Below the pieces are notes generated by a model that did not search any database, was not told the DNA's origin, and saw only the letters and a program-made list of their open reading frames with translations. A program made the translations under genes and the position numbers. Shown here one piece after another: positions 1-64,000 of a stretch of DNA of 64,000 bases (the first letter of the stretch is position 1; the number at the start of each line of letters is the position of its first letter). Origin of the DNA: Ignavibacteria bacterium (GTDB lineage Bacteria; Bacteroidota; Ignavibacteria; Ch128b); assembly GCA_013177855.1 (NCBI GenBank), contig JABLYA010000001.1, positions 1,411,231 through 1,475,230 on the forward strand. Reading direction: 5' to 3'.

Positions 1-2
1 TA

Positions 3-185
3 ATGGGACTACTATTAGGTGTAGGTCAGATACAGGGAGTAAGCGACCCAACAAATACACAAAATGTCTGGCTCGCAAATGAATTGAAAATTGATGTTCA
101 AAAGATTTTGTGGAATACTCTACCATATACATGGGCTGTTGCTCTCTTTGGATTAATAGCCGCAGGATTAAAATATATGATTTGA
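3..185 (+). CDS. C-terminal fragment of a membrane protein, probably a transporter (5' end outside window)
   Basis: The first 60 codons of the window form an open frame ending in TGA at 183-185. The last 25 residues are hydrophobic (a Tyr-Thr-Trp-Ala-Val start, then a Leu/Ile/Ala-rich run) and look like a final transmembrane helix, preceded by a polar loop with a Ser-Asp-Pro-Thr-Asn-Thr motif. The frame has no ribosome binding site visible because it begins at the window edge, so this is most likely the 3' end of a longer polytopic transporter gene. The family cannot be fixed from so short a piece. Confidence 0.45.
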   Translation: MGLLLGVGQIQGVSDPTNTQNVWLANELKIDVQKILWNTLPYTWAVALFGLIAAGLKYMI

Positions 186-509
186 TTGTCTTTGTCATAA
201 AAAATCTTCAATAAAAAGAAGAAAGTTTTTTAATTTTTGAGTAAATATTTTTCAATGGAAAATCTAAAGTTGTTGAATTAACAGTTTAATTATTTCATTA
301 TGTTTAAGCCTTTTTAGATAAAATCATTTTTGCTTCAATTAAATTTTTCATAATCCACTTCTTCTGAGTTTTTATTCACTTTCCACATTCACATTCCGGA
401 ATCGTATTAAATAAGATTTAATATTAATGAAACGGTAAGTTATGAAGAGATTTGAGATTGTATTTTTCCCCTACACGAATTTGAAGGAAATTAAAGAATG
501 TTTAAAAAC
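186..509. other. AT-rich intergenic region, no gene seen
   Basis: About 320 bases between the end of the membrane-protein fragment and the aconitase terminator. It is very AT-rich with stop codons in all frames. No RNA gene, repeat or clear promoter was recognised. A weak hairpin (CTTC/GAAG near 208-225 followed by a T run) may end the upstream gene. Confidence 0.5.
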
Positions 510-510
510 A

Positions 511-540
511 AATCAGGCTAAGACTTGCTTAGCCTGATTA
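511..540 (-). terminator. Rho-independent terminator of the aconitase operon
   Basis: A perfect 12-bp stem (AATCAGGCTAAG paired with CTTAGCCTGATT) around a 5-nt loop. Read on the minus strand it is followed by TGTTTTTAAAC, and it lies about 40 bases beyond the aconitase stop codon, so it most likely ends that operon. Confidence 0.8.
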
Positions 541-577
541 TTGAACTAATTCAAAATTAGATTCTAATCAAAGAAAA

Positions 578-3163
578 TTATTTTTTCTTTGATGTCTTCG
601 TCTTACTCACAGATTTCTTTGCGGTTGATTTTTTGCTTGTGACTTTTGCTTTCTTTACAGCAGATTTCTTAGCCTTTGCCTTCGTTAATTTCTTCTTCGT
701 TGATTTCTGTGCTTTTACCTTTTTCGCAGCAGCTTTTTTCTCAACTTTCTTTGTCTTCTTGCCCTTAGTCTGAGTTTTTTTGCCAGCCGCAGATTTTTTA
801 ACAGCTTTCTGCTTGGGCTTTACATCAACTTCTTGTTTCTCCTCTGCCGGTTCTTGTTTCACCTCAACTGGAGCCGTCTCAATTGCTTTCTTGTGAAATT
901 GTTCTGCAACAAGATTGAGCGCACCACCTGCTTTGAACCACTCAATTTGATTTTCGTTGTATGAGTGATTTAACCAGATTTCGTCCGTTGTACCATCCGA
1001 ATGTTTAACAATCATTTTCAACGGTTTATTCGGAGCAAAATCATTCAAACCGACAATGCTAACTCTATCATCTTCTCGTATCTTATCATAATCTTCTGGA
1101 TTTGCAAATGTTAATGCTAAAATTCCCTGCTTCTTCAAATTTGTTTCGTGAATTCTTGCAAATGACTTAACTATGATGGCTTTACCGCCAAGATATCTCG
1201 GTTCCATTGCAGCATGTTCTCTTGAAGATCCTTCACCATAATTCTCATCACCAATCACAACCCAGCCGATGCCATTCTTTTTATATTCACGAGCAACTTC
1301 AGAAACATTTTTGTATTCACCGGTAAGAATATTTTTTGTTTTTCCTGCTTCTCCAGTGAAATAATTGATTGCGCCTAAGAACATATTATCAGAAATTTTA
1401 TCGAGGTGTCCACGATATCTTAACCACGGTCCAGCAGGTGAAATGTGATCGGTTGTACACTTACCTTTTACTTTTAATAAAACAGGCAAATCAATAAAAT
1501 CTTTTCCATCCCATTTTTCAAAAGGAGTTAATGCTTGAAGTCTTTCGCTATCTTCTTTTATCATAACCTGAATATCAGAACCATCTTCAGCAGGCGGAAC
1601 ATATCCTTTTTCATCAACAACAAATCCATTTTCCGGAAGCTCTTTCCCTTCTGGCGGATCGAGCTTTACTTCTTCTCCAGCTTCATTAATTAATGTATCT
1701 GTTAGTGGATTAAATGTCAGTTTTCCTGCAATTGCAAGAGCTGTAGTAATTTCTGGACTTGCAACAAATGCAAGTGTTTCAGGATTTCCATCATTTCTTT
1801 TTGCAAAATTTCTATTAAATGAAGTTACGATCGTATTTCTTTCGCCAATCTTAACATCCATTCTTTTCCACATTCCAATGCAAGGACCACAGGCATTAGC
1901 CAAAACAACACCTCCGAGATCTGTCAATATTTTCAATTGACCATCTCTTTCAATTGTCGCTCGAATTTGTTCAGAACCAGGGGTGATGGTGAACTGAGTT
2001 TTTGCTTTCAATCCTTTCTCAAGTGCTTTTTTAGCAACAGCAGCTGCACGTTCAATGTCTTCATAACTTGAATTTGTACAACTTCCAATTAAAGCAGCAC
2101 TGATTTTTTCAGGATAATCATTTTGTTGAACAGCTTCTTTCATCTTAGAAATGGGCCATGCCAGATCTGGTGTGAATGGTCCATTCAAATGAGGTTCGAG
2201 TTCAGATAGATTTATTTCAATAATTTTATCGAAGAATTTTTCTGGTTCAAGCTCGACTTCTGGATCTGCAGCAAGGTAGTTTGAAGCAGCGTAAGCTAAT
2301 TTCATCGCAAGTTCGGAGACAGCGTCTCTGCCAGTTGCATTAAGATAATCAATCATTCTTTCATCGAATGGGAAAATTGAGGTTGTTGCACCGACTTCGG
2401 CACCCATATTGCAAATAGTTCCTTTGCCTGTGCAGCTGATTGATTTTGTACCTTCACCAAAATATTCAATTATGTATCCCGTTCCACCTTTGACTGTCAA
2501 GATTCCAGCGAGCTTAAGAATAACATCTTTAGGTGAAGTCCATCCGTTTAATTGTCCTGTTAATTTAACTCCAAGCAATTTTGGAAATTTAAGTTCCCAT
2601 GGCATTCCAGCCATTACATCGACTGCGTCGGCGCCGCCGACACCAATTGCGAGCATTCCAAGTCCGCCGGCATTTGGTGTATGTGAATCAGTTCCAATCA
2701 TCATTCCGCCCGGGAATGCATAATTTTCAAGAACAACTTGATGAATTATTCCAGCACCTGGCTTCCAGAAACCGATTCCATACTTAGCAGAGACAGATGC
2801 AAGGAAATCATAAACTTCTTTATTTTCATCGAAGGCTCGCATCAAATCCTGTTCAGCACCAACCTGAGCCTGAATTAAATGGTCGCAATGAACTGTTGTA
2901 GGAACAGCAACTTTAGGTAATCCGACAGACATAAATTGGAGCAGAGCCATTTGTGCAGTTGCATCTTGCATAGCTACTCGGTCAACTCTAAATTCAACGA
3001 AATCTTTTCCTCTTTCAAAGGGCCTCGTTGGTAATTCCCAGGTATGAGCGTAGAGAATTTTTTCAGCGTAAGTCATTGGCCTGCCAAGAATCTTTTTGGC
3101 GTGATCAACCCTCTCGGCAAAATCGGAATAAACTTTTTTAATTAGGTCTAAATCAAAAAGCAT
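578..3163 (-). CDS. acn: Aconitate hydratase, mitochondrial type, with a lysine-rich histone H1-like C-terminal tail
   Basis: Converts citrate to isocitrate in the TCA cycle using a [4Fe-4S] cluster. The cluster ligands are visible as one Cys in the Gly-Ser-Cys-Thr-Asn-Ser motif and two in Ala-Cys-Gly-Pro-Cys-Ile-Gly; the swivel-domain motif Gly-Ser-Ser-Arg-Glu-His-Ala is also present. The sequence resembles the mitochondrial aconitase class rather than AcnA/IRP or AcnB. The enzyme proper ends near residue 759, which is the usual length for this class. The remaining roughly 102 residues are an extension: an acidic Glu/Pro/Val linker, then 80 residues with about 37 lysines plus Ala, Ser and Thr, like a histone H1 tail. 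It is the last gene of a five-gene minus-strand operon, 37 bases after the PLP enzyme. The core function is certain; the tail role is unknown. Confidence 0.96.
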
Positions 3164-3200
3164 AACTCCCTCATAATTTGTTTTTGATTAATTGTAAAAA

Positions 3201-4187
3201 TTAAACTTTCGATTGTTCCATTGTTTCGAGATATTTTTTCATTTTTGGGAAAATTCCAAAAACTCCGCCTGTGTGAATAAACATTAATTTATTGAATTCA
3301 TTCCCTTGATAAATAAAATGATCAACCATACCAAAAAATGCTTTGCCAGTATAAGCTGGATCGAGCAGCAAACCATAATCCTGAGAGATAAATGTAAGAA
3401 GTTCTAATTTTTCTTTTGAGATGTTTTCGTATCCTTCGGTTGAATAGCCATCGAGAATTGTGAAATCTTTAGTTGTCACTTTAATACCGAGTTTATATTT
3501 CCTGCTGCACTCATTTGCAAGATCACAAACAATTTTTTCAAAATCACCAGAGGTTTTCAGAACATTCACACCAATTAGATTTGACTTCAGCCCAAAAAGT
3601 TTTTTACCTACTACAAGTCCTGCTAATGTTCCACCCGAGCCTACTGCAGTTACAATGTGAGATGGTTTATTCTTAAAAGATTTCAATTGTTTTGAAATTT
3701 CTCTTGCACATTCAATATAACCCCAGATGCCGAGTGGAGAAGAACCTCCTTCGGGAATAAATACTCCTTTTAAACCTTTCTTTTTGAGAGATATAATTTC
3801 TTTCTCAGCAATTTCTTCTATGTTATCATATTCTTCTTGAGTTACAAATCTTATTTCAGCTCCAAATAATTTATCAAGAGCTAAGTTTCCGTCGTAGTGA
3901 GCGGGTTCATTACCTCTCAAGTAAAGAATGGATTTTAATCCAAGTCTTGCAGCAACAGCTGCAGTTGCTCTTGCATGATTTGATTGAATTCCACCGCAAG
4001 TTATAAGTACATCTGCTTTTTTCTGAAGAGCGTCGAAAACCAAATATTCCAGTTTTCTGATTTTATTCCCTGTCCATTCAATTCCTGTGTAATCATCTCT
4101 CTTAATTAGGATTTCGAATCCTTCAAAGAAGATCGCATGAATTGGAGTTGGTATATTGGCAAGTTCAACTTTATCTGGAATGTTCAT
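3201..4187 (-). CDS. PLP-dependent ACC deaminase / D-cysteine desulfhydrase family protein
   Basis: A 328-residue fold-type II PLP enzyme of the 1-aminocyclopropane-1-carboxylate deaminase/D-cysteine desulfhydrase family. The cofactor lysine is expected in the Gly-Asn-Lys-Ile-Arg-Lys-Leu motif near residue 42, and the substrate loop motif Gly-Gly-Ile-Gln-Ser-Asn-His is at about residue 66. A Gly-Ser-Gly-Gly-Thr phosphate-binding loop follows mid-protein. Family members release ammonia and pyruvate or 2-oxobutyrate; sequence alone does not settle whether this one prefers ACC or D-cysteine, and desulfhydrase activity is commoner in bacteria. Its start overlaps the kdsB stop by 4 bases, so the two are translationally coupled. 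Confidence 0.88.
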   Translation of the reverse strand: MNIPDKVELANIPTPIHAIFFEGFEILIKRDDYTGIEWTGNKIRKLEYLVFDALQKKADVLITCGGIQSNHARATAAVAARLGLKSILYLRGNEPAHYDGNLALDKLFGAEIRFVTQEEYDNIEEIAEKEIISLKKKGLKGVFIPEGGSSPLGIWGYIECAREISKQLKSFKNKPSHIVTAVGSGGTLAGLVVGKKLFGLKSNLIGVNVLKTSGDFEKIVCDLANECSRKYKLGIKVTTKDFTILDGYSTEGYENISKEKLELLTFISQDYGLLLDPAYTGKAFFGMVDHFIYQGNEFNKLMFIHTGGVFGIFPKMKKYLETMEQSKV

Positions 4188-4933
4188 TCTTTAATCCCAT
4201 ATTTTTCTTTCCAATAGTTGTTTGCATAGATTAAATCTTCTTCTGTATCGACAGATATTGGTTCGTAATCAACAAGTTCAACTTTGATTTTGAAACCATT
4301 TTCAATCATTCTGAGCTGCTCTAATTTTTCAATCCTTTCGAGTCTGGTTTGAGGCAGTTTTGTAATCTTTAACAATGCATCACGACGGTAAACGTAAATT
4401 CCAATATGTCTTATATATATTTTTTCAAATTCTTCACTCTGATAATATGGAATAACTGAACGAGAAAAATAAACTGCAAAACCATTTTCATCCAACACAA
4501 CTTTTGGCAAAGATGGATTTGTTACCAGATTCGGATCTTTGAAATAAGTGCCTGCAGTTGCAACCTGAATCTCTTCAATTTGCAAAAGCGGTTTTATTGT
4601 TTTATCGATAACTTCTCTATGAATAAATGGCTCATCTCCCTGAATGTTTACTACAATATCGTATTCGGGAAATTTTTCTGAATAATAAGCACAACGATCA
4701 GTTCCGCTTTGCAGATCTTGTGGAGTAATTTCAACTTCACCGCCAAAACTTTTTACGGCATTGAAAATTCTAACATCATCAGTCAAAACAACAAGTTTAT
4801 CTAAGTAAATAGATTTTAATGCAGATTCGTAAGTATGTTGAATCATTGGTTTATTTCCAATGAAGCGAAGCGGTTTACCAAATAATCTTGTCGAAGCAAA
4901 TCGTGCTGGAATTAACCCTAATATTTTTGACAT
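4184..4933 (-). CDS. kdsB: 3-deoxy-manno-octulosonate cytidylyltransferase (CMP-KDO synthetase)
   Basis: A 249-residue cytosolic nucleotidyltransferase that activates KDO with CTP for lipid A-core assembly. The N-terminal Ile-Pro-Ala-Arg-Phe-Ala-Ser-Thr-Arg-Leu signature, the Lys-Pro-Leu loop, the Ser-Gly-Thr-Asp-Arg-Cys motif and Asn-Ile-Gln-Gly-Asp-Glu-Pro are all present, and the length is normal for KdsB. The start codon overlaps the gatC stop by one base (TGATG). Its presence implies an LPS-bearing outer membrane. Confidence 0.95.
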   Translation of the reverse strand: MSKILGLIPARFASTRLFGKPLRFIGNKPMIQHTYESALKSIYLDKLVVLTDDVRIFNAVKSFGGEVEITPQDLQSGTDRCAYYSEKFPEYDIVVNIQGDEPFIHREVIDKTIKPLLQIEEIQVATAGTYFKDPNLVTNPSLPKVVLDENGFAVYFSRSVIPYYQSEEFEKIYIRHIGIYVYRRDALLKITKLPQTRLERIEKLEQLRMIENGFKIKVELVDYEPISVDTEEDLIYANNYWKEKYGIKE

Positions 4934-5217
4934 CAGATTACCTTTGGAACTTTGAAAAATTCTTCTGTTGAATCAGGAGCGTTCTTTAAAGCCTCTTCTC
5001 TTTTGACAGAAGGCACAAGTTTATCTTCTCTGGCAACATTAATCACTGGAAGCGGGTGAGACAAAGGTTCAACATTTTCAGTTTCGAGTTCATTTAATTT
5101 ATCAACATATTCCAGAATTTGATTTAATTCTTGTTGAAATTTTTCAATCTCATCGTCTTTTAATTTCAAGTGTGCTAATTCAGCAATATGTATGACAAGT
5201 TCTCTGGTAACTTTCAT
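4933..5217 (-). CDS. gatC: Asp-tRNA(Asn)/Glu-tRNA(Gln) amidotransferase subunit C
   Basis: A 94-residue small subunit of the GatCAB amidotransferase, which converts misacylated Glu-tRNA(Gln) or Asp-tRNA(Asn) to the cognate Gln- or Asn-tRNA. It shows the family pattern: an N-terminal helix with Ile-Ala-Glu-Leu-Ala-His-Leu-Lys-Leu, a glutamate-rich helix, and the C-terminal segment with Val-Glu-Pro-Leu-Ser-His-Pro and Arg-Glu-Asp that threads between GatA and GatB. No gatA or gatB lies in the window. It starts 2 bases after plsC and runs into kdsB with a one-base overlap. Confidence 0.92.
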   Translation of the reverse strand: MKVTRELVIHIAELAHLKLKDDEIEKFQQELNQILEYVDKLNELETENVEPLSHPLPVINVAREDKLVPSVKREEALKNAPDSTEEFFKVPKVI

Positions 5218-5219
5218 AA

Positions 5220-5930
5220 TTAAGAGTAATAATTTTTGACAATAATGTTTCTAACTTTTTCCATTAATTCAAGTTCTGATTTTTTATCAATTGATCCATC
5301 ATGTTCAATTGGCGGATCAATAAACAGTTTAACTTTTCCAGGCCTTATTCTGAATTTTTTCTTTGGCAGAATCTCGAATGTTCCTTTAATTGTTAGTGGA
5401 ACAATTTTCCTTCCGCTTCTTGTGGCAAGAGTAAAGGCGCCTCTTTTAAATGGTTGGATGTTACCATCCTGACTTCTTGTTCCTTCGGCGAAAAGAAGAA
5501 CGCTTGCGCCTTTTTCAATTTTCTTTTTTGCGATTTCGAGACTTTCCATAGCTTTTGTTGGGTTTTCTCGATCAATTAAAATGTATGGACCTATTCTCAA
5601 TTGCCAGCCAAATAATGGAATCTTTGTTAATTCCTTCTTGAAAACTATTCTCAACTGACCTGGAACTGATGCCATTACAACAGGAATGTCAAAGCCGCTG
5701 CAATGATTTGCAACATAAACATAATTTTCATTAGAGTTAATATTTTCTAATCCAATTATTTCAACTTTAACACCCGCAATCCATAGCAAAAGCTTTGCCC
5801 ATATTCTGCCCAGAAAATGATAAACTTTACCGCTTCTATCAAGTAAAGAAGCAATAATTGCAAGTGATGCAAAGATGATTGTTACAATTACGATTAAAAT
5901 TATTTTGATGACTGTCTTGATAAAATCCAT
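5220..5930 (-). CDS. plsC: 1-acyl-sn-glycerol-3-phosphate acyltransferase
   Basis: A 236-residue membrane-bound acyltransferase that makes phosphatidic acid from lysophosphatidate. Residues 5-30 form an N-terminal transmembrane helix. The catalytic H-X4-D box is His76-Cys-Ser-Gly-Phe-Asp81, and the substrate-binding Phe-Ala-Glu-Gly-Thr-Arg-Ser motif lies near residue 148. It is the first gene of the operon plsC-gatC-kdsB-PLP enzyme-acn, so a promoter should lie in 5931-6276, although no clear one was found. Confidence 0.93.
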   Translation of the reverse strand: MDFIKTVIKIILIVIVTIIFASLAIIASLLDRSGKVYHFLGRIWAKLLLWIAGVKVEIIGLENINSNENYVYVANHCSGFDIPVVMASVPGQLRIVFKKELTKIPLFGWQLRIGPYILIDRENPTKAMESLEIAKKKIEKGASVLLFAEGTRSQDGNIQPFKRGAFTLATRSGRKIVPLTIKGTFEILPKKKFRIRPGKVKLFIDPPIEHDGSIDKKSELELMEKVRNIIVKNYYS

Positions 5931-6276
5931 TTTATCCTAAAGTTAATTATTAAAATTAAAGAAGAGCTCTCATCGCTCTCAACTTTCAATTACAAAGATT
6001 AATGATGAGTATGATAAAATCAAGATGTGTTTTGGACAAAGTTGATGTCTGTTTTTGATGAATATGATAAAAATTAGTGCAGGATCAGCCGAACTCAATT
6101 TTGAAAATGCAGAGAATAGAAGGGAAGGTAAATTGCATTTAAAAAATTTTATATAAGCTAAGTCAAATTTAAAGTGATTAGAACAAATCTGACTTACTCA
6201 TAACAACTCATTAATAGCTTAAAATCTCCAATCATCACAGTTGCGAATTTCAAAATGACTAGAAATTCACCGCTCT
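5931..6276. other. Intergenic region upstream of plsC, no gene seen
   Basis: About 345 bases between two minus-strand genes. It must hold the plsC operon promoter, but no good match to TTTG-N20-TAnnTTTG was found. A degenerate direct repeat (GATGAGTATGATAAAA near 6003 and GATGAATATGATAAAA near 6057) is visible. No conserved RNA or ORF was recognised. Confidence 0.5.
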
Positions 6277-6606
6277 TTACTTCTCGGGAGATTCGTTGTT
6301 ATTATTTTCAGAAACCGACTTTTTTAAGACATACAAAGAAACAAGAAAAACAATCGCTGCGGCAATATCAACATATCTCCAGATATTTCTATCCAGATAA
6401 ATTGGGAAAATCGGATTGAATAAAATTGCAATCATTATATGAATCCAGGCCCAGTTACTCTTTTTGATTGTAATAAATAAATAAACACTATAAACAGAAA
6501 CACCGAAGACAACAAATCTGAGTAATGTATAATAACTATAAGGATGTCTATCAAGTGACCAAAACAACAAAATGACCGCTATAATGTTTACAACTCTGTA
6601 AACCAT
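6277..6606 (-). CDS. Small four-helix membrane protein, DUF6804-like
   Basis: A 109-residue protein made of four hydrophobic segments (about residues 3-15, 20-43, 50-67 and 78-95) separated by short polar loops, including Trp-Ala-Trp-Ile-His and Asn-Pro-Ile-Phe-Pro-Ile-Tyr-Leu. This pattern recalls the DUF6804 family of unknown function. The tail is short and polar, with Asn/Glu/Ser. The ATG at 6606 is chosen because AAGGA lies 8 bases upstream; a TTG nine codons earlier would place that ribosome site inside the gene. It is monocistronic. No function can be assigned. Confidence 0.7.
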   Translation of the reverse strand: MVYRVVNIIAVILLFWSLDRHPYSYYTLLRFVVFGVSVYSVYLFITIKKSNWAWIHIMIAILFNPIFPIYLDRNIWRYVDIAAAIVFLVSLYVLKKSVSENNNNESPEK

Positions 6607-7090
6607 AAAATATTCCTTTCGTTGTTGTTTCAAATTATAAATTTCTCACAACTTAATTTAGCAGGAATAAAAAATTTGGATGGTGTAATCGAAGATATTT
6701 AAGAAATGTTTTCTAATGCGATCTTTATAAAAAAGAGTCTGTCATATCAAACCTTTCGAAATAAAATTCCCCTCTGGCTAAAAAGAGCTTGAGCATTCAA
6801 TTGTTGAGCGGTGATAAAAAAAGTGAGGGAAGGATTTTTATTGAATTCTCCTTAGGTTTCACTTTGCAAAGGCTGACAATATTAATGCTAAGAAGCTACA
6901 AAGACCTGCTTTATTTTTTATTGATTTAATTAAAAAAGTCTCTCAGACATATTATAACCTATATTTTATAATATTAATCTCTCGTTTGTATGGTTATGCA
7001 TAAAGTTTCCCGTCAGATAAATTTAGGCGGAGTAAACATAGAAGTTTGTTTGCTGTTACATAAAATTGGAACGGTCAAATATTTCACCTT
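6607..7090. other. Intergenic region, no gene seen
   Basis: About 480 AT-rich bases between the small membrane protein and the McrA-head gene. All frames are broken by stops. There is no recognisable RNA, insertion-sequence end or clear terminator. A run near 7010-7035 (CCCGTCAGATAAATTTAGGCGGAG) is GC-richer than its surroundings but was not identified. Confidence 0.5.
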
Positions 7091-8836
7091 TTAAGAAATT
7101 ATGAAATCTAAAGTATTTCCACATTTTGTGTATTTAAGTACATCATCCAGTTTGTCACATCCTTCCTGATCAATTTCATGATACCTGCCAGCACCCGCAT
7201 AGATCTGTACAGAGGGAAGTGCTTTCTTTAGACCGCTCCAAGCGTTTAGCCATGTTCTGATTTTTACCGTTGTATGAGGATGATGCAATACGATTTTTGG
7301 TTCCTCTTTCTTTGCCAATTCCTTAAATTTCCTATTAACTTCTTTACGCCAACCTTTTGCATTCTTTGATCTAGGATTGAATATAGATAAATCATGACAA
7401 CCCAAAATCATAACTTTTCCAATATCTAAATTAAAAAAGTGAGATTTTAAGTTAGTATTTCGGACTAAGCTATTTTGTTGCTTTGGTGTAGGATATGATT
7501 TCCCGGTGGAGTACGGTTTATTACTCTTCAAATCAAACAAAAACACCAGTTCAATATGTGGTTGATTAATGTAAATTGAAGTTGCTGATATTTTATCTTT
7601 GTATGAATCCACACCTAATGTTACATAATCTGTCACTTCCTTTAATTTATTGCGCAAATCTTCGGTTAAAACAGACTCTACATATTTTTCAGCTTCTTTA
7701 ACTAAAATGTTTACAATTTCACTATCTGGATTTTGGGGATTGTTAATTCTTTTTCTGGTTACATCTTTTGGCAAATCGAACTGTATAAAACCGCCACATG
7801 TGATAAGGAATTTTACCTTTGTCCCTTTTGGCCATTCATTATAAATTTCTTCAAGCAATTTTTTTACATTTTCAATCTTTCCTTCCCATTTATCAGCAAT
7901 GATTATCCTTGCCAAGAAAGGATCCTTATCCATTCTTATTTCAATTTTCCAAAGTTCATCTTGTTTTTCTATCATTCTTTTGAACTTCGCCAAATCCTTT
8001 GGATTATCTGGATTTAAACTGCACCATTCAAAATCCTTAGCAAAAAGTCTAACTGTAGGTTTTAATTTAAATTCTGCTGGCAGGAAATCTCTTAAAGTAT
8101 CATACCATGCGCGTTGTTCATCTCTATAAGGTGGATCATTATCTTTAGAATTAATTTTTTCACATAATCTGATCCATCTTTCTCTGTTAAAACCTAATTC
8201 AAGTTCGGAAGGATAATTTTCTAATGCTATTTTTCTAGGTAATGTGAAATGTTGCGATTCATCAAACTCAACAATAAATCCTGGATTTGGAACAAAGAAA
8301 TCACAATTCGGAAGAGTTTTCGATTTAACAAATTCTTTAAATTCTCTATGCTTCTGGAGCACTTCATAAATTTCTTTCATTTTGTAATAGTATGGTGTGT
8401 CTTTAAAATCTTCTGGAGAAGTTCCAACATTAAACTTATAATTCATCTCAACTCTTCCATAAATTTTCTCTAAGAGTTTTCTAATATTTTCCTTACATTC
8501 TGGGCATCGTTCATAATGATGATTAACTGATAACTGTCTTTCTTTCTTTTTGTTAAATGGTTTAATTGTTTTCTCTTGTGTTGGAATTTCAACAATATTA
8601 AAGCCAAGACTCTTAAGGAAATCATTTGTTTCTCTGCCTCCATTGAACTGGGAAGGGTCTAATGTTTTACCATTAGCATACTTGTTTGCCAAAGAAATAA
8701 CATATTTAGGTGGAAAGAGTATTCCGTTAAATTCCAAAAGATATTTCCTCGAACTCCTTTCTTTCGGAATTTCGGTTCTTTCAATTTCTTCTATCGCTTT
8801 AATGATGTGTTCTTTTCTTATATTCTTTGGAATCAT
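7091..8836 (-). CDS. Putative modification-dependent restriction/defence protein: ScoMcrA-like N-terminal head plus nuclease-like core
   Basis: A 581-residue protein. Residues 1-85 match the ScoMcrA-like N-terminal head: an Ile-Pro-Lys-Asn-Ile start, Arg-Ser-Ser-Arg-Lys-Tyr, Phe-Pro-Pro-Lys-Tyr-Val-Ile-Ser-Leu-Ala and Phe-Asn-Gly-Gly-Arg-Glu-Thr-Asn. A Cys-Pro-Glu-Cys follows near 111. A middle segment, Phe-Ile-Val-Glu-Phe-Asp-Glu-Ser-Gln-His at about 187-196, resembles the Glu-X-Asp...Gln-His core of PD-(D/E)XK-like nucleases. The C-terminal half is unrecognised but has potential metal-binding clusters (Gly-Cys-His-Asp-Leu and His-His-Pro-His-Thr-Thr). The ATG at 8836 has GGGAGG 8 bases upstream; a TTG at 8851 overlaps that site and is unlikely. 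It stands alone with no methylase or partner beside it. The head assignment is fairly firm; the nuclease role is inferred. Confidence 0.72.
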   Translation of the reverse strand: MIPKNIRKEHIIKAIEEIERTEIPKERSSRKYLLEFNGILFPPKYVISLANKYANGKTLDPSQFNGGRETNDFLKSLGFNIVEIPTQEKTIKPFNKKKERQLSVNHHYERCPECKENIRKLLEKIYGRVEMNYKFNVGTSPEDFKDTPYYYKMKEIYEVLQKHREFKEFVKSKTLPNCDFFVPNPGFIVEFDESQHFTLPRKIALENYPSELELGFNRERWIRLCEKINSKDNDPPYRDEQRAWYDTLRDFLPAEFKLKPTVRLFAKDFEWCSLNPDNPKDLAKFKRMIEKQDELWKIEIRMDKDPFLARIIIADKWEGKIENVKKLLEEIYNEWPKGTKVKFLITCGGFIQFDLPKDVTRKRINNPQNPDSEIVNILVKEAEKYVESVLTEDLRNKLKEVTDYVTLGVDSYKDKISATSIYINQPHIELVFLFDLKSNKPYSTGKSYPTPKQQNSLVRNTNLKSHFFNLDIGKVMILGCHDLSIFNPRSKNAKGWRKEVNRKFKELAKKEEPKIVLHHPHTTVKIRTWLNAWSGLKKALPSVQIYAGAGRYHEIDQEGCDKLDDVLKYTKCGNTLDFIIS

Positions 8837-9250
8837 ATTAACGCCTCCCAATTTTTATAATGGTTGGGGTGTATCCAAAGTTTGCCAAAGACGAATTTTT
8901 CGAAAGGAGGAGAGAAGCATAGCTATATTTCATTTGTTAGTCGTAATTTTCATCATTCTCTAACTTAATTCCCCGATCTGAATGCTTTGTAGTATATCCA
9001 AATCTTAAATCATTAAACTATCCGATTTGTTACTTACCTGAGTTCATTAATTTTAAAAATCATTTAATTATACTAACGAATTGAAAATAAAAAGTCAATT
9101 TATTCGCAGAAAATTATTTCATTGGTAGATGTAGATAAGCATCAGATCAATCCAGAATATTAAAAGAGGGAATTAAATTTTTACTGACTTTTTTGTACGG
9201 ATAAATGAAAGGTGAGCTTTGAAGAAGTTTGAAACAGCATTTAAGATTAG
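8837..9250. other. Intergenic region, no gene seen
   Basis: About 410 bases between tRNA-Asn and the McrA-head gene. It should contain the promoter of that gene. Frames are broken, and no hairpin or repeat stands out. A plus-strand open stretch continuing from inside the McrA-head gene into this region lacks a start context and is treated as a shadow. Confidence 0.45.
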
Positions 9251-9322
9251 CTCCGCGTGCAGGACTCGAACCTGCAACCCTCCGGTTAACAGCCGGATGC
9301 TCTACCATTGAGCTAACGCGGA
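9251..9322 (-). tRNA. tRNA-Asn (anticodon GTT)
   Basis: The reverse strand folds as a complete cloverleaf. The acceptor stem TCCGCGT pairs with ACGCGGA, the D arm has GCTCAATGGTAGAGC, the anticodon stem TCCGG/CCGGA carries CTGTTAA, and the T arm has GTTCGAGTC. The anticodon GTT reads AAC/AAU. The discriminator base is G and CCA is not encoded. It lies 67 bases beyond the SemiSWEET gene on the same strand. Confidence 0.97.
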
Positions 9323-9389
9323 ATGGAAATGAACTTTTTCAAAAATTTTCGTGTGCAATAATAATAAATAGAGTCGTTTTTTCAAAAAT

Positions 9390-9677
9390 CTATCGTAAAT
9401 CTTTCTCATCCGTCTTCTTTTTACCAGAATACATTATCTTCTGTATTAAAAGAATAACAGCAAATCCAAATATGATCGAATTGGTCAGCATTATTGCCCA
9501 GTCGTTTCGATATTTTCCATAGATGAACCAGAAAATTGTCGCAGTAATTATCATAAAAATGAAGATCCAGGAAATATCATTTACACTTTTTGTTTTAAAA
9601 CCCTTCAACACTTGAGGTAACAAATTAAAGCAACTTAATGTAACAGCTATTCCGCCAACTATATCGTAAATATTCAT
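9390..9677 (-). CDS. SemiSWEET-type sugar transporter
   Basis: A 95-residue, three-helix inner-membrane protein of the SemiSWEET (PQ-loop/MtN3) family, which forms homodimers that facilitate sugar diffusion. The PQ motif is visible as Cys-Phe-Asn-Leu-Leu-Pro-Gln-Val at about residues 16-23, followed by Lys-Thr-Lys-Ser-Val-Asn-Asp-Ile-Ser, the usual loop into helix 2. Trp and Asn residues typical of the substrate pocket lie in helices 2 and 3. The last 10 residues are a charged tail. It starts 16 bases after the valS stop, so it is probably the distal gene of a valS transcript. Confidence 0.88.
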   Translation of the reverse strand: MNIYDIVGGIAVTLSCFNLLPQVLKGFKTKSVNDISWIFIFMIITATIFWFIYGKYRNDWAIMLTNSIIFGFAVILLIQKIMYSGKKKTDEKDLR

Positions 9678-9693
9678 TTTGATTACTTCTCTC

Positions 9694-12369
9694 TTAATTT
9701 TGTTCTAACATTGCAAGATTCTTTTTTACTTTTTCGAGAGCTTCAGAAAAGTTCTTCTGTTTTTCTCTTTCGTTCTTCACAACATCTTCGGGAGCTCTTG
9801 TTACAAAGTTTTCGTTTGAAAGTTTTTTATTTACTCCTTCTAAAAGTTTTTCTAACCTCTCAATCTCTTTCTTTAATCTTTCTCTTTCGACTTCAATATC
9901 TATTAGTCCTTCGAGCGGAATGTAGATTTCATTACCTTTTACAACTGATACAGAGGAATTTTTTGGTCTTTGAACTGTCTTTCCAACAAGTATGTTCTCA
10001 ACTCTTGCAAGTTTTTCAATGTAAAAGGGATATGCATTTACTAAATCTTCAAAATCTTTATCTTCAGCCTTTATGTACACATCACATTTTTTCGAAGGTG
10101 GGACATTCATCTCGCCTCGAATATTTCGAATAGATGAAATTAAATCCTGCATAAGTTCGAGTTTCTTTTCAACATCTTCATCAATCCATTTTTCATCTAC
10201 AGCTGGAAATTGTTCTGTCATAATTGTTTTGATTTCGCTCTTATCTTTTCTTGATAAATCAAGATCATAAATTGTCTGGAAGATTTCTTCTGTAATGAAA
10301 GGCATAATTGGATGGAGTAATTTCAAGATATTTTCATAAACATAAATTGCTCTCGAAAGAACGGCTGACTTCACATTTTCATTTGTTTCTTCTGCCAGTC
10401 TTGTTTTTACAAATTCCACATACCAATCGCAGTAGTCACTCCAGATAAAGTTGTAAATTATCTTCGACGCATCATTTATTCTGAATGTCTCGAGTGCTTC
10501 AGTATAATTTTTAATAGTTGAGTTTAATCGGCTCAAAATCCATTTGTCCGTTAAATCAAGCGATTCAAATTTCAAATTGTAATTAACTTTAATTTGCTCG
10601 GCATTCATTAATAAAAATCTTCCTGCATTCCAGATTTTATTGGCGAAGTTTCTGCCGATTTCACATTTGTCAACTGAGAATAGAACATCCTGTCCGAGCG
10701 GTGCCAGATAAATTATTGTAAATCTCAAGGCATCTGCACCATATTGAGCAATTACATCGAGCGGGTCGGGAGAATTGCCCAATGATTTGCTCATCTTTCT
10801 ACCTTTTTCGTCACGAATAATACTGGTAAAATAAACATCTTTGAAAGGAATGTTATTGGTGAATTCGTGAGCTGCAATAATCATACGTGCGACCCAGAAG
10901 AAGATGATGTCGGGTCCAGTTACAAGTGTATCGGTTGGATAAAAATATTCGAGTTCTTCTTTTGTTCTAAAAACTCCATGCGCCCATAACCAGCTCGATG
11001 CCCAGGTATCAAGTACATCTTCGTCCTGTTTTAAATTTGTTGAACCGCATTTGGGACAACTTTGAGGTGGATCAACTTGAACAATAATTTCTTTACAACT
11101 TTCATTCTGGCAATACCATACTGGAATCCTGTGACCCCACCACAATTGTCTCGAAATACACCAGTCTTTAATATTATGCATCCAATGGAAATAAACCTTT
11201 GTCCACCTCTCAGGATGAAATTTTACTTTTCCTTCTTCAACAGATTTAATTGCGGGTTTAACAAGTTCATCCATCCGCATGAACCATTGTTCAGAAAGGT
11301 ACGGCTCGATGGGGACTTTACCTCTTTCGGAATAACCAATGTTTGTTTTGTAATCTTCAATTTTTTCGAGTAAACCAAGTTCTTCAAATTTTTCTACAAC
11401 TTTTTTGCGAGCTTCAAAGCGATCCAATCCACGAAATTCTTTCGGGACATTTTCATTAAGCGTTGCATCGGGATTTAAAATATTAATCACTTCAATCGGA
11501 TGGCGCTGACTTATTTCAAAGTCATTTGGATCGTGAGCTGGAGTAACTTTAACACATCCTGTTCCAAATTCTTTATCAACATAATTATCAGCAATAATTG
11601 GAATTTCTCTATTAACAATTGGAAGGATTACTTTTTTACCAACTAAATGCTTATATCTTTCATCTTCTGGATTGACAGCAACGGCAGTATCTCCAAGCAT
11701 TGTCTCGGGACGTGTAGTCGCAACTATAATAAAATCGTTACTGTCTTTTATTGGATACTTAAAATACCAGAGTTTCCCATTTACTTCTTGATAGATAACT
11801 TCTTCGTCAGAAATTGCAGATTGAGTTGCAGGATCCCAGTTTACCATTCTCAATCCGCGATAGATATATCCTTTTTTATATAAATGAACAAAAGCTTCCA
11901 GCACAAGTCGATAGTAATCATCATCCATTGTGAATCTTAATCTATCCCAATCGCAAGCGACACCAAGTTTTCGCAATTGTTTTAGAATAATTCCACCGTA
12001 AGTTTCTTTCCATTCCCAGCAGTATTTTAAAAATTCTTCGCGGCCAATTTTCTTTTTATCAATTCCTTTTTCCCTGAGATAAGCTGTTACTTTTGTTTCA
12101 GTTGCAATTGATGCGTGATCTGTTCCAGGAACCCAGCATGCATTATATCCGCACATTTTCTTCCAACGGATAAAAATATCCTGAAGTGTATTGTTCAGGA
12201 TATGTCCCATTGTAAGGCTGCCAGTAATATTGGGAGGTGGAATTACTATTGTGTAAGGTTTCTTGGAATGATCAATTTCGGCATGAAATAATTTATTTGA
12301 TTCCCAGTATTGATACCATTTATCTTCAACATCCTGTGGGTTATAAACTTTCGAGAGTTCCTTTTTCAT
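9694..12369 (-). CDS. valS: Valyl-tRNA synthetase
   Basis: An 891-residue class Ia synthetase that charges tRNA(Val). The HIGH-box equivalent is Met-Gly-His-Ile at residues 54-57 after Pro-Pro-Pro-Asn-Ile-Thr-Gly; the CP1 editing domain carries Ala-Thr-Thr-Arg-Pro-Glu-Thr-Met-Leu-Gly-Asp-Thr; and the Lys-Met-Ser-Lys-Ser loop is present. A zinc-knuckle-like Cys-Pro-Lys-Cys lies in the insert near residue 430. The last 70 residues form the arginine/lysine/glutamate-rich coiled coil that contacts tRNA. Length is normal. Confidence 0.97.
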   Translation of the reverse strand: MKKELSKVYNPQDVEDKWYQYWESNKLFHAEIDHSKKPYTIVIPPPNITGSLTMGHILNNTLQDIFIRWKKMCGYNACWVPGTDHASIATETKVTAYLREKGIDKKKIGREEFLKYCWEWKETYGGIILKQLRKLGVACDWDRLRFTMDDDYYRLVLEAFVHLYKKGYIYRGLRMVNWDPATQSAISDEEVIYQEVNGKLWYFKYPIKDSNDFIIVATTRPETMLGDTAVAVNPEDERYKHLVGKKVILPIVNREIPIIADNYVDKEFGTGCVKVTPAHDPNDFEISQRHPIEVINILNPDATLNENVPKEFRGLDRFEARKKVVEKFEELGLLEKIEDYKTNIGYSERGKVPIEPYLSEQWFMRMDELVKPAIKSVEEGKVKFHPERWTKVYFHWMHNIKDWCISRQLWWGHRIPVWYCQNESCKEIIVQVDPPQSCPKCGSTNLKQDEDVLDTWASSWLWAHGVFRTKEELEYFYPTDTLVTGPDIIFFWVARMIIAAHEFTNNIPFKDVYFTSIIRDEKGRKMSKSLGNSPDPLDVIAQYGADALRFTIIYLAPLGQDVLFSVDKCEIGRNFANKIWNAGRFLLMNAEQIKVNYNLKFESLDLTDKWILSRLNSTIKNYTEALETFRINDASKIIYNFIWSDYCDWYVEFVKTRLAEETNENVKSAVLSRAIYVYENILKLLHPIMPFITEEIFQTIYDLDLSRKDKSEIKTIMTEQFPAVDEKWIDEDVEKKLELMQDLISSIRNIRGEMNVPPSKKCDVYIKAEDKDFEDLVNAYPFYIEKLARVENILVGKTVQRPKNSSVSVVKGNEIYIPLEGLIDIEVERERLKKEIERLEKLLEGVNKKLSNENFVTRAPEDVVKNEREKQKNFSEALEKVKKNLAMLEQN

Positions 12370-12634
12370 ACCTGTCTTTTCCCTTTAGATGAATTCATTC
12401 AAAAATTACTGAAAAATTTAATTAAGATTGTTTGCAATATAACAAAAGAGAAAATTTGACTTCAATTTAAGGTTAAGAGAAAGTTTATAAATGAGCAAAA
12501 TTAATTTTCCAAAAAGGTTTAGAATAGACAAAGCATCGTTCAGTATAAAATTAAATTAGAAAGATGAATTTTGAAGTATTTTCAAAACCGCAAGATTCTC
12601 AATTTTGAATTCGACGAACAGAGCGCACCATTTA
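12370..12634. other. Divergent spacer upstream of valS
   Basis: AT-rich DNA that must carry the valS promoter on the minus strand. A TTATATTG element near 12430-12440 (minus strand) is only a partial match to the TAnnTTTG box, so no promoter is called. No gene is seen. Confidence 0.4.
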
Positions 12635-13016
12635 ATCCACAACCCGAAAGTATTAAATATGGATTTTACAAGAAAAATATCAGGGGCTAAGAATTGAAGA
12701 AAAATTTTCCAACTCCAAAGGGGTTGAATATGAATAGCCCCGAGTTGCACTCGAAGAACATAGTGCATTGTAAAATCCAAAACATTGAAAAGGGTTGAAT
12801 GTGAGTGACCATAAATAGTATTCGGAATTGGGAATGCGATAAGATTTTTCAATCCTGAAAGTGGTTGAATGTGATTAGCCCCGATTAGTATTCAGAATTA
12901 AGCTTGCAAGAAAAATTTTCCAACCCAAAGGGGTTGAATATGAATAGACCCGAGTTGCATTCGGGGAAAAGAATATGAATAAAGATTTTCAACCCCGAAG
13001 GGGTTGAATGTAAAGA
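12635..13016. repeat. Six degenerate 70-bp tandem repeats, each with an AACCCC/GGGGTT hairpin
   Basis: The core AACCCCGAAGGGGTTGAAT and its variants recur with an almost exact 70-base period, at about 12641, 12711, 12781, 12851, 12922 and 12991. Each is followed by (A/G)TGAATAG(A/C)CCCGA-like sequence and, in most units, a GAGTTGCA(T/C)TCG or TAGTATTC(A/G)GAATT block. The best-preserved hairpins are the second, fifth and sixth; the first and third have lost one arm. The tract sits in the divergent region between valS and proS. Codon content is poor and no protein is assigned. Confidence 0.8.
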
Positions 13017-13035
13017 TTTATTCTCAAAAAAATCC

Positions 13036-13068
13036 TTTAATCAATTACACAAATTAATGATACTTTTG
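13036..13068 (+). promoter_or_regulatory. Candidate Bacteroidetes-type promoter of proS
   Basis: TACTTTTG at 13061-13068 is an exact match to the TAnnTTTG box, with TTTA 21 bases upstream as an imperfect TTTG element. It lies 48 bases before the proS start. Confidence 0.5.
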
Positions 13069-13115
13069 AAAAGCCTACATCGTTTTTTATTTTTGGAGAA
13101 ATTTACAGGAAAAGT

Positions 13116-14810
13116 ATGAGATTATCCAAAGTATTTATTCCAACAACTAAAGAAGCACCAGCTGATGCTGTAATTCCGAGTCATATTTTGATGATGAGGG
13201 CTGGAATGATTCGCCCGCTTGCTGCCGGTATTTATTCTTTTCTTCCTCTCGGTTATCGAATGATCAAAAAAGTTTGCGAAATCATTCGAAGAGAAATGGA
13301 TGCAATTGGCGGACAAGAATTTCATCTTCCTGCTCTCAATCCCAAAGAAATCTGGGAAAAAACTAATCGTGTAGAAGCTTTTGGAGATACTCTCTTTCAG
13401 GTAAAAAATAGGGATTATGTTCTTGCACCAACTCACGAAGAAATTATAGCTCAAATTGCTGCTGACCACATTAAATCTTATCGAGATTTGCCACAAATCT
13501 GGTATCAAATTCAGACAAAATTCAGAAATGAACCGAGACCAAGAAGCGGAGTAATTCGCGGAAGACAATTTTTAATGAAAGATTCATACTCTCTTGATAA
13601 AGACTGGGAAGGACTTGATAGAAGTTATGAACTTCACGCCGAGGCTTACAGAAAAATTTTCTCTGCCTGTGGATTAAAATTTTTTGAAGTTGGTGCTTCA
13701 AGTGGTGCAATGGGCGGGACTGGCTCACAGGAATTTATGGTTGAATCCGATGCAGGAGAAGACACCTGTGCAATTTGTGATTCTTGCGGATATGCAGCTA
13801 ATGTAGAAGTGGCAAAAGCTAAAGTCGAGGACTATCCAAGAGATGAAAAATCAGAAGAACTTCATGAAATACACACTCCAAATGTTAAAACAATAGATGA
13901 ACTTTCTGAATTTTTAAAAATACCAACAACTAAATGTGCAAAATCTAGAGTTTACATTCATAACGATCAACCAATTCTTGTCTTGATGCTTGGAAATGAT
14001 GAAGTTAACGAAGAAAAATTAGTCGCTGTACTTGGAGGAAAAATTCGTCCAGCTCACCCAGATGAATTATTAGAAATCACTGGTGCTGATGCTGGATCAA
14101 TTGGTCCAATCGGTATTAATATGAGGATCATTGCCGATATAAAATTGCGTCATGCAAACAATATGGTTAGCGGTGCAAATAAAAATGATTATCATATCGG
14201 AGGAATTGATTTTGATCGTGATCTGCCGAATATCGAATATTTCGATCTCCATTTTGTTCAGGAAGGTGATAAATGTTATCAGTGTGGTAATAAATTGAGA
14301 GTTGTTAAGGCAATTGAACTTGGTCATATTTTCAAGCTCGGTACAAAATACTCTGAAGCGCTTGGAGCAAAATACCTTGATGAAAAAGGTGAAGAGCATC
14401 CAATTGTAATGGGAAGCTACGGAATAGGTGTGGAAAGAATAATTGCCTGTTTGATTGAACAAAACCACGACGAGAAAGGTATCATCTGGCCACGAGAAAT
14501 TGCTCCATTCCAGGTTCATCTCATTGGCGTTAATATGAAGAATGAAGAAATCAAAAGAACTTGCGAAAAAATTTATTATGAAATGCAGGAAAGCGATATT
14601 GAAGTCCTTTATGATGATAGAGACGATGTATCAGCCGGATTTAAATTCAATGATGCCGATTTAATTGGTGTTCCTTTGCAAGTAATTGTTGGTGAAAAAA
14701 ATCTTGCCAAAAACAAAGTCGAAATTAAATATCGAGCAACTGGTGAGAAGAAAATAGTCGAATTGGGAATGCTTATAAGAACTTTACAAGAAGAATTATT
14801 TTTACCATAA
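13116..14810 (+). CDS. proS: Prolyl-tRNA synthetase, bacterial type with editing domain
   Basis: A 564-residue class IIa synthetase that charges tRNA(Pro). Motif 1 (Pro-Leu-Gly-Tyr-Arg), the Pro-Thr-His-Glu-Glu loop, motif 2 (Phe-Arg-Asn-Glu-Pro-Arg-Pro-Arg-Ser-Gly) and motif 3 (Gly-Ser-Tyr-Gly-Ile-Gly-Val-Glu-Arg) are visible in order. The insertion between motifs 2 and 3 (about residues 225-385) is the YbaK-like editing domain of the bacterial form, and the C-terminal anticodon domain follows. Length is typical. It starts a likely operon with the CDGSH protein and transaldolase (gaps of 11 and 18 bases). Confidence 0.97.
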   Translation: MRLSKVFIPTTKEAPADAVIPSHILMMRAGMIRPLAAGIYSFLPLGYRMIKKVCEIIRREMDAIGGQEFHLPALNPKEIWEKTNRVEAFGDTLFQVKNRDYVLAPTHEEIIAQIAADHIKSYRDLPQIWYQIQTKFRNEPRPRSGVIRGRQFLMKDSYSLDKDWEGLDRSYELHAEAYRKIFSACGLKFFEVGASSGAMGGTGSQEFMVESDAGEDTCAICDSCGYAANVEVAKAKVEDYPRDEKSEELHEIHTPNVKTIDELSEFLKIPTTKCAKSRVYIHNDQPILVLMLGNDEVNEEKLVAVLGGKIRPAHPDELLEITGADAGSIGPIGINMRIIADIKLRHANNMVSGANKNDYHIGGIDFDRDLPNIEYFDLHFVQEGDKCYQCGNKLRVVKAIELGHIFKLGTKYSEALGAKYLDEKGEEHPIVMGSYGIGVERIIACLIEQNHDEKGIIWPREIAPFQVHLIGVNMKNEEIKRTCEKIYYEMQESDIEVLYDDRDDVSAGFKFNDADLIGVPLQVIVGEKNLAKNKVEIKYRATGEKKIVELGMLIRTLQEELFLP

Positions 14811-14821
14811 GAAAGGAGGTA

Positions 14822-15061
14822 ATGATGGATAAACCAAATATTGCCGCTAAAATGCCTGCCGTCTTAGAACTCGAACCAGGCACATACTGGTGGTGCAAAT
14901 GCGGATTGTCAAAAAATCAACCTTTCTGTGATGGTTCTCACAAAACAACTTCATTCACTCCAATTGAATTAAAGATTGAAGAGAAAAAAAGAGTGGCTTT
15001 GTGTCAGTGCAAACATTCTGAAAAAATTCCATATTGCGATGGGACTCACAGAAAATTATAA
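14822..15061 (+). CDS. Double CDGSH iron-sulfur domain protein
   Basis: A 79-residue protein with two CDGSH-type [2Fe-2S] sites: Cys25-X-Cys27...Cys36-Asp-Gly-Ser-His40, and Cys61-X-Cys63...Cys72-Asp-Gly-Thr-His76. In each, three cysteines and one histidine hold the cluster. Family members are small redox or cluster-transfer proteins whose bacterial role is poorly known. A strong AAAGGAGGT precedes two adjacent ATG codons; the second (14825) is equally possible as start. It lies between proS and transaldolase on the same strand, and no redox partner is adjacent. Confidence 0.93.
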   Translation: MMDKPNIAAKMPAVLELEPGTYWWCKCGLSKNQPFCDGSHKTTSFTPIELKIEEKKRVALCQCKHSEKIPYCDGTHRKL

Positions 15062-15079
15062 ATCAAAAAGGAATGAATT

Positions 15080-16195
15080 ATGAATAGCAGACTATATAAA
15101 CTTTTGAAGATTGGACAAAGTATCTGGCTTGACAATATTAGTCGCAGCTTGATTAAAAGCGGTGAGTTGAAATCTTTAATTGACAAAGGAATTCGAGGGG
15201 TTACTTCAAATCCAACAATTTTCGAGAAAGCAATACTTGGCAGCAACGATTACGATGAAGCAATTCAAAAATTAATATCAAGAGGATTAAAATCTGAAGA
15301 GATACTTGAAGAATTGATGATTGAAGATATAAAAGATGCCTGCGATCTTTTCGGCGAAGTCTATAAAGAATCAAACGGTAACGATGGCTTCGTGAGTATT
15401 GAAGTAAATCCATTACTTGCTTACAACACAGAAGGAACAATAGAAGCTGTTAAAAGAATCTGGGAAAAAATAAATAAACCGAACTTGATGGTTAAAATAC
15501 CAGCAACCAAAGAGGGATTGAAAGCAATCGAAGAATCAATAGCAAAAGGAATTAATGTAAATGTGACTTTGATATTTTCAATTCAAAGATACATTGAAGT
15601 TGCCGAGGCTTACATTAATGGAATTAAAAGAAGATTGGGAAATGGTGAAGAAGTAAATAATGTAAATTCAGTAGCTAGTGTTTTTGTAAGTCGATTGGAT
15701 ACCCTTGTAGATAACGAAATTGTAAAAATGATAAATCAGGGTAAACCAGAATTAACTAAATATCTTGGTAAAGCTGCAGTTGCTAATACTAAATTGATCT
15801 ATCAAGAATTTAAAAAGATTTTCTTAAGTGAAAGGTTTGATGAATTAAAATCAAAAGGAGCAAAAATACAAAGACCGCTCTGGGCAAGTACGAGCACCAA
15901 AAATCCAATGTACAGCCTGTTGCTTTATGTTGATGAATTGTTTGCCCCACATACGGTTAATACTCTTCCGCCAAAGACATTAGAAATTATGCTCGAAGAA
16001 AGTATAATTGAAGATAGAATAGAAAAAGATCTTGAAGAAGCTAAGAAAATAATCGAAGATTTGAAATCATTGGGAATTGATTTCGAACAAATTTTTGAAA
16101 AACTTGAGAAGGATGGCGTGAAAGCTTTCGAAGACTCGTATCTCAATTTACTTTCCACATTAGAGCAAAAAGTTAAAATATTGCAAGACGTTTAA
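15080..16195 (+). CDS. tal: Transaldolase
   Basis: A 371-residue enzyme of the non-oxidative pentose phosphate pathway that moves a dihydroxyacetone unit between sugar phosphates. The motif Gly-Val-Thr-Ser-Asn-Pro-Thr-Ile-Phe lies at residues 40-48, and the Schiff-base lysine is Lys139 in Leu-Met-Val-Lys-Ile-Pro-Ala-Thr. The length and the Arg-Pro-Leu-Trp-Ala-Ser-Thr motif near residue 270 fit the long (type 2) transaldolases. An AAAGGAATG precedes the start closely. It is probably the last gene of the proS transcript. Confidence 0.95.
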   Translation: MNSRLYKLLKIGQSIWLDNISRSLIKSGELKSLIDKGIRGVTSNPTIFEKAILGSNDYDEAIQKLISRGLKSEEILEELMIEDIKDACDLFGEVYKESNGNDGFVSIEVNPLLAYNTEGTIEAVKRIWEKINKPNLMVKIPATKEGLKAIEESIAKGINVNVTLIFSIQRYIEVAEAYINGIKRRLGNGEEVNNVNSVASVFVSRLDTLVDNEIVKMINQGKPELTKYLGKAAVANTKLIYQEFKKIFLSERFDELKSKGAKIQRPLWASTSTKNPMYSLLLYVDELFAPHTVNTLPPKTLEIMLEESIIEDRIEKDLEEAKKIIEDLKSLGIDFEQIFEKLEKDGVKAFEDSYLNLLSTLEQKVKILQDV

Positions 16196-16702
16196 TCGTG
16201 ATATTTTATTTTTTAAACCGATGTTGAAAAACCATCGGATTAAATTTCAATTTTATCTTTAACTAAAATGATTTTTAGATCTTAATTTCATTTTGCGATT
16301 TTAATGCAATTGAACTATTCCAGAGTTCTTTATTTTTTTCAAACTTTATCATTTACCAATGCAATTGAGAGCTAATAATATTGAACCCCTTTCAGGGGTC
16401 TTTGTTTTTTTATTTTATTACACCAATTACAATTGGGGACCTATCACATTAAATCCTGTCTTTACCTGTCTAAAATTATTTTCAATTCAAAACTGGTTCT
16501 TTTCTTCCAATCAATTTAATGACTATAATTTCATATTTCTGAATGAAAACAATTTCGAGGCAATATTCCCTCGTCACAACGGATTTTTAGTCAATCGAGA
16601 GTTCTTAAAGCAAAAGATTTTTTAAAAACCTCTTTAGATTATCCAACCTCAAAACACCAATGGCCTGATGATTAACCATTACCAAATTCGATTTTTAATA
16701 AC
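16196..16702. other. Convergent intergenic region, no gene seen
   Basis: About 500 AT-rich bases between tal (plus) and the thiamine-binding-type gene (minus). Besides the terminator at 16385, a weaker 6-bp hairpin (CCGATG/CATCGG) at 16218-16238 follows tal. An 88-codon open frame at 16359-16625 has no ribosome site or family likeness and overlaps the terminator. Confidence 0.5.
16385..16413 (+). terminator. Rho-independent terminator downstream of tal
   Basis: A perfect ACCCCT/AGGGGT stem with a 3-nt loop, followed by CTTTGTTTTTTT. It lies about 190 bases after the transaldolase stop and is the strongest terminator in this region. Confidence 0.7.
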
Positions 16703-16999
16703 TCACATTTTTTCTTCAACACTTTTAATTTTATCCATCATTGTTTGATCTTTATCAATCCGAGTTCCTATTCGAACATTTGTCGAAATTCTTGGAACAC
16801 CCATTTGATGCAGCCGCTCATGACATTTTTTAATTGCACCAAAAACCTCATCCCATTCACCCTCGATGTTCGTTCCATTTGCATGAAGCATCGTTGTAAG
16901 ACCCGCTTCTTTAAAAATTTTTTCGCATTCTGCCACGTAAGGCGAAAGAGAGAGACCAACTCCAAGTGGAATTATACTTACATCAACAATTACTTTCAT
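16703..16999 (-). CDS. Thiamine-binding-type small protein (MTH1187/YqgV, DUF77 family)
   Basis: A 98-residue cytosolic protein of the MTH1187/YkoF-like family. The N-terminal strand Val-Asp-Val-Ser-Ile-Ile-Pro-Leu-Gly, the Leu-Ser-Pro-Tyr-Val-Ala segment, Gly-Thr-Asn-Ile-Glu-Gly-Glu-Trp and Arg-Ile-Ser-Thr-Asn-Val-Arg-Ile-Gly-Thr-Arg are all characteristic. Members are ferredoxin-fold proteins; some bind thiamine or its hydroxymethylpyrimidine part. The gene lies 51 bases after the D-aminoacylase-like gene and is probably co-transcribed. No thiamine genes or TPP riboswitch were seen nearby, so the substrate is unproven. Confidence 0.88.
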   Translation of the reverse strand: MKVIVDVSIIPLGVGLSLSPYVAECEKIFKEAGLTTMLHANGTNIEGEWDEVFGAIKKCHERLHQMGVPRISTNVRIGTRIDKDQTMMDKIKSVEEKM

Positions 17000-17050
17000 A
17001 ATTTACCATTCAATTTTTGTTGAATGAAAAGATGATACATTGATTCTGTT

Positions 17051-18748
17051 TTAGATATTTAATCTCAACACCTGACCGGGCATTGCTCCAGTGTGATCAT
17101 AATTTGAAATTACAATTTTCCCATTTACAATAACATAAGGAATTCCATCGGGATATTGATGAGGTTCGGTAAATGTCGCTTTATCTTGAATCTTATCGTA
17201 ATCGAAAATTACAATGTCCGCAATTTTGTTCTCCTCAATTCTTCCTCTTTCTTTCAAGCCCAATTTATCTGCAGGCATCGATGTCATTTTCTTAATAATT
17301 TCTTCAAGTGAACAAATTTTTCTTTCCCTCACATATTTTGCAATTGCTCTTGGAAAAGTTCCATATGCTCTTGGATGAGCAATTTCTCTATTCATTGGAG
17401 GATATGGTGCATGACTTCCTGCATCTGATGAAATCATTACAAGAGGATGAGCCAAAATTTTCTCAGTTGATTTTTCTTCCATTCCGAAGCCCATCATCAT
17501 AACCTGATTTTGAGCGTCGAGCAAAACTTTAACGGATGTTTCATAACCATCCATTCCAAATTCTTCGCTTAATTGATGAATTGTTTTACCCTGGTAATGT
17601 TTGAATTCATCTTTACCAATACTTGAAATTAAAACGCCATTCCAATCACCATCAAGATTCGATACTTTTCTCTCAACAAATTCTCTAATTTGATTCTGAA
17701 GATTTTTGTCTTTCAATCTATCGAGAAATTTTTGAGTTCCGCCCTCTCGAGCCCAGAGTGGAAAAAGTGACGAAAGATTTGTATGGTAAGCAACATAAGT
17801 ATATCGATCGGCATGAACTTCGAGACCATCATTAACAGCTTTTTCAATTTTTTCAATCACCTGGTCGACTTTATTCCAGTTGCTTTTACCTGAAACTTTT
17901 AGATGAGAGATCTGAAGACGGGAGTTTGACCTTTTAGCAATTTCAATTGCTTCATCAATTGCTTCGAGAACATAATTATCTTCATTTCTCATATGAGTTG
18001 CATAAAGTCTAAATTTTTCTGGTGCAACTCTGCACAGTTCAATTAATTCCTCGGTCGATGCAAAAGAACCTGGTGTATATTCCAATCCTGTAGAAATACC
18101 AATTGCTCCTTCTTCAATAGCCTTGATTACTTCCTGCTGCATTTTCTTTATCTCTTCGTTAGTAGCAGCTCGTTCATCAAGTCCCACGACAAATTCTCTA
18201 ATTGTACCAAGTCCAACCATAGTTGCAATGTTCACTGAAAATTTTCGACGAGAAAAGTCGTCCAAAAAATCACCTATTGAACGCCATTTCAATTCTTCAC
18301 CATATTGTTCATAAAAATTCTTTTTGGTCAGTTCAAGTTCAGGTCCGCCAATAGGACCCCACGAAAAACCATCCTGACCTGTTATCTCTGTTGTTACTCC
18401 TTGTCGAATTTTGCTTTCTGCTCTTGGATTTATAATTAAATCAGCATCGGTGTGGGAATGAATATCAATAAAACCAGGAGCGACTTTTAATCCTTTTGCA
18501 TCAATCACCGTTTTTGCATTAATATCAGTTATTTTTCCAATCAAAATTATTTTATCATCTTTAATTCCGATGTCTGCAACAAATTCCTTTTTGCCTGTCC
18601 CATCAATTATGGAGCCATTTTTAATTATGATATCAAGAGAGCGGTCCTTTGAAAAAATTTCTGGAAATGGTGAGCAGCCCATTAAGAGTAGCCCTGCGGT
18701 TGAAATTGAACCAGCTTCTATAAACTTTCTTCTTGAAATTTTTTTCAT
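17051..18748 (-). CDS. Tat-exported N-acyl-D-amino-acid deacylase family lipoprotein (amidohydrolase)
   Basis: A 565-residue amidohydrolase. The N terminus has a twin-arginine motif (Arg6-Arg7-Lys-Phe-Ile) and a lipobox Leu-Met-Gly-Cys25, so it is probably exported folded through Tat and lipid-anchored. The metal-binding Ile-Asp-Ile-His-Ser-His-Thr-Asp motif and the later Ser-Ser-Asp-Ala-Gly-Ser-His-Ala motif match D-aminoacylases, which hydrolyse N-acyl-D-amino acids; D-glutamate, D-aspartate and neutral D-amino acid versions exist and cannot be told apart here. A C-terminal Asp-Ile-Val-Ile-Phe-Asp strand completes the small beta domain. Folded cofactor-bearing enzymes commonly use Tat, which fits a metal-dependent hydrolase. 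Confidence 0.9.
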   Translation of the reverse strand: MKKISRRKFIEAGSISTAGLLLMGCSPFPEIFSKDRSLDIIIKNGSIIDGTGKKEFVADIGIKDDKIILIGKITDINAKTVIDAKGLKVAPGFIDIHSHTDADLIINPRAESKIRQGVTTEITGQDGFSWGPIGGPELELTKKNFYEQYGEELKWRSIGDFLDDFSRRKFSVNIATMVGLGTIREFVVGLDERAATNEEIKKMQQEVIKAIEEGAIGISTGLEYTPGSFASTEELIELCRVAPEKFRLYATHMRNEDNYVLEAIDEAIEIAKRSNSRLQISHLKVSGKSNWNKVDQVIEKIEKAVNDGLEVHADRYTYVAYHTNLSSLFPLWAREGGTQKFLDRLKDKNLQNQIREFVERKVSNLDGDWNGVLISSIGKDEFKHYQGKTIHQLSEEFGMDGYETSVKVLLDAQNQVMMMGFGMEEKSTEKILAHPLVMISSDAGSHAPYPPMNREIAHPRAYGTFPRAIAKYVRERKICSLEEIIKKMTSMPADKLGLKERGRIEENKIADIVIFDYDKIQDKATFTEPHQYPDGIPYVIVNGKIVISNYDHTGAMPGQVLRLNI

Positions 18749-19130
18749 TTTTTACCTCACTAAAGTGATGGTTATGTAATATCTTTTTGTTAAAAATTTT
18801 TTTTGAAGAATAAACTTTGAGATTTTCTTCATCTCTGTAAAAATAATTAAAAAGAAATTAAAATTTTTTATAGTCTCTTAAACTTAGATTGATGAGAATT
18901 GAGATCAAAAATGCAGAGAAAAAAGATATGCTTTAGAATAATACTCTTTGAACGAGGGTGTTTGTAACAGATTAATTTTAAGAATGGTGAATATGCTAAC
19001 AAAGGTTCCGATTTGTGATGATTTGTTTTTTAGTTCTGAAAGAAAAAACCTTTGAATAAAAACAAAAAATCTCAGCCAGAGAATTACCTCCAACTGAGAT
19101 TTTTAGCTTTTTAATTAAAAAAGATCTGAT
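18749..19130. other. Intergenic region with the outer-membrane gene's terminator
   Basis: About 380 AT-rich bases between two minus-strand genes. Apart from the terminator at 19064-19104, no gene or repeat was recognised. A 62-codon frame at 18905-19093 overlaps the terminator and has no ribosome site. The promoter of the D-aminoacylase-like gene should lie at about 18770-18830 but does not match the TAnnTTTG box. Confidence 0.45.
19064..19104 (-). terminator. Rho-independent terminator
   Basis: AAAATCTCAG (19066-19075) pairs with CTGAGATTTT (19094-19103). On the minus strand it is followed by TTTTGTTTTTATTC. It lies about 27 bases after the stop of the outer-membrane-type gene at 19131. Confidence 0.75.
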
Positions 19131-19865
19131 TTAATTAAGAATAAATTTTGTTGTTATGGCTAATCCAAAGTCTCGTGAGTTAGAGATGCCTTTAGCAAAC
19201 TCATTCTGCAAGTAGACTCTATTTCCTAAATAAGTTCCGAAAAATAAACTTGTTGAGAATTCACTTTCCGTTAATCTCTGTCCACCATAACTGCTGCTCT
19301 GGACACTTGCATATTCTGCACCAATTCCAACAAGACTATTTTGATTGAAAGAATAGAATAGCCCTAAGTGGCCACCGATGGTGAGGTCCTCGGAGTTATA
19401 TCCGTAGCTCATTGTTGGATGAATAACATATGTAAAATCGTTGTTGTAGTAAATAAATGGAGTAGAAACTTCAAGTTCATTAGCTCTTTGATTTAAAATT
19501 CCGCGATGCTCAACTATTAAATTGAAATTATAGTCATATTGATAAGATGTATAAATATTATAAACACCTCTTACTGCATAAGCATCCAGATTGAATTCGC
19601 CTCTGGGTTTTTCACCTGATCCAAGTGTGAATTGCACTGAGAAATTTTTAGCAAGTCCATAGTAAAGACTTCCCATTGTGAAAAACATATCTTCAGCAGG
19701 ATTGTTGAATCTGGTGAATGAGTATTCACCGTTTAATTCCATCACCAATGATTTATAAGGATAGACCATTGATGCTTTTTTAAGGAAGAGATAAGTGTCA
19801 AAGCAAGCATATGAAGAAGAATGGAATAAAATGAAAACGACGAATATTGAAAATAACTTTTTCAT
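19131..19865 (-). CDS. Putative outer-membrane beta-barrel protein
   Basis: A 244-residue protein with an N-terminal signal peptide (Lys-Lys-Leu-Phe-Ser, then a hydrophobic run ending Ser-Tyr-Ala-Cys). The mature part is rich in Tyr, Phe, Gly, Asn and Ser in alternating patterns, with about ten probable amphipathic strands, and it ends in a hydrophobic strand closing Lys-Phe-Ile-Leu-Asn. This suggests a small outer-membrane barrel. The ATG at 19865 is preferred over one 15 codons upstream because AAAGGAG precedes it by 8 bases and it starts the signal peptide. It is monocistronic with its own promoter and terminator. The function is unknown. Confidence 0.72.
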   Translation of the reverse strand: MKKLFSIFVVFILFHSSSYACFDTYLFLKKASMVYPYKSLVMELNGEYSFTRFNNPAEDMFFTMGSLYYGLAKNFSVQFTLGSGEKPRGEFNLDAYAVRGVYNIYTSYQYDYNFNLIVEHRGILNQRANELEVSTPFIYYNNDFTYVIHPTMSYGYNSEDLTIGGHLGLFYSFNQNSLVGIGAEYASVQSSSYGGQRLTESEFSTSLFFGTYLGNRVYLQNEFAKGISNSRDFGLAITTKFILN

Positions 19866-19898
19866 TTTTACGCTCCTTTGATTGTGATACTTTTTTTT

Positions 19899-19930
19899 CA
19901 AATATAGCATTGATTATTTATAATGTCAAA
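19899..19930 (-). promoter_or_regulatory. Bacteroidetes-type promoter of the outer-membrane-type gene
   Basis: On the minus strand TTTG (19927-19930) is followed by exactly 20 bases and TATATTTG (19899-19906), a full match to the known -33/-7 consensus TTTG-N19-21-TAnnTTTG. It lies 33 bases before the start codon. Confidence 0.75.
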
Positions 19931-20164
19931 GGAATTATTAGTCAAGTTTTAACGACAAAACAAAAAAATACATTTAATTTTACCAAATAAACGATTAAGC
20001 ATTGTGACCTTTGAGAATAATTCATTGATTTTGAATTATTTGAATAGAATCCGCCTTTAGCCTTGTTGAATATTTAAATCGGAAAATTTAAATTGTAAAT
20101 GAAAAATAAAGGGCGAAAATGGAAAAAATTCAACACTTCAACTCTATATTAAATGAGGCCAATT

Positions 20165-20905
20165 ATGAGAATAAGTTTTTTATTTCAATTAAAAGAGAGC
20201 AACCTGCCAAAAGATTATCGGAGAGGCTTTGCCTCTTTGATTAAGCACGCAATTTCAATAGCAGATCCTCAACTTTATAATATCTACTATAAAGGCAATT
20301 ATAAGATAAAACCTTTCACATTTAGCGTTTATTTCCCCCATAGCCCGAAATTTCAAGATGATAAATTTATAGTGGGAGATGAAGCAATATTAAATATATC
20401 TACAAATGATTATCGTTTTGCATCAAAAATCTACAATGGAATGCTTTCAATTCTAAATTCACCTTATCCGATTTTTGAAAATTCTGTATCCTTAAAGACC
20501 ATCACTTTTCATCCATTAAAAAGAATTAAAAAAGATGAAATTACCTTTAGAACAATGGATGCAATTTTGATAACAAATAAGAATTGTCATATCGATGTAA
20601 ATGGTAATCAATACGATCTTTATCTCACTCCAGATGACGAAGGATTTGATGAAGGATTACGATTTTTAATCAAGGAAATAGTGAAAAAATTTTTGAATTA
20701 TGAAAGGGATTTTTTCTTTGATTACGAATTAGTTCAAGACACGGTTAGAGCAATTCCAATTTGGCATTATAATCAATGGAACACAGGTATCAAAGGTAAA
20801 ATCAAAATAAAAAGTCATCCCGAAATTCTACAATTAATTTACGATGTCGGGATTGGTGCAAGAAGAAGTCAGGGTTTCGGGATGCTGGAGGTGACAAATG
20901 AATGA
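20165..20905 (+). CDS. cas6: CRISPR-associated endoribonuclease Cas6
   Basis: A 246-residue RAMP protein that cuts the pre-crRNA within each repeat, leaving an 8-nt handle (expected ATTGAAAC). The N terminus starts Met-Arg-Ile-Ser-Phe-Leu-Phe, a ferredoxin-like strand. The C terminus carries the glycine-rich loop Gly-Ile-Gly-Ala-Arg-Arg-Ser-Gln-Gly-Phe-Gly that defines Cas6. The ATG at 20165 is chosen because GAGG lies 6 bases upstream; an in-frame ATG four codons earlier has no such site. It is the first gene of the cas operon and overlaps cas8b by 8 bases. Confidence 0.93.
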   Translation: MRISFLFQLKESNLPKDYRRGFASLIKHAISIADPQLYNIYYKGNYKIKPFTFSVYFPHSPKFQDDKFIVGDEAILNISTNDYRFASKIYNGMLSILNSPYPIFENSVSLKTITFHPLKRIKKDEITFRTMDAILITNKNCHIDVNGNQYDLYLTPDDEGFDEGLRFLIKEIVKKFLNYERDFFFDYELVQDTVRAIPIWHYNQWNTGIKGKIKIKSHPEILQLIYDVGIGARRSQGFGMLEVTNE

Positions 20906-21980
20906 TAAAATAATTTTATATCCTTCAAACTGGCTTTATAATGCGGGTGTGGTTGGACTAATTCAGACACAACCAGATTTTTTTGAGTTTGAAGACAATT
21001 TAGTAATAATGGATAGACACATTTTCCAAAATATCGATATTGAAAATTACTTTGATCAAGCAAAAATTATAAATCTTAAAGGTAATAACAAGTTTTATCC
21101 AAATTTCATTGATACGGATGGTAACCAGAAAGAATTTTTTATAAAATTTGTTGAATCATTTTTTGACCATCTTAATCAATCAGGCAATTGTCATATTTGT
21201 GGGAACGCATATAATTTAGATAATACAGCATTACAAAAACTTATCAGTAAAGATGCAGGGCGACAGTTTATTGAGAAAATCAAAAAGTTTGAAATGGTTT
21301 ACAATCGTTTGCTTGGTCCTTCGCTTAATAAATTTCCAAATGGGGCATGGAATTTAGACCAAAGCCTTGATATATGTAACCTTTGTACTTTTTTGCTTAT
21401 TCATCATCATCTTTCGTATACAAAACTTTCTGATAGGTCGGAAATTTTTATAAATGCACCTTCATTCAAATTAATGTATGAATTAAATCGATTGATAAGG
21501 AGTTTATATGGACAATCTAATGCAAGTAAAACATCAGTTCGAGAATTATTAGCCATTTCCATAATTGAATATTCGAGAAGACTATCCACTCTTTTGAGCG
21601 AATGGTTAGCCTTAAATATTGAAGTCGTAATAAAAACTGATAATAAAATAGATTTCTTTTCATTACCTGCCGAAGTCTCAAACTTAATTTCAGATAGAGA
21701 TATTTCTGCTCTTTTAGCAGCTATAGGTGAAAGCAAGATTCTTAATTTAGTATTAGATCAAAAATATTCTGATTTGATTGATTATGGTTATAAATTTTTA
21801 AGAATTGGATTAAAAGATAAAAATGAAATTAACGAAGCTGACAGAGGGTTTATATATAATACAATAAAGATGGAACGGAACAGAAAAAACCTTTCTGCAT
21901 TAGCTGACCAACTCTTTAAACTCTATTCAATAATTGAAGAAAAATTAAAGGAGAATCAAAAATGGAATTACAGGAATTAA
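20898..21980 (+). CDS. cas8b: Type I-B Cascade large subunit Cas8b (Cst1-like, short form)
   Basis: A 360-residue protein whose start Tyr-Pro-Ser-Asn-Trp-Leu-Tyr-Asn-Ala-Gly and two CXXC pairs (Cys98/Cys101 and Cys160/Cys163) identify it as the CXXC-CXXC protein Cst1, the large subunit of Tneap-like type I-B Cascade, expected to read the PAM and support Cas3 recruitment. I recall Cst1/Cas8b1 as generally longer, around 500 residues; here the C-terminal part seems absent and the next small gene would make up the difference. The cysteines probably bind zinc. Its stop overlaps the next start by 19 bases, suggesting coupled translation. Confidence 0.85.
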   Translation: MNDKIILYPSNWLYNAGVVGLIQTQPDFFEFEDNLVIMDRHIFQNIDIENYFDQAKIINLKGNNKFYPNFIDTDGNQKEFFIKFVESFFDHLNQSGNCHICGNAYNLDNTALQKLISKDAGRQFIEKIKKFEMVYNRLLGPSLNKFPNGAWNLDQSLDICNLCTFLLIHHHLSYTKLSDRSEIFINAPSFKLMYELNRLIRSLYGQSNASKTSVRELLAISIIEYSRRLSTLLSEWLALNIEVVIKTDNKIDFFSLPAEVSNLISDRDISALLAAIGESKILNLVLDQKYSDLIDYGYKFLRIGLKDKNEINEADRGFIYNTIKMERNRKNLSALADQLFKLYSIIEEKLKENQKWNYRN

Positions 21981-22438
21981 AAAATCAAATTCAGTTAGGA
22001 AATTTTTCTCTTGCTGCTTTTAAGAGTTTTTATGAAGAACTAAATAACACTTACGATGAATTTCAGTCTCTCCTTGAAGAAGCTTATGAAAATACTAAAG
22101 ATAAAGAATATTATAATTTGCTTAGATATGTAAAAGGTCAAAAATCATCAGAGTTGATAGAAAGATTAAAAAAATATGGGTATAAACTTCGGAAAAATTC
22201 CAACATAGCAGAGGCGTTCAAAAATATGGGCTATCGTTTACTTGAACAGGCTCGAGCTGGTAGAAAAGAAGATGTGTTTTATGGTATTTTGAGAATATTC
22301 ATTTCAGCTAAAGAAAATTTCCCAATTGTATTAACCGAAGTATTTAAACCTTATTACTCAGAAGAAATGTTCAAAATTTTCATCTTCTCGTTCTTAGCCG
22401 GAGTAATAGGGCAGGAAGAAGAACAAACAATACAATAA
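21962..22438 (+). CDS. Small helical Cascade protein, candidate separate Cas11 small subunit
   Basis: A 158-residue protein with no recognised family. Its sequence is almost wholly compatible with alpha helix: charged heptad-like stretches rich in Leu, Glu, Lys and Tyr, few prolines, and a hydrophobic last helix. It starts 19 bases inside the end of cas8b, with AAAGGAG 10 bases upstream, and is followed by cas7 after 12 bases. In many type I-B and I-C/I-D systems the helical small subunit Cas11 is made from an internal start in the large-subunit gene; the combined length of cas8b and this protein (about 518) equals a usual Cas8. A detached Cas11 is therefore inferred from position, size and fold type only. 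Confidence 0.7.
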   Translation: MELQELKNQIQLGNFSLAAFKSFYEELNNTYDEFQSLLEEAYENTKDKEYYNLLRYVKGQKSSELIERLKKYGYKLRKNSNIAEAFKNMGYRLLEQARAGRKEDVFYGILRIFISAKENFPIVLTEVFKPYYSEEMFKIFIFSFLAGVIGQEEEQTIQ

Positions 22439-23503
<1,065 letters not shown>

Positions 23504-23524
23504 AAGCTTATAGAGGACCGAACT

Positions 23525-24337
23525 ATGAAAATATTAAGAATTAAAATTTACCAGCCTCAGGCGCATTATCGAATACCATTTACAGTTCAAAGGAGGCACA
23601 CTTACCCAATACCTCCTTATTCAACTGTCATTGGTCTTTTAATTAACCTTCTCGGATTGAAAGATCAGTCGGATAGTCTCTTTGTTGATGGAATTAAAAA
23701 TCTTAAAATTTCAATAGCGGGTTGGTTTGAAACAAAAACAATTGAAAAAATATGGTTTCGTAATCTCTCAAAAGAAAGTCACAAAGATCGATTTGGGTTG
23801 GTAAATAATAGAATTTTTGGCGGGCACATAGAACATTTTGGTGGTCAATCTCCAATGACTATCGATATCCTTAACGATGTTCATCTCATAATTTACCTTT
23901 TTCATAAGGATGAAATTATTTTAGAAACAATTAAAGAGAAAATTCTAAATCCTATTGATAGACTTGAAGTTTTACATCTCGGCAGAGCCGAGGATTGGAT
24001 TGTCTTTGAAGATTTACCACAATTAATTGATGTATCTGAACTCGCATACAAAAGAATTGATACAAATTATGAAATTTTCTTCTGGATTCCCGAAAGAATT
24101 TTTCAAATCAATGATGAATTGATTGATTATAACCAATTTCAAGGATTGATTTATAATCTTCCTGTTTTCTTTGAAATTGAAAATTATCAAACCACTTTTA
24201 ATAAGAATGGAAAAAGAAAATTTTCTTACATAAGGGCTAAGTTAAATGATGGAAAAATTTATAAGACAAATATCTTGTTAGATTTGAACTCAGGCTTTCC
24301 AAAACCAATGCCAATCTTTTTGGGGGATTTACAATGA
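23525..24337 (+). CDS. cas5: Cascade protein Cas5
   Basis: A 270-residue RAMP protein that caps the 5' handle of the crRNA in Cascade. The N-terminal strand and loop, with Gln-Pro-Gln-Ala-His-Tyr-Arg, then Arg-Arg-His-Thr-Tyr-Pro-Ile-Pro-Pro-Tyr-Ser-Thr-Val-Ile-Gly-Leu, is the hallmark of Cas5 of the I-B/Tneap type. GAGG lies about 8 bases before the ATG. It overlaps the cas3 start by 4 bases. Confidence 0.92.
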   Translation: MKILRIKIYQPQAHYRIPFTVQRRHTYPIPPYSTVIGLLINLLGLKDQSDSLFVDGIKNLKISIAGWFETKTIEKIWFRNLSKESHKDRFGLVNNRIFGGHIEHFGGQSPMTIDILNDVHLIIYLFHKDEIILETIKEKILNPIDRLEVLHLGRAEDWIVFEDLPQLIDVSELAYKRIDTNYEIFFWIPERIFQINDELIDYNQFQGLIYNLPVFFEIENYQTTFNKNGKRKFSYIRAKLNDGKIYKTNILLDLNSGFPKPMPIFLGDLQ

Positions 24338-26991
24338 ACCATCATTTCCCAATCTGGGCAAAAAGTATAAAAAGAGCTGCTGATAATAATGAAGCTAGAA
24401 TTATTACGCTCGGAGAACACACAGAACACCTCTTAAGCAAATTTGAAAATTTAAGAGACTTTATTCCTCAAGAACTTCATGAACCTATAAGAATTGCAAT
24501 TATTCTCCATGATATTGGAAAAGTCTTGCCATCCTTTCAAAGAAGAAAACTTGGGAATAGAGATTATAAACCATTTGATGCATTGGTCGATATTGATCAT
24601 TCAATTCTTTCTACTCTACTTGTGAATAAAGAAAAATTAAGAGAACTGATACAAAATGAAGATTATGAAAAATTTATTTTATCAGCTGTTGCATTTCATC
24701 ATTGGAGAGATAAATTTGAGGATTTAATCAGGTATGGCAGTGATCAATTTCAAAAACTTAAAAGCAAGTCTGATGATTTCAAAGCTCAATTGATTCACAA
24801 TTTGCAATCTGAAATGCATAAAATTGAAAATATTGATTATACATTAATTGCATTTGATGAATATATGCTTGAGGGTTTAGCCAATAAATTACCTTTTGTT
24901 AATTATGTAATTCCACCTTATCAGTTGTATTTCCTGCCGCAAAGAATTGATATTTCTGAGGATAAAAAGAAAGACTGGATTTTGATTGCAGGCAACTTAA
25001 TGCGATGTGACCATTTCGCATCATATTGCGAAGAAGATAATATGGATTATCCAATAGAAATCAGCAACATTGAATATGATCAAATAAAAGCGTTAATACA
25101 AAATAAGTTTAATGGTCAAAAACTCTGGCAACTAAAATACATTGATCATTGTATTGATAAAAACACAATATTAATTGCTCCCACGGGTATGGGTAAAACT
25201 GAATTCGCATTTCTTTGGTCCAATGGCAAAAAGTTTTTCTATACTCTTCCGTTCAGAGCTGCAGTTGAACAAATTTTTGAGAGAGCAAAGAATATTTTTA
25301 ATTCAGATAAAACCGAGAGAGTAGGGATTCTTCATTCAGATGCTGATGTTTATCTTATTGAACAGGAAAATGAAGAAAGCAGCATTAAATTATACGATAA
25401 TGCAAGGCAATTAGCTTTTGCTGTTAATATTTCAACGGGTGATCAGTTTTTTCCCTATTCTCTACGTCCACCTGGTTTTGAAAAAATTTATTCAACATTT
25501 GCTTATTCAAATCTTGTAATAGATGAAGTTCAAGCCTATGATCCTAAAGCATCAGCGATTGTTGTAAAATATGTAGAAGATATAATTAAAATGGGGGGTA
25601 ATGTTCTTTTAATGACAGCTACATTCCCGGAGTTCATTAAAGTTGAATTGAAAAAAAGAGTGGAAGAATTAACCCTCAACGGTTTTGAAATTCTTGATCT
25701 CTTTGATATCGAAGAATATAAATTCAAAAAATTGATTAAGCATAAAATACAATTGATCAAAATTGAAAATTCCAGAACTAACGATAATAAAGTAGATTTT
25801 TCGTTTCCTGATGAGCTCATCAATCAAATAATTGAACAGGGGCGAAACAAAAGAGTTCTTGTAATTTGTAATACAATTAAACAGGCTCAGGATGTTTATT
25901 ATAAGTTAAAACAAAAAATAAATAATGAAATTGATTTGTACCTTTTGCATTCTAGATTCACTTTTGATGACAGGAAAAAGAAACAAGACATATTGACTCG
26001 GGAATTTTCCAATCCAAAAACAGAAAACGAAGATAAAGGTAAAATTCTTGTAGCTACTCAAGTAATTGAAGCCGCTCTTGATATTGACGCAGATGTACTT
26101 TACACCGAACTTGCACCGATGGATGTTCTTGTTCAAAGAATGGGCAGAGTATTGCGAAGGTATCGAGAAAATTATACTTATGAAGGTCCGCCAAATGTGA
26201 ATATTATTCTCTTTAAAGAAAAATATGAATCGGGCAATTCTAAGGTCTATAATTCTGAGTTGCTTGAACTGACTTTAATTCTTGTTTTTATCAAACTCTT
26301 TCAAAATGTTGATGCTGATAATCTTAATGACATAATTCCAGTAGCTAAAAGTTATTTCGAGTACAAAAACAGTAGGCTAAAGACAAAAGATAGTTTTAAG
26401 AATGATCTTGATAACATTTCGACATTTAATTCAAAATCAAAAGGGAAGAAAGGAAAAAGAAATCAAAATTTTAGTACTCTAAATTTCTCATTATCTGAAT
26501 ACGACAAATATCAACTTACTAATGCTCTCTATTCTTTAATAGATGATCAGAGCAATTATAAACAGGAGTTTTATAAAACTTTGAACACCCTTGATGCTGG
26601 ATATATGGCTGAAAGTCGGCAAGAAGCTCAGAAAATTTTCAGGCCAATGGTATCTACTTCAGTAATAAGCAAAATAAAATTGGATCAACTTAAAGATGAT
26701 ATATTAAAATTTTTCAACAATTATGGAAATTCTCAAAGAATATTTACACTCTTTAAAGAATACATTATTTCAAGATATGTGGTAAATGTAATCGGAATGC
26801 GCGAGAGAAATCCCTTATTGAAACTTGAAAGATGGATCAGTAATAATTTTACTTCAGAGGAAATTGATGAAATCAATTTGAACCGCTTAAAAAGGTGGAC
26901 AAGAGATATCTACCTGACCGATGCAAATTATTCTGAAGAGATTGGATTAGAAAAAGAAATAGAAACTAAAATTGAAACACAATTCTTATAA
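24334..26991 (+). CDS. cas3: CRISPR-associated nuclease-helicase Cas3 (HD plus DExD/H)
   Basis: An 885-residue protein recruited by Cascade to unwind and degrade target DNA. The HD nuclease lies at the N terminus, with His29 in Glu-His-Thr-Glu-His and His59-Asp60 in Leu-His-Asp-Ile-Gly-Lys. The helicase part has Walker A Ala-Pro-Thr-Gly-Met-Gly-Lys-Thr at about residues 282-289, a DEVQ box (Val-Ile-Asp-Glu-Val-Gln), Met-Thr-Ala-Thr-Phe, and the motif VI region Gln-Arg-Met-Gly-Arg-Val-Leu-Arg-Arg. All catalytic motifs seem intact. It overlaps cas5 by 4 bases and cas4 by one. Confidence 0.96.
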   Translation: MNHHFPIWAKSIKRAADNNEARIITLGEHTEHLLSKFENLRDFIPQELHEPIRIAIILHDIGKVLPSFQRRKLGNRDYKPFDALVDIDHSILSTLLVNKEKLRELIQNEDYEKFILSAVAFHHWRDKFEDLIRYGSDQFQKLKSKSDDFKAQLIHNLQSEMHKIENIDYTLIAFDEYMLEGLANKLPFVNYVIPPYQLYFLPQRIDISEDKKKDWILIAGNLMRCDHFASYCEEDNMDYPIEISNIEYDQIKALIQNKFNGQKLWQLKYIDHCIDKNTILIAPTGMGKTEFAFLWSNGKKFFYTLPFRAAVEQIFERAKNIFNSDKTERVGILHSDADVYLIEQENEESSIKLYDNARQLAFAVNISTGDQFFPYSLRPPGFEKIYSTFAYSNLVIDEVQAYDPKASAIVVKYVEDIIKMGGNVLLMTATFPEFIKVELKKRVEELTLNGFEILDLFDIEEYKFKKLIKHKIQLIKIENSRTNDNKVDFSFPDELINQIIEQGRNKRVLVICNTIKQAQDVYYKLKQKINNEIDLYLLHSRFTFDDRKKKQDILTREFSNPKTENEDKGKILVATQVIEAALDIDADVLYTELAPMDVLVQRMGRVLRRYRENYTYEGPPNVNIILFKEKYESGNSKVYNSELLELTLILVFIKLFQNVDADNLNDIIPVAKSYFEYKNSRLKTKDSFKNDLDNISTFNSKSKGKKGKRNQNFSTLNFSLSEYDKYQLTNALYSLIDDQSNYKQEFYKTLNTLDAGYMAESRQEAQKIFRPMVSTSVISKIKLDQLKDDILKFFNNYGNSQRIFTLFKEYIISRYVVNVIGMRERNPLLKLERWISNNFTSEEIDEINLNRLKRWTRDIYLTDANYSEEIGLEKEIETKIETQFL

Positions 26992-27491
26992 TGAAAATTA
27001 CAGGCACACATATCAATTATTATTTTCATTGTAAAAGACATCTATGGTTTTTTGCTCACCATATATTGATGGAACACACAAGCGAACTTGTTGCTATTGG
27101 AAAATTCATTTCAGAATCAACATACGAAAGAAAACAACACGAACTCCATTTTGTAGAAGAAGATTTTGAATTTGTATTAGATTTCTTTGATAAAAACACC
27201 AACACAATCCACGAAATCAAAAAAACAAACAAAATGGAAGAGCTTCACATCTGGCAATTAAAGTTTTATATCTACAGATTAAAAGAATTGGGCTTTCATA
27301 ATGTAAAAGGCATTATTGACTATCCAAAATTAAAAAGGTTAATTAAAGTGGAACTAACCGAAAAAGATGAAGAAAAATTAAATGAAGTTATAAAAGAAAT
27401 TCATCTGTTGGTTAATCAGAAAAAACCACCTAAAGTTATAAGAAAATCTTATTGTCGTAAATGTTCTTACTTTGAACTATGTTATGTTTAA
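26991..27491 (+). CDS. cas4: CRISPR-associated exonuclease Cas4
   Basis: A 166-residue PD-(D/E)XK nuclease that trims prespacers to the correct length and PAM before integration. The [4Fe-4S] cysteines are Cys14 and Cys155-X2-Cys158-X5-Cys164. The nuclease core shows Ile-Gly-Lys-Phe-Ile-Ser-Glu, the Phe-Val-Leu-Asp strand and Ile-His-Glu-Ile-Lys-Lys, so the catalytic Asp, Glu and Lys are present. It starts on the last base of the cas3 stop (TAATG) and precedes cas1 by 12 bases. The presence of cas4 predicts strict PAM selection during acquisition. Confidence 0.94.
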   Translation: MKITGTHINYYFHCKRHLWFFAHHILMEHTSELVAIGKFISESTYERKQHELHFVEEDFEFVLDFFDKNTNTIHEIKKTNKMEELHIWQLKFYIYRLKELGFHNVKGIIDYPKLKRLIKVELTEKDEEKLNEVIKEIHLLVNQKKPPKVIRKSYCRKCSYFELCYV

Positions 27492-27503
27492 TTTGGGATT
27501 TTT

Positions 27504-28616
27504 ATGAAAAAGAATTTTTACATATTCACAAACGGTATTTTAAAAAGAAAAGACAACACAATTTGCTTTGAACCATTTATAAATCAGGAAACTCAGAAGC
27601 CCTCAAAACTCCTTGAGCAAACTGATCTGACTAATATCCCTGAAGAAGAATTTTTAATTGATAACGATGAAATTGAAGATGAAAAAGAAAATCAAAACGC
27701 AAAAACTCGTAAGTTCATTCCTGTCGAATCGATTGACAGTATATATTGCTTTGGTGAGCATCGTTTTAATACTAAATTCCTAAATTTCCTTAGTCAAAGC
27801 CAGATCCCGCTTCATATTTTCAATTATTACGGATTTTACACAGGGACATTTTATCCGAGAGAGACACAGGTTTCAGGTAAATTGCTCATTGCACAGGTGC
27901 AACATTTTTTAGATGAAGAGAAAAGACTTACAATTGCTAAAGAGTTTATCAGAGGCTCACTTTTTAATATGATTAAAAACTTGCAATACTATAACAACCG
28001 TCAAAAAGATCTCTCTTATTTTATTGATTATCTTACCAATGCATTAAAAAAAGTTGATGAAGTAAAATCAGTTGAAGAATTGATGGGCATTGAAGGAAGC
28101 GCAAGAAAAAATTATTACGAAAGCTGGCATTTAATAATTAATCAACCGATAGACTTCCAGAAAAGAGAAAAGCAGCCACCATCAAATCCAGTTAATGCTT
28201 TAATTTCATTTGGTAATAGCCTTCTTTACACAACGGTACTCGGTGAGATCTACAGGAATCAGTTAAATCCAACTATCAGTTATTTGCATACTCCTGGAGA
28301 AAGAAGATTTTCTCTTTCATTAGACATTGCCGAAGTATTTAAACCTTTAATTGTTGATAGAATAATATTTGCACTTTTGAACAAAAACATAATAAAACAG
28401 GACGATTTCGAATTTCATTTGAATAGTTGTTTATTAAACGAAAACGGAAGAAAAATATTCGTTAAAGAATACGACGAAAAACTTTCAACGACAATTAAAC
28501 ATAGAAAACTTAATAGATCAATATCCTATCAAACCTTAATAAGATACGAATGTTATAAATTGATTAAACACTTACTGGATGCCGAAGAATATCAATCATT
28601 TAAAATATGGTGGTAA
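27504..28616 (+). CDS. cas1: CRISPR adaptation integrase Cas1, with an acidic N-terminal insertion
   Basis: A 370-residue integrase that inserts new spacers next to the leader with Cas2. The metal ligands are visible: Glu197 in Gly-Ile-Glu-Gly-Ser-Ala-Arg, His262 in Leu-His-Thr-Pro-Gly-Glu, and Asp274/Glu277 in Ser-Leu-Asp-Ile-Ala-Glu-Val-Phe. The protein is about 40 residues longer than usual. The extra length lies at about residues 27-67, between the first two beta strands, and is rich in Glu, Asp, Asn and Gln. Both flanks align well with ordinary Cas1, so it looks like an in-frame loop insertion rather than an error. Confidence 0.96.
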   Translation: MKKNFYIFTNGILKRKDNTICFEPFINQETQKPSKLLEQTDLTNIPEEEFLIDNDEIEDEKENQNAKTRKFIPVESIDSIYCFGEHRFNTKFLNFLSQSQIPLHIFNYYGFYTGTFYPRETQVSGKLLIAQVQHFLDEEKRLTIAKEFIRGSLFNMIKNLQYYNNRQKDLSYFIDYLTNALKKVDEVKSVEELMGIEGSARKNYYESWHLIINQPIDFQKREKQPPSNPVNALISFGNSLLYTTVLGEIYRNQLNPTISYLHTPGERRFSLSLDIAEVFKPLIVDRIIFALLNKNIIKQDDFEFHLNSCLLNENGRKIFVKEYDEKLSTTIKHRKLNRSISYQTLIRYECYKLIKHLLDAEEYQSFKIWW

Positions 28617-28619
28617 AAA

Positions 28620-28883
28620 ATGTATGTCATATTGGTTTATGATGCAGCTCCCAAAAGAGGGCAAAAGGTTCTAAAATTTTTAAGAAAAAAATTAAACTGG
28701 GTGCAAAACTCAGTATTTGAGGGTGATATAACAGAAGCTTCTTTTATGGAGTTAAAAAAAGAAATTGAACAGTTGATTGATAAAAAATATGACTCAATCA
28801 TTTATTATGTGTTTGATTCTAAAAATTACTTTGAGAGGGGGATAATAGGTTTAGAGAAAAGTAATCTAGATACAATAATATGA
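28620..28883 (+). CDS. cas2: CRISPR adaptation protein Cas2
   Basis: An 87-residue ferredoxin-fold protein forming the Cas1-Cas2 integration complex. It starts Met-Tyr-Val-Ile-Leu-Val-Tyr-Asp8, with the conserved Asp after the first strand, followed by Lys-Phe-Leu-Arg-Lys-Lys-Leu, Val-Gln-Asn-Ser-Val-Phe-Glu-Gly and a C-terminal Ile-Ile-Tyr-Tyr-Val-Phe strand. It begins 3 bases after the cas1 stop and is the last cas gene, directly upstream of the leader. Confidence 0.95.
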   Translation: MYVILVYDAAPKRGQKVLKFLRKKLNWVQNSVFEGDITEASFMELKKEIEQLIDKKYDSIIYYVFDSKNYFERGIIGLEKSNLDTII

Positions 28884-28980
28884 GTCGTCGCAACCCAATA
28901 AATTTTGCACTATCGGTGATTGACGATACAAATTCCACAAAAACCTGTGATATTTTTATTAATTTTATTATATTTGAATG
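28884..28980 (+). promoter_or_regulatory. CRISPR leader with candidate promoter
   Basis: About 97 AT-rich bases between the cas2 stop and the first repeat. The repeats end in ATTGAAAC in the plus direction and the far end of the array is degenerate, so this is the leader side. TATATTTG at 28969-28976 matches the TAnnTTTG box exactly, with TGTG 19 bases upstream as an imperfect -33 element. If it is used, transcription would begin at the very start of the first repeat. Confidence 0.7.
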
Positions 28981-31900
28981 GTTTTAATCGAACCATTGTG
29001 GAATTGAAACTTTGCAATATAATATTACAGATTAAACTTGTCAAGTGTTTTAATCGAACCATTGTGGAATTGAAACACTAAATAACTTAAATAAGTTAGA
29101 ATGTAGTTATTTGGTTTTAATCGAACCATTGTGGAATTGAAACTGAATTCTTTTAAAGTCATTTGCAACTTTTTTACTGTTTTAATCGAACCATTGTGGA
29201 ATTGAAACGTTAAACAATTTTATGTGATAGCCAGCTCTCATCCGGTTTTAATCGAACCATTGTGGAATTGAAACTTGTAATCCATGCCGTAACTCTCACA
29301 TAATCTTATGTGTTTTAATCGAACCATTGTGGAATTGAAACAATGAAACATCTTTTCCAATTGCTTTATAAATATCAGTTTTAATCGAACCATTGTGGAA
29401 TTGAAACTTCCAGCATCCAGAACTTGCATACTACTTACCGAGTTTTAATCGAACCATTGTGGAATTGAAACGATGGCCTCTACTACAACCCCTGAAGAAA
29501 TCAACAAGTTTTAATCGAACCATTGTGGAATTGAAACAAGAAATTTCCAACTTATATTCCTATTAAGCCAATTGGTTTTAATCGAACCATTGTGGAATTG
29601 AAACATTATGCACCGATGTAAGCACAGTACGCCCTGATTAGGTTTTAATCGAACCATTGTGGAATTGAAACTTAAGTTGTTCTTTGTCATCCGACCAGTA
29701 GAGGCTTGGTTTTAATCGAACCATTGTGGAATTGAAACTTAAGAGCCGTCCCGCAATATCTGCATCGATGAATCGTTTTAATCGAACCATTGTGGAATTG
29801 AAACGGGCACATGTGCCTGTGTTTTGTCCAGTCGTGGTTAGTTTTAATCGAACCATTGTGGAATTGAAACAGGAATTTTAGCCAGCCGTGAAATAACTGG
29901 CGGTGGTTTTAATCGAACCATTGTGGAATTGAAACGAGACCGAACTAATCGGATGCCGAATTAATGTTGTAGTTTTAATCGAACCATTGTGGAATTGAAA
30001 CAATTTATGTTTGCAATGTGGTTAAATTAAGGTTGGGTTTTAATCGAACCATTGTGGAATTGAAACTCTTTTGGGACATTTTTAACCTCCGTTTTTGTTT
30101 TTGTTTTAATCGAACCATTGTGGAATTGAAACTAACCCACAACAAACCCATTTTCAGTCACGCTGATAAGTTTTAATCGAACCATTGTGGAATTGAAACT
30201 ATATTTTAGACGATGGAATTAAAAATTGTTCTACGTTTTAATCGAACCATTGTGGAATTGAAACGAATGCGAATAGTTAAGAGTGTGAAGTGTGAAAGAG
30301 GTTTTAATCGAACCATTGTGGAATTGAAACGTAATGATACATAAAATTCGGCCCGTATCCTGAGCTGTTTTAATCGAACCATTGTGGAATTGAAACTAAT
30401 TTGCAGAAATATTCGCAACAATTTCAATGCGGGTTTTAATCGAACCATTGTGGAATTGAAACACGGTTACTACTTTGTTCCAATCTTCTTCAGGGATGGT
30501 TTTAATCGAACCATTGTGGAATTGAAACGAATAAGGGGCATCAGTTTCAAATATGTTTGAAACTGTTTTAATCGAACCATTGTGGAATTGAAACTTTGCC
30601 CCCAACTTAACTTAATTTGCCAGGTGCGGGGGTTTTAATCGAACCATTGTGGAATTGAAACATATACCACCTGTAATGATAGCGAAAATCCCGCCCGGTT
30701 TTAATCGAACCATTGTGGAATTGAAACAGTTTTGCTATGTTTTACAAAATTTGTACTACTTACGTTTTAATCGAACCATTGTGGAATTGAAACTCTTCAG
30801 GGATGACTTTAGCCAGGGCCATCCCTATTGTTTTAATCGAACCATTGTGGAATTGAAACTCTTTTGGGACATTTTTAACCTCCGTTTTTGTTTTTGGTTT
30901 TAATCGAACCATTGTGGAATTGAAACATAGTTTTTAAAAATTTTTTTGTAAGGAAATTCTGAGTTTTAATCGAACCATTGTGGAATTGAAACATCTTCTT
31001 ATCACCATTCCTTAGAATAATTTTAAGTGTTTTAATCGAACCATTGTGGAATTGAAACAATAGATTAATTAATAAATCTATACATTGATTATATGTTTTA
31101 ATCGAACCATTGTGGAATTGAAACGCACAACCAGCGGGGTGCTGATAGGCCGTATAAGAAGTTTTAATCGAACCATTGTGGAATTGAAACATTTTTACAC
31201 TCAACGAAGAAATAGTCATCTTCAGTTTTAATCGAACCATTGTGGAATTGAAACAAAGGAGGATGACTTCTACCTTTTAATACTTTTAACGTTTTAATCG
31301 AACCATTGTGGAATTGAAACAATAGATTAATTAATAAATCCACTTCCTGATTGTATGTTTTAATCGAACCATTGTGGAATTGAAACGCCTGGCACGAAAG
31401 GGATTTATGGAATGAATGGCGTTTTAATCGAACCATTGTGGAATTGAAACAAAAAAACCAACTAAAGGAGACAAAAATGGAAGAAGGTTTTAATCGAACC
31501 ATTGTGGAATTGAAACGCCAGCTGTCGCTCAATAGCTGCCAACTGTTTTTTATGTTTTAATCGAACCATTGTGGAATTGAAACATTGACTGGCGGGGCCG
31601 TTTTTTAATGTTATTGCCCACGTTTTAATCGAACCATTGTGGAATTGAAACTTGGCCAGTCACGGTTTTTTATCTGGCGCTATATTGTTTTAATCGAACC
31701 ATTGTGGAATTGAAACCGTTATTATCAATTTATTTTATTTTTGCCGCCATCAGTTTTAATCGAACCATTGTGGAATTGAAACGATTTTAATCGATGCCGA
31801 AAAATTTATTCAAGAGAAGTTTTAATCGAACCATTGTGGAATTGAAACGTCATCTTTGTGATGACTTCCCCAACAGTCAGGTTAGTTTTAATCGAACCAT

Positions 31901-34900
31901 TGTGGAATTGAAACGGCTATCGACGATAGCCTTAGAAGCCTTATAAAGAGTTTTAATCGAACCATTGTGGAATTGAAACTGCAACCCAAGTTCCTCAAGA
32001 AATCATTTAATGGTTGTTTTAATCGAACCATTGTGGAATTGAAACTAATCAAGACCTTGACTACTTCAAAAAAGTAGTTGAGTTTTAATCGAACCATTGT
32101 GGAATTGAAACTTAGTCACTGCTATTAACCTATCTCTATCAAACTCGTTTTAATCGAACCATTGTGGAATTGAAACGACTTCTATATCGAAAATCAGAGC
32201 AATTTGAATTGCGTTTTAATCGAACCATTGTGGAATTGAAACGGAAGTTCTTTAAGTTTGCTTAACAATTCTAAATTCGTTTTAATCGAACCATTGTGGA
32301 ATTGAAACTCATAAGTCCCGCAAGGAACATAAATGAAAGCATTAGTTTTAATCGAACCATTGTGGAATTGAAACGGCAGCACAGGAGTTTTTAAAATGGA
32401 CCAAAGTAAGTTTTAATCGAACCATTGTGGAATTGAAACCTAATAACATTGCCATTATGATCGTAAACAGCAAGACGTTTTAATCGAACCATTGTGGAAT
32501 TGAAACTAATTCTTCAAAATAAAAGCAGACTCGTCCATTAAAGTTTTAATCGAACCATTGTGGAATTGAAACGAAACTGTCCATCAACATATTTACTAAT
32601 CGCTTGGGCGTTTTAATCGAACCATTGTGGAATTGAAACTTATTTGGAGGCTTTATTGAAGCAGGTTCGTTATTGGTTTTAATCGAACCATTGTGGAATT
32701 GAAACAATTTTTAATACACATTTAAAAAATATTCTTATTGAAGTTTTAATCGAACCATTGTGGAATTGAAACAGAAAAAATTTTATATTTTTTATAAACA
32801 AAGTTTTAAGTTTTAATCGAACCATTGTGGAATTGAAACACTTCCGCTCTTGCTCCTCGAACATACGGCTCGAAAGTTTTAATCGAACCATTGTGGAATT
32901 GAAACGGGGCATTTATTATTATACTTAAAACAAAAAGAAATGTTTTAATCGAACCATTGTGGAATTGAAACAATTTTTTGTTATACTGGTCCCAAAAATC
33001 GGAAGGTGTTTTAATCGAACCATTGTGGAATTGAAACGGATTTATCTGTAGAGCCATTTTGTATCTCCTTCTTTGTTTTAATCGAACCATTGTGGAATTG
33101 AAACGCGAAACTTGCCAGTTCTTTAATGGTTGGCCTCCAAGTTTTAATCGAACCATTGTGGAATTGAAACAATACATAACTATTAATTTTAGGTCTGTAA
33201 ACAGGTTTTAATCGAACCATTGTGGAATTGAAACAGCAACTTACCGCCATTCTCTCGGTCTACAACTATGGTTTTAATCGAACCATTGTGGAATTGAAAC
33301 AGCTCAAACAAGATTTTTAAGTTATACAGGGCAAACGTTTTAATCGAACCATTGTGGAATTGGAACGTTAACTGATCAAAGATGTCTACAAACTCCGATA
33401 GAGTTTTAATCGAACCATTGTGGAATTGAAACTTATTTGCAGGTTCCCCAAAACCAATAGTTAAAATGTGTTTTAATCGAACCATTGTGGAATTGAAACC
33501 TAAGCCAATCAGCTACTTTACCACTCAAAAAATCAGTTTTAATCGAACCATTGTGGAATTGAAACTTTCTAATTCCTAATAAATTTGCGTAAGATTGATA
33601 AGTTTTAATCGAACCATTGTGGAATTGAAACAGGCTATTAATCAACCAGCTGATATATACCACCTAAGTTTTAATCGAACCATTGTGGAATTGAAACGTA
33701 TTAATAGACCAATCATAACCAGCAACAAACCCAAGTTTTAATCGAACCATTGTGGAATTGAAACTAAGATTTTAAAGCCTTGTTTCTTCTACTACAACAG
33801 TTTTAATCGAACCATTGTGGAATTGAAACAGATTGTTAATCATAATGTAATATTTCATTCTAAACCTGTTTTAATCGAACCATTGTGGAATTGAAACTTG
33901 TCTTAGGCTCTTGTGGAGTAACTATTGTAGAGTTTTAATCGAACCATTGTGGAATTGAAACTGAATTTCGTTGTATCTCTTGGAAATTATTGTCTTCGTT
34001 TTAATCGAACCATTGTGGAATTGAAACACATAATCATTAACCCCATCAAACTGATACCCACCAACGTTTTAATCGAACCATTGTGGAATTGAAACTATTA
34101 CTTTCCACTGCATTAACTTAACTTTTAACTTAGTTTTAATCGAACCATTGTGGAATTGAAACGTTAAATCCGTATCGTAATCTGTTATCTTCTCAATTGT
34201 TTTAATCGAACCATTGTGGAATTGAAACTTAATATCGAACGGACACTCCATAACTGCAACTTTCGTTTTAATCGAACCATTGTGGAATTGAAACGAGATA
34301 TACGCAACTCTAAATCGCAAGTCCCATAATGTTTTAATCGAACCATTGTGGAATTGAAACTTATTATCGACCCATTTTCTGAAATTTCGTTCAATCGTTT
34401 TAATCGAACCATTGTGGAATTGAAACCAAGTCCCATAATTCCACTGGGACACTCTCTTCTACGTTTTAATCGAACCATTGTGGAATTGAAACTCAGAACT
34501 CCTTTCTATTTCCATATAGGCAAGCCGGGTTTTAATCGAACCATTGTGGAATTGAAACATTGTCCTGTTATCCGTGTTACTTGTTACACTTGGAAGTTTT
34601 AATCGAACCATTGTGGAATTGAAACGGGGACTTGGTTGCTAAATATAGGCAACCTTAACTTGTTTTAATCGAACCATTGTGGAATTGAAACGATAATCCC
34701 GAGTTTCTCTTTGTATACATCTAACGGGTTTTAATCGAACCATTGTGGAATTGAAACATTATTGAATTAACAACCTTTTCAGTATTAACAGAGTTTTAAT
34801 CGAACCATTGTGGAATTGAAACCCTTATTGTTTAATTCAATAACTAAATTTCTAATACAAGTTTTAATCGAACCATTGTGGAATTGAAACACCTTTACAT

Positions 34901-35019
34901 TTTTGAGATTATTTCTAATAACAATAGTTTTAATCGAACCATTGTGGAATTGAAACAAGCAAAACTCACACAAGAAGCCTTTGTCTGTTTGAGTTTTAAT
35001 CGAACCATTGTGGAATTGA
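28981..35019 (+). CRISPR. CRISPR array: 91 intact 30-nt repeats plus one truncated, about 91 spacers of 34-39 nt
   Basis: The 30-nt repeat begins GTTTTAATCGAACC and ends ATTGTGGAATTGAAAC. Starting at 28981 I count 91 complete copies by eye, spaced 64-69 bases apart, and a 92nd at 34993 that keeps only the first 27 bases (ends GGAATTGA). The copies look identical except the one at 33337, which ends GGAATTGGAAC. The repeat end fits type I-B handles, and the array follows a complete type I-B cas operon. Direction is plus, with the newest spacers expected near 28981. Spacers 17 and 29 are the same target, 32 and 36 are variants, and pairs 23/28 and 81/83 overlap end to start. Confidence 0.98.
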
Positions 35020-35620
35020 CCCTTCGGCAAGCTCAGGGTAAGGTGTTGAAAAGATAAATGTTGAGCCTGTCGAAGCATAATCGAACCTATACGTATTCGA
35101 AACATTTCAATGACGAAGCTGGAAGCTTCGATTACAATGGTTTTTATTGAACAAATGTGGAATTGACCCTTCAGCAAGCTCAGGGCAGGTGTTGAAAGGA
35201 TAAATGCTGAGCCTGTCGAAGCATAATTGAACCTATACGTATTCGAAACAATTCAATGACGAAGCTGGAAGCTTCGATTACAATGGTTTTTATTGAACAA
35301 ATGTGGAATTGACCCTTCGGCAAGCTCAGGGTAAGGTGTTGAAAGGATGAATGCTGAGCCTGTCGAAGCATAATCGAACCATTGTGGAATTGAAACTTCG
35401 GCAAGCTCAGGGTAAGGTGTTGAAAGGATGAATGCTAAGCCTGTCGAAGCTTAATCGAACCTATGTTTATTCGAAACATTTCAGTGACGAAGCTGGAAGC
35501 TTCGATTACAATGGTTTTTATAGACAAAGCTTAAATTGACTCTTCGATAAGCTCAGGGCGACATTCCCTTCAACAAACTCAGGATCACATTACTCTCGAA
35601 AGACTTAGGGTGACAACCTT
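35020..35620. repeat. Decayed CRISPR trailer: 146-bp units of degenerate CRISPR repeats and REP-like palindromes
   Basis: Directly after the truncated last repeat come palindromic elements of about 56 bases (CCCTTCGGCAAGCTCAGGG ... GAGCCTGTCGAAGC) at about 35020, 35167, 35313 and 35394, plus worn copies from 35540. Between them lie CRISPR-like remnants: ATAATCGAACC...ATTCGAAAC at 35076-35102 and equivalents, GTTTTTATTGAACAAATG...GAATTGA at about 35140 and 35286, and a nearly intact repeat lacking its first bases at 35371-35396. A second palindrome (CGAAGCTGGAAGCTTCG) occupies the 36-base gap between remnants. The unit period is 146-147 bases. Confidence 0.85.
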
Positions 35621-35841
35621 ATTATAATTGATCCAATCTATAAATCTATATTTGAAAAAACTTGTTAGTTTATTGTCAAAACTTAAAGCGTCGCTCGATT
35701 TTGGAATTACTTATCTTGTTCTAACATTCCATTTATTTTAATGCTTGCCTTTTCAAGGTAATCATTGGTTATTCCTATCTTTTTGGACCAATTTTTTATG
35801 AACATAGTCGCTGTAATCCTCCAAAATTTTCTTCATTATGT

Positions 35842-35872
35842 TTTAGTCTGCCATTTTACTTTTTTAACTTTG
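35842..35872 (+). promoter_or_regulatory. Candidate promoter of the nitroreductase gene
   Basis: TAACTTTG at 35865-35872 is an exact TAnnTTTG box with TTTA 19 bases upstream. It lies 18 bases before the start codon, so the untranslated leader would be short. The DNA from 35621 to here holds nothing else recognisable. Confidence 0.45.
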
Positions 35873-35890
35873 AAAAAAATGGAGTGAAAA

Positions 35891-36400
35891 ATGGATTTGT
35901 GGGAGGCAATCTTAACTCGAAGAAGCATCCGTAAATTCACCTCTCAACCAATCTCCCAGGATTTAATTGAAAAAATCTTGAGAGCTGGGATGCAGGCTCC
36001 ATCTGCAAGAAATAAACAACCATGGCATTTCATTGTAATTCAAAATCGTGAATTGCTTGATAAAATTTCTGTTGTACATCCTTATGCTTATATGTTAAAA
36101 GAAGCTCCGCTTGGAATTGTCGTTTGTGGTGATAAAGAAATTGAAGCTACTATCGAGTATATTGTTCAAGATTGTTCTGCTGCAACTCAGAATATGCTGC
36201 TCGCTGCTCATAACTTTGGACTTGGCGCTGTATGGCTGGGGATTTATCCGCGAGAACCAAGAATTAAAGCGTTGAGAGAATTACTAAATATTCCCGAAAA
36301 TGTAATTCCAATTTCTATGATTGCTGTAGGATATCCGGGTGAAAAAAAGTTACCAGAAAGTCGTTTTAAACAAGAAAGAGTGCATTACGAAAAATGGTAA
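35891..36400 (+). CDS. Nitroreductase family protein
   Basis: A 169-residue FMN-dependent oxidoreductase of the nitroreductase family. The start Glu-Ala-Ile-Leu-Thr-Arg-Arg-Ser-Ile-Arg-Lys-Phe (Arg-Arg-Ser-X-Arg binds the FMN phosphate), the Ala-Pro-Ser-Ala-Arg-Asn-Lys-Gln-Pro-Trp segment and the later Asp-Cys-Ser-Ala-Ala-Thr-Gln-Asn are diagnostic. The last third has Ala-Val-Gly-Tyr-Pro. Family members act as dimers and reduce nitroaromatics, quinones or flavins; the true substrate is not evident. GGAG precedes the start, and the S9 peptidase follows 14 bases later. Confidence 0.92.
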   Translation: MDLWEAILTRRSIRKFTSQPISQDLIEKILRAGMQAPSARNKQPWHFIVIQNRELLDKISVVHPYAYMLKEAPLGIVVCGDKEIEATIEYIVQDCSAATQNMLLAAHNFGLGAVWLGIYPREPRIKALRELLNIPENVIPISMIAVGYPGEKKLPESRFKQERVHYEKW

Positions 36401-36414
36401 TTTAAGAGGTAAGT

Positions 36415-37485
36415 ATGAAAAAATTAATTAATCTTTTTGTAGTCTCAATTCTTCTTTTTCAAATTTCTTATTCTCAAGAAAAAAGCAAAGAAGACGAAAT
36501 CAATCAATTGAAAAGATTAAATGAATATCTTGAACATCGACTTGATATTCTTGAAAAACGGATTGATGATGTTTTGTGGTTCGAGCGTCTTAGAGATTAT
36601 GCATTTGTTGATAAAGTTTTTTTAACAGGACCACCAAAATGGAAAGAGAAAAATCCAACTGCTCAAGGTGCTGGAAATCCGGTGAAATTCTGGTCATATG
36701 TTTTTATCCCAAAAGGAATTGATTACTCCAAAAAATATCCTTTGATTGTTTTGCCTCACGGAGGAGTTCACGCGAATTTCACTACTTATCATACTCATAT
36801 TGTTAAAGAAATGCTCGCACAGGGTTATATTGTTGTTGCACCTGAATACAGAGGAAGCACAGGCTATGGTAAAGCGTTTTACGAGTCGATTGACTATGGT
36901 GGACTTGAAATTGAAGATTGTGATGCCGCAAGAAAATTTATGATTGAAAACTATGAATTTGTTGATAAGGATAGAGTCGGAATTGTTGGCTGGAGTCATG
37001 GTGGCTTGATTGCTCTTATGGCAGTTTTTGATCATCCTGATGAATATAAAGTGTGCTTTGCTGGTGTTCCTGTAAGCGATTTAATTGCAAGAATGGGATA
37101 TAAAGATGATTCATACCGAGAATTATTTTCAGCTGATTATCATATCGGTAAACCGGCTGATCAGGATGTTCAGGAATATAAAAGAAGATCACCAGTGTGG
37201 AATGTTCATAAATTGAAGACACCGCTTTTAATCCATACAAATACAAATGATGAAGATGTAAATGTCCTTGAAGTTGAAAGTTTGATTCGTGCGTTGAAAG
37301 CGGAAGGAAAAAAATTCGAATACGAAATATTTAAAGATTTGCCAGGTGGACATTCCTTTGATCGAATGGATACAAAAACTGCAAAAGAAATACGATTGAA
37401 GATTTATAAATTTTTAGAGAGATATCTTAAGCCACCAAAACCATTCAAATCGATTGATGATATTAATAAGGCAGCTTACAGGTAA
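36415..37485 (+). CDS. Secreted prolyl oligopeptidase-family (S9) serine hydrolase
   Basis: A 356-residue alpha/beta hydrolase with an N-terminal signal peptide (to about residue 20). A short coiled-coil-like segment rich in Glu, Leu and Lys follows at 25-55. The oxyanion loop His-Gly-Gly is at 115-117, the nucleophile is Ser194 in Gly-Trp-Ser-His-Gly-Gly, the acid is Asp279 or Asp281, and the histidine is His313 in Gly-Gly-His-Ser-Phe. The Glu-Tyr-Arg-Gly-Ser-Thr-Gly-Tyr-Gly segment is typical of S9. There is no propeller domain, so it is a compact peptidase or esterase. It probably acts in the periplasm. Confidence 0.88.
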   Translation: MKKLINLFVVSILLFQISYSQEKSKEDEINQLKRLNEYLEHRLDILEKRIDDVLWFERLRDYAFVDKVFLTGPPKWKEKNPTAQGAGNPVKFWSYVFIPKGIDYSKKYPLIVLPHGGVHANFTTYHTHIVKEMLAQGYIVVAPEYRGSTGYGKAFYESIDYGGLEIEDCDAARKFMIENYEFVDKDRVGIVGWSHGGLIALMAVFDHPDEYKVCFAGVPVSDLIARMGYKDDSYRELFSADYHIGKPADQDVQEYKRRSPVWNVHKLKTPLLIHTNTNDEDVNVLEVESLIRALKAEGKKFEYEIFKDLPGGHSFDRMDTKTAKEIRLKIYKFLERYLKPPKPFKSIDDINKAAYR

Positions 37486-37491
37486 TTTTTA

Positions 37492-37573
37492 AATGTTTTG
37501 TTTGTTTGTTCATTTATTTTTTTACAATGGATATTCAGAAAATTTTAGTTTATTCTGAAGTAAACAAAACATT
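37492..37573. repeat. 12-bp inverted repeat spanning the gap between S9 peptidase and TlpA-like gene
   Basis: AATGTTTTGTTT at 37492-37503 is perfectly repeated in inverted form as AAACAAAACATT at 37562-37573, with 58 bases between. No strong T tract follows. It may be a weak terminator, a regulatory structure, or chance in AT-rich DNA. Confidence 0.5.
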
Positions 37574-37637
37574 AAAACTCTTTTGTGTTTTTAGTTTATT
37601 ATTTTTACATAAAGAAGACTAATTAATAAAGTGAAGT

Positions 37638-38249
37638 ATGGCGAAAGATAAAAAGCAAAAGTCAACAAGAACGAACCTTGAAAAGAAGAAAATTCATTGG
37701 GGTAAAATATCCTGGTACACATTTTTAGTCATCATACTTATTCTTTTCATAGTAAATAATACACGCAAAGACGAAGGTCCACAATTTCAATATCCTCCCG
37801 GAACAAAGAAAAATCTTTATGAGCCTGACAATCCAGAAAATCTGCCTTTAGCATACGATTTTACATTGAAATCAATTGATGGCTCAACAAAAAAACTATC
37901 TGACTTTAAGGATAAAATTGTTGTTCTTGACTTTTGGGCAACCTGGTGCCAGCCTTGCATTAAAAGTATTCCAGATTTAATCGAGATTCAGAAAACAATA
38001 AAAGATGTTCAAGTTATTGGCATTTCGGTCGATCAAAATCCAATGCAAGTCGTTCCTGATTTTGTCAAAAAATATAAAATCAATTATCCTATCTTGATTG
38101 GGACAGAAGAGGTTTATGAAAAGTATGGCGGGATAAACGCGATACCAACTTCATTTATTATTGATAAAAATGGGAGAATTAGAAATAAACATATTGGACT
38201 TGTGCCTAAAGAAGTCCTGATTGAAGAAATTAGAAAAGCAATGAATTGA
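37638..38249 (+). CDS. Membrane-anchored TlpA-like thiol-disulfide oxidoreductase
   Basis: A 203-residue protein with a basic cytosolic N terminus, one transmembrane helix (about residues 24-40) and a periplasmic thioredoxin fold. The redox motif is Trp-Cys104-Gln-Pro-Cys107 in Phe-Trp-Ala-Thr-Trp-Cys. The cis-proline motif Ile-Pro-Thr-Ser-Phe lies near residue 174. Such TlpA/ResA-like proteins reduce disulfides in exported proteins, for example during cytochrome c maturation. It is followed 4 bases later by lspA and is probably co-transcribed with it. Confidence 0.92.
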   Translation: MAKDKKQKSTRTNLEKKKIHWGKISWYTFLVIILILFIVNNTRKDEGPQFQYPPGTKKNLYEPDNPENLPLAYDFTLKSIDGSTKKLSDFKDKIVVLDFWATWCQPCIKSIPDLIEIQKTIKDVQVIGISVDQNPMQVVPDFVKKYKINYPILIGTEEVYEKYGGINAIPTSFIIDKNGRIRNKHIGLVPKEVLIEEIRKAMN

Positions 38250-38253
38250 TTTA

Positions 38254-38910
38254 ATGAAAGTTTTATATTATTCGTTAATTGTTATAATACTTGATCAGGC
38301 AACCAAACTTTTAGTAAAAGGTTTTAAAATTCCCTTTCTCAATTTTCATCATCGTGGTTTGAAGATTAACTCGAGTATCAAGGTCTGGGATGATATTATT
38401 CAAATTACTCATGTTGAAAATTATGGATTGGCTTTTGGAATAGATTTCGGCAGAGAGTTCAAAGTTGTTTTGACAATCTTCACAATAATTGCAGCTTTAT
38501 TAATTCTTTACTACCTGTATGTATCTCGTTATAAAGATTTTAAGATTAGACTTGCAATAGCTTTGATTTTTGGCGGAGCAATGGGAAACATTATCGATCG
38601 AACATTTTATGGTGTTTTATATGGTTATGCGCCCTTGCTTCATGGAAGAGTGGTTGATTTTATTCATATAGATTTTTTTGATTACAGTTTGTTTGGAAGA
38701 ACTTATCAGAGTCTTCCTATTTTTAATTTTGCAGATGTAGCAGTACTGGCTGGAATTATAATGCTTCTTTACATCTCCTTTAAATCAAAATTGCAGCGAG
38801 ATCTTAGCGAACAAAGCACTTCGGAAGAAGCTTCAACCAGCGATTCAATCCAGAGTAATACTGAACAGGAAAAAGAAAATGAAAATTCAAGCGACGCACA
38901 AAATTATTGA
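38254..38910 (+). CDS. lspA: Lipoprotein signal peptidase (signal peptidase II)
   Basis: A 218-residue inner-membrane aspartyl protease that cleaves prolipoprotein signal peptides at the lipobox cysteine. It has four transmembrane segments, the N-terminal Leu-Asp-Gln-Ala-Thr-Lys motif, the Glu-Asn-Tyr-Gly-Leu-Ala-Phe-Gly motif, and catalytic Asp115 (Gly-Asn-Ile-Ile-Asp-Arg) and Asp161 (Phe-Asn-Phe-Ala-Asp-Val). Several lipoproteins in this window would be substrates. About 35 residues at the C terminus are a hydrophilic Ser/Glu/Thr-rich tail beyond the usual end. The gene overlaps the next one by 32 bases. Confidence 0.95.
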   Translation: MKVLYYSLIVIILDQATKLLVKGFKIPFLNFHHRGLKINSSIKVWDDIIQITHVENYGLAFGIDFGREFKVVLTIFTIIAALLILYYLYVSRYKDFKIRLAIALIFGGAMGNIIDRTFYGVLYGYAPLLHGRVVDFIHIDFFDYSLFGRTYQSLPIFNFADVAVLAGIIMLLYISFKSKLQRDLSEQSTSEEASTSDSIQSNTEQEKENENSSDAQNY

Positions 38911-39397
38911 CAAACAAAAAAATTCTAAGTTGTGTTTCGTTTGTGGATTAAAAAATCCATTTGGTCTAAAAGCTCAGTTTTTTGTTTCGGAAACGAAAGA
39001 ATTGATAGCGATTTTCAAACCTGAGGAAGTTCATCAAAGTTATCCTAACAGACTTCACGGTGGAATAGCCTCAGCAATTCTGGATGAAACAATTGGTCGT
39101 GCAATACTCAATCATTATACAGAAGAGGTCTGGGGAGTAACAATTGAATTGAATGTCAGGTTCAGAAAACCGATTGATTTAAATCAAGAATTGAAAGTTA
39201 TTGGAAGAATTACAAAAGATGATAATCGAATCTTTGAAGGAACTGGAGAGATAATTTTACCTGACGGAGAAATTGCCGTAGAAGCACACGGAAAATATTT
39301 GAAAGTCCCTCTTGAAAAAATTACTGTTTTTGATCCCGTTGAATATGAATGGCGTGTGGTTCGAAATGAAAACGATCCAATTGAAATCAAGATATGA
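38879..39397 (+). CDS. Hotdog-fold thioesterase (PaaI/YbgC-like)
   Basis: A 172-residue hotdog protein. The N-terminal Cys-Phe-Val-Cys-Gly-Leu-Lys-Asn-Pro-Phe-Gly-Leu and the following Leu-His-Gly-Gly-Ile-Ala-Ser-Ala-Ile-Leu-Asp-Glu helix are typical of the 4HBT/PaaI thioesterase families, which hydrolyse acyl-CoA esters. The Asp-Glu pair in that helix is probably catalytic. The start lies inside the end of lspA with AGGA 9 bases upstream, so translation is probably coupled. The substrate is unknown. Confidence 0.85.
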   Translation: MKIQATHKIIDKQKNSKLCFVCGLKNPFGLKAQFFVSETKELIAIFKPEEVHQSYPNRLHGGIASAILDETIGRAILNHYTEEVWGVTIELNVRFRKPIDLNQELKVIGRITKDDNRIFEGTGEIILPDGEIAVEAHGKYLKVPLEKITVFDPVEYEWRVVRNENDPIEIKI

Positions 39398-39568
39398 TTC
39401 AAACTTTAGAATTAATATTTGAAAATGCACCTGCCTTGATAATATCCTTCATTAATCTAAATTCCACGAATTTGTCTTCTAAGAAAATCAATTGATTTTT
39501 AGAAAACAATTATAAAGTCAGAATTCAATATCACTCTCAAATTATAAATTCAACTCGATATTAAAAAT

Positions 39569-39617
39569 AAAAATCCCAATCGGATAAAGTTTATCACCCG
39601 ACCCGATTGAGATTTAA
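39569..39617 (-). terminator. Rho-independent terminator of the ARPP-1 gene
   Basis: AAATCCCAATCGG (39571-39583) pairs with CCGATTGAGATTT (39603-39615) with a single mismatch. On the minus strand it is followed by TTTTTATTTTT. It lies about 26 bases beyond the stop of the gene at 39642. Confidence 0.75.
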
Positions 39618-39641
39618 TGATCTTTTGTTAAGATCTATTAA

Positions 39642-40577
39642 TTAGAAGAAACTTACCATATGAATTACTTCGTCATTGTAGACAAGGAAACTTGCATTTA
39701 TGTTTTTGTTCTCGTTTAGAATCTTAAAATCTTCGCCAACTCCAATTGATTTTTGATGAATTTGCTCGAGATCAAGTAACTCGCCAATTCTACTCATAAA
39801 AATGAATTTATTGTCTGTTTGGAGATTAGTTTTTAATGGATGATCCAGAGCTTCAACAAAAACGGCTCGCAATAGTCTGGATTTTATTTCCGCGAAATAA
39901 TTTTTATCTGAGAAAAATTCGAATGATATAAGTTTATCGTTGATAAAAACAGCAACACCATTAATGTTTGAGGGTAGTTCGTAACTTGAAAAATCATACA
40001 TTCTTTCTCGATTTAATTTTTCTTTCATATAATAAGAGTAAGAACGCGTTTCGGAATGCAAGCCATCCTTTTCAAAATCCTTATCAATGTAGTACCACAC
40101 ACTTGATTGATCTGATCTAAATCCCCTTTGTCTTTTTAAATTTTTTGCAACATCAGCATCCACGACTTTTCTAAGTTTATAAGCAACCATTTCTTCAGCT
40201 GGAGTGAAATCGGGACTGATGTGAACCCATCTGCCTCGTTCGATACAGCTTACCGGGATAATCACTTCAGAATTTGGTTCGATAAGAATTGATGTATTAA
40301 CCATTCGATTTTGTTTTGCCCCTTCGAGGTGTTCCCCTTGAGGGATTAAAATAAATTCGTTTGATTTATTAATGATTTTTACTTCGGGAACGCTACCAGC
40401 TTCACTAATTTCTGTTACTTGAGCTTTCCCTTTTGAGACGACATATTTCAAAGATTTATAAGTTAATTTCGGAGGGGTTTTTAATTCTACAGGCAGAAAA
40501 GTTACATTTCTGAAACTATAACTTGTTTCGTGAATGGTGAGATTATCAAAAAATGATTTAAGATTATATTGTCCCAT
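39642..40577 (-). CDS. ARPP-1 domain protein (DUF6569-like), function unknown
   Basis: A 311-residue protein. The motif Ile-Pro-Gln-Gly-Glu-His-Leu-Glu-Gly-Ala-Lys-Gln-Asn-Arg at about residues 98-111 and Pro-Val-Ser-Cys-Ile-Glu-Arg-Gly-Arg-Trp near 128-137 match the ARPP-1 family (associated with ADP-ribosylglycohydrolase, rhodanese and phosphatase-like proteins). No signal peptide or membrane segment is seen. The family's biochemical role is not established; a link to nucleotide or ADP-ribose processing is only suggested from gene contexts. Here no such partner is adjacent. GGAGG precedes the start at a good distance, and it is monocistronic. Confidence 0.8.
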   Translation of the reverse strand: MGQYNLKSFFDNLTIHETSYSFRNVTFLPVELKTPPKLTYKSLKYVVSKGKAQVTEISEAGSVPEVKIINKSNEFILIPQGEHLEGAKQNRMVNTSILIEPNSEVIIPVSCIERGRWVHISPDFTPAEEMVAYKLRKVVDADVAKNLKRQRGFRSDQSSVWYYIDKDFEKDGLHSETRSYSYYMKEKLNRERMYDFSSYELPSNINGVAVFINDKLISFEFFSDKNYFAEIKSRLLRAVFVEALDHPLKTNLQTDNKFIFMSRIGELLDLEQIHQKSIGVGEDFKILNENKNINASFLVYNDEVIHMVSFF

Positions 40578-40705
40578 AGTTATGATCCTCCTGGATTTTT
40601 GGTTTATTAAAAATGATTAGTTTCATCCTTTAATCCTCTTTACTGGATATGAGTTGGTCTTCGATATTTTTTCCAATATTTATCTGCAAAGATTAAACAG
40701 GAAAC

Positions 40706-40739
40706 TTTACAATTTTTACGGCTTAAAGCTTTATTTTTG
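40706..40739 (+). promoter_or_regulatory. Candidate promoter of the FAH-family gene
   Basis: TATTTTTG at 40732-40739 matches the TAnnTTTG box exactly, with TTTA 22 bases upstream. It lies 48 bases before the start codon at 40788. Confidence 0.45.
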
Positions 40740-40787
40740 ATGAAATTTTGTTGTTTTTTTCAAACTAAATCTGAAAGGAGACCTCTT

Positions 40788-41444
40788 ATGAAAAAAGTTT
40801 TTGTCAAAGGAAGTACCAATGAATTCATTGTTAGAAAGATTGCGTGTGTCGGGAAAAACTACCTTGAACACGCTAAAGAACTTGGTGACGCTGTACCTGA
40901 AAAGCCAGTGATTTTTTTGAAACCTTCATCTTCAATAATATTTAGTGGAGATAAAATTGTTTATCCAGAATTTTCAAAATCGCTTCATTACGAAACTGAG
41001 CTTGTTTTATTGATTGGGAAAACGGGGAAGAAAATTCCTGAATCTGATGCATTGAACTACATTGCTGGTTACACTGTTGGACTGGATATGACACTAAGAG
41101 ACTTGCAATCAGAAGCGAAAAAGCTTGGGCATCCGTGGACAATTTCAAAATGCTTTGATACTTCAACTGTTCTTGGAGAATTTACTCCGGCAAATCAAGT
41201 TGAAAATCCCAATTCGCTTGACATTAAACTCTGGGTTAATGGTGAATTAAAACAAAGTGATAATACTTCAAATATGATTTTTTCTGTTGAAGAAATTGTG
41301 GAATATCTATCTTATTATTTCACACTTGAAGAAGGTGATCTGGTTTTTACCGGGACACCAAAAGGAGTTGGTGAAGTCAAAGTTGGTGATAAATTAGTCG
41401 CGGAAATTTCAAATGTTGGAAGATTGGAGACGGAAGTAATTTGA
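40788..41444 (+). CDS. Fumarylacetoacetate hydrolase (FAH) family protein
   Basis: A 218-residue enzyme of the FAH family, which includes acylpyruvate hydrolases, oxaloacetate decarboxylases and aromatic-degradation hydrolases/isomerases. Motifs seen: Val-Gly-Lys-Asn-Tyr-Leu-Glu-His near the start, Phe-Leu-Lys-Pro-Ser-Ser-Ser, the metal-binding His-Tyr-Glu-Thr-Glu-Leu (two Glu), Gly-Leu-Asp-Met-Thr-Leu-Arg-Asp, and Phe-Thr-Gly-Thr-Pro-Lys-Gly-Val-Gly near the end. The size fits FAHD1-like bacterial proteins (acylpyruvase/oxaloacetate decarboxylase). The ATG at 40788 is chosen for AAAGGAG 7 bases upstream; an earlier ATG at 40737 would place 17 atypical residues in front. Confidence 0.9.
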   Translation: MKKVFVKGSTNEFIVRKIACVGKNYLEHAKELGDAVPEKPVIFLKPSSSIIFSGDKIVYPEFSKSLHYETELVLLIGKTGKKIPESDALNYIAGYTVGLDMTLRDLQSEAKKLGHPWTISKCFDTSTVLGEFTPANQVENPNSLDIKLWVNGELKQSDNTSNMIFSVEEIVEYLSYYFTLEEGDLVFTGTPKGVGEVKVGDKLVAEISNVGRLETEVI

Positions 41445-41588
41445 TAAAATTTTTATAAGAAAAATTTTTTACTGAACTAAAGTCCTGAACAGTATTTGAA
41501 TGATTAATTTTTTGCAAAGCTAAATCGCTGCATTTATAAGCTGAGTAATTTCACTTTAAATCAGAACAGATGATTTTTAAAAAAATAT

Positions 41589-41681
41589 GTGAAAATCCGT
41601 TTAAATCCGTATTCATCTGTGTCCCATTTTTGAATTTTTAATAGAACACAGATTAACACAGATAATTACACAGATTTTCAC
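41589..41681. repeat. Long imperfect inverted repeat (ATCTGTGT/ATCCGT type)
   Basis: The left arm (41589-41623, GTGAAAATCCGTTTAAATCC ...ATCTGTGTC) is matched by a right arm (41644-41681, GAACACAG ... AGATTTTCAC) that reads nearly the same on the opposite strand, about 35 bases each with mismatches and a 20-base loop. This composition is common in repeat families of Bacteroidota and related genomes. It sits in the convergent gap 41445-41790, which has no gene, and may terminate both sides. Confidence 0.7.
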
Positions 41682-41790
41682 GGATTAGTTTTACGCTAAT
41701 TAAAAATTAATTTGATCCACGAAGGTCTTAAAAGTAAAGATACACTTGAAATATAAATTGAAAATCTTATTCATTAACCAGGATAGATTT

Positions 41791-42918
41791 TCAGCTCAAT
41801 TGTTTTCTGAAAACTAAAACACTGAGAGTAAAGACTACCAACCCAATTGCCAGCATTATTAACATTTCATCCCACAATTCTGCAATGCCAGAACCTTTTA
41901 AGAAAATTGACCTGATAATAATTAAGAAATATTTAAGTGGAATAAAGTTGGAAGCGAATTGAATAATTGGGGGCATATTCTCGATAGGAAAAGTAAAGCC
42001 CGAAAGATAAAGAAATGGCAGCATAATCAAGAAGACAGCTAGCATCATTGCCTGTTGTTGAGTTCGAGAGATTGTTGAGACGAGCATTCCCAATCCGAGT
42101 GTTGAAAATAAAAATGGTATGCAGCTAATCAGCAAAAGTAAAAGACTTCCTTTTAGTTCTATGTCAAAAAATATGAACGCCGCAGCAATGACAAGCAATA
42201 CTTCAATGAAACCAATGATTGTAAATGGAATTAACTTGCCTATTATTAATTCAAATTTTCTAATTGGAGTCACAATTAATTGTTCATGAGTTCCATATTC
42301 CTTTTCTTTTACAATTGCCATTGATGTTAAAATGAGAGTCATAATTGTCAGAAGTAATCCAATTATGCCAGGAACGAAATAATTTGAGCTTTTTAATTCT
42401 GGATTATACCATACACGAATTTCCGGATCAATCTTAACAAATGTGATTGGTTTTCCACGCTGATCAAAATATTTAATTAAAATCTTTTTATTGAAATTGA
42501 AAGTTAAGCCGGTAATGTAACTCAAGCTCACATTGGCAGAATAAGCATCTGACCCATCAACAAGAATCTGAATGTCTGATTTTTCTCCTTTGTTAATTTT
42601 TGAAGAAAAATCTTTTGGGATGACAATTGCTATTGTTGCAAGGCTTTTATCTAAATAGAAATCAATTTCTTTTTGATTAAATACGGTTGCAGTTAAAGTA
42701 AAATATCCACTCGATTTAAAACTCTCTATAAAATTTCTGCTTTCTTCGGAGCGATCCAGATCACAAACCACAAATGGAATATTTTTAACATCAAAAGTTA
42801 TTGCATATCCGATTATGATCAATTGCAAAATAGGTGCAAGGAAAATTAACGGAAGCATTCTCTTATCTCGTTTCAGTTGCAAAAATTCTTTCTTTATAAA
42901 TTCAATTAGTGTAATCAT
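41791..42918 (-). CDS. ABC-2 type efflux permease (second permease of the operon)
   Basis: A 375-residue inner-membrane protein of the ABC-2/YhhJ-YbhR family. It has one N-terminal transmembrane helix (about residues 18-40), a periplasmic domain of some 140 residues, and five more helices in the C-terminal half. The motif Lys-Glu-Lys-Glu-Tyr-Gly-Thr-His-Glu-Gln-Leu near residue 207 is the conserved coupling region (Lys-Glu-Arg-Glu-X-Gly-Thr). Its start overlaps the first permease by 4 bases. With the other permease and the two ATPases it should form the pump of a tripartite exporter. Confidence 0.92.
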   Translation of the reverse strand: MITLIEFIKKEFLQLKRDKRMLPLIFLAPILQLIIIGYAITFDVKNIPFVVCDLDRSEESRNFIESFKSSGYFTLTATVFNQKEIDFYLDKSLATIAIVIPKDFSSKINKGEKSDIQILVDGSDAYSANVSLSYITGLTFNFNKKILIKYFDQRGKPITFVKIDPEIRVWYNPELKSSNYFVPGIIGLLLTIMTLILTSMAIVKEKEYGTHEQLIVTPIRKFELIIGKLIPFTIIGFIEVLLVIAAAFIFFDIELKGSLLLLLISCIPFLFSTLGLGMLVSTISRTQQQAMMLAVFLIMLPFLYLSGFTFPIENMPPIIQFASNFIPLKYFLIIIRSIFLKGSGIAELWDEMLIMLAIGLVVFTLSVLVFRKQLS

Positions 42919-44078
42919 TTCAATCCCTTAATTTTTAGAATTACTGATGAAATCAAAAACATCATCAAAAGAAAGAACAAAAGATAAGCGAATTGCTCCC
43001 ACAGAATTGAAAAACCAACTCCTTTCAGAATAATTCCTCTCAAAATCACCAGATAATATTTAGCAGGAATGATGTAACTAATGTATTGCAATATTTCCGG
43101 CATACTTCTAAGTGGAAAAACAAAATTTGAAAAAACAAGCGTCGGAATAATTGTCGATAGAAGAGATGCAAGGAACGCTACCTGCTGACTATCAGAAAGA
43201 ACCGAAATAAAAACTCCAAAGGCAAGGGAAGTCAATAGAAAGATTATTGTTGCAATGAAAAGTAAAATCAAGTTGCCTTTAATTTGCACATTAAATAAAA
43301 GATATCCTGTCACTAAAATTAAAACGGCAGCCAAAAACGCAATTGAAAGAGGAGCAACCAATTTTGCTGCAATAAGCTCGTAGACTTTTACAGGCGATAT
43401 AATAATCTGTTCAATTGTATTTCGTTCTTTTTCTCTTACAATAGTAAGCGATGTTGCAACCACAGCCATAATCATCATTATAAAACCAATCAAACCAGGA
43501 ATGAAAAAGTTTGCTGTTCTCAATTCGGGGTTGTACCAGATTCTTGGCATTATTACAACTTGCGGAAAACTTACACTTACATTTTTAAGATTTGATTTTA
43601 CTGAGAAGTTATTGATGTGAGCATTTAAATAGCCGATGATGTTTGATGCAATCATCGATTGAGAACCATCGACAAGAATTTGAATTTTGGTTTCTTTACC
43701 AAGAGAGAAATTTTTTTCAAAATTGCTTGGGATTATGATACCAAACTTTATATCATCGTTTTCAATTTTTCCCTCAATCTCTTTGTAACTCGAAACATAT
43801 CCAGAAAATGTAAAATGTTCGTAGTGGGATAAAGATGAAATCAGGTCTCGTGAAAAAACGGAATTATCCTGATCGTATACGACAAATTTTGCATTCTTAA
43901 CGTCAAGATTAAGAGCGTAACCAAATAGTACTAGCATAAAAGAAGGAACAAAAAGAAAAACAGCAAGACTTCGTTTATCTCTTGTGAATTGTAAGAATTC
44001 TTTTTTGATTATTGGTAAGATCCTTCTGAAACTTGCAAAAATTTTTTCAATCATTTTTGAATGCTTGTTTTTCCTCAA
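42915..44078 (-). CDS. ABC-2 type efflux permease (first permease of the operon)
   Basis: A 387-residue homologue of the next gene with the same plan: an N-terminal helix after Lys-Lys-Glu-Phe-Leu-Gln-Phe-Thr-Arg-Asp-Lys-Arg, a periplasmic domain, and a helical C-terminal half. The coupling motif Arg-Glu-Lys-Glu-Arg-Asn-Thr-Ile-Glu-Gln is clear. Its start lies 32 bases inside the end of the ATPase gene, an unusually long overlap for this operon; the Met at about residue 9 would reduce it to about 8. The pair probably works as a heterodimer. Confidence 0.92.
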   Translation of the reverse strand: MRKNKHSKMIEKIFASFRRILPIIKKEFLQFTRDKRSLAVFLFVPSFMLVLFGYALNLDVKNAKFVVYDQDNSVFSRDLISSLSHYEHFTFSGYVSSYKEIEGKIENDDIKFGIIIPSNFEKNFSLGKETKIQILVDGSQSMIASNIIGYLNAHINNFSVKSNLKNVSVSFPQVVIMPRIWYNPELRTANFFIPGLIGFIMMIMAVVATSLTIVREKERNTIEQIIISPVKVYELIAAKLVAPLSIAFLAAVLILVTGYLLFNVQIKGNLILLFIATIIFLLTSLAFGVFISVLSDSQQVAFLASLLSTIIPTLVFSNFVFPLRSMPEILQYISYIIPAKYYLVILRGIILKGVGFSILWEQFAYLLFFLLMMFLISSVILKIKGLK

Positions 44079-44991
44079 TTAGATTTATAAAGACATCTTC
44101 CAGTGTTGGATGAATTTGGGATATCGAATAAACTTCTAGAAAGTTTTTTCTCGAAAGTGATAAAATGTCTTCCCTGATTTTTTGATCTTTATCTGTTACG
44201 ATATGAATTGAGTTGCCAAAGATGAAAGCACTTTTGCAAATTTTTTCTTCGTTGATCAATTCACAAAGTTTAAGGTTATCCGAAGAGAAAACTTCATAAA
44301 TATCAAAATCGAAAAAATTTTTTAATCGTGAAGGAGTATCCTGAGCAATGATTTTCCCATTGTTGATCAAACCAATTTTGGTGCAATGTTCAGCTTCATC
44401 AAGGAAATGGGTTGTTACAAAAACAGTTATTCCTTCGGACGAAAGTTCATAAATCAAATCCCAGAATTTTCTTCTTGAGATTGGATCAACTCCGGCAGTT
44501 GGTTCGTCAAGAAAAACGATCTGTGGGTTATGAAGCAGTGCACAACTCAACGCGAGTCGCTGTTTCCATCCAACTGGGAGATCACGGGTAAGTGTGTCTT
44601 TTAAACTTTTCAGTTCAGAAATTTGGTAAGCTCTTTCTTTTGCAATTTTTCTTTCCTGGTTGGAAAGTTTGTAAGCACCGCAATAAAAGTTAATGTTTTC
44701 TTCAACTGTTAAATCATTGTAAAGAGAAAACTTTTGAGACATATATCCGATGTTTTCTTTTATCTTTTCCTGTTCCTTGAAAATATCGTAGCCTGCAACT
44801 TTACCTTCTCCGGATGTTGGATCTAAAATTCCGCATAACATTCTAATTGTTGTGGTTTTACCAGCACCATTTGCCCCGATAAAACCAAAAATGTCTCCTT
44901 TCTCAACTTGAATTGAAATATTATCAACTGAAACGAAATCGCCGAATTTTTTTGTAAGATTTTTTGTCCAGATCGCAAAATTATCCATCAA
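44047..44991 (-). CDS. ABC transporter ATP-binding protein (second ATPase)
   Basis: A 314-residue ATPase for the ABC-2 permeases. Walker A is Gly-Ala-Asn-Gly-Ala-Gly-Lys-Thr-Thr; Walker B is Ile-Val-Phe-Leu-Asp-Glu-Pro followed by Thr-Ala-Gly-Val-Asp-Pro; the switch histidine lies in Thr-Thr-His-Phe-Leu-Asp-Glu. The signature is unusual (Leu-Pro-Val-Gly-Trp-Lys-Gln instead of Leu-Ser-Gly-Gly), a form that recurs in this exporter type. The first and second ATPases correspond to the two halves of the fused YbhF-type protein. It overlaps tolC by 4 bases. Confidence 0.94.
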   Translation of the reverse strand: MMDNFAIWTKNLTKKFGDFVSVDNISIQVEKGDIFGFIGANGAGKTTTIRMLCGILDPTSGEGKVAGYDIFKEQEKIKENIGYMSQKFSLYNDLTVEENINFYCGAYKLSNQERKIAKERAYQISELKSLKDTLTRDLPVGWKQRLALSCALLHNPQIVFLDEPTAGVDPISRRKFWDLIYELSSEGITVFVTTHFLDEAEHCTKIGLINNGKIIAQDTPSRLKNFFDFDIYEVFSSDNLKLCELINEEKICKSAFIFGNSIHIVTDKDQKIREDILSLSRKNFLEVYSISQIHPTLEDVFINLIEEKQAFKND

Positions 44992-46292
44992 TATGTTCCG
45001 CTCAAAAGTTTTAGCTCTTCTTTTAATAGTTGAAGTTTGATTTTTGATTCAATTAAATGAGTTTCAGCTTCAATTTTCTGTCGATTGGCGTCGAGTAAAT
45101 CAACTGTGGCTGCAAGTCCTTCTTTGAATTTATTTTCTGTAATTCTCAGATTTTCAGTTGCATAACCAAGTTCCTTTTTAGTCAGTTCAATTTTTTTCTT
45201 TTCTGTTTGAATTCTATTTATAAGATTTATTCTTTCGTTCTCTGATTTTCTGATCAACTGATTTAGCTGAAATTCCGCCTGTTTAATTTGTGTTTCAATT
45301 TGTTGTGCTTTGTTGAGCGGAATCATCCAGTCCCATAGATTGAATTGCAAAATAAGATTAACATCCCAGGAATATTTCCATTCGTTTTTGACCGGGAAAT
45401 ATTTTGGATTTGGTTTCGCATAATCATAACCAGCATTAAGAAAGAGATTTGGAAATAGAGCACCATAACTTGCTTTCTTCAAGAACTCATTAGCTGAAAT
45501 AAAATTTTTAAGTGCAGAGATATCGGGTTTTTCATGCGGAAGATAACTTTCTATTTCTTCGGATTGAGTTAATTTTTCAATATCAAAATCTGGGTAAATT
45601 CTATTCGATGGATCTAAGTTTAATATCAGACATAAAGCATTGTTGAGATTATTAATCAAATTTTCCTGCTCGTAAAATTTAATTTTTGCCTGTGTGAGAG
45701 CGATATCAATTTTCAAAACATCATTTTCCTGAAGCAAACCATTTTTGGAAAAATTTTCTGCGTTTTTCTTTTGTGTTTCCAGATACTCAATGTTTGTTTC
45801 AATCAATTTCAAAACTTGATATGAGAGATAAAGATTAAAGAAAAGCTCTTTAGCTTTGTATAAAACATCACATTTGATTTGATTTAATTCTTCTTCGCTG
45901 GCAGCAGCAATTTTCTTTTGTGCTTTGATTGAATTTATTTGTCTCAATCCAGTGAATAGTGGGAAATCTAAACTAATCCTTGAATAAAATTGCTCTTCAA
46001 CAGGTTCATAAACTCGAATCTGCGGTGAACCAGGAACGAAAGGCAAATTAATTACAAAAGGGTCGATCTTATTCATCCTTGAGTATCTTCCTGAAAGTTT
46101 TAATTGAGGAAGTGTCCCAAGAAAAATTTCGTTCTCTTTAAGTTTGTTTTGATTAACCTTTTCCTGATATGATTTAATTGTAAGGTTATTTTCAAGTGTG
46201 AGTTTTATCAGCTCATCGTAAGATAATCTAAGTTCTTGAGCGTAAGTAAAGTTCAAAGCGAACAAGACGATGAAAAATATTTTCCCTCTCAT
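44988..46292 (-). CDS. TolC-family outer-membrane efflux protein (ABC operon)
   Basis: A 434-residue outer-membrane channel protein. A signal peptide ends at about residue 18 (Thr-Tyr-Ala). The rest consists of long helical segments with Leu/Gln/Lys/Glu heptads and two tandem halves, as in OEP/TolC proteins; Ala-Thr-Val-Asp-Leu-Leu-Asp-Ala-Asn-Arg near residue 395 is a typical turn motif. It is embedded between the two ATPase genes, with 4-base overlaps on both sides, so all parts of the tripartite pump are made together. Confidence 0.92.
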   Translation of the reverse strand: MRGKIFFIVLFALNFTYAQELRLSYDELIKLTLENNLTIKSYQEKVNQNKLKENEIFLGTLPQLKLSGRYSRMNKIDPFVINLPFVPGSPQIRVYEPVEEQFYSRISLDFPLFTGLRQINSIKAQKKIAAASEEELNQIKCDVLYKAKELFFNLYLSYQVLKLIETNIEYLETQKKNAENFSKNGLLQENDVLKIDIALTQAKIKFYEQENLINNLNNALCLILNLDPSNRIYPDFDIEKLTQSEEIESYLPHEKPDISALKNFISANEFLKKASYGALFPNLFLNAGYDYAKPNPKYFPVKNEWKYSWDVNLILQFNLWDWMIPLNKAQQIETQIKQAEFQLNQLIRKSENERINLINRIQTEKKKIELTKKELGYATENLRITENKFKEGLAATVDLLDANRQKIEAETHLIESKIKLQLLKEELKLLSGTY

Positions 46293-47209
46293 ATTAATTC
46301 CTTCTCCCTGAGTAAATGAATAAAAACATTTTCAATTGTTGGGATTTTTTCTTTGATGTGAAGAACATCAACATTATTCATTTTTAAGAAATTGATGTAT
46401 CTCTCAGGACTTTCTTCCAAAATTAGGTTGATATTATCCCCAAACATTTGAACTTCTGTATCCTTAAACTCTTTCTGGATTAATTGATAAGCTGTTCTAA
46501 CAGGAGAACAAATTATTTCGTAAACTTTTTTGGTGATTGTCTTTTTTAGTTCAGCCGGGTTCTCCAGAGCTAAAATTTTTCCTTTATTAAGCATTGCAAT
46601 TCGATTGCATCGCTCCGTCTCATCAAGATACGGTGTTGAAATTAAGATAGTGATTCCCTGTTTTAGCAATTCAGATAAGATGGTCCAGAAATCTCTGCGC
46701 GAGACAGGATCAACTCCGTTTGTTGGTTCATCAAGAATCAAAATTTCTGGTTGGTGAATAAGAGCAGATGCAAGAGCTGTTTTTTGTTTCATTCCTCCTG
46801 AGAGATGATCAACCAGTCGATTACGAAACTTTGTCAAACGAGTAAACTCAAGCAATTCATCTCTTCTTTTTTGAAAATTTTTTACACCATGAATTCTCGC
46901 AAAGAATTCGATGTTTTCGTCAATTGTTAAATCACCATAGAGAGAAAATTTTTGAGAAAGGTAACCAATTCGTTTGTTGATTTCAGCGCGATTAGCGTCG
47001 GAATTTAAACCGAAGATTAAAATTTCACCTTCGTCTTTTTTTTCAAGACCACATAATATTTTCATTAAGGTAGTTTTACCTGCACCATCGGGACCAACAA
47101 GTCCAAATAGTTCACCTTTATAAATTTCAAAGGTTATGTCGTCTAAAGCGATTAAGTCATTAAATCTTTTTCTAAGATTTTTGCATTGAATAATTTTATC
47201 GCTCGACAT
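46289..47209 (-). CDS. ABC transporter ATP-binding protein (first ATPase)
   Basis: A 306-residue ATPase with Walker A Gly-Pro-Asp-Gly-Ala-Gly-Lys-Thr-Thr, a regular signature Leu-Ser-Gly-Gly-Met-Lys-Gln, Walker B Ile-Leu-Ile-Leu-Asp-Glu-Pro and Thr-Asn-Gly-Val-Asp-Pro. The expected switch histidine position reads Ser-Thr-Pro-Tyr-Leu-Asp-Glu, so it is a proline here: this ATPase may be catalytically weak and paired with the second, which keeps its histidine but has the odd signature. Such asymmetric pairing is known in fused two-ATPase exporters. It lies 42 bases after the adaptor gene. Confidence 0.93.
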   Translation of the reverse strand: MSSDKIIQCKNLRKRFNDLIALDDITFEIYKGELFGLVGPDGAGKTTLMKILCGLEKKDEGEILIFGLNSDANRAEINKRIGYLSQKFSLYGDLTIDENIEFFARIHGVKNFQKRRDELLEFTRLTKFRNRLVDHLSGGMKQKTALASALIHQPEILILDEPTNGVDPVSRRDFWTILSELLKQGITILISTPYLDETERCNRIAMLNKGKILALENPAELKKTITKKVYEIICSPVRTAYQLIQKEFKDTEVQMFGDNINLILEESPERYINFLKMNNVDVLHIKEKIPTIENVFIHLLREKELI

Positions 47210-47251
47210 AATCTTTAAGGGAATTGGTTTGATCTTTGTCCTTTATCAAAA

Positions 47252-48220
47252 TTACTTCAGATTAATAAGCACATCACAGAGCATTCCATCTTTAAGCAAA
47301 TGTTCTGGATTTTCAATTTTAATTTTTACTGCATAAACTAATTTCACTCTTTCATCTTTTGTCTGAATGTTTTTTGGAGTGAATTCAGCTTCGTTTGATA
47401 TGAAAACTATTTTCCCTTTGAATGTTTTATCGGGGAACGCATCAGGTTTTATTTCGACCTCATCTCCTATTTTAATTTTTCCAAGATTTAATTCATTGAC
47501 ATAAACTTTTACAAATACCTCATCGAGATTAATAATTTTGGTAATCAATGAGCCGGAAGTAACAAGTTCACCTTCGTCGTAGTTTATTAAAGACACATAA
47601 CCATTTGCCGGTGAAATTACAGCCGCATCGCTTAATTTTTTCTCGAGTAATTCTACATTAGCTTTTGCTGCATCAACCAGTGCTTTGGCAGCATCAATTT
47701 CTGATTTTAAAGGTCCTCTCTCCGCCTTCTGTAAATTTTCTCTTGCCGATTTTAATTGAGCTTCTGATATTTCTAATCTCAGTTTTGCATCATCAAAAAC
47801 TTTTTGAGATACACTTTGACTTTCGAATAGGTTTTTAATTCTTTCGAAATCTTTTTTTGCATTTTCAAAATTTACCTCAGCCTGACGAACCACTTCGCGC
47901 AATTGAGCCTTGTCTTCGATTCTGACTCCCTGCAAAATTGTTTGATACTTTGCTAGTGCAGAATTGTAATTAGCAACTGCTTGGTTGTATTGTAATAGAA
48001 TCTCCTTAGGATCTATTAAAAATAAAGTATCTCCTTTTTTAACCTCTTCACCTTCTTTCACAAAAATTTTCTGTAAATCACCTGTGACTTTAGCTCGAAC
48101 TTCAATATTTGTCGCTTCTATTGAGCTCGATGTTTCTATTAAATTTTTCTTATTTGAATTGCAACCAGCGAGAATAAAGCAGCTAATCAGAAGGAATAGA
48201 ATAATTTTCTTCATTTTCAA
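47252..48220 (-). CDS. HlyD/EmrA-type periplasmic adaptor lipoprotein (ABC operon)
   Basis: A 322-residue membrane-fusion protein. The N terminus has a lipoprotein signal (Phe-Ile-Leu-Ala-Gly-Cys20), so it is probably anchored in the inner membrane. It contains a biotinyl-lipoyl-like half motif (Val-Lys-Glu-Gly-Glu-Glu-Val-Lys-Lys-Gly-Asp-Thr-Leu) near residue 55, a long coiled-coil hairpin at about residues 75-195, a second lipoyl half with Asn-Tyr-Asp-Glu-Gly-Glu, and beta-barrel domains. It links permease and TolC across the periplasm. The start overlaps the tetR stop by 4 bases. Confidence 0.92.
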   Translation of the reverse strand: MKMKKIILFLLISCFILAGCNSNKKNLIETSSSIEATNIEVRAKVTGDLQKIFVKEGEEVKKGDTLFLIDPKEILLQYNQAVANYNSALAKYQTILQGVRIEDKAQLREVVRQAEVNFENAKKDFERIKNLFESQSVSQKVFDDAKLRLEISEAQLKSARENLQKAERGPLKSEIDAAKALVDAAKANVELLEKKLSDAAVISPANGYVSLINYDEGELVTSGSLITKIINLDEVFVKVYVNELNLGKIKIGDEVEIKPDAFPDKTFKGKIVFISNEAEFTPKNIQTKDERVKLVYAVKIKIENPEHLLKDGMLCDVLINLK

Positions 48221-48837
48221 TTTCCCTTTTTCTGTTTTTTGTAAAGTTTCTTTCCTTCATTAGTTAAAACTCCATTCAAAAGAATTTCAAATGTTTCGTT
48301 GAGAGCTTCGTCTCTGGAAATAGGGCTCGTGATTAAGAATTCAGGATTTAAAACATTTCGAACAGCTCCATAAAATATTCTAAAAACGATATCAGGATTA
48401 ACATCGTTGAACAGACCTTCCTTTTTTCCTGCTTCAATTGTTTGATAGACAATTTTTTCAAGATTTTCTTTCCTGAATTTTTCAATGTAATTCCAGAGTT
48501 TTGGTTTATGTTTTTGAATATCATCTACATAACGAAGGCTGAATTGTCTAATTGAATTTTGGATTAAGTTCAATACATTAAGTAATTTCTCAATTGAATT
48601 CTTATCGGATTTCATTATTTCAATAATTGAATCAGTTACCTCGCCGGTGAATTTTTTAACTACGCTTGTCAATAAATCATCCTTTGATTTGAAGTGTTTA
48701 TAAATCGTTTTCTTGCTTATATGATATTCCCTTGCAATTTCATCAATGGAAGTTTTAAAAAATCCATCTGTAAAAAATTTATGGCGGGCTATTTCTAAAA
48801 TTTTTTCTCGGGATATGGAATTATCATTTTTTCTCAT
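48217..48837 (-). CDS. TetR/AcrR family regulator of the ABC efflux operon
   Basis: A 206-residue DNA-binding repressor. The N-terminal helix-turn-helix is seen as Ser-Ile-Asp-Glu-Ile-Ala-Arg-Glu-Tyr-His-Ile-Ser-Lys-Lys-Thr-Ile-Tyr-Lys-His-Phe (residues 27-46), followed by Lys-Ser-Lys-Asp-Asp-Leu-Leu. The C-terminal two thirds is the helical ligand-binding domain, which has no close match. It is the first gene of the operon and probably represses its own promoter until a pump substrate binds. Confidence 0.93.
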   Translation of the reverse strand: MRKNDNSISREKILEIARHKFFTDGFFKTSIDEIAREYHISKKTIYKHFKSKDDLLTSVVKKFTGEVTDSIIEIMKSDKNSIEKLLNVLNLIQNSIRQFSLRYVDDIQKHKPKLWNYIEKFRKENLEKIVYQTIEAGKKEGLFNDVNPDIVFRIFYGAVRNVLNPEFLITSPISRDEALNETFEILLNGVLTNEGKKLYKKQKKGN

Positions 48838-48864
48838 AAGAAACTATAATTGTTTTTTTCGTTT

Positions 48865-48896
48865 CCAATATATCTAAAATGAAATTCAAGTTCAAA
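48865..48896 (-). promoter_or_regulatory. Promoter of the tetR-ABC efflux operon
   Basis: On the minus strand TTTG (48893-48896) is followed by 20 bases and TATATTGG (48865-48872), one mismatch from the TAnnTTTG consensus. It lies 28 bases before the tetR start. GAAAC (48840-48844) and GTTTC (48861-48865) form a loose inverted repeat between box and start, a possible but weak operator. Confidence 0.6.
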
Positions 48897-49098
48897 AGTG
48901 AGGCTTGAAAGTTAAGGTGATATGGAAGGATAAAAATTAAGTAATATTGAACAAATCCTAGACTAAATAGATAAAGAACTAAAAATTAATTACAAAGCTC
49001 AGTTAACAGTGCAAAGGGAATAGATTTAAGCAAACAAAAATTATAATGTTTAATGAGATAAGAGTTATAAAATTTTATTGATAGAATAAATTAATTCG

Positions 49099-49130
49099 CT
49101 TGTAAAATATGACAAATTTTGTCATATTTG
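49099..49130 (+). promoter_or_regulatory. Palindromic operator over the promoter of the Rrf2-cydAB operon
   Basis: AAATATGACAA (49105-49115), ATT, then TTGTCATATTT (49119-49129) is a perfect 11-3-11 inverted repeat. It fills the space between CTTG (49099-49102) and CATATTTG (49123-49130), which lie 20 bases apart as imperfect -33 and -7 elements. A protein bound there would block RNA polymerase. Its place 25 bases before the Rrf2 gene suggests the Rrf2 protein itself as ligand. Confidence 0.75.
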
Positions 49131-49154
49131 AATTGAAAGATTCAGTAGTTAGAA

Positions 49155-49598
49155 ATGCAATTGACTTTAGCTGGTGAATATGCAATTCGAACAATGATCC
49201 ATCTCGCCGAGAACGAGGATAAAGAAATTATAACAATCAAAGAAATTGCAGAGCTTCAAAATATTCCTGAAAAATTCCTTCGCAAAATTATTCCCCAATT
49301 ATGCAGTGCTGGTTTGATTAAATCTTATAAAGGTATAAATGGTGGAATTTCATTTGCAAAAAATCCTAATGAAATTACGCCATACGATATTATTCAAGCT
49401 GTTGAAGGTCCTCTAGCTTTAAATAAATGTTTAATCGACAAAGAATTTTGTTCAAATACAAGATGGTGTTCGGTTCATACATTATGGTGCGATTTGCTTG
49501 CATTGATGAGGGAGAGACTTTCAAGTAAATCTATCAAAGAGCTTGCATTAGAATCAATGAGACGACGTAATTTGCTTAAACAAAAAATCAACAATTAA
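49155..49598 (+). CDS. Rrf2-family iron-sulfur transcriptional regulator
   Basis: A 147-residue winged-helix regulator. The start Leu-Thr-Leu-Ala-Gly-Glu-Tyr-Ala-Ile-Arg-Thr-Met-Ile-His-Leu-Ala and the recognition helix Ile-Pro-Glu-Lys-Phe-Leu-Arg-Lys-Ile-Ile are typical. Three cysteines, Cys92, Cys99 and Cys105 (spacing 6 and 5), sit where IscR/NsrR-type proteins bind a cluster; Cys112 is additional. It probably senses oxygen, nitric oxide or iron-sulfur status. It is 12 bases upstream of cydA and transcribed with it, so cytochrome bd is its likely target. Confidence 0.92.
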   Translation: MQLTLAGEYAIRTMIHLAENEDKEIITIKEIAELQNIPEKFLRKIIPQLCSAGLIKSYKGINGGISFAKNPNEITPYDIIQAVEGPLALNKCLIDKEFCSNTRWCSVHTLWCDLLALMRERLSSKSIKELALESMRRRNLLKQKINN

Positions 49599-49610
49599 AA
49601 GGGAGGATTT

Positions 49611-50945
49611 ATGGATCCATTGCTTCTTGCACGTCTTCAATTCGCTCTCACAGTTGGTTTCCACTTCTTATTTCCACCGCTTACAATTGGACTTGCCTGG
49701 ATGCTTGTAATTATCGAAGCAATTGGGTGGAAAAAGAAAGACGAAATTTATGCAAAGATTGGAAAGTTTTTTGGGAAAGTGCTTGGTTTAATCTTCGCAG
49801 TAGGAGTTGCAAGTGGTATTGTGATGGAATTTCAATTTGGTACGAACTGGTCAGAATATTCAAAATTTGTTGGTGATGTTTTTGGTGCACCTCTTGCAGC
49901 TGAAGGTGTCTTCGCGTTTTTCCTTGAATCGACATTTCTTGGTTTGTATATCTTTGGCAGGGAAAGAGTATCGAAAGGAGTTCACTGGTTTTCAATTCTA
50001 ATGGTTGCTGTCGGTTCAACAATCTCTGCGTTCTGGATTTTAGTTGCTAATTCCTGGCAGCAAACACCTGCGGGTTATGTAATTCAGAACAATAGAGCTG
50101 AACTTGTTGATTTCTGGGCTGCTGTATTTAATCCTTCAACATTGCCAAGATTTTTCCACACTTTTACAGCTTCATTAATTAGTGGTGCGTTTTTAATGAC
50201 GGGAGTTGCAGCTTACTGGCTAATTAGAAATAAATCAGTTGATGTTGCAAAGAAAGCCATTTCTTTCTCCGTTGTTTTTGGATTGATTGTTTCGTTACTT
50301 GAATTGTTCCCATTTGGTCATGAACACGCAAAACAAGTTGCACAAACTCAACCGGAGAAGTTTGCTGCAATTCAAGGTTTATATAAAACTCAGGAAGGTG
50401 CACCGCTTGCAATATTTGCAATTCCTGGGACAAAACCACCTAAACTTTATTTCCCTGTTGAAATTCCAGGACTTTTAAGCTGGTTAGCTTTTGGTGATAT
50501 TAATGCGGAGATAAAAGGAATAAATGAATTTCCGCCAGATGAAATTCCACCTTTGTGGATAACATTCGTTTCTTATCATAATATGGTAGTGCTTGGGTTG
50601 TATTTTATATTTATTACAGCTCTTTCTGCATATTTCTTGAGAAAGAAAAAGTTATTCGAGAAAAAAGGATTGCTGAAAATTTTAATGTGGTCGACTCCAT
50701 TACCATTAATCGCATGTCAACTCGGTTGGATTTCAGCTGAGGTTGGAAGACAACCATGGATTGTTTATAAATTGATGAAAACGAAGGACGCTGTCTCTGT
50801 AACGGTTGGTGCCGGTGAATTGCTTTTCTCTATTATAATTTTTGTTCTGATTTATATCTTGTTGCTTTCCATCTTTCTTTCATTACTATTCAGATGGGTT
50901 AAAAAAGGCGCAGAGGCAACAACTACACAGGAGGTTTTACAATGA
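49611..50945 (+). CDS. cydA: Cytochrome bd ubiquinol/menaquinol oxidase subunit I
   Basis: A 444-residue inner-membrane subunit with about nine helices, carrying haems b558, b595 and d. The N-terminal Leu-Ala-Arg-Leu-Gln-Phe-Ala, then Gly-Phe-His18-Phe-Leu-Phe-Pro-Pro (a haem-ligand helix), and Gly-Trp-Ile-Ser-Ala-Glu-Val-Gly-Arg-Gln-Pro-Trp near residue 367 are hallmarks. The quinol-binding loop is of the short type, not the long E. coli type. The enzyme has high oxygen affinity and resists NO and peroxide. A GGGAGG site precedes the start, and cydB overlaps the stop by 4 bases. Confidence 0.97.
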   Translation: MDPLLLARLQFALTVGFHFLFPPLTIGLAWMLVIIEAIGWKKKDEIYAKIGKFFGKVLGLIFAVGVASGIVMEFQFGTNWSEYSKFVGDVFGAPLAAEGVFAFFLESTFLGLYIFGRERVSKGVHWFSILMVAVGSTISAFWILVANSWQQTPAGYVIQNNRAELVDFWAAVFNPSTLPRFFHTFTASLISGAFLMTGVAAYWLIRNKSVDVAKKAISFSVVFGLIVSLLELFPFGHEHAKQVAQTQPEKFAAIQGLYKTQEGAPLAIFAIPGTKPPKLYFPVEIPGLLSWLAFGDINAEIKGINEFPPDEIPPLWITFVSYHNMVVLGLYFIFITALSAYFLRKKKLFEKKGLLKILMWSTPLPLIACQLGWISAEVGRQPWIVYKLMKTKDAVSVTVGAGELLFSIIIFVLIYILLLSIFLSLLFRWVKKGAEATTTQEVLQ

Positions 50946-51973
50946 TAGATCTTAACACTATCTGGTTTCTTTTAGTTGGTATCTTAATTATTGGTTACGC
51001 AATACTTGATGGATTTGACCTTGGTGTTGGAGTGATTCAACTCTTCACCAAAGATGAAAGAGAAAGAAAAGTTAACATAAATGCAGTTGGACCGGTATGG
51101 GATGGAAATGAAGTATGGTTACTAACTGGCGGCGGTGCTTTGTTTGCTGCATTTCCTATTGTTTATGCGACAGTTTTTAGTGGATTTTATCTGGCATTTA
51201 TGCTTCTCCTTTTCTTTTTAATCTTTAGAGCAGTTTCATTTGAATTTAGAAAATTTTCAGAAACACCAGAAGCGAAGAAGAAATGGGACTTAGCATTTGC
51301 GCTTGGAAGTACTGTCCCTGCACTCTTATATGGCGTTGCTATTGGAAATATAATGAAAGGTTTACCAATTGAATTTGTGGATGGCAAAATTGTCTCTCAC
51401 ATTACCTTTCTTGGATTATTGAATCCCTATGCAATTTTAATCGGATTGACTGGATTTGCGATGTTTGTGATGCAGGGTGCAACTTATATGACAATGAAAA
51501 CAGATGGAGCTCACCTTGAAAAAATGATTAAATGGGCAAATGGTGCTTACATTGCATTTGTATCTCTTTATGTTATTTCAACAATTGTAACTTTATTTGT
51601 TGCTTCTTATTTATTTGAAGGAATAATGAAGAACGTATTATTCTGGATTGTGTTTTTGGTTTTGCTTGCCGGATTTGTTTATTATCCCATTGCGCTGAAA
51701 GGTCGTAAATTTGGCTGGGCATTTGTCTCTTCATCTGTAATAATTGCAGCCGTAATTGGTTTATTAGCTTTAAGTCTTTATCCAAAACTAGTTCCATCAA
51801 ATATTGATCTGGCAAATTATAGCTTGACTATTTATAATGCCTCATCTTCACAATATACTTTAAAGACAATGTTAATTATAGCTTTGATTGGTATGCCTGT
51901 GGTTATTGCTTATACAATTTTTATTTATAGGGTATTTCGAGGGAAGGTTATTTTATCCAAAGATAGTTATTAA
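50942..51973 (+). CDS. cydB: Cytochrome bd oxidase subunit II
   Basis: A 343-residue inner-membrane partner of CydA. The start Leu-Asn-Thr-Ile-Trp-Phe-Leu-Leu-Val-Gly, then Tyr-Ala-Ile-Leu-Asp-Gly-Phe-Asp-Leu-Gly-Val-Gly, and Gly-Pro-Val-Trp-Asp-Gly-Asn-Glu-Val-Trp-Leu-Leu are highly conserved CydB motifs. Eight or nine hydrophobic helices follow. GGAGG stands before the start inside the cydA end. No small CydX-like gene was found between cydB and the terminator. It is the last gene of the operon. Confidence 0.97.
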   Translation: MIDLNTIWFLLVGILIIGYAILDGFDLGVGVIQLFTKDERERKVNINAVGPVWDGNEVWLLTGGGALFAAFPIVYATVFSGFYLAFMLLLFFLIFRAVSFEFRKFSETPEAKKKWDLAFALGSTVPALLYGVAIGNIMKGLPIEFVDGKIVSHITFLGLLNPYAILIGLTGFAMFVMQGATYMTMKTDGAHLEKMIKWANGAYIAFVSLYVISTIVTLFVASYLFEGIMKNVLFWIVFLVLLAGFVYYPIALKGRKFGWAFVSSSVIIAAVIGLLALSLYPKLVPSNIDLANYSLTIYNASSSQYTLKTMLIIALIGMPVVIAYTIFIYRVFRGKVILSKDSY

Positions 51974-51980
51974 TAAAATC

Positions 51981-52036
51981 AGGCTGAACGAAGGCTCTTT
52001 TTACCAGGAGGAATTTTCTTCGTTCAGCCTTTTTGC
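51981..52036 (+). terminator. Rho-independent terminator after cydB
   Basis: AGGCTGAACGAA (51981-51992) pairs perfectly with TTCGTTCAGCCT (52019-52030), followed by TTTTG. The 26-base loop is longer than usual and contains an AGGAGGAA sequence, so a small structured element in the loop cannot be excluded. Confidence 0.8.
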
Positions 52037-52074
52037 TCAGTATCTTTTTAAATGACTCAAAATAAACTCGTAAA

Positions 52075-52098
52075 TAGGTTAATCGAAACCTAGTTTTG
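52075..52098 (+). promoter_or_regulatory. Promoter with overlapping inverted repeat upstream of the peroxiredoxin gene
   Basis: TAGTTTTG at 52091-52098 matches the TAnnTTTG box exactly; no good TTTG element is seen 20 bases before it. TAGGTT (52075-52080), six bases, and AACCTA (52087-52092) form a perfect inverted repeat whose right arm overlaps the box, which suggests an operator for a redox or peroxide-responsive factor. The nature of the factor is unknown. Confidence 0.5.
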
Positions 52099-52135
52099 TT
52101 TGTGGCATCTAACCTGAAAAATTATGGAGGATACA

Positions 52136-52789
52136 ATGACTAACGAAACAAGAACTGGAATTCCTTTGTTAGGAGAAAAAATTCCATCTCTTGAAGTTCA
52201 AACAACTCACGGTATGAAAAGGATACCAGAAGACTATAAAGGTAAATGGATCGTTCTTTTTAGTCATCCCGCTGATTTTACACCAGTTTGTACAACAGAA
52301 TTTGTTGCTTTTGCAAAGAGAAATGAAGAATTCAAAAAATTAAATGCCGAATTGATTGGTTTATCTATCGATCAAGTATTTTCTCACATCAAGTGGGTAG
52401 AATGGATCAAAGAAAAATTAGGAATTGAGATTCCATTCCCAATTATTGCAGATGATATGGGTAATGTTGCAAAAGCGCTTGGAATGGTTCATCCTGGAAA
52501 AGGAACGAATACAGTTCGCGCTGTCTTTGTAATTGATCCAACTGGAACCATACGATTGATGATTTATTATCCTCAGGAAATAGGAAGACAAATTGATGAA
52601 GTACTTCGTGCATTGAAGGCATTACAAATTTCAGACGCTAATAAAGTTGCAATGCCTGAGAACTGGCCCAATAATGAACTTATCAAAGATAAAGTTATTA
52701 TTCCGCCACCAAAGGATGTTGTTGAAGCCGAGAAGAGAAAATCCTGGGAAGGTTTCGATTGGTGGTTCACTTACAAGTCCCTTCAATAA
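52136..52789 (+). CDS. 1-Cys peroxiredoxin (Prx6-like)
   Basis: A 217-residue thiol peroxidase that reduces hydrogen peroxide and alkyl hydroperoxides. The active-site motif Asp-Phe-Thr-Pro-Val-Cys52-Thr-Thr-Glu is the peroxidatic cysteine. No second cysteine remains in the C-terminal region, so it is a 1-Cys type; the long C-terminal part (beyond Asn-Trp-Pro-Asn-Asn) fits the Prx6 class. The ATG at 52136 is preferred because GGAGG ends 5 bases before it; an ATG four codons upstream overlaps that site. It lies downstream of cydAB with its own promoter and terminator. Confidence 0.92.
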
Positions 52790-52801
52790 GTTGTATTTGT
52801 A

Positions 52802-52835
52802 AAGGGAAGACGAAAGTCTTCCCTTTTTTATTTTC
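52802..52835 (+). terminator. Rho-independent terminator of the peroxiredoxin gene
   Basis: AAGGGAAGAC (52802-52811), a GAAA tetraloop, and GTCTTCCCTT (52816-52825), followed by TTTTATTTT: a perfect 10-bp stem with a T tract, 12 bases after the stop. Confidence 0.92.
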
Positions 52836-52868
52836 TAAATTTTTATTTTAAACCAAAAAGATTTATTA

Positions 52869-53834
52869 ATGCCAGAAATAAAAAATTATATTGCGGTTGT
52901 TGATCTTGGGGGGACAAAAATTTTAGCTGCAATCTTAAATAAAAATGCAGAGATTATTTCTTTAGCCAAAAAATCGACCAAATCTAAAAATAAGTCAGAA
53001 ACAGTTTTCGATAGGGTAATTTTAACAATAGAAGAGGCACTTAGTCTAAAAAATTTAAGTCCTTCCAATCTTGATGGAATTGTTCTTGGAATTCCTGGAT
53101 CACTCAATCCTGAAACGGGAATTGTAAATCTTGCTCCTAATCTTGGATTAAAAAAAGTTGATGTGATTGATCCAATAAAGAATCACTTTAATAAAGAAGT
53201 CTTCATCGAAAATGATGCTAATCTCGGGACACTCGGAATCTATCATTTCGAAAGCAGTGAAAATTGTAAAAACTTAATTGCAATTTTCGTTGGGACAGGT
53301 GTTGGTGCAGGTATAATCATTGATGGAAAACTTTATAGAGGCAAAAATTTTTCGGCAGGAGAAATTGGGCATATTAAAATTAAAGAAAATGGTCACAAAT
53401 GTGGCTGCGGTAATTACGGTTGTCTTGAGACAGAAGCTTCAAGAACTGCTATCACAAGAATTATTAACGAAGAAATCAAAAAAGGGAAAAAGTCTGTCAT
53501 TATTAAATTAACAGATGACCGAAAAGTGATTAAATCTGGAATTTTAGCTCAGGCAATCAAGAAAAAAGATAAGGTTACAATCAAAGCAGTTCAGCATGCG
53601 GCTGAAGAGCTTGGTAAAACAACAGGAAATCTGATCAACATGTTTGATTTAGATTGTGTTGTGTTTGCAGGTGGTGTTATAGAAGCAATTGGCAGTTTTA
53701 TGCTTCCCATCATAAAAGAAAAGGCAAAAGAAACTGCTTTAAAAAGCAATTTTAAGGGCACTCGAATTTCAATTTCTCATCTTAAAGATAATGCAGCTCT
53801 ATTGGGCGGATTTGCTCTATTCAAAAATGCTTAA
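52869..53834 (+). CDS. ROK-family sugar kinase (glucokinase-like)
   Basis: A 321-residue cytosolic kinase. The ATP-binding start Val-Val-Asp-Leu-Gly-Gly-Thr-Lys (residues 10-17), the catalytic Glu-Asn-Asp-Ala-Asn segment, Gly-Thr-Gly-Val-Gly-Ala-Gly, and the zinc site Gly-His-Lys-Cys-Gly-Cys-Gly-Asn-Tyr-Gly-Cys-Leu-Glu are all seen. Most such proteins without a DNA-binding domain are glucokinases or N-acylhexosamine kinases; the substrate is not settled. The gene stands alone between the peroxiredoxin terminator and the marR promoter. Confidence 0.92.
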   Translation: MPEIKNYIAVVDLGGTKILAAILNKNAEIISLAKKSTKSKNKSETVFDRVILTIEEALSLKNLSPSNLDGIVLGIPGSLNPETGIVNLAPNLGLKKVDVIDPIKNHFNKEVFIENDANLGTLGIYHFESSENCKNLIAIFVGTGVGAGIIIDGKLYRGKNFSAGEIGHIKIKENGHKCGCGNYGCLETEASRTAITRIINEEIKKGKKSVIIKLTDDRKVIKSGILAQAIKKKDKVTIKAVQHAAEELGKTTGNLINMFDLDCVVFAGGVIEAIGSFMLPIIKEKAKETALKSNFKGTRISISHLKDNAALLGGFALFKNA

Positions 53835-53863
53835 TTAAGATATCTTTAGTGATAAAATTTAAA

Positions 53864-53919
53864 CTTGACTTAGGAACATTTTTAAACTTATATTTGCTTC
53901 GTATTCCGAAATATTCGGA
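53864..53919 (+). promoter_or_regulatory. Promoter and palindromic operator of the marR-RND operon
   Basis: CTTG (53864-53867), 21 bases, then TATATTTG (53889-53896) fit the -33/-7 consensus. Directly downstream TCCGAA-ATA-TTCGGA (53905-53919) is a perfect 6-3-6 inverted repeat covering the expected transcription start. It lies 38 bases before the marR start, so MarR autoregulation is inferred. Confidence 0.75.
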
Positions 53920-53957
53920 TAACTATTATATCGTAATTCTAATAATTGGAAAACCGA

Positions 53958-54428
53958 ATGAGTAAAAATCAAGAAACAGAAGCAATAATTAATGAATTAA
54001 TGGAGCTTGGTTATAAGCTCCGTGAAGTGATGTTTAAACTTAATCCTACAATATTTAAATCAGAGCTTACGCTTACTCAACTATTCGCTCTTCAATACAT
54101 CTGTCATATTCCAAATATTACCTTAAAAGAACTTGCAGATAAATTGGTGATAGCTCAAAGCTCAGCTTCTGAGCTTGTGGATAGACTTGTGACGATGAAA
54201 TATGTGGATCGAAAAATTTCTCCGGAAGACAGAAGAAAAATCATTCTTAACCTTTCTCCAAAGGGGAAAAAATTTATCGAGCAGCACATAGAAGAAAACA
54301 AGTCTTTATTTAAAAAATTAATTTCTAAACTCTCACCCGAAGAGCAAAGAGAATACCTCTCTGCAATGCAAAAATTTTATAAAGTTTCACTTGAATTGGT
54401 AAATCAAATTGAAAAAGGAGAAATATGA
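53958..54428 (+). CDS. MarR-family regulator of the RND efflux operon
   Basis: A 156-residue winged-helix dimeric regulator. The recognition region Leu-Lys-Glu-Leu-Ala-Asp-Lys-Leu-Val-Ile-Ala-Gln-Ser-Ser-Ala-Ser-Glu-Leu-Val (about 52-70) and the wing Arg-Lys-Ile-Ser-Pro-Glu-Asp-Arg-Arg-Lys are typical. The ATG at 53958 (GGAAAA upstream) is preferred to a TTG four codons earlier. Its stop overlaps the tolC start by 4 bases, making it the first gene of the operon and its probable repressor. Confidence 0.92.
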   Translation: MSKNQETEAIINELMELGYKLREVMFKLNPTIFKSELTLTQLFALQYICHIPNITLKELADKLVIAQSSASELVDRLVTMKYVDRKISPEDRRKIILNLSPKGKKFIEQHIEENKSLFKKLISKLSPEEQREYLSAMQKFYKVSLELVNQIEKGEI

Positions 54429-55759
54429 GGAAGCTTATCTTAATTATCTTCGTTATCTTTTGTTCACAAAATTTTCTTTCCGCAGGTGAAAAGAAAATCA
54501 TTTCAAATCTGACTCTGGACAAAGCAATTGAAATTGCCCTGAAAGAAAATTCTCAAATAAAAATTGCCCGTTATGATATTGAGAAGTCAGAATCTAAACT
54601 AACAGAATCGTTGTCATCTCTTTTCCCAAGTATCTCTGCAGAAGGAACTTACATTAGAAATATCAAAAAGCCAGTGTTCTTTTTGCCGGATTTCTTTGGT
54701 GGTACTGGACAGGTCAGGCCTATCGAAATTGGCTCGAAGAATTCTTACTCTGGACAATTAAAACTTGGATTGCCGATCTTTGTTGGACAGGCATATACTG
54801 GAATTGTAATGAGTAAGTTAGGGCTTGAATTAAGTAATCTAAGTTATGAAGAAACATTGGCTCAAATCAGACTAAATACTACAAAAGCCTTTCTGGATGT
54901 TCTTTTGACTCGAGAGACTGAAAAATTTATCAAGCAAAGTTATGAAAATGCTTTGCGTAACCTTGAAAATGCCGCGAAACTCAACAAACAAGGAATCCTT
55001 TCTGATTTTGAATATTTGAGTGCACAGGTTGAGGTTGAGAAAATAAAACCAAATGTTCTTCAAGCTGAATACACCTATGAAACAGCACTGAATTTTCTCA
55101 AAACGCTTTTAAACTTATCTTCAGAAGACAGTATAGAAGTTGTTGGTTCAATTGAGAATTTCTTCACAAGCAAAACTTTACCTCAGATTGATAGTTATGT
55201 AGTTGAAAACACATTTACATTAAAGAAGCTCGGATTACAAAAACAAATTGCCGATAAAAATATAATGCTGCAAAGATGGGGACACTTCCCAAGTCTGGTT
55301 GCTTTTGGAAATTATCAAATTCAAACCCAGGCTGAAGATTATAATTTTAATACTTATCGATGGGTTAAAAGTGCTTCGGTTGGATTGACTTTAAGTGTTC
55401 CAATTTTCTCAGGATTTGGTGTTAAAAGCCGCGTAGAACAGGCCGAAATTCAATCTAAACAACTTGAAGAGACAATTAATTACACTAAGAAGCAGCTTGA
55501 TATAGCTATCACAAATACAAAGAATCGAATGGCAACTGCGCTTGAAAAAATAGAAGCTCAAAAATTAAACAGAGAGAAAGCAAGAATTAATTATCGCATT
55601 GCTGAAGTTCGTTACAATGAAGGTATGAGTACGCAAATTGAAATCAGCAATGCAAATGTAAACTTACTTTCTGCTGAGCTTGGTTATGCTCAGGCAATTT
55701 ATGAATACTTGGTTGCACAAGCTGAACTTGAATTTTATCTAAACAAATCAACTAAATAG
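54425..55759 (+). CDS. TolC-family outer-membrane efflux protein (RND operon)
   Basis: A 444-residue outer-membrane channel with a signal peptide ending near residue 20 (Leu-Ser-Ala). It has two repeats of long helices, with the characteristic Ala-Ile-Glu-Ile-Ala-Leu-Lys-Glu-Asn start and a C-terminal Tyr-Asn-Glu-Gly-Met-Ser-Thr-Gln-Ile-Glu turn. AAAGGAG precedes the start. It is followed 5 bases later by the adaptor gene, so the three pump parts are co-expressed. Confidence 0.93.
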   Translation: MRKLILIIFVIFCSQNFLSAGEKKIISNLTLDKAIEIALKENSQIKIARYDIEKSESKLTESLSSLFPSISAEGTYIRNIKKPVFFLPDFFGGTGQVRPIEIGSKNSYSGQLKLGLPIFVGQAYTGIVMSKLGLELSNLSYEETLAQIRLNTTKAFLDVLLTRETEKFIKQSYENALRNLENAAKLNKQGILSDFEYLSAQVEVEKIKPNVLQAEYTYETALNFLKTLLNLSSEDSIEVVGSIENFFTSKTLPQIDSYVVENTFTLKKLGLQKQIADKNIMLQRWGHFPSLVAFGNYQIQTQAEDYNFNTYRWVKSASVGLTLSVPIFSGFGVKSRVEQAEIQSKQLEETINYTKKQLDIAITNTKNRMATALEKIEAQKLNREKARINYRIAEVRYNEGMSTQIEISNANVNLLSAELGYAQAIYEYLVAQAELEFYLNKSTK

Positions 55760-55764
55760 AGGGT

Positions 55765-56799
55765 ATGAAAATGAAGATCAAATTCTTTTTAGTATTAACA
55801 TTAATTATTGCAATCATTGGTTGTAATCCAAAAAAGGAAGCTCAAAAAGAAGAAATTAAATCAGTAACTGTTCAGAAAGTTGAAAGAAAAGTCGTTAAGA
55901 ACAACTTATTGTTTACCGGAACGGTTTATCCATGGGAAGAAGCAGCGCTTGCTGCTCAAATGGCATCGAGAGTCAGAAAAATTTATGTAAAAGAAGGTGA
56001 TTATGTTAAGCAAGGACAGTTGCTGGTTCAAATGGATGATCAGCAATTAACTCAAATTGAAATTCAATTTAACGATGCAAAAAGAGATTTTGAGAGAGCC
56101 GAGAAATTGAAAGCCGAAGGTGCAATCTCTGACCAACAATATGAAAAATTCAAACTTGCATACGAAACATTAAAGACGAATTATGAAAAGATATTAGAGA
56201 ATACACAATTGCGCGCACCATTTTCGGGTGTAATTACTGCAAAGTATTTGAATGACGGCGAGTTGTTTTTAATGGCTCCTGCTGGTGGTAGATCAGTGCC
56301 TGCAATTTTGCACTTAATGAATGTAAGTGAACTTAAAGTAAAAATTTCTGTTAACGAATTAGATGCTTATAAGATCAAAATTGGCCAGAAGGCTTTAGTA
56401 ACGAGTGATTTTCTGCCTGGAGAAATTTTTACCGGGTATGTGACAAGAATTAGTCCAGTTGTTGATCCAGTCAGCAAAAAAGTTGAGCTTGAACTTCGAG
56501 TACCAAATCGTGGAAATAAAATAAAAGCTAATTCATTTGTTCGAGTAGAAATTGATTTGGGCGAGACAAAAGATTTATTAATTCCTACATCAGCTATTTT
56601 AGCAGATCCATTAACAGGAAAGAACTTTGTTTATGTTTATCAAGATGGTAAAGCAAGAAAGAAATATGTTGTGAAGGGTAAAGAAGTCAATGATGAAACC
56701 GTTATAAAATCAGGATTAAACGAAGGAGATCAAATTATTGTTGAGGGTCAGGCTAATTTAACTGATGGAGAAAAAGTAAAACTTTTCAAAGGTTTATAA
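55765..56799 (+). CDS. RND efflux periplasmic adaptor lipoprotein
   Basis: A 344-residue membrane-fusion protein with a lipoprotein signal (Ile-Ile-Gly-Cys20). It has the paired lipoyl motifs (Val-Lys-Glu-Gly-Asp-Tyr-Val-Lys-Gln-Gly-Gln-Leu-Leu, and Leu-Arg-Ala-Pro-Phe-Ser-Gly-Val-Ile), a short hairpin (about 90-135) and the beta-barrel and membrane-proximal domains. The short hairpin fits RND adaptors of the AcrA/MexA kind. It bridges the pump at 56818 and the TolC protein at 54425. Confidence 0.94.
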   Translation: MKMKIKFFLVLTLIIAIIGCNPKKEAQKEEIKSVTVQKVERKVVKNNLLFTGTVYPWEEAALAAQMASRVRKIYVKEGDYVKQGQLLVQMDDQQLTQIEIQFNDAKRDFERAEKLKAEGAISDQQYEKFKLAYETLKTNYEKILENTQLRAPFSGVITAKYLNDGELFLMAPAGGRSVPAILHLMNVSELKVKISVNELDAYKIKIGQKALVTSDFLPGEIFTGYVTRISPVVDPVSKKVELELRVPNRGNKIKANSFVRVEIDLGETKDLLIPTSAILADPLTGKNFVYVYQDGKARKKYVVKGKEVNDETVIKSGLNEGDQIIVEGQANLTDGEKVKLFKGL

Positions 56800-56817
56800 G
56801 GAGAGGAGATATTTTCT

Positions 56818-59800
56818 ATGAAATTACCAGAAATTGGCGTAAAGCGTCCTGTTTTTACAACAATGATTTTCATTGCGACGCTTGTTTTTGGACTTTATTC
56901 AATAAGATTAATTCCAATAGATCTGCTTCCTAAAATTGAAGCGCCTATTTTAACAGTTCTAACAACTTATCCTGGTTCAAGTGCTGATGATATCGAAGTA
57001 AAAGTTACGAGAATAATTGAGAAATCTCTTGCTTCTGTACCTAATCTGAAGAAGATAACTTCTATTTCAAAAGAAAATATATCAGTTGTAACGCTTGAAT
57101 TTGATTGGGGAACTGATCTTGATGAGGCGGCTAATGACTGCCGTTCTTCTCTCGAATTTGCAAAGGTTCAACTACCCGATGGTGTTGAAAGTCCAAAGAT
57201 ATTTAAATTCAGCACAGAACAATTTCCAGTTATTGTTGCAGGTATAACTGTCCCTAAAAATCTTGACTACAAAGAATTTAAAGATTTTGTTGATGATAAT
57301 ATTGCCGATCGTCTTGTAAGAATTCCTGGAGTTGGCGGAGTTCAGGCATTTGGCGCTCCAGCAAGAGAAATAAGAGTGGATTTTGATCCGAATAAACTTA
57401 AAGCCTACAATCTTTCAATAAATCAAATTGCACAAATTGTGCGAGCTGAAAACTTAACATTGCCTGCTGGAAATCTTGATGATAAAAAACTTTCTTATAT
57501 ACTCAGAGTAAAGGGCGAATTTGCTTCTCCTGCAGATATTGAAAATGTTGTTATTGGTGCAAGCGGTGGTCAAATTTTATACTTAAAGGATATTGCAACT
57601 ATTGTTGATACCGTTACTAAAGATGAGAGAAGAACCTTAATTAACGGTGAAAAAGGCGTTGTAGTTTTAATGAATAAACTTTCTGGAGCTAATACAGTTG
57701 ACGTCTCCGAATCATTGAAAAAAGAAATTGCAAAGATTGAGAAAGAATATGGCTTGAAAATCAACATTGTTTTTGATGGTGCGGAGTTTATTAAAAGATC
57801 GATTAACAACTTGTTAAAAACTTTCTTAACAAGTCTTTTGCTGGTTTCGATTGTGGTTTTACTTTTCTTAAGAAGAGTTAGAGCCAGTTTGATAATTGTG
57901 CTTTCCATTCCATTCTCTTTGATTATTGCATTCTTCTTTATGTATGTCTTTAAGTATACAATAAACATTCTTTCTCTCTCTTCAATTGCTATTGCAGTGG
58001 GAATGGTTGTGGATAATGCGATAGTTGTTCTTGAAAATGTTGTAAAGCATATTGAAAGAGGTGAGCATATAAAGGAAGCCTCAATGTATGGTGCAAGTGA
58101 AGTTGGTTCAGCTCTTCTTGCATCAACATTGACAACAATAGCTGTATTCGCTCCTTTGTTTTTCTTAACAGGTATAGCAGGGATACTTTTTACGCAACTT
58201 GCTGCAATCACAACTATTACAATTTCAATGTCCCTCTTCGTTGCTTTGTTTTTAACTCCAATGCTTACCTCAACTCTTCTAAAGAAAGTTGAAGAAAAAA
58301 AGGAATCAGAAAAATTCCTTGATAAATTATTTAATTGGAGTGAAAATATTTTTAATAAAATTGATGAAATCTACTACAATATTCTTATTTGGGCTATCAA
58401 TCATAAAAAGACAACTTTAGTTATTGGAGTTTTGTTTTTGGCTTTAACACTTGGGCTTATTCCTTTTATCGGTTCTGATTTTATTCCTGAAAGTGACAGC
58501 TCACAAGTCCAGGTTATAATTGAATTGCCAGTTGGAACAAGCGTTTATGAAACTGAAAAATTTGTCCGCGAAATGTACGATCTTATAAAAGAACGAACTC
58601 CAGAGATAAAAGATATTTTTTATCAGGTTGGTCAAAGTGCATCGGGATTAGGTTCGGTATTTGGTACAAAGGAAGGTGAGAACATTGGAATTATTAATTT
58701 AAGACTCGTTAATGTGGAAGAACGAAAAAGATCAAATAAACAGATTGCCGATGATTTGAGAGAATTTCTAAAGCAATTTCCAAAAATAAATAAGCTTAAT
58801 GTTTTAACTCAGGCTGGCGGACAAGCTGCAATTTTTGGTCAGGGCAAACCAATATCAATTGAAATTTTAGGTCCTGATTTAAATGCATCTCGAAAAGTTG
58901 CTGAACAAATTCGGGATAAAATTTCTACCGTTAAAGGTGTCGTCGAACCGCAAATCTCTTTGCAGGAAAATAAACCTGAGATCACAATTTTAATTGATAA
59001 AGATAAAGCTGCAATGCTCGGATTAAATACCGCATTAATTGCAACGAGCTTGAGAAATTATGTCTTTGGAAACATTCCAACTCAATTCAGAGGTACAAAG
59101 ACAACTTATGACATTAGGCTTCGACTGGATGAAAATTATAGGATGAAAGTTGAAGATATTGCTAATCTGGAAGTTACGAATGTAATGGGTAAACAAATTC
59201 CTTTGAAAAATTTCGCAACAATTAAAACTGAATTCAGTCCGATTGAAATTGATAGAAAGAATCAAGAACGAATTGTAAAAGTTGAGGCAGGTCTTTCCGG
59301 TACTTCTTTAGGTCAGGCTGTTTTAGAAATTGAAAATATTTTGAAAGATATCCCATTACCGCCAAATACCAGAATTGATTTCGGCGGAAGTTATGAACAA
59401 CAACAGGAAGCATTTGGTGATTTATTGCTTCTACTCTTGTTGAGTATCGTTCTTGTCTACATTGTAATGGCAGCGCAGTTTGAAAGCTTGCTTGACCCAT
59501 TTATCATTATGTTCAGTATTCCTTTTGCTTTCGCTGGTGTATTGATTGGTTTATTTGTATTTCGTCAAACTTTAAATGTCATTTCATTCCTTGGAATAAT
59601 TATGTTAGTTGGTATTGTAGTAAATAACGCAATTGTACTTGTGGACTTCATAAACATCTTAAGGGCAAGAGGTCAGCGCCTTGTTGAAGCAATTTTAAAT
59701 GGTGGACGAAGTCGTTTAAGACCAGTTTTAATGACATCCTTTACAACAATATTTGGATTGCTGCCGCTTGCACTGAGCACTGGAAGTGGTTCGGAAACCT

Positions 59801-59922
59801 GGAAACCGCTTGGAGCTGCAATGGTTGGCGGTATGACTTTCTCTACTTTCATCACATTGATTATTGTGCCGGTAATTTACAACATTTTTGAAAGTCGATT
59901 AAAGAAAAATAAAGAGAGTTAA
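56818..59922 (+). CDS. RND multidrug efflux pump, AcrB/HAE1 type
   Basis: A 1034-residue proton-driven inner-membrane pump with twelve transmembrane helices and two large periplasmic loops. The helix-4 motif Gly-Met-Val-Val-Asp-Asn-Ala-Ile-Val-Val-Leu-Glu-Asn has one acidic relay residue where AcrB has Asp-Asp. The start Pro-Val-Phe-Thr-Thr-Met and the Pro-Gly-Ser-Ser-Ala-Asp-Asp-Ile-Glu segment are typical. The length is regular. GGAGAGG stands upstream and PG0541 follows after 2 bases. Likely substrates are hydrophobic toxins or antimicrobials, but none can be named. Confidence 0.95.
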   Translation: MKLPEIGVKRPVFTTMIFIATLVFGLYSIRLIPIDLLPKIEAPILTVLTTYPGSSADDIEVKVTRIIEKSLASVPNLKKITSISKENISVVTLEFDWGTDLDEAANDCRSSLEFAKVQLPDGVESPKIFKFSTEQFPVIVAGITVPKNLDYKEFKDFVDDNIADRLVRIPGVGGVQAFGAPAREIRVDFDPNKLKAYNLSINQIAQIVRAENLTLPAGNLDDKKLSYILRVKGEFASPADIENVVIGASGGQILYLKDIATIVDTVTKDERRTLINGEKGVVVLMNKLSGANTVDVSESLKKEIAKIEKEYGLKINIVFDGAEFIKRSINNLLKTFLTSLLLVSIVVLLFLRRVRASLIIVLSIPFSLIIAFFFMYVFKYTINILSLSSIAIAVGMVVDNAIVVLENVVKHIERGEHIKEASMYGASEVGSALLASTLTTIAVFAPLFFLTGIAGILFTQLAAITTITISMSLFVALFLTPMLTSTLLKKVEEKKESEKFLDKLFNWSENIFNKIDEIYYNILIWAINHKKTTLVIGVLFLALTLGLIPFIGSDFIPESDSSQVQVIIELPVGTSVYETEKFVREMYDLIKERTPEIKDIFYQVGQSASGLGSVFGTKEGENIGIINLRLVNVEERKRSNKQIADDLREFLKQFPKINKLNVLTQAGGQAAIFGQGKPISIEILGPDLNASRKVAEQIRDKISTVKGVVEPQISLQENKPEITILIDKDKAAMLGLNTALIATSLRNYVFGNIPTQFRGTKTTYDIRLRLDENYRMKVEDIANLEVTNVMGKQIPLKNFATIKTEFSPIEIDRKNQERIVKVEAGLSGTSLGQAVLEIENILKDIPLPPNTRIDFGGSYEQQQEAFGDLLLLLLLSIVLVYIVMAAQFESLLDPFIIMFSIPFAFAGVLIGLFVFRQTLNVISFLGIIMLVGIVVNNAIVLVDFINILRARGQRLVEAILNGGRSRLRPVLMTSFTTIFGLLPLALSTGSGSETWKPLGAAMVGGMTFSTFITLIIVPVIYNIFESRLKKNKES

Positions 59923-59924
59923 TT

Positions 59925-60215
59925 ATGAAAGTTGCATTTATTATCCATAATGTTTCTGAAACAGAAAGCGTAGACCAGATTTTAGAAAAACTGGAAATTA
60001 AAAACTTCACCCGAATTGATAAAGCAGTAGGAAAAGTTGCAAATACTGACCCATTGTATGATAACAAAATCTGGCCCGGATATTTTACAATTACCATTGT
60101 TGAAGACACGGAGAACAAGATTGAAGAAATCAGAAAAGAAGTAAAATATCTAAAAGAACATTTGAAAATTCCTGAGATCAAATATTACGAACTTGAAGCA
60201 GCGAATTTCTTCTGA
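59925..60215 (+). CDS. PG0541-family transporter-associated protein
   Basis: A 96-residue small protein resembling the PG0541 family, which in Bacteroidota usually follows RND pump genes. It begins Val-Ala-Phe-Ile-Ile-His-Asn and has a ferredoxin-like alternation of strands and helices, with Pro-Gly-Tyr-Phe-Thr-Ile-Thr-Ile-Val-Glu as a central strand. It has no signal peptide, so it should be cytosolic. Its role in efflux is unknown; a regulatory PII-like role has been imagined from fold alone. It lies 2 bases after the pump gene. Confidence 0.8.
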   Translation: MKVAFIIHNVSETESVDQILEKLEIKNFTRIDKAVGKVANTDPLYDNKIWPGYFTITIVEDTENKIEEIRKEVKYLKEHLKIPEIKYYELEAANFF

Positions 60216-60686
60216 TAATTATTCTCTGGATCAGTTGAACATTAAATAAATAGTTATTCTGTCAACTTACTGTTTATGTCAGGTTAAGAATTTATCTTAG
60301 CCTGACATTTTTTATTTTATTGGAAAATTAAAACAATAAAATATTCAGCTGATGATGTTGCTAAAGATAAAATTAAAAGTTTTAATCAATTCGCAAAAAG
60401 CAAAACTTCATTTTTGATCTCTTAATAAGTCCTATCTTTTCAAATGACTTTGTAATTATCTTGAAAAAATTTTTCATTCCATCCAGAATGAATTAAAGTT
60501 TAAGCTTAATCTTATAAACTCGTATTTTTTTGTTGAATTTAAAAGCCTTTCAAATAAAACCAATCCTTTTGTCCATAACCTTTTAATAATCTTTTACTAT
60601 TCTTGTGGTGAAATACATCCTCTATTGAATTTATCATCTATTTTGATGAATATTAAAAAACAATTATCACCAATTGGAGTTGGATA
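60216..60686. other. Intergenic region with the RND operon terminator
   Basis: About 470 AT-rich bases. Besides the terminator, no gene, repeat or RNA was recognised. A near-match to the promoter box (CTATTTTG near 60640) may serve the next gene but is not convincing. Confidence 0.5.
60277..60314 (+). terminator. Rho-independent terminator of the RND operon
   Basis: TGTCAGGTTAAG (60277-60288) pairs with CTTAGCCTGACA (60296-60307) with one G-T pair and a 7-base loop, followed by a TTTTTTA tract. The stem contains the same CAGGCTAAG core as the terminator at 511-540. Confidence 0.85.
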
Positions 60687-61400
60687 ATGAAAAAGATGCT
60701 TCTTCTAAGCCTTTTTATATTGATATTCACTCAATCCATTCAAGCACAGTGGGGACTTTTGAGGAGAATGGGAATTGGAGGCGGTGTTAATTTTGGCATT
60801 CTTAGTCCTTCACTCCAGAATTTAAATAACGAACTCAAAAAATTCGATTTGCCAGAATTTGATAAACCAATTTTTGGTTTTGGCGGCGGTGGAAATTTAG
60901 TCATTGGCGGGATTAGAATTGGCGGATACGGTATTGGCGGCTCGGCAGAAAAAAATTCTCACCGAACACTTTATAACAATACTTACAATACCAAAACAAA
61001 AATCGATTATGGACTTGGATTTGGAACAATCGGTTATGAAATTTATCATCAGAAGAAATTTTCTGTGAACATTGATCTGGGAATTGGAGGCGGATCTCTC
61101 GACCTTTACATTTCAGACAGGAATTCTGATTACAATAGCTGGGATGAAACATTGCAGTTGTCTCTTGCGGAAAACAATATCACAAAGAAATTAACTTATT
61201 CTTTCTTCTCATTGCAACCATCATTAAACTTTGAGTATATCTACGGAAATTTTTTGAAATTCTTTGTCTCTGGAGATTATAATTTAATATTAAATGATGA
61301 ATGGTCAAAAGATGATGAGCTTAAACTTGTTAATGTTCCAAAGATGAATTTCAATGGTTTTTCGATAAGACTTGGAGCTCAGCTCGGGTTCTACTTTTAA
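60687..61400 (+). CDS. Secreted or outer-membrane protein, function unknown
   Basis: A 237-residue protein with a clear signal peptide (Lys-Lys-Met-Leu-Leu-Leu-Ser, hydrophobic core, Ile-Gln-Ala at about residue 22). The mature part is rich in glycine and aromatic residues, with short repeats such as Gly-Gly-Gly-Gly and Ile-Gly-Gly-Tyr-Gly-Ile-Gly-Gly. The C terminus ends in alternating hydrophobic residues closing Leu-Gly-Phe-Tyr-Phe, as in outer-membrane barrels. GGAG lies about 9 bases before the start. The subtilisin gene follows 25 bases later, so the two may be co-transcribed. No family was recognised. Confidence 0.75.
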   Translation: MKKMLLLSLFILIFTQSIQAQWGLLRRMGIGGGVNFGILSPSLQNLNNELKKFDLPEFDKPIFGFGGGGNLVIGGIRIGGYGIGGSAEKNSHRTLYNNTYNTKTKIDYGLGFGTIGYEIYHQKKFSVNIDLGIGGGSLDLYISDRNSDYNSWDETLQLSLAENNITKKLTYSFFSLQPSLNFEYIYGNFLKFFVSGDYNLILNDEWSKDDELKLVNVPKMNFNGFSIRLGAQLGFYF

Positions 61401-61425
61401 TTTTTAATTAAAAAAGGAGACTCAA

Positions 61426-64000
61426 ATGAAGTTAAGATTAATATTACTAGTTTTAATATTCATCACCTTTGCAGGTTTTAAGCCCTCAGATAGTAATCAA
61501 TTAAAAGTCATTACTAATGGTGACTTAATTTATAGTTCAAATGAAATTATTATAAAATTTCAGAGTGATTTTGATAATGAGATAAATCGAGTTCAATTAA
61601 TTTCATCATTATTGAAAATTTTTGATCAAATCTCTATCAAATCAATTGATCCAATCTTTAATGATTCAAAAAATAAATTCTTCAAAGCACAGACAGGATT
61701 AGATAGAATTTATTCGATTAAATACGACGGCAATGCAGATCCTCTTTTAATCGCAAAGAAGATCAGCAATTTAGATGGAATTGAATACGCGGAGCCAAGA
61801 TACATTTATCGTGTTGATTATACACCAAATGATCCATCGCTTTTGTCTCAATCTTATCTTAATCAAGTGAAAGCCCAGCAGGCATGGGATGTTTCAAAAG
61901 GCGATTCATCGGTTGTAATTGGAATTATTGATACAGGTGTTTACTGGATGCATCCTGACTTAAACTCAAATATCTGGATAAATAAAAATGAAATTCCTTA
62001 CAACGGAATTGATGATGATAACAATGGTTATGTTGATGACATTCGAGGCTGGGATTTTGGCGGACTTAACGGAACGCCCGATAACGACCCACAGGAAGAT
62101 GCACCTTATCATGGAACTCATGTGGCAGGCATTGCTTCAGCTTCAACTGATAATGGAATTGGTGTCGCTGGAATGGGATTTAAGTGTAAAATTATGGCTG
62201 TTAAAACTGCTCGTGATGACCAGAAAGATCCTGGTTCCAATTCACCTTATATCTGGTATGGTTATGAGGGAATTGTTTACGCTGCTGATAATGGTGCGAA
62301 GGTTATTAATTGCAGTTGGGGTGGAGGCGGATTTTCACAATTTGCTCAAGATGTAATTAATTATGCAACGACAAAAGGAGCTTTAATCGTTGCAGCTGCA
62401 GGTAATAGTAATTCTTCATCAGATTTTTATCCAGCGAGCTATAAAAATGTTCTTTCTGTCGCAGCTGTTAATTCAGATGATCGAAAAGCGAGCTACTCTA
62501 ATTATGGATATTCGGTTGATGTAAGTGCACCAGGAACAGCACTTTACAATACATGGGGTTCAAGCTCTTATGCTCAATTAACAGGCACTTCAATGGCTTC
62601 TCCTCTTGTAGCAGGAATCGCTGGTCTGGTCAGAGCAAAATATCCTTTTCTTACTCCTGAACAGGCTGCTGAAAAAATTCGCGTTGGTTGTGATGATAAT
62701 TACAGTGTAAATACGACTTATCGTTATATGCTTGGCAAAGGTAGAGTTAACGCCTGGAGAGCTTTGCAAGATTCAATAAACACATCTGTTAGAATGCTTT
62801 CATATCAATTGAGCGATAATGCGCCGCTGGGCAATGGAAATGAAATCCTCGAAGCAAACGAACAGGCTGAAATAAAAATTGTTTTCAAAAATATTTTGAA
62901 TTCAACTAATAATTTAAATATCACCTTAACTTCCTTAACATCAGGAATTTCAGTTATTAATGGAAACTTTAACGCAGGAACGAAATCGTCTGGAGAAGTT
63001 TTTAATAATTACACTGCACCATTTAAAATTCAAGCTTCAAGTTCTATAGGTTATGATTTGAATGTTAGATTGCTCTTAAATTTCTCAGATGGAACTTATT
63101 CTGATTGGCAGATCATCAATTTTATCGCAAATCCAAGTTATACAGTTTTGAACAATGGTTCAGTATCAATTACAATTGGAAGCAAAGGTAATCTGGCTTT
63201 CAACGATTATCCAACAAACAGTCAGGGGCAGGGATTTAAATACAAATCAAGCAGCAATCTTTTATTTGAAGGTGCATTAATTATTGGAACAAGCTCAACA
63301 AAAATTTCTGATGTTGCAAGAAATCAAACTGGCAACGCTCAAAATCAGGATTTTACAATTATCAGTCCAATAAAAAGTTTTTTCCCTGGTACAATTTCAG
63401 ATTTGCAATCTCTCTCAATTTTTAATGATGATGGAGCTGGAGCAAATAAAATTGGTGTGAAGGTTATCTTGAATTCTTATGAGTATTCAAGTAATCCCTA
63501 TACCGATTTTGTTATCCTTCATTACAAATTTATAAACACAACTTCGACACAGATAACTAATTTCTATGCAGGATTATTTTTTGACTGGGATTTAATTAAT
63601 AACAGCGGTCTTGATGATGTTGCAATGTGGGATGCTGTGAATAAGATGGGTTATGTTTACAATCAACCTGGAACAACACCTTATTATGTTGGCTCGGCTT
63701 TATTATCTCACAACAATTACCATTTTAGAGCTATTCTGAATGCAGGTGGTGATGGTGGCTGGGGAATTTATGATGGATTTACTGATGATGAAAAGTGGCA
63801 AGCAATCAGCGGAGGTGTATCTAAAACACAGGCTGGTGCTGGTGATGTCTCTTTTGTAGCTTCTGGCGGACCTTACACAATTAATCCAAACGATACTTTG
63901 AATGTTGCATTTGCGGTTCTGGCAGGTAATAACCTCTCACACTTGCAGAGTAATTTATCTTATGCAAAACAAAAATGGAGTCAAATAATTACAGGTATAG
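61426..64000 (+). CDS. Secreted subtilisin-family (S8) serine protease, 3' end beyond window
   Basis: An open frame of 858 codons that continues past the window edge. A short signal peptide (to about residue 17) is followed by a propeptide-like region (about 25-140). The catalytic triad is Asp169 (Ile-Asp-Thr-Gly), His229 (His-Gly-Thr-His-Val-Ala-Gly) and Ser389 (Gly-Thr-Ser-Met-Ala-Ser-Pro), with oxyanion Asn327 (Ala-Ala-Gly-Asn-Ser-Asn). A negatively charged Asp-Asp-Asp-Asn-Asn-Gly-Tyr-Val-Asp-Asp loop at about 197-206 probably binds calcium. Beyond residue 455 lie beta-rich domains of unknown type. AAAAGGAG precedes the ATG by 7 bases. It is probably exported and processed; a C-terminal sorting domain may lie outside. 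Confidence 0.93.
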   Translation, partial: MKLRLILLVLIFITFAGFKPSDSNQLKVITNGDLIYSSNEIIIKFQSDFDNEINRVQLISSLLKIFDQISIKSIDPIFNDSKNKFFKAQTGLDRIYSIKYDGNADPLLIAKKISNLDGIEYAEPRYIYRVDYTPNDPSLLSQSYLNQVKAQQAWDVSKGDSSVVIGIIDTGVYWMHPDLNSNIWINKNEIPYNGIDDDNNGYVDDIRGWDFGGLNGTPDNDPQEDAPYHGTHVAGIASASTDNGIGVAGMGFKCKIMAVKTARDDQKDPGSNSPYIWYGYEGIVYAADNGAKVINCSWGGGGFSQFAQDVINYATTKGALIVAAAGNSNSSSDFYPASYKNVLSVAAVNSDDRKASYSNYGYSVDVSAPGTALYNTWGSSSYAQLTGTSMASPLVAGIAGLVRAKYPFLTPEQAAEKIRVGCDDNYSVNTTYRYMLGKGRVNAWRALQDSINTSVRMLSYQLSDNAPLGNGNEILEANEQAEIKIVFKNILNSTNNLNITLTSLTSGISVINGNFNAGTKSSGEVFNNYTAPFKIQASSSIGYDLNVRLLLNFSDGTYSDWQIINFIANPSYTVLNNGSVSITIGSKGNLAFNDYPTNSQGQGFKYKSSSNLLFEGALIIGTSSTKISDVARNQTGNAQNQDFTIISPIKSFFPGTISDLQSLSIFNDDGAGANKIGVKVILNSYEYSSNPYTDFVILHYKFINTTSTQITNFYAGLFFDWDLINNSGLDDVAMWDAVNKMGYVYNQPGTTPYYVGSALLSHNNYHFRAILNAGGDGGWGIYDGFTDDEKWQAISGGVSKTQAGAGDVSFVASGGPYTINPNDTLNVAFAVLAGNNLSHLQSNLSYAKQKWSQIITGI

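Follow-up and report, generated by a model that had tools for sequence, protein, structure and literature searches.

Palindromic repeats interleaved with decayed CRISPR repeats form chimeric trailers at the ends of three arrays in an Ignavibacteria genome

The window (the whole 64,000-nucleotide stretch of Ignavibacteria bacterium DNA analysed here) carries a CRISPR array preceded on its leader side by a cas operon whose gene content points to a type I-B-like system (Table 1). The closest Cas1 we found, 74% identical, comes from an uncultured Ignavibacteria bacterium, and a 158-aa ORF at 21962-22438, between the CXXC protein and Cas7, had no Pfam match. The array repeat, GTTTTAATCGAACCATTGTGGAATTGAAAC, gave 92 matches between 28981 and 35022, separated by spacers of 34-38 bases with a mode of 36 (54 of 91), and, of array and trailer, only this interval combines near-identical regular repeats, unique spacers and adjacent cas genes.

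Table 1 Features of the cas operon, the regular array and its trailer in the window
Feature	Position	Strand	Remarks
cas operon, leader side of array	20153..28616	+	Pfam matches; in order Cas6, CXXC-type protein, unmatched ORF, Cas7/DevR, Cas5, Cas3, Cas4, Cas1
Cas2-like ORF	28620..28883		after cas operon; read by eye
Regular CRISPR array	28981..34992	+	91 intact repeats, 91 unique spacers
92nd repeat	34993..35019	+	reduced to positions 1-27; joined directly to first REP segment
REP-like hairpin segment, copy 1	35020..35076	+	57 bases; core belongs to dispersed family
Degenerate CRISPR repeat	35077..35103	+	lacks first three bases
36-base palindrome module	35104..35139	-	around CGAAGCTGGAAGCTTCG
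Degenerate CRISPR repeat	35140..35166	+	lacks last three bases
Second chimeric unit	35167..35312	+	REP, degenerate repeat, palindrome module, degenerate repeat; 95% identity to first unit
Shortened unit	35313..35396	+	REP (35313-35369) and nearly intact CRISPR repeat, positions 4-30 (35370-35396)
Last chimeric unit	35397..35540	+	repeats most decayed of all; 90% identity to first unit
Ordinary cluster of REP half-elements	35540..35622	+	outer border of trailer

Past the regular array lies a trailer (34993-35560) of tandem chimeric units of 147, 146, 81 and 146 bases, in which a truncated CRISPR repeat, a REP-like hairpin, a degenerate repeat and a 36-base palindrome module follow one another, with REP segments starting at 35020, 35167, 35313 and 35394. 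A first-pass annotation of the sequence had reported these unit starts, the 146/147/81-base spacing and both palindromes, all of which we recovered at the same positions, and the repeat it saw reappear at 35371-35396 is exact over repeat positions 5 to 30. The trailer units are not a CRISPR array in the strict sense, their repeats being truncated or degenerate and the intervals between them repeated and either 36 or 51-57 bases long. The annotation had also placed the palindromes in spacer positions; this holds for the gap at 35104-35139, which is of spacer length given the modal spacer of the array, but not for the REP intervals, which at 54-57 bases cut three bases into the repeats on either side.

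We searched the genome for each palindrome alone. Allowing no more than one mismatch, we found the REP core, CTTCGNCANGCTCAG, 49 times in the genome, spread over about 20 loci, and once in the control; the genomic matches form dispersed intergenic clusters, one of them at the outer border of the window trailer, which is the distribution of a palindromic core at many intergenic sites that characterizes a REP family. GTAG or CGTC terminal tags have been described for REP and REPIN elements (PMC3733652). Beside the REP clusters of the genome we found no RAYT gene, a Y1 tyrosine transposase with REPs on its flanks; the genome holds four Y1-transposase matches, two with internal stops, all distant from the arrays and from the clusters. 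The second palindrome, CGAAGCTTCCAGCTTCG, does not show the dispersed intergenic distribution of a REP family: with three mismatches allowed, 10 of its 10 genome copies lie within three chimeric trailers, that of the window and two others.

Those two belong to a set of three further arrays in the same genome (L061, L062 and L063), whose repeat, GTTGTAATCGAACCATAGTGGAATTGAGAC, shares 27 of 30 bases with the window repeat. The trailers of L061 (around C1:2174635-2175320) and L062 (around C1:2559140-2559905) lie on the same contig as the window, far off, so that chimeric trailers end three of the four arrays found in the genome; the fourth, L063, has a plain end, and its neighbouring genes look type III, Cmr-like, by eye. 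The trailer, first described as a feature of the window array, is therefore real but not peculiar to that array. In L061 and L062 a CRISPR repeat is split into the halves GTTGTAATCGAACCATA and GTGGAATTGAGAC by an insert of about 64 bases carrying TCCCGACAAGTCGGGA and a hairpin, TTCCGCT...AGCGGAA, and since the palindromes are bordered by exact halves of a repeat, these trailers directly show insertion inside one. Their tandem units are 92, 110 or about 280 bases long. The 110-base one looks like a 92-base unit carrying the second palindrome as an addition at the TCGAA of its repeat, and its hairpin arms are decayed. In both sister trailers the palindromes interrupt the repeats themselves, at the TCGAA motif and within the loop of the short dyad that the repeat contains. 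TCGAA flanks one palindromic insert on both sides, yet belongs to the palindrome itself. Within the regular part of L062 (L062:2139-2237) a repeat-spacer unit is doubled, with spacer GCAGCTTAGTAATAATATTTGGCTTAGATGGTTGC present twice and the repeat in between two bases short at its end, which points to recombination or slippage. In L061 the final regular spacer (L061:2835-2874), 40 bases long, contains a palindrome, CCAGGTACTACCTGG, with perfect arms (CCAGGTA-C-TACCTGG) that occurs once in the genome.

The three trailers are related to one another in sequence. The inter-repeat linker aligns the window units with the L061 and L062 units (z = 4.3-7.8, 0 of 500 shuffles as good), and a linker-repeat junction, CGAAGC followed by ATAATCGAACCAT, is common to all three, while the repeat pieces in each trailer are similar to the repeat of its own array. 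On the minus strand, the 36-base module consists of TTGTAATCGAA, with which the repeat of the other arrays starts, followed by GCTTCCAGCTTCG; the former matches that repeat start at 11 of 11 bases (0 of 2000 shuffles as good), and the window's own repeat differs from it by one base. On the same strand the module aligns to the 110-base unit (z = 12-14), and this homology, together with the TTGTAATCGAA match, identifies the apparent spacer as an inverted module that, judged by its sequence, is akin to the other array type or descends from it. All five genome copies of TCCCGACNNGTCGGGA (at most one mismatch) lie in the L061 and L062 trailers; in two genomes of one sister genus this element is dispersed, and sister genera carry TCCCGACAAGTCGGGA as a dispersed palindrome. 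Had the unit recurred at many sites away from CRISPR arrays, its likeness to the CRISPR repeat could be dismissed, as the annotation had pointed out; short pieces apart, no composite unit was found elsewhere in the genome.

We then considered how unusual such array ends are. Within 600 bases past the last regular repeat, half-repeat matches numbered 7 in the window (0.06 expected) and 5 each in the L061 and L062 trailers, compared with none at L063 and 0 or 1 at each of 18 other arrays near related Cas1 genes. Other measures distinguished the trailers poorly: by fold z-scores strong local hairpins are common downstream of comparison arrays too, the count of perfect-arm hairpins gave poor separation, and a truncated final repeat was seen in most comparison arrays. 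We reject an assembly artefact, judging from the assembled sequence alone, because three separate loci agree and the contig spans 2.65 Mb. A search of 391 genomes of the class for the composite unit gave nothing further comparable, and the window trailer matched no plasmid.

The annotation had called the association undescribed, and a literature search with most subscription papers outside its reach likewise turned up no description of such trailers. Known CRISPR trailers resemble them in being leader-distal and decayed, with a truncated final repeat, but in this one genome three arrays carry tandem units in which palindromes alternate with the decayed repeats. Dispersed intergenic imperfect palindromes, clustered with short linkers, are likewise typical of REP, BIME and REPIN elements, whereas here they are joined to CRISPR repeats and have no adjacent RAYT-type gene that we could find. 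Bertels and Rainey (2011) speculated that CRISPRs may derive from REPIN-like elements (PMC3116915). Insertions of IS elements or MITEs likewise interrupt arrays with foreign or palindromic DNA. We know of none that was amplified in tandem or shared among arrays. Such insertions are reported to be rare, an early archaeal survey having found one IS element (ISH4) and one 132-bp MITE (PMC4390879).

Our favoured explanation, which we consider probable, is that palindromes intruded into the decayed leader-distal end of a type I-B-like array, that the resulting unit was amplified, and that modules were exchanged between arrays. We infer an order in which REP hairpins of the dispersed family would have come to lie between repeats, other palindromes would have entered the repeats of the sister trailers at the TCGAA motif and the dyad loop, and the chimeric unit would have been amplified in tandem by unequal recombination or slippage between repeat copies; recombination is also the presumed means of exchange with the two other arrays, the similar CRISPR repeats serving as homology. 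The old end of an array would tolerate such intrusion since spacer acquisition takes place at the leader and selection on the oldest repeats is weak. We base this reading on the split repeats, the tandem units of all three trailers, the linker homology and common junction, the resemblance of trailer repeat pieces to their own array, the confinement of the second palindrome beside the dispersal of the REP core, and the duplication in L062. Of the two origins offered by the annotation, insertion of palindromes among old repeats followed by amplification is the one that the exact repeat halves support. Against it count the second palindrome, which is not dispersed as a mobile element would be expected to be, and the inserts themselves, for which we identified neither a target-site duplication nor a mobilising enzyme, the four Y1 matches being distant.

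The annotation's other option, that the adaptation machinery captured REP-like or palindromic DNA as spacers, finds some encouragement in the module of exactly modal spacer length and in the palindrome within the last L061 spacer, but the latter is single-copy, the REP intervals are too long and intrude on both repeats, and the 36-base module is a reversed repeat start plus palindrome, homologous to a module that elsewhere sits inside a repeat. As no trailer insert combines spacer size with full repeats on both sides, and none of the regular window spacers shares an 11-base word with the trailer, we regard capture as very improbable. An unlikely account, though a serious rival for the palindromes confined to trailers, is that these were made in place by template switching at the repeat dyads, inverted repeat pieces becoming hairpins that were then amplified, with only the REP part recruited from the dispersed family. 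The second palindrome is found only in trailers and starts with the repeat fragment TTGTAATCGAA, and the hairpin arm GCGGAACTCGA adjoining GTGGAATTGAGA resembles, by eye, a degenerate repeat end; the dispersal of TCCCGACAAGTCGGGA in sister genera and of the REP part in its own genome nevertheless implies that at least part of the palindromes came from outside.

The shared trailers could also stem from an old duplication of whole arrays. It is unlikely that the palindromes form a family homing specifically to CRISPR repeats at old array ends, through the TCGAA motif and dyad loop, and passing from array to array as parasitic or structural units specific to trailers. The trailer might instead be functional, its hairpins stopping transcription, protecting the pre-crRNA end or shielding the downstream gene. 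The 57-base REP segment does fold as a single long imperfect hairpin (z = -3.6, 1 of 200 shuffles equally good), giving each unit one strong hairpin, and such trailers end three of the four arrays found. The complete 147-base unit, however, does not fold unusually (z = -1.5), arms are decayed in the 110-base units, L063 lacks such a trailer, other arrays too are commonly followed by strong local folds, and no terminator-like site was found, so a function appears rather improbable and under the intrusion and exchange that we favour the trailer would have none.

CRISPR array trailers are usually ignored. In this genome they appear able to accumulate and amplify palindromes and to share them between arrays, which would make them a readable record of inter-array recombination, and they offer a concrete place where REP-type repeats meet CRISPR-type ones; how the two are related has so far only been guessed at. 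They also advise caution, in that a palindrome in a spacer-size gap is not necessarily a spacer.

Elsewhere, matches in G272, G308, G002:C9, G240 and viral contigs were set aside as unrelated palindromes or A+T-rich stretches. G240 (L166:1440-1530) has two CGAAGCTTCCAGCTTCG-type palindromes close together, apparently within a coding frame, and three viral contigs (L174-L176) have single copies similar to this type. In both same-genus genomes CRISPR arrays run to contig ends. Next after the window trailer comes a nitroreductase gene, and at the corresponding position G002 and G004 have different sequence. In the same-genus genome G001 the contig with its homologue starts, upstream of that gene (L158:1-640), in a dense cluster of another palindromic family, GTCATTGCGAG...GAAGCAATCC, which holds no CRISPR remnant and breaks the contig.
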